From Methanotrichaceae archaeon (GTDB lineage: Archaea; Halobacteriota; Methanosarcinia; Methanotrichales; Methanotrichaceae): a stretch of DNA of 11,970 bases. Below the pieces are notes generated by a model. The model saw only the letters and a list, made by a program, of their open reading frames with translations, had not been told where the DNA came from and made no database searches. The DNA lies in contig DUKF01000026.1 of assembly GCA_013329455.1 (NCBI GenBank), forward strand, positions 1-11,970, in the 5' to 3' direction. Position numbers and translations under genes: made by a program. Each line of letters starts with the position of its first letter. Positions within the stretch are counted from its first letter, which is position 1. This document shows positions 1 through 11,970 of the stretch, one piece after another.

Positions 1-3000
1 GTCGATCTCGTCCAGGGCGTAGAAGGGCGCGGGCCGAAACCTCTGAATCGCGAAGATGAAGGCGAGGGCGGTGAGGCTCTTTTCGCCCCCGGACATCGCC
101 TCCAGTCGGTGGAAGGATTTCCTGGCGGGCCTCGCCCTGATCGTCATCCCGCCACTTAGGGGGTCCTCATCGTTCTCCAAAACGAGGTGGCCCTCGCCGT
201 CGGAAAGACGGTGGAACGTCTCCCCAAAGTTATCGTTGATACCGTCGAAGGCAGCCATGAAAGCCTCTCGCTTCATCTCCTCGTACCGGTCCAGCTTCTC
301 GAGTAGGTCTTCTCTTTCCCTTTGGAGCGTCTCTCTCCGGTCGCGGAGCGTCTCCCTCCGGTCGAAGACCCGGTCGTACTCCTCGATGGCCAGCATGTTC
401 ACGGGCTCAAGATCCTGCATCGACCTCTCGAGGGCGTTGATCTTCCGGATTATCGTCTGGCTCTTGGGAGGCTCTGCCAAGACGTCGACACCGCAAGCCT
501 CGATCTCGGCCCTTAGATCATCGGCAGCAGATTTCAGCTCCTGAGCTGCGCCGTCGGCAGCCGCGATCCGGGCTCTGATCCGGTCCAGCTCCCGGTCGGT
601 GGAGTCGACTTCCCTTCCCTTGGCCATGGTCTTGTCGAGAAGCTGGCTTCTCGAACCCTTCAGGCCGGAGAGCTCCTCCTCGATCTCCCTTTCTTTTCGG
701 GCCAGCTCGGTGAGGGCAAGCTTCGCCTCACCGACCCTCTCGGCCGCGTTGCTCTTCTTCTCGGTGGCCGCCTTCTTCTTCAGTTCACGCGCCTCTTTTC
801 TTGCGGCAAGTTCTGCCTTCCGAGCAGAGCAGCTATCTTCCCTCAGCCGATCGCCGGTGATCTCGGCCTCGATCTCGGAGACTCTCCGCTCAAAGCCCCG
901 GATCTCGGCCTCAAGACCGTCGGCGAGGGCCGACAGCTCCGGGATCTCCGAGCCCTCAAGGGACACTTCAAGGACCTTTGCCCGCACCTCGTGGCTCTTG
1001 GAGTCAGACTCCCGTTCCCGGATCTCTCTTTCCATAGAGTCGAGCTTCTCCCTCACCTCGGCGGCCTCGGCCTTCAACTCAGAGAGCCTCTTTTCCCGGT
1101 CCTCGATGGACCGTTCGAACCGGAGCTTCTGGCCCTCGATCTCCTCCAGCCTGAAGCCGATCTTTGCAATCTCCCGGCTCAGCTCCTCCATCTCCCTTCT
1201 GACGGTGGAGACCTCGCCTTCGACCCTGTCGAGCCTCTCGATCAGCGCCTCCCTTTCGGACTGAGCCAAAAAGACCTTCCTTGCGGCCTCCTCGAGCTTC
1301 TGCCGCTCATCGGCGGCGAACTTGAGCCTGGACTTGAAGTGGCCCCCGGTCATGGCTCCCCCTTTCTCCACGAGGTCACCTTCCAGGGTCACCATCCTGT
1401 ACCTGCCCATGAGCCTGCGGGCCGTCTCCAGGTCTTTCACCACAAGGGTGTCTCTGAAGACGTGCCAGAAGGCCGGAAGGAACCGAGAGTCGAACTGGAC
1501 GAGATTGAGGGCGTAGTCGACGACACCCGGCTCCCTGGGCGCGGCCGGGGGCCTTCCCGACCGTATCTTGTTCAGGGGAAGGAAGGTGGCCCTTCCGGCC
1601 CTCGACCTCTTCAGGCTCTCGATCGCCCTGGCCGCATCCCCGTCGGTCTCGGCTACGATGCTCTGGAGCCTCGCGCCGGCCGCTACCTCGAGGGCCGTGG
1701 CGTGCCCCTCGCCGACCTCGCCTAGCTCTGCTATCGTTCCGTAAAGCCCGGACAGGAGGTTCTGGCTGATGGCGGACCTTATCGCCTCCACGGCCCTGCT
1801 GTAGCCCGACCCCTCTCCAGCGGACCTGAGGCTCGCTTCGGCCCTCGCCTTCTCCATCTGGAGCTTTTGGAGCTTATCGTCAACCTGGGCCATCTCCCGC
1901 CTTATCGATATCCTGGCGGAGTCGAGATCGTCCCTCTCCTCTTCGAGGCTTGAGATTCGGTCCTCCAGACTCCTCCGATCCCGGCTTATCCTCTCTGTCT
2001 CCCGGTCGAGGCCGGCCATCGTCTCTTTGGCCTCGGAGATTTCGAGAGATGCCTCCTCCCGCTCGATCGACCGCCTTCTCGCTGCGTCCAGGTGCCGGTC
2101 CCTTTCCCGCATCAGGTCAGCCACCCTCGACTTGGCCACTTCCCACTCCTTTTTGACAACGGAAAGTTGGTCTCTCAGCTCTGCGTACTTGGCGTCCGCC
2201 TGGGCGATCTTATCCCTGTAGCCCTTGAGGGTCTCCTCCCTCTCCTCGATCTCGGCGAGGATGCTCGCCTTCCTGATGGACCCGTCCCTGATCTTCGAGG
2301 AGAGGGCCTCCGCATCCCGGCTGAGCCGGTCGGTCTCCAGGTAGTCGGACCTCTGCTCGTCCTCAATCTCGGCGACCTCGGCGTCGGCCATCTCGATCCG
2401 GTTCTCTTCAGTCTCGATCTGGCCTTTCCTCTCCACCATCTGCCGCTTGACCTCGATCTGCTCGTCCTCGCCCTTGTAGGTGATCTCGGAGTTCAGCTCT
2501 TTCAGCTCTCCTTCGAGGCTCGATAGCTCGGCCCTCTCCCGATCCAACCTCCCGGATAGCTCCTCATCTTTTGTCCGAAGGTCGAGCCCCTCCCTATCGA
2601 GGTCAGCGAGGTCGGATTCTGCCTCTTTGAGCTTTGCCAAAAGCAGGAAGGCCTCCTGGCGGCGTTTCTCCTCCCGCTGGGCCTGATAGGCGAGGGCCCT
2701 CTCTCTCTCCTCGGAGAGCCTTGAGAGCTGGGATTCGACCTCTTCCAGGATCACGTCGCCCCGATCGATCCTCTCCCTCACCACCTCCAGCTCCTCGAGC
2801 GCCTTCTTCTTCTTCTCGTCGAACTCGGCGACGCCAGCGATCTCGTCTATGATCCTCCTTCTTTCAAGAGGCGACATCTCGATGATCCTGGTGACGTCTC
2901 CTTGCATGACCACGTTGTAGCCCTCGGGAGTGATCCCGGCTCGAGATAAGTGATCGTGAATCTCCGTCTGGGTGCAGGGATTGCCGTTAAAATAGTAGAT

Positions 3001-3336
3001 GCTCTGGTACTTGTTTTTGGTCAGCCTGACCTTCCTAGATATCTCGATGACGTCTTCGTCTACCGGAACGGTCCTGCTGGAGTTGTCGAACTTAACAGTT
3101 ACCTGGGTGAAGTCGGGGTTTTTGCCGTTGTCACCCCGGTATATGAGGTCGGGGAGCCTTTCGGCCCTCATCGCCCTGCTGGACGAGAGAGAAAGGGCGA
3201 ATAGAAGAGCATCGACGACGTTGGACTTGCCGCTCCCGTTGGGACCGGTAATGGCTATGAAGTCGTTGTGTAGGGGTATCACTACCTTCCTGCCGAAGGA
3301 CTTGAAGTTCCTAAGCTCTATCTCCTTGATGTGCAA
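1..3336 (-). CDS. smc: Chromosome segregation ATPase SMC (partial, C-terminal end off the window)
   Basis: SMC is the ATPase of the condensin complex that compacts and segregates the chromosome. The minus-strand frame is open for 1112 codons, from a TTG start to the window edge. The N-terminal ABC half begins with an HIKEIELRNFKSFG motif, followed by the Walker A loop GPNGSGKS (about residues 31-38). Two very charged Glu/Arg-rich coiled-coil arms (about 170-510 and 670-1010) flank a hinge domain (about 520-660) ending in GGAMTGGHF. The ABC signature SGGEKS is at about 1080-1085, and the Walker B segment FYALDEID forms the last eight visible residues. The family is about 1170-1180 residues long, so roughly 60 are missing. 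The TTG start at 3336 is chosen because homologues start there, a GGGTGG ribosome site lies 6 bases upstream, and a TATA-like box lies about 45 bases upstream. An in-frame ATG at 3379-3381 would add 15 unlike residues. The partners scpA/scpB would lie beyond the left edge, if present. Confidence 0.96.
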   Translation of the reverse strand, partial: MHIKEIELRNFKSFGRKVVIPLHNDFIAITGPNGSGKSNVVDALLFALSLSSSRAMRAERLPDLIYRGDNGKNPDFTQVTVKFDNSSRTVPVDEDVIEISRKVRLTKNKYQSIYYFNGNPCTQTEIHDHLSRAGITPEGYNVVMQGDVTRIIEMSPLERRRIIDEIAGVAEFDEKKKKALEELEVVRERIDRGDVILEEVESQLSRLSEERERALAYQAQREEKRRQEAFLLLAKLKEAESDLADLDREGLDLRTKDEELSGRLDRERAELSSLEGELKELNSEITYKGEDEQIEVKRQMVERKGQIETEENRIEMADAEVAEIEDEQRSDYLETDRLSRDAEALSSKIRDGSIRKASILAEIEEREETLKGYRDKIAQADAKYAELRDQLSVVKKEWEVAKSRVADLMRERDRHLDAARRRSIEREEASLEISEAKETMAGLDRETERISRDRRSLEDRISSLEEERDDLDSARISIRREMAQVDDKLQKLQMEKARAEASLRSAGEGSGYSRAVEAIRSAISQNLLSGLYGTIAELGEVGEGHATALEVAAGARLQSIVAETDGDAARAIESLKRSRAGRATFLPLNKIRSGRPPAAPREPGVVDYALNLVQFDSRFLPAFWHVFRDTLVVKDLETARRLMGRYRMVTLEGDLVEKGGAMTGGHFKSRLKFAADERQKLEEAARKVFLAQSEREALIERLDRVEGEVSTVRREMEELSREIAKIGFRLEEIEGQKLRFERSIEDREKRLSELKAEAAEVREKLDSMEREIRERESDSKSHEVRAKVLEVSLEGSEIPELSALADGLEAEIRGFERRVSEIEAEITGDRLREDSCSARKAELAARKEARELKKKAATEKKSNAAERVGEAKLALTELARKEREIEEELSGLKGSRSQLLDKTMAKGREVDSTDRELDRIRARIAAADGAAQELKSAADDLRAEIEACGVDVLAEPPKSQTIIRKINALERSMQDLEPVNMLAIEEYDRVFDRRETLRDRRETLQREREDLLEKLDRYEEMKREAFMAAFDGINDNFGETFHRLSDGEGHLVLENDEDPLSGGMTIRARPARKSFHRLEAMSGGEKSLTALAFIFAIQRFRPAPFYALDEID

Positions 3337-3657
3337 CCTCGACCACCCTTTGCTACTCCAACCCAGTCCGGGACATATCATAAAGTCCCCGGCCTGAAAA
3401 TCCCTCAGGGCCCCTTCGTCCCTGAGAACCCCCGGTCGAACTCTAACTGGAGAATCCTTTGTATCTTCTCATTAAAATACCTATTCAAGGCCCCATATTT
3501 TGTTTTCTCCGAGTTTCGGCTGAGGTTTTACATCATTCCCGAAGGCGGACCCGAGAGATTCTCGGCAGCTCAGACGCCTTCGGCAGGCCTACGCACCTTT
3601 CCGGTCTCTGATCCACTCGCATCAGCCAGAAAGCTTCCAAAGACAGATTAATTAATT
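3337..3657. other. Divergent intergenic region between smc and the exchanger
   Basis: This 321-base gap separates two divergently oriented genes and should hold both promoters. It contains the smc ribosome site and TATA-like box on the minus strand, A+T-rich stretches around 3470-3500, and a small perfect inverted repeat, CCGAGA-GAT-TCTCGG, at 3551-3565. It ends in an ATTAATTAATT stretch next to the exchanger start. The open frame 3331-3651 on the plus strand has no recognisable protein features and overlaps the smc start, so I do not call it a gene. No RNA gene is evident. Confidence 0.5.
3372..3386 (-). promoter_or_regulatory. Putative archaeal TATA box of smc
   Basis: Read on the minus strand, the segment contains TTTATGATA, close to the archaeal TATA consensus. 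Transcription starting about 25 bases downstream would give a leader of roughly 20 bases carrying the GGGTGG ribosome site (3343-3348) just before the TTG start. The upstream in-frame ATG lies inside this box, which argues against its use. Assigned by eye only. Confidence 0.35.
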
Positions 3658-4614
3658 ATGAGGACCAACGAGGAGGCTGGAGAGGCTGGTTTATTGCTGG
3701 AGTTTTTAATCTTCGCCGTGAGCTTGGTCGCCCTCTACTACGGGGCGAAGTCGATCACCGATAGCGCCGTCCACTTTGCCAAGGTCCTGGGCGTATCCGA
3801 ATTCGTGATAGGAGCGACAGTGGTCGCCTTCGGCACGGCCCTTCCGGAGTTTTCAACGTCCCTGGTCGCAATGCTGGTCGACGGGGGCAGGCCGGAGATA
3901 GCAGCAGGAAACGTCCTTGGATCGATCCTGGCAAACACAGGCCTTGCCCTCGGTGGGGCTGCGATCTTCTACGGGATATATATCGATAGAAAGATACTCG
4001 AGACGGACCTCTCCTTCCTCCTCGCCTCGATGCTGGCGGTCTTCGTGGTATTCCTCGATTTCAGAATAACCTGGATAGAGGGGATCTTTTTGATCGCGAT
4101 CTACCTCTCCTTCATCCGTCACGAGATCTCCGAGCACCGAAAGAGCGAGTCGAAGGGAAGCGAGAAGTTAAGGCCTAGGTACCTCGGCCTCTTCCTCGCA
4201 GGCATGGCAATGCTCGCCATCGGTGCTAACTACATGATCGAGGCGATCCGGACAATCTCCGCCACCTTGGGCCTCTCCGAGGCGGTGGTGGCGGTGATTC
4301 TATTGGCGGTGGGCACCTCCCTTCCCGAAATCAGCACAGCAATCGTCGCCGCCAAGAACGGTCGGGGCGATATCGCAATGGGAGACGTCCTCGGCGCCAA
4401 CACCTTCAACGCCCTGATAATCCTCGGGTCGATCTCCCTGGTCCAGGACGTGGCCGTGAACGAGGCATTCATATCAGCGACCCTTCCCGTCGTCGTCCTG
4501 ATCAGCCTCCTCCTCGGGTTCATGGTCCTTGGAAACAAGATCACCAGGTTCGAGGGAAGCATGCTCGTGGCGATATACTTCCTAGAGGTCATCACGATAC
4601 TGACGATACTCTGA
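3658..4614 (+). CDS. CaCA-family Na+(H+)/Ca2+ exchanger (YrbG/NCX type)
   Basis: This is a polytopic membrane antiporter expected to extrude Ca2+ in exchange for Na+ or H+. The 318-residue product has about ten hydrophobic segments in two inverted halves, joined by a charged cytoplasmic loop at about 154-175. The first alpha repeat (about 46-100) has GTALPE with Glu64 and GSILAN with Asn93. The second (about 206-257) has GTSLPE with Glu224 and GANTFN with Asn251. These match the four ion-coordinating carboxylate/amide positions of the Methanocaldococcus NCX structure, except that its second-repeat Asp is Asn here, so ion preference may differ. The start is uncertain. The ATG at 3658 has no ribosome site and sits in an A+T stretch that could itself be the TATA box. 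A TTG at 3694 with GGAGAGG about 8 bases upstream would give the short N-terminus usual for the family. The gene is divergent from smc and convergent with the downstream radical SAM gene. Confidence 0.93.
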   Translation: MRTNEEAGEAGLLLEFLIFAVSLVALYYGAKSITDSAVHFAKVLGVSEFVIGATVVAFGTALPEFSTSLVAMLVDGGRPEIAAGNVLGSILANTGLALGGAAIFYGIYIDRKILETDLSFLLASMLAVFVVFLDFRITWIEGIFLIAIYLSFIRHEISEHRKSESKGSEKLRPRYLGLFLAGMAMLAIGANYMIEAIRTISATLGLSEAVVAVILLAVGTSLPEISTAIVAAKNGRGDIAMGDVLGANTFNALIILGSISLVQDVAVNEAFISATLPVVVLISLLLGFMVLGNKITRFEGSMLVAIYFLEVITILTIL

Positions 4615-4622
4615 AAAAAATA
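4614..4622 (-). terminator. Oligo-T terminator of the SPASM radical SAM gene
   Basis: On the minus strand, about 40 bases past the stop of the radical SAM gene, lies a run of seven T (plus-strand A at 4614-4620) flanked by further A/T. Archaeal transcription commonly ends at such T-runs. The run overlaps the stop codon of the convergent exchanger gene. Upstream of it are two imperfect copies of a TCGAG(T/C)TGAAA(A)TTT motif (about 4627-4661 on the plus strand), which do not form a clear hairpin. Confidence 0.4.
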
Positions 4623-4662
4623 TTGACTCGAGTTGAAAATTTGGGCTTCGAGCTGAAATTTC

Positions 4663-5826
4663 CTAGCTCGATATTATCTTTTGAATTAAGGCCATTATCC
4701 CCGGCTTTGCGTCCTCTGCGGGCTCCGATTGAAGGGGTGCCATCTCCATGCCGAGGGACCCGAACATCTCTTTGTTGAACCGGTCGGTGATCTCGTCGAA
4801 AATCCTCTTATAGGCGACGCAGTGGGGGTCGACGCCCTTTATCTCGCCGCTCGTAGGCGCTATGGCGTTGTAGGGGCATCCGCCTCGACAGTATCTGATG
4901 TGTTTGCATCCCTTACATTCCCGGTCCACGTACTCCTTGAACTGGTGCATCAGCTTTCCCGCCTCGGACTGGGCGAGGTCGTCCTGACTTGGGTGATCGC
5001 GGACGTTGCCCATGATCCACTCCGGCATTCCGACAAACCGATAGCATGGATAGATGCTCCCATCGGGACCCACCGCAAAGGTGTCTTCCATGCAGTCGAC
5101 GTAGGTGCAGACGGTGCCCCGGCCGGTGAAGACGCATCTGCAGAGGTCGTTGATGTTCCTGATCTCGATCTCGTTCATATTTTCAAGATATTTGTCCAAA
5201 AGATAGACGAGCAGCTCACCATACTTTTCGGGATCGAGCGCCCACTTTTCGGGGTTTTCATCACGTAAAGATGGAAGGGCAGGATGAAGTTTGAAGGTGA
5301 GACCGTTCTCCAGGAAGAAATTGACGATATCCTCCTTGAAATCTACAGAATAGGAGGTGAATGTGCAGATGAACTGGACGGAAAGGCCGTGATCCTTGGC
5401 GATCTCGTAGCCAGCCATCGTCTTCTCGTAGTACCCCTCGCTCCTCTGCAAGTCGTTGAGCTCCTGTGGACCGTCAAGGCTTGAACCGAGAGGGATATTG
5501 TAATCAGCCAAAACCTGGGCAAGCTCCGGAGTGAGCTTCCAGAGGTTGGTCTGCAGAGCAAAGGCTATTTTCTGATGACGCAACCCCTCTGTCAGCAAAG
5601 ACAACGTCTCCCGGTAAAAATCAGCGCCAGCGAGAAGCGGCTCTCCGCCGTGGAAGGTGAAAGTGACCGGATCGTCCCTGAAGTTCTTGAGCCATTCGAC
5701 CACCTCTTTTACGGTTTCGATGGTCATTATGGGGGACCCTTCCTCGGAACTCCAGCAGTAGCTGCAACTGGATGGACAGCCTAAAGTGGGGATTATCATC
5801 ACATGAAAAGGCCTTTTTTGAGACAC
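4663..5826 (-). CDS. Radical SAM/SPASM enzyme, putative peptide or protein modifying
   Basis: The product is a 387-residue member of the anSME-like radical SAM/SPASM group, cytoplasmic, which uses SAM and a [4Fe-4S] cluster for radical chemistry on peptides or proteins. The radical SAM cluster motif CPSSCSYC gives Cys17, Cys21 and Cys24. FHGGEP at 58-63 is the SAM-binding GGE motif. The C-terminal SPASM region (about 229-336) has many cysteines for auxiliary clusters, including CTYVDC (240-245), YPCYRF (Cys261), ECKGC (304-307), YCRGGC (313-317) and Cys336. It resembles the methanogen family sometimes called the Mhun_1560-type putative peptide-modifying enzymes, but I cannot confirm this. The start is GTG at 5826 with a weak AAGGTC site upstream. 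No short Cys-rich or leader-type precursor is visible next to it. It is divergent from mmp10 (102-base gap), so a role in MCR maturation is possible but unproven. Confidence 0.88.
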   Translation of the reverse strand: MSQKRPFHVMIIPTLGCPSSCSYCWSSEEGSPIMTIETVKEVVEWLKNFRDDPVTFTFHGGEPLLAGADFYRETLSLLTEGLRHQKIAFALQTNLWKLTPELAQVLADYNIPLGSSLDGPQELNDLQRSEGYYEKTMAGYEIAKDHGLSVQFICTFTSYSVDFKEDIVNFFLENGLTFKLHPALPSLRDENPEKWALDPEKYGELLVYLLDKYLENMNEIEIRNINDLCRCVFTGRGTVCTYVDCMEDTFAVGPDGSIYPCYRFVGMPEWIMGNVRDHPSQDDLAQSEAGKLMHQFKEYVDRECKGCKHIRYCRGGCPYNAIAPTSGEIKGVDPHCVAYKRIFDEITDRFNKEMFGSLGMEMAPLQSEPAEDAKPGIMALIQKIISS

Positions 5827-5928
5827 GCTTTTTTTTGACCTTCTTCAACGTACTAATAGTTTTCCAGCATCTACCAGCCCGCAAAGGCTTTTTACTCCAG
5901 AACCGATGGTGAACCGGAGAGTTGCTGG
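5827..5928. promoter_or_regulatory. Divergent promoter region between the SPASM radical SAM gene and mmp10
   Basis: This 102-base A+T-rich spacer must drive both genes. For mmp10, a GGAGAG ribosome site at 5916-5921 lies 7 bases before the ATG, and CTTTTTA (5888-5894) is a possible weak TATA element. For the minus gene, ACTATTAGTA (about 5851-5860 complement) is a possible TATA element close to the GTG start. No hairpin or short ORF stands out. Confidence 0.4.
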
Positions 5929-7146
5929 ATGGAGATACTGGCGGACGTTGGAGGCCGACCGGGCCTTGACTGTAAGGGATTTTGCAGCTACTGCTACTTC
6001 AAGGGCGTAAAGAAGATCACACCTTTGGGGTGCAAGCACTGCCTCCCCTTCCAGAAAGGCTGCGACTACTGCTCCCGGGCGATCGTGGAGGGTTACCCCG
6101 GGTTCAAGCCGATGCAGATGGTGGCGATGGAAGTGGCCCAGGCTGCCTTCGGCAAGAAGCCCGACAAGGTGACCATCAGCGGCGGAGGCGACCTCAGCTG
6201 CTACCCGGAGCTTTTGGCCCTCGCCAGGATGGTGGGCCAAGGAGAAGTCCCGATCCATCTCGGGTACACCAGCGGCAAGGGCTTCACCAAAGGAGACGAA
6301 GCCGATAGATTGATCGATGCAGGGGTGAAAGAGGTCTCCTTCACCGTCTTCTCAACAGATCCCGAACTTCGGGGAAAATACATGAACGATCGACACCCGG
6401 AGGCGGGTCTTGCAAACCTTCGGACATTCGCCGAGAGCTGCGACGTCTACGCAGCCTCCGTCCTGATACCCGGCGTCAACGACGGGCCGGAACTCGATCG
6501 GACCTGCCGTGACCTCGAAGAGATGGGAGTCAAGAACCTGATCCTGATGAGGTTTGCAAACGAGAGGGAACAAGGCCTGATCCTCGGAAACGAGCCGATC
6601 ATCCCCGGCGTAATCCCCCATTCCGTTGAAGAGTTCAAAAATATCGTTACCGAGACGAACGACAAATACTCCTTCAGGGTAGCGGGAACCCCCCTCTGGG
6701 ACCCGGTCACAAAATCACCCTTCGCCCTCGCCACCCACAAAGACCAGATCAAGAGGCTTCCGCCGGTCCAAAAGGGCGCAACTTTGATCACAAGCTCAGT
6801 CGCCCAGCCGCTCCTCTCGGCGATATTCAAAGAGCTCGGCGACAAGGTGAACGTCGTTCCCGTCAAAAAAGACATAGGCTGCCTGATAACCATCCATGAC
6901 CTGATCGGCCTCGACCTCAGCGACGTCAAGGAGACGGTAATCTTGCCAGGAAGGACGCTGGCCTGCGACTCCGACATCAGAAAGGTCCTCTCAAGAGACG
7001 GCGTCGCAAGGCTCGTCAGAAGGGGGCCGGACAGGCTCACCGTCGACGGCGAGATGAGCATCAGCATGACTCCCGAAGAGGTGATCGAGGTGGAGGTCGA
7101 GGCCTTCACCGACCTGATCGAAGAGATCAACGGCCTGGGAGTGTGA
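5929..7146 (+). CDS. mmp10: Methanogenesis marker protein 10, MCR arginine C-methyltransferase
   Basis: Mmp10 is the cobalamin-dependent radical SAM methylase that makes the 5-C-(S)-methylarginine of methyl-coenzyme M reductase alpha. The 405-residue protein begins with MEILADVGGRPGLD. The radical SAM motif CKGFCSYC is at Cys15, Cys19 and Cys22. It is followed by the Mmp10-specific cysteine loop GCKHC...GCDYC (Cys35, 38, 45, 48), known from the Methanosarcina enzyme to bind an additional iron. A TISGGGD segment (82-88) binds SAM, and Tyr113 in LGYTSGKGF may match the unusual tyrosine cluster ligand described for that enzyme. The C-terminal part (about 260-405) corresponds to the cobalamin-binding region. 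The ATG has a GGAGAG site at good spacing. The next gene starts 2 bases after the stop, so the two are almost certainly cotranscribed. The target arginine is conserved in the mcrA of this window (second Arg of PARRAR). Confidence 0.96.
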   Translation: MEILADVGGRPGLDCKGFCSYCYFKGVKKITPLGCKHCLPFQKGCDYCSRAIVEGYPGFKPMQMVAMEVAQAAFGKKPDKVTISGGGDLSCYPELLALARMVGQGEVPIHLGYTSGKGFTKGDEADRLIDAGVKEVSFTVFSTDPELRGKYMNDRHPEAGLANLRTFAESCDVYAASVLIPGVNDGPELDRTCRDLEEMGVKNLILMRFANEREQGLILGNEPIIPGVIPHSVEEFKNIVTETNDKYSFRVAGTPLWDPVTKSPFALATHKDQIKRLPPVQKGATLITSSVAQPLLSAIFKELGDKVNVVPVKKDIGCLITIHDLIGLDLSDVKETVILPGRTLACDSDIRKVLSRDGVARLVRRGPDRLTVDGEMSISMTPEEVIEVEVEAFTDLIEEINGLGV

Positions 7147-7148
7147 AG

Positions 7149-8444
7149 ATGAAGGTAACGATCGTATCGCCAAAGATCTACACCTACGGCCCCCTCATCC
7201 TCGGCGGCATCCTGAAGGAAAGGGGCCACACGGTCACCATCACCCGGGACCTCCGATCCGACGGGGAGGCGACCCTCCTCAGCCTCTTTTCCACATCCCA
7301 GCTCCTTGACCCCGAGATCAGAAAGTTCGCAAAAAGCTGTCCGCAAATATACGTCGGTGGGCCTGTCGGCCTCGTCCCTGAGATCGTCCTCGGCGAGCTT
7401 GAGGTCGACGCCGTGGTTATGGGCGAAGGCGAAGAGGTCGTCGCGAGAGTCGTCGAGAAAGGGCCTTCTGCCGAGATTCCAGGCGTCGCCTTCCATCAAG
7501 AGGGAAAAGTCGTCAAGACAAAGCCCGAGCCCGTCGAACCCCTGGATCACGTCATGCCACTCATCCCTGAAGACCTCAAGAGCCAGAACGTCAGGGGCGC
7601 CAACGTCTACATCGAGACCCACCGGGGCTGTCTTGGCGGCTGCACCTTCTGCCAGGTTCCAAGGTTCTTCGGCCGATCGATAAGGAGCCGTAGCCTCGAA
7701 AACATCCTCGACGAAGTCCGTGAGATGAAGAGGATGGGCGTATCCAGGGTCGCTGTCAGCGGCGGGACAGGGTCCCTTTTCGGTTACGGAAAAGAGGTGA
7801 ACAAGGAGGCCTTCATCACGCTCCTCAGATCCCTGGCCGAGATCCTGGGACCGAGGAACCTCTCGGTCCCCGACATGAGGGTGGACTTCGTCGACGAAGA
7901 GATCCTGGAGGCTGTCCGAAGGTACACCATCGGCTGGGTCTTCTTCGGCATCGAGTCGGGAAGCGAGAAGATGTTGAAGAAGATGAAGAAAGGAACGACG
8001 CCAGAGAAGAACCTGGAGGCTGTCGAGCTCGCCCACAGCTGCGGCGTCAAGGTCGGGGGTAGCTTCATCGTCGGCTACCCGGGCGAGAGCGAAGAAGACT
8101 ACCAGGCGACCCTCGACTTCATGGACGAAGCTATGCTCGAGGACGTCTTCTCCAGCGTCGCTGAGCCGATACCCGGAACGCCCCTCGCAAGGCTCGCCCT
8201 GGACTATCCGAAGGGCGAGAACCTCCTCTATCAGGACCACCTCGGTGATTACAGGGCCCTGAAGCTCTCAGAGGCCGAGGCCAGATGCTTCAACCTGATG
8301 CTCCACGGCCAGAACTGCAAGCTGATCCCTAAAATCGTCGATGACAGGATGTACTCCGCCTTTTTGGAGGAGGCGAGAACTCAAGGAAGAGACGTGAGAC
8401 GGGTGATGGACCTTCTCGAGAAGTACAAGGATCACGTCGCCTGA
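7149..8444 (+). CDS. B12-binding radical SAM protein, probable MCR glutamine C-methyltransferase (MgmA-type)
   Basis: The product is a 431-residue class B radical SAM enzyme. Residues 1-150 form a cobalamin-binding Rossmann-like domain (GPLILGGILKERGH, YVGGPVGLVPE, VVMGEGEE) without a DxHxxG motif, which is usual for radical SAM methylases. The cluster motif CLGGCTFC gives Cys161, Cys165 and Cys168, followed by VSGGTGS and FGIESGSEKMLK. I place the start at ATG 7149 because MKVTIVSPK is a natural N-terminus and GGGAG (7138-7142) lies 6 bases upstream. The alternative GTG at 7143 overlaps the mmp10 stop and leaves no room for a ribosome site. Coupling to mmp10 suggests MCR maturation. A B12 radical SAM enzyme called MgmA makes the 2-C-methylglutamine of McrA, and that glutamine is conserved in the mcrA here. 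The specific substrate is inferred; another McrA or protein residue remains possible. Confidence 0.85.
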   Translation: MKVTIVSPKIYTYGPLILGGILKERGHTVTITRDLRSDGEATLLSLFSTSQLLDPEIRKFAKSCPQIYVGGPVGLVPEIVLGELEVDAVVMGEGEEVVARVVEKGPSAEIPGVAFHQEGKVVKTKPEPVEPLDHVMPLIPEDLKSQNVRGANVYIETHRGCLGGCTFCQVPRFFGRSIRSRSLENILDEVREMKRMGVSRVAVSGGTGSLFGYGKEVNKEAFITLLRSLAEILGPRNLSVPDMRVDFVDEEILEAVRRYTIGWVFFGIESGSEKMLKKMKKGTTPEKNLEAVELAHSCGVKVGGSFIVGYPGESEEDYQATLDFMDEAMLEDVFSSVAEPIPGTPLARLALDYPKGENLLYQDHLGDYRALKLSEAEARCFNLMLHGQNCKLIPKIVDDRMYSAFLEEARTQGRDVRRVMDLLEKYKDHVA

Positions 8445-8451
8445 AGGCCCC

Positions 8452-8865
8452 TCATCTCCCGAAAGTCTCCACGATCCAACTTTCGAGGTCGTCTCTGGCG
8501 GCCCTCAGTGCCAGCATCCTCTCTTCCGCGCCTTCGGCAACCAGGGGGTCTTCGAGCGGTTTATGAGCCCTTCTCTTCCCTTGCGGGAAGAAGGGGCAAG
8601 GCTCCTTATCCCAGTCGCGGATCTTGGCCACGACGTCAAAGGCCGTGCCCCACAGCTCCTTCAGGCTTTTGGACTTTTGGCGAGATACATCTATGCCCCT
8701 CTCAGCCATCACCTCAACCGTCAGGGGATCTACCTCCGCCGGATCGACCCCGGCGCTGTAGGCCAGGTAGCAGTCCCCATAGAGGTGGCGGAGCAGGCCC
8801 TCTGCCATCTGAGATCGGGCAGAGTTGTGAGCAGAGAGGAACACGACCTTCTCCTTTCTGGACAT
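8452..8865 (-). CDS. ArsC/low-molecular-weight phosphatase-like protein lacking the catalytic cysteine
   Basis: The 137-residue product has the fold and length of thioredoxin-type arsenate reductases and related tyrosine phosphatases. The phosphate loop reads FLSAHNSARSQMAEG. It keeps Arg17 and Ser18, but the nucleophilic Cys of C-x5-R is Ser11. The second redox cysteine, usually VCDNA, is Arg83 in KIRDWD, while the third (Cys90 in CPFFP) and the catalytic-type Asp in LEDP (106) are kept. Normal arsenate reduction or Cys-based phosphatase activity is therefore unlikely. It may bind an anion or phosphoprotein, or be decaying. The reading frame is intact. The Ser codon TCT (8833-8835) is one base from TGT, so a sequencing error must be excluded, but the loss of the second Cys argues for real divergence. 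It is convergent with the preceding gene, with 7 bases between stops. The start ATG has no ribosome site, and a TATA box sits about 24 bases upstream, suggesting a leaderless mRNA. Confidence 0.88.
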   Translation of the reverse strand: MSRKEKVVFLSAHNSARSQMAEGLLRHLYGDCYLAYSAGVDPAEVDPLTVEVMAERGIDVSRQKSKSLKELWGTAFDVVAKIRDWDKEPCPFFPQGKRRAHKPLEDPLVAEGAEERMLALRAARDDLESWIVETFGR

Positions 8866-8882
8866 ATTCCCAAGTAAGATGC

Positions 8883-8895
8883 AATATGTATAAGA
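8883..8895 (-). promoter_or_regulatory. TATA box of the ArsC-like gene, leaderless arrangement
   Basis: On the minus strand the segment reads CTTATACATATTG, a good archaeal TATA box. Its centre is about 24 bases upstream of the ATG at 8865, the usual distance from TATA to the transcription start, and no ribosome site precedes the ATG. Transcription is therefore expected to begin at or within a few bases of the start codon. Confidence 0.5.
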
Positions 8896-8910
8896 AATTT
8901 GCGAACCAGA

Positions 8911-8938
8911 GGGATGTCATCCCGGTCATAACGGGGAT
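8911..8938. repeat. Overlapping inverted repeats upstream of the ArsC-like promoter
   Basis: GGGATGTCATCCC (8911-8923) is a perfect inverted repeat with 6-base arms around one base. Its right arm is reused in a second imperfect hairpin with the downstream CGGGGAT (8932-8938), so the two pairings exclude one another. The site lies 45-75 bases upstream of the predicted transcription start of the ArsC-like gene, a plausible place for a dimeric regulator. It could equally be a dispersed REP-like palindrome. Confidence 0.45.
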
Positions 8939-9205
8939 TTCATCCGGCGCCTTGTTCAGAGGCTCAATTTTCGTTTCAAGACTAATATGCATCGGCCATC
9001 GGTTAAGGGAAGAATCGTGATGTAGCTATGATGCAAACCCGGTGAAATTAGACCGATCTGCGAAGTCGCAATACGTTCTTTTTCTGATTTGATCTCATTT
9101 TTGGATAGCATAATTCGTATGAAAAATTGTCAGATTATGTAGTCCAAGCACCTAACCGATGACCCATGAACTATTATGGGAGGCGGGAAAAAACCACGCG
9201 GTGAA

Positions 9206-9220
9206 GATAAATAACTTAAA
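9206..9220 (+). promoter_or_regulatory. Possible TATA-like element for the QueC-like/TIR operon
   Basis: GATAAATAACTTAAA lies about 70-80 bases before the QueC-like ATG in otherwise mixed sequence. It would give a leader of about 50 bases containing AAGGAG. The match to the consensus is weak, and ACTATTATGG near 9168 is an alternative. Confidence 0.22.
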
Positions 9221-9288
9221 GCTTCAAGGTATCCGTTCGATCTCGCATAAATGACCATCCAGTCCCCCTCAAATAAGGAGCTTTCAAA

Positions 9289-9891
9289 ATGGCCGTGGTA
9301 CCGATCGTCTCAGGAGACATAGATTCGCTGGTGATGTGCAAGATATTGAATAACGAGATGCAGGAGCAGCATCCCATCTTCATCGACTTCGGTCAGATAT
9401 CAAACGACGTTGAGTGGGAGTCCTGCAGGAACGTCTTCAAGAGATGCAACTTGCCGCCACCCGAAAAAATAGATCTGAGCGGATACTGCAGATCAATAGA
9501 ATCCGAGGTGAACGGAGACTGCAAGGCAAGCTACATCAACGCCTTTCTTCCGGGAAGAAACCTCATGTCTCTGATGGCGGCAGCCTCCTACGCTTACCAG
9601 AGAGGGATAAAGATAATCGCCATCGACCTACTCTCGGAAAAGAGCCAACTATTCCCGGACCAGACCGAGGAGTTTTTGGTCAACGCGAACTTCGCCATCA
9701 ACTCCGCCTTTGGAGATTACATCACGATACTGACCCCACTGGTAAACTTCGCCAAAGTTGACGTCATCAATATAGCCAAATGGTACGGCCTCCCGATTGA
9801 GGAGACCTTCTGCTGCCACCCGGGAAGAAACGGAATCTGCAAAAACTGCACCGCCAGAAAGGCGGTCATCGATCCCCTCGAAGCGGATTGA
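9289..9891 (+). CDS. Divergent QueC-like PP-loop protein
   Basis: QueC makes 7-cyano-7-deazaguanine (preQ0) using ATP and a zinc site, and supplies archaeosine synthesis in archaea. This 200-residue product is recognisably QueC-like. It has an N-terminal PP-loop (VSGDIDS, 7-13), FGQ (34-36), the very typical FLPGRN...AAASYAYQRG block (86-106), a PDQTEEF segment where QueC has PDCRxEF, LTPL (148-151), and a C-terminal cysteine cluster ETFCCHPGR...CKNC (172-187). It departs from housekeeping QueC in three ways. The PP-loop SGGxDS has Asp at the second Gly, the last zinc Cys is Arg190 with an extra Cys175 added, and it is 20-30 residues short. AAGGAG lies 8 bases before the ATG. The next gene begins 18 bases after the stop and encodes a TIR-like protein, so a defence or signalling role like that of QueC homologues in Qat and type IV CBASS is more likely than tRNA modification. 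This role is inferred. Confidence 0.85.
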   Translation: MAVVPIVSGDIDSLVMCKILNNEMQEQHPIFIDFGQISNDVEWESCRNVFKRCNLPPPEKIDLSGYCRSIESEVNGDCKASYINAFLPGRNLMSLMAAASYAYQRGIKIIAIDLLSEKSQLFPDQTEEFLVNANFAINSAFGDYITILTPLVNFAKVDVINIAKWYGLPIEETFCCHPGRNGICKNCTARKAVIDPLEAD

Positions 9892-9909
9892 AGATCGCAG
9901 GTGGAAGGC

Positions 9910-10425
9910 ATGATCGAGATCATCGACTCCGAAGTTTCCTCTTCCAAAGCTGGCACTTCAGAGATGGAACGGTTGGAGGAGATGGCAAGAAGGCAGATCA
10001 GAAAGGCCCGGCCTCTCGAACCTCGAAGGAGGGTTTTTCTGATATTTAGGGTCGGGGATCAGGATCAGGTCCACGATTTTTGCGGCATGGCAAAAGAGAT
10101 TGACCGCCATCTCGACTTCATAGATTTCTCACTGAAAGTCCATTTTAAAAACGAGAACGCCAAATACGTCCGCCACTGCATCAGCAAAAGGATAGAAGCC
10201 TCTTCGATGGTGGTGGTCCTGGTGGGAAAGACCACCCACGACTGCGAATGGGTCGACTGGGAGATTCGAGAGAGCCTCAAGATGGACAAATTTCTGATGG
10301 CTCTAAGGCTGAGCGATGACGCCTCCCCTAGAATGCCAAACGCCCTGAGAGAACATCGGATCAAGCTCTTGCCCTGGAACCGAAACGAAATTCAACAAAT
10401 TATACGGAAAAACGCCGAGAAGTGA
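9910..10425 (+). CDS. TIR-like domain protein (MTH538/ThsB type)
   Basis: The 171-residue product has an N-terminal extension of about 40 residues rich in Ser, Glu and Arg, followed by a single TIR-like domain. The domain runs from RRRVFLIFRVGDQDQ (strand A and loop), through DFIDFSLKVHFKNENAKYVRHCISKRI, SSMVVVLVGKTT and the hallmark CEWVDWEI, to FLMALRL. This matches the MTH538/ThsB branch, whose members in Thoeris make cyclic ADP-ribose-type signals from NAD+. The Glu of WVDWEI (residue 118 from this start) is where TIR NADases carry their catalytic Glu, so activity is possible. I choose ATG 9910 because AGGTGG (9899-9904) lies 5 bases upstream. The in-frame GTG at 9901 would add three residues. 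It sits 18 bases behind the QueC-like gene and is surely cotranscribed with it. No membrane segment or second effector domain is visible. The enzymatic activity is inferred. Confidence 0.87.
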   Translation: MIEIIDSEVSSSKAGTSEMERLEEMARRQIRKARPLEPRRRVFLIFRVGDQDQVHDFCGMAKEIDRHLDFIDFSLKVHFKNENAKYVRHCISKRIEASSMVVVLVGKTTHDCEWVDWEIRESLKMDKFLMALRLSDDASPRMPNALREHRIKLLPWNRNEIQQIIRKNAEK

Positions 10426-10697
10426 CCGGTGGGCACTCCAAATGCCACCCAGAAATTGACAGTCGGGCACCATCTAGAAATCCAGTGATTTTTCACTTTT
10501 CGACCATTCGGTCAGCAATCGTTTTTCCCTAAAGCGGCTGTATTTTGGATTTAGAGCCCGATTCGTAAGTACTTCAGATTTCGTCATCTTTCCAGATGGA
10601 CCTTCTGATCTTTGGCCATTTATACGGCATCTTCACCCTATTTCGGTGATGATGGATGGACCGGCCTTCAAAATGCAGATTTTCGGAAAAATAAATG
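10426..10697. other. Noncoding region between the TIR gene and the mcrA terminator
   Basis: This convergent spacer of about 270 bases carries no supportable ORF. Besides the terminator-like elements near its left end, it has an imperfect 10-base-pair stem at 10628-10654 (CATCTTCACC with GGTGATGATG, one mismatch, 7-base loop). A TTTATAC element lies just upstream at about 10618-10624, with a smaller repeat CATCT-TTCC-AGATG near 10585-10600. I cannot tell whether a small RNA is made here. Confidence 0.4.
10485..10500 (+). terminator. Possible terminator of the QueC-like/TIR operon
   Basis: GTGA-TTTT-TCAC followed directly by TTTT lies 60 bases past the TIR gene stop. It offers a small hairpin and T-rich tract in the sense of the operon. 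Another stem with one bulged base (GGTGGGCA...TGCCACC, about 10429-10450) precedes it, and a further T5 run follows near 10520. Weak individually, but the segment as a whole is suited to termination. Confidence 0.35.
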
Positions 10698-10728
10698 AAA
10701 AAAGGGGGTGTAGGCGAAACGCCTACAC
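10698..10728 (-). terminator. Intrinsic-type terminator of mcrA overlapping its stop codon
   Basis: On the minus strand a perfect 9-base-pair stem, GTGTAGGCG-TTT-CGCCTACAC, is followed by four C and six T, with another T-rich run 7 bases on. The mcrA stop codon TAG (10723-10725) is inside the left arm. The structure is the clearest terminator in the window and should end the mcr operon transcript. Confidence 0.8.
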
Positions 10729-11970
10729 TGCTGGCATGACCAGGGATCTCTCACCGGCTGCGCGGAACTCTCTGGCTCCACCCATTCCGTATCCCTTACG
10801 GACGTCTTCCCAGGTGAAGATCAGAGCGGGGTTCGCGAAGCAAACCTTGATCAAGGGGTTGACGGTGAAGGCGTCCATGCGGCCCGCGTGAGCGGCGCTG
10901 GAGATGCCTGCATACTCGCCCTGGTGACCGACGTTCATGGCGTAGTTCGGATAGTTCGCGCCTCTCAACTCAAGGGGACTGCCCTCGTCGCCCTGGTAGC
11001 TGAAGACGTTGGTCGGACCGCACTGGTCCTGCAGGTCGTATCCGAAGAAGCCCATCCTGCCCCAGCCGTCCTTGTGAATCAGGTGGCTGAGGTACCAGGC
11101 AGCAAGACCGGACTGGCTGTTACCGGTCAGGGTGGCAGAGCCGATGGCGCTGGCTGCGGCCATGACCGCAGATCTCTGGGACCCACCGAAGTGGTCCTCG
11201 AGAAGGGTCGGGAAGGCCTCGTACTGCTCCATGGCGTACAGGGTGGTCTCGGTGGCGATGTCCTTGGAGGTCTCGAGCTCTGCAGGAGCCTCTCCCCAGC
11301 CGCCGTACTTGTCCACGCCGTAGTCGCAGGCGTAGTAGGAGAAGTCGTCAAGAACGTCGTTGGTGTAGGCTGCAGTGGCGTACTGGGTGAACCCAACACC
11401 ACCGGACATGTAGCTTCCGAGCCAGATCTGGTCGTAGAGCATGGCACCGGCAGCGACAACGTTCAGAGATACCTGTGGCGGGTCGAAGGCCTTGACCCTG
11501 GAGGTCTGAACCATGTCGGCGAGGAAGCCGAAGGAGAGTCCACGGGCTCGTTGGGGCCTCTGGCCCTTCTTGCGGGAAGCATGTCGGCCATCTGGATGAC
11601 GGCAGCGTGCTTTGCGGCGAAGGCGAGGTCAGCCACCGCGGCCTCACCGGCGCACATGTTGTAGGCGTCGATGAAAGTCATGGACAGCTGCATGGCGCTC
11701 CACCTGGAGGTGGTACCGCCGTCGCAAGTCCTCGAGACGATGGTTGGGATGTGAATGGCCTGCCAGGAGGTCTTGCCCATGGCGGCCTTGATCTCCTCAG
11801 CCTGATCTTCGGGGAAGAGCTTGTTGATATCGACCAGGTACTGGTCGTCGATCTCGTCCGCGAGGTCGTCGTCGCCGGTGAACATCCTGACGTTACAGTC
11901 GTCAACGAGACCGGGGTGGGTCTCAACCATGTGCTCCTGGACCACGGCTGCGCCGGGCATGGCGTGGTTC
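10723..11970 (-). CDS. mcrA: Methyl-coenzyme M reductase alpha subunit McrA (partial, with apparent frameshift)
   Basis: McrA carries the F430 active site of the enzyme that releases methane from methyl-coenzyme M. The start lies off the right edge. The visible part corresponds to residues 137-551 when counted to match the Methanothermobacter protein. Landmarks fall in register: the nickel ligand Gln147 (VVQEHM), His257 (AAKHAAV), Arg271 (PARRAR), Tyr333 ([11 protein letters not shown]), Gln400 (FGGSQRS), Gly445 ([11 protein letters not shown]), Asp450 and Cys452. All five residues known to carry methyl or thio modifications, and the one that becomes didehydro-Asp, are present. One base is missing at about 11543: the Gly279 codon reads GT instead of GGT between the GPNEP and GLSFGF segments, so translation needs a shift there. 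The protein is otherwise perfectly conserved on both sides, so a sequence or assembly error is more likely than a pseudogene in a gene methanogens cannot lose. The gene ends inside a strong terminator hairpin. Confidence 0.95.

Follow-up and report, generated by a model that had tools for sequence, protein, structure and literature searches.

What a QueC-like gene and a TIR gene of the ThsB type are doing side by side in a genome of the genus Methanothrix, and whether they make up a system of their own or belong to something larger, is the question raised by this locus. A sequence-only reading had proposed that the two genes form a self-standing, undescribed archaeal defence system, in which the QueC-like protein might modify the TIR protein. 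The window (the whole stretch of DNA analysed here, 11,970 nucleotides long) contains mcrA and MCR methyltransferase genes, and its nearest named relatives are Methanothrix.

The gene pair in the window

An ORF scan of the window and Pfam searches confirmed two genes on the same strand, one matching PF06508 QueC (1.6e-26) and the other PF08937 ThsB_TIR (7.1e-16), both above the curated cut-offs, and each with a ribosome-binding site of its own (Table 1). The TIR frame is open from 9901 to 10425 (+) with GTG 9901 as a possible alternative start, but ATG 9910 is the likelier one because of the GGTGG upstream, the alignment with relatives, most of which begin at MI or MM, and the gap of 18 bases that it leaves behind the QueC-like gene. 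An MGG hidden behind a mis-annotated TIR start was excluded, given that the in-frame stop of the QueC-like gene lies seven codons before ATG 9910. Upstream, an ArsC/LMWPc-like gene (8452–8865, −) is found 423 bases from the QueC-like gene and, downstream, mcrA (−) lies 297 bases beyond the TIR gene. Both flanking genes are on the opposite strand and therefore the pair forms a stand-alone unit with no other gene in it. Neither ThsA nor CD-NTase nor Qat partners appear among the main genes of the unit or of the window, so that plain membership of Thoeris, Qat or CBASS is excluded for the pair; in all these points the sequence-only reading was right. A sigma-70 promoter scan and an Rfam search gave nothing useful.

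As to the mcrA gene, it is split in the window (10723–11969, −) into two overlapping frames near 11463–11514, while in the M. harundinacea isolate 57_489 (L018) a single mcrA frame continues for 458 codons. The split is probably a sequence error in the window's genome bin.

The AlphaFold2 model of the QueC-like protein has a good core (mean pLDDT 79.6), with values below 50 at residues 176–200 (the zinc region) and 77–84. The model has the QueC/Cap9 fold, and Cap9 (9NTO) was the third-nearest distinct fold in Foldseek after two QueC structures, besides being among the four PDB sequence relatives of the protein. Canonical QueC structures are, nevertheless, closer to the protein than Cap9 is, both in sequence and in Foldseek E-value. 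The TIR model most resembles 8FZ9, a TIR protein from Bacillus cereus, and EcThsB was also matched.

Table 1. Positions of the features of the QueC-like/TIR pair in the window and the basis of each assignment.
Feature	Position	Strand	Basis
AAGGAG, ribosome-binding site of the QueC-like gene	9275..9280	+	sequence reading
QueC-like (PF06508) gene, 200 aa, Methanothrix-type	9289..9891	+	ORF, Pfam, alignment, fold match
PP-loop Asp10 (SGDIDS versus SGGxDS); Gly in 30/30 intact rows	9316..9318	+	alignment
FGQ, residues 34–36; corresponds to the first part of the YxQxHxxE motif; Tyr to Phe, Gly and Gln retained	9388..9396	+	alignment; motif as given in the available part of PMC13329287
Arg90-Asn91 of the PGRN motif, retained	9556..9561	+	alignment
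F122-P123-D124, retained; counterpart of the base-holding Tyr/Asp in QueC and Cap9	9652..9660	+	alignment; roles as given in the available part of PMC13279940
Zinc-site region: Cys176, Cys184 and Cys187 retained; fourth Cys replaced by Arg190 (9856–9858)	9814..9858	+	alignment
GGTGG, ribosome-binding site of the TIR gene	9900..9904	+	sequence reading
ThsB-type TIR (PF08937) gene, 171 aa from ATG 9910	9910..10425	+	ORF, Pfam, alignment, fold match
TIR N-terminal tail, MIEI start, without MGG acceptor; pLDDT below 50, probably flexible	9910..9948	+	alignment; model numbered from GTG 9901
Glu118 (from ATG 9910) of the WE pair, TIR helix; presumed catalytic	10261..10263	+	identical in 24 aligned TIR proteins

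The pair in Methanothrix and a larger cassette elsewhere

Of the nine genomes of the genus, five have close copies of both genes and the other four have a close copy of neither gene; by their coordinates the two genes are adjacent and in the same order in all five carriers. Together with the 15 loci outside Methanothrix described below, this indicates that the pairing is more than chance; the pair recurs well beyond the window, and the conserved adjacency on which the sequence-only reading had staked its proposal is there. Between the five genomes, dN/dS is 0.03–0.12 for the QueC-like gene and 0.19–0.34 for the TIR gene (most pairs with dS of at least 0.4), low values from which we conclude that both genes are maintained by purifying selection, with the stronger constraint on the QueC-like one.

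Regarding the surroundings of the pair, a close copy of the divergent ArsC/LMWPc-like gene adjoins it in 5/5 carriers (truncated by the contig end in G003), and the four non-carriers have copies only about 50–55% identical. One genome that has the MCR methyltransferase gene and no pair (G004) shows different genes after it, with neither QueC-like nor TIR genes in a stretch that is partly masked. Another genome of the genus without the pair (G002) contains a true type IV CBASS (L091, 5953–9106) with PADLOC scores of 262 bits for QueC, 344 for TGT, 379 for the cyclase and 287 for OGG. Its CD-NTase starts with MGGSGG, read from a GTG codon, and its Cap9 is 27% identical to the QueC-like protein of the window.

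When genome contigs were searched with only the QueC-like profile, 18 loci came up, three of the Methanothrix type and 15 others, and in 15/15 of the latter a TIR gene lies directly downstream of the QueC-like gene. Upstream, all 13 loci with enough sequence have a TGT-like gene (L020 was not assessable), and 13 of 14 have an OGG-like one, the exception being L026; in L021 only the end of the OGG-like gene is visible. Pfam searches on L022 and L027 support the parts of this cassette, and the same arrangement was seen in four further genomes. The hosts are as diverse as Methanoregula, Methanomassiliicoccales, Thorarchaeota, Acidobacteriota, Planctomycetota, Pseudomonadota and Bacillota, among others. 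A plasmid search retrieved 13 records with a 48–51% identical QueC-like gene, all from Rhizobiaceae, and the four examined carry the cassette (4/4), with a TIR-like part fused to the TGT. The cassette is rare and scattered: it was found in 3/392 genomes of the window's phylum, 6/236 of the class of G337 and 5/398 of the phylum of G414, centre included, counts that take in the Methanothrix type and also G337, which has a different partner. All ten cassette genomes searched, out of 15, have at least one further QueC-type match.

The TGT-like protein has Cap10 (9NTN) as its best solved relative (E 1.8e-16, against 2.5e-7 for archaeosine TGT), and the two TGT-like proteins scanned match the PADLOC type IV CBASS TGT model. 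None of the OGG-like proteins of L022, L027, L041 and L056 matches the corresponding PADLOC OGG model, so this part of the cassette may be a different OGG; Pfam Ogg-HhH does match those of L022, L027 and L056. Among ten neighbouring proteins scanned, eight are SLATT and the other two an 8xMP membrane protein and a TPR-S protein. SLATT genes are also found in L027 and L041, and none was seen in the window.

The start of the TIR protein deserves attention. In type IV CBASS, Cap9, a member of the QueC family, couples 7-carboxy-7-deazaguanine to the glycine at the N-terminus of the CD-NTase (MGGS), according to the available text of PMC13279940 and PMC11996544; QatB, in the part of PMC13279940 at hand, starts with MGTS. 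The cassette TIR protein begins with MGG at 14 of the 15 loci (from TTG in L033) and with MAG at L032. As a background, a start codon followed by Gly-Gly occurs within the first 40 codons of only 2/190 other ORFs from the 15 loci and four plasmid stretches, and the accessory TIR genes of L027, L028, L041 and L057 are without MGG. Among the best 120 of 3547 TIR relatives, 115 start with MGG, three carry MGG shortly after the start as listed, one has MGS and one MGA, a count biased by the search profile, which itself contained MGG. The intact QueC-like proteins have SGGxDS and the fourth cysteine in 30/30 rows, and mostly Phe/Asp at the place where QueC and Cap9 hold the base with Tyr/Asp. Given these residues and an MGG-start partner, they look capable of Cap9 chemistry, and we predict a Cap9-like action on the TIR protein; what speaks against it is that in sequence and fold the family resembles Cap9 no more than it does canonical QueC. 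With its Cap10-like TGT, its QueC-like protein akin to QueC and Cap9 and its MGG-start TIR protein, the intact cassette has, as judged from sequence, the features of a sister of type IV CBASS with the TIR protein in the place of the CD-NTase.

Several variants were seen along the way. A TIR-like part is located at the N-terminus of the Cap10-like TGT protein in L023, L041, L042, L044 and L057–L060, and the fusion is annotated as TIR in L041, L042 and L044. On plasmid pB of R. etli CIAT 652 (L043, about 2830–4300) the TIR-TGT frame has stops near its 5' end and no listed protein, and the gene is probably broken. The cassette TIR frame of L028 (4463–4855) also ends early, at 130 aa and without the Glu. 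Genes of the PfkB/nucleoside deoxyribosyltransferase type stand beside the plasmid QueC-like genes (L041–L044, about 1650–2830), resembling cluster 4 in the available part of PMC13329287. They are found as well in L045 (3661–6285), beside a QueC-like gene and an HhH-like protein and with no listed TIR gene. In G337 (L056, 5177–10455) OGG-like, QueC-like and TGT-like genes and another gene are followed by a metallo-beta-lactamase protein (PF00753, 9.5e-20) that starts with MGGGSS, a third relative. Carriage by viruses was considered and rejected: a single viral contig matched, distantly (25%), through a phage protein with a glutamine-amidotransferase-like part. On this contig (L040, 7302–8729) that part is joined to the QueC part, and radical-SAM and QueD-like genes adjoin.

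Changes in the Methanothrix version and their possible meaning

In the QueC-like tree, the Methanothrix-type proteins and P0022 form a single clade (support 100/99), nested with intact archaeal forms in a set of 16 rows (95/80). The root of this tree was placed at its midpoint, its outgroup branches are long and it contains no row of canonical QueC, so that the direction of change depends on this nesting. As for the alignments, A1 takes in 36 of the best 120 relatives; A2 leaves out P0121 (identical to the window), A3 leaves out L028 (its TIR frame ends early) and L042 (a near copy of L041), A6 leaves out L023, L028 and the plasmids, and A7 leaves out L021, L028, L042, L044 and also L026 (no OGG).

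There are 52 positions at least 90% conserved in the 30 intact QueC-like rows, of which 37 are retained in all six Methanothrix rows and 15 are changed, the latter including G10D and C190R, each in 6/6. Among the best 120 of 154 relatives, the combination of SGD and Arg is seen only in the seven closest ones (84–93% identical). An Asp at Gly10 is also found in the distant P0022, and P0091 has SDG. P0022 itself is a more distant degenerate QueC-like protein, with TGDIES and a Gln at the fourth Cys. The pocket residues Q36, R90, N91, F122 and D124 are retained in the window protein, which for that reason may still be reactive, even if its ligase activity has likely been lost. In the TIR protein, Glu118 is retained, and several positions common to the intact forms are changed (S45I, R58C in 6/7 and P78H), so that its activity is not assured. 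The Methanothrix TIR proteins start with MIEI, MIVI or MMEI, none with MGG; a distant TIR protein (P0147) has an MIS start. The idea that the QueC-like protein modifies the TIR protein thus stands as a strong prediction for the intact relatives and fails to carry over to the window, where the acceptor glycine and two invariant QueC-like residues are gone.

We also looked for decayed TGT or OGG genes at the locus by tblastn. The queries, two TGT-like proteins and three of the OGG-like ones, were run on the window and on four relatives, and the best match (E 0.035) was at chance level. The five carrier genomes (81.5% complete for the bin of the window, 95–99% for the other four) gave only weak TGT matches (1e-5 to 8e-5). 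One OGG match per genome was obtained in four of the five carriers (none in G005) and in 4/4 non-carriers, on another contig or far from the pair.

The reading that we favour, with a probability of roughly 0.58, is that the Methanothrix pair is a reduced descendant of a likely antiviral cassette of TGT-like, OGG-like, QueC-like and TIR genes, that the predicted tagging chemistry has likely been lost, and that the QueC-like protein now acts as a partner restraining the TIR protein. By the tree, the two genes would be the remainder of this larger cassette and not the self-standing system first proposed. The predicted order of events in the intact cassette begins with the QueC-like enzyme, which would mark the TIR protein with 7-deazaguanine on its N-terminal glycine. 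This deazaguanine tag would be recognised by the Cap10-like protein, after which the TIR protein would produce a signal or use up NAD+; the SLATT membrane proteins are the putative effectors. In Methanothrix the tag would have been lost, which fits the joint absence of the acceptor, the tag reader and the two invariant enzyme residues. Selection appears to have retained the QueC fold with its base pocket together with the TIR enzyme, and for this reason we think that the QueC-like protein binds the TIR protein directly and restrains it until infection, perhaps sensing a base or a nucleotide. A defence unit of only two proteins is plausible by analogy, because QatB and QatC defend against some phages without the rest of their operon (available text of PMC13279940). 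A role in defence is suggested, indirectly, by the patchy distribution, the plasmid copies and the SLATT and TIR neighbours. The earlier proposal of an undescribed archaeal defence system holds as far as a recurring two-family unit is concerned, one that is neither canonical QueC nor Qat, CBASS or Thoeris and has a likely defence role, but bacteria and Rhizobiaceae plasmids carry the intact cassette too.

The retained pocket and the low dN/dS (0.03–0.12) would also suit a protein that is still an enzyme, handling ATP with its SGDIDS loop and either making deazaguanine or transferring it to another amine of the TIR protein or to a small molecule recognised by that protein. We consider this unlikely, given that G10 and C190 are invariant in 30/30 intact rows and changed in 6/6 Methanothrix rows, that the zinc region is modelled with pLDDT below 50, and that both the glycine of the partner and the Cap10-like TGT are missing. 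In a Thoeris-like arrangement, the TIR protein would make a signal of the cyclic-ADP-ribose type, the effector that it serves would be encoded elsewhere and the QueC-like gene would be a passenger; this appears improbable. The two genes are present or absent together in the genus (5/9 both, 4/9 neither), the supposed passenger is the more constrained of the two, and no ThsA-like gene is found among the main genes of the window, to which this search was confined; the PADLOC ThsB models do match the TIR protein (39.9 bits), with the PDC-M50B model slightly higher (41.1).

Slightly more improbable is that the pair is a decaying, non-functional leftover of the cassette. It would explain why two genes and key residues are missing, yet both frames are open in five genomes and neither range of dN/dS (0.03–0.12 and 0.19–0.34, with dS of at least 0.4 in most pairs) resembles decay. 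Finally, the PF06508 match might be taken to mean a housekeeping preQ0 synthase for archaeosine that happens to lie beside an unrelated TIR gene, which we find scarcely credible: a canonical QueC (9.5e-56, 188.7 bits) is encoded on another contig (C64) of the same genome, so the QueC-like gene is not its only candidate preQ0 synthase, a possibility that the sequence-only reading had itself raised against its proposal. The QueC-like protein, moreover, misses the cut-off of the NCBIfam QueC equivalog by far (86 of 150 bits), and four of the nine genomes of the genus do without a close copy of the pair.

To return to the reduced cassette that we favour, type IV CBASS is the established case of protein deazaguanylation and Qat a suspected one, and, if the prediction is true, a TIR cassette with a similar trio and acceptor start would show this modification to be a general means of arming immune proteins. 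We can go one step further, tentatively and leaning ourselves rather against it, and picture deazaguanylation as a swappable arming module, with QueC-TGT-OGG trios tagging three unrelated MGG-start effectors (CD-NTases, TIR proteins and the metallo-beta-lactamase protein) and the Methanothrix branch of the TIR type having shed the chemistry, its dead ligase turned into a sensor or restrainer of the TIR protein. The MGG-start TIR protein is a directly testable substrate. The Methanothrix pair offers a natural loss experiment on which parts went together, as well as a small two-protein unit in which to ask what the QueC fold does beyond chemistry. No description of the TIR cassette came up in a literature search from which subscription papers were mostly absent, and surveys of conflict systems by comparative genomics may note such neighbourhoods. 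A 2026 survey of PF06508 (PMC13329287) has, in its available part, QatC and Cap9 as defence branches and three archaeal, methanogen-rich clusters left unanalysed.

Comparison with known systems

The closest comparison is with type IV CBASS, with which the intact cassette shares the QueC-like, TGT-like and OGG-like genes (one exception seen for the last) and an MGG-start partner, its TGT-like protein being nearer to Cap10 than to the tRNA enzymes. It differs in the partner, a ThsB-type TIR protein instead of a CD-NTase, and in the PADLOC scores of the parts scanned (TGT 66–100 bits, QueC 67–91 bits and no OGG match, against 344, 262 and 287 in the CBASS of G002). The window pair has neither CD-NTase nor TGT, OGG or MGG start. 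With qatABCD the pair has in common a protein of the QueC family next to one with a flexible N-terminal tail. It differs, however, in that there is no QatA ATPase, QatB or QatD TatD nuclease among the main genes of the window, in the size of the QueC-like protein (200 aa versus about 400 for QatC), and in the base-binding pair, Phe/Asp being retained where QatC has Thr/Thr. Thoeris shares with it the PF08937 TIR family, the presumed catalytic Glu and the match to PADLOC ThsB models, but the window unit has no ThsA and has instead a constant QueC-like partner.

Canonical QueC has the same family (PF06508) and fold, and the window protein departs from it in having SGD for SGG, FPDQ for YPDC and three of the four zinc cysteines. 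The SGGxDS PP-loop is replaced by SGDIDS in all six Methanothrix rows, the four-cysteine motif C(x)8CxxCxxC is broken by Arg190 at the fourth Cys, and there is no queD-type neighbour among the main genes of the window, where the radical-SAM genes are MCR or peptide enzymes. With respect to the proposed TIR cassette of the deazaguanylation type, the window differs in having neither an intact QueC-like site nor an MGG TIR start, and agrees with it in the two families and in the position of the QueC-like gene directly before the ThsB-type TIR gene.
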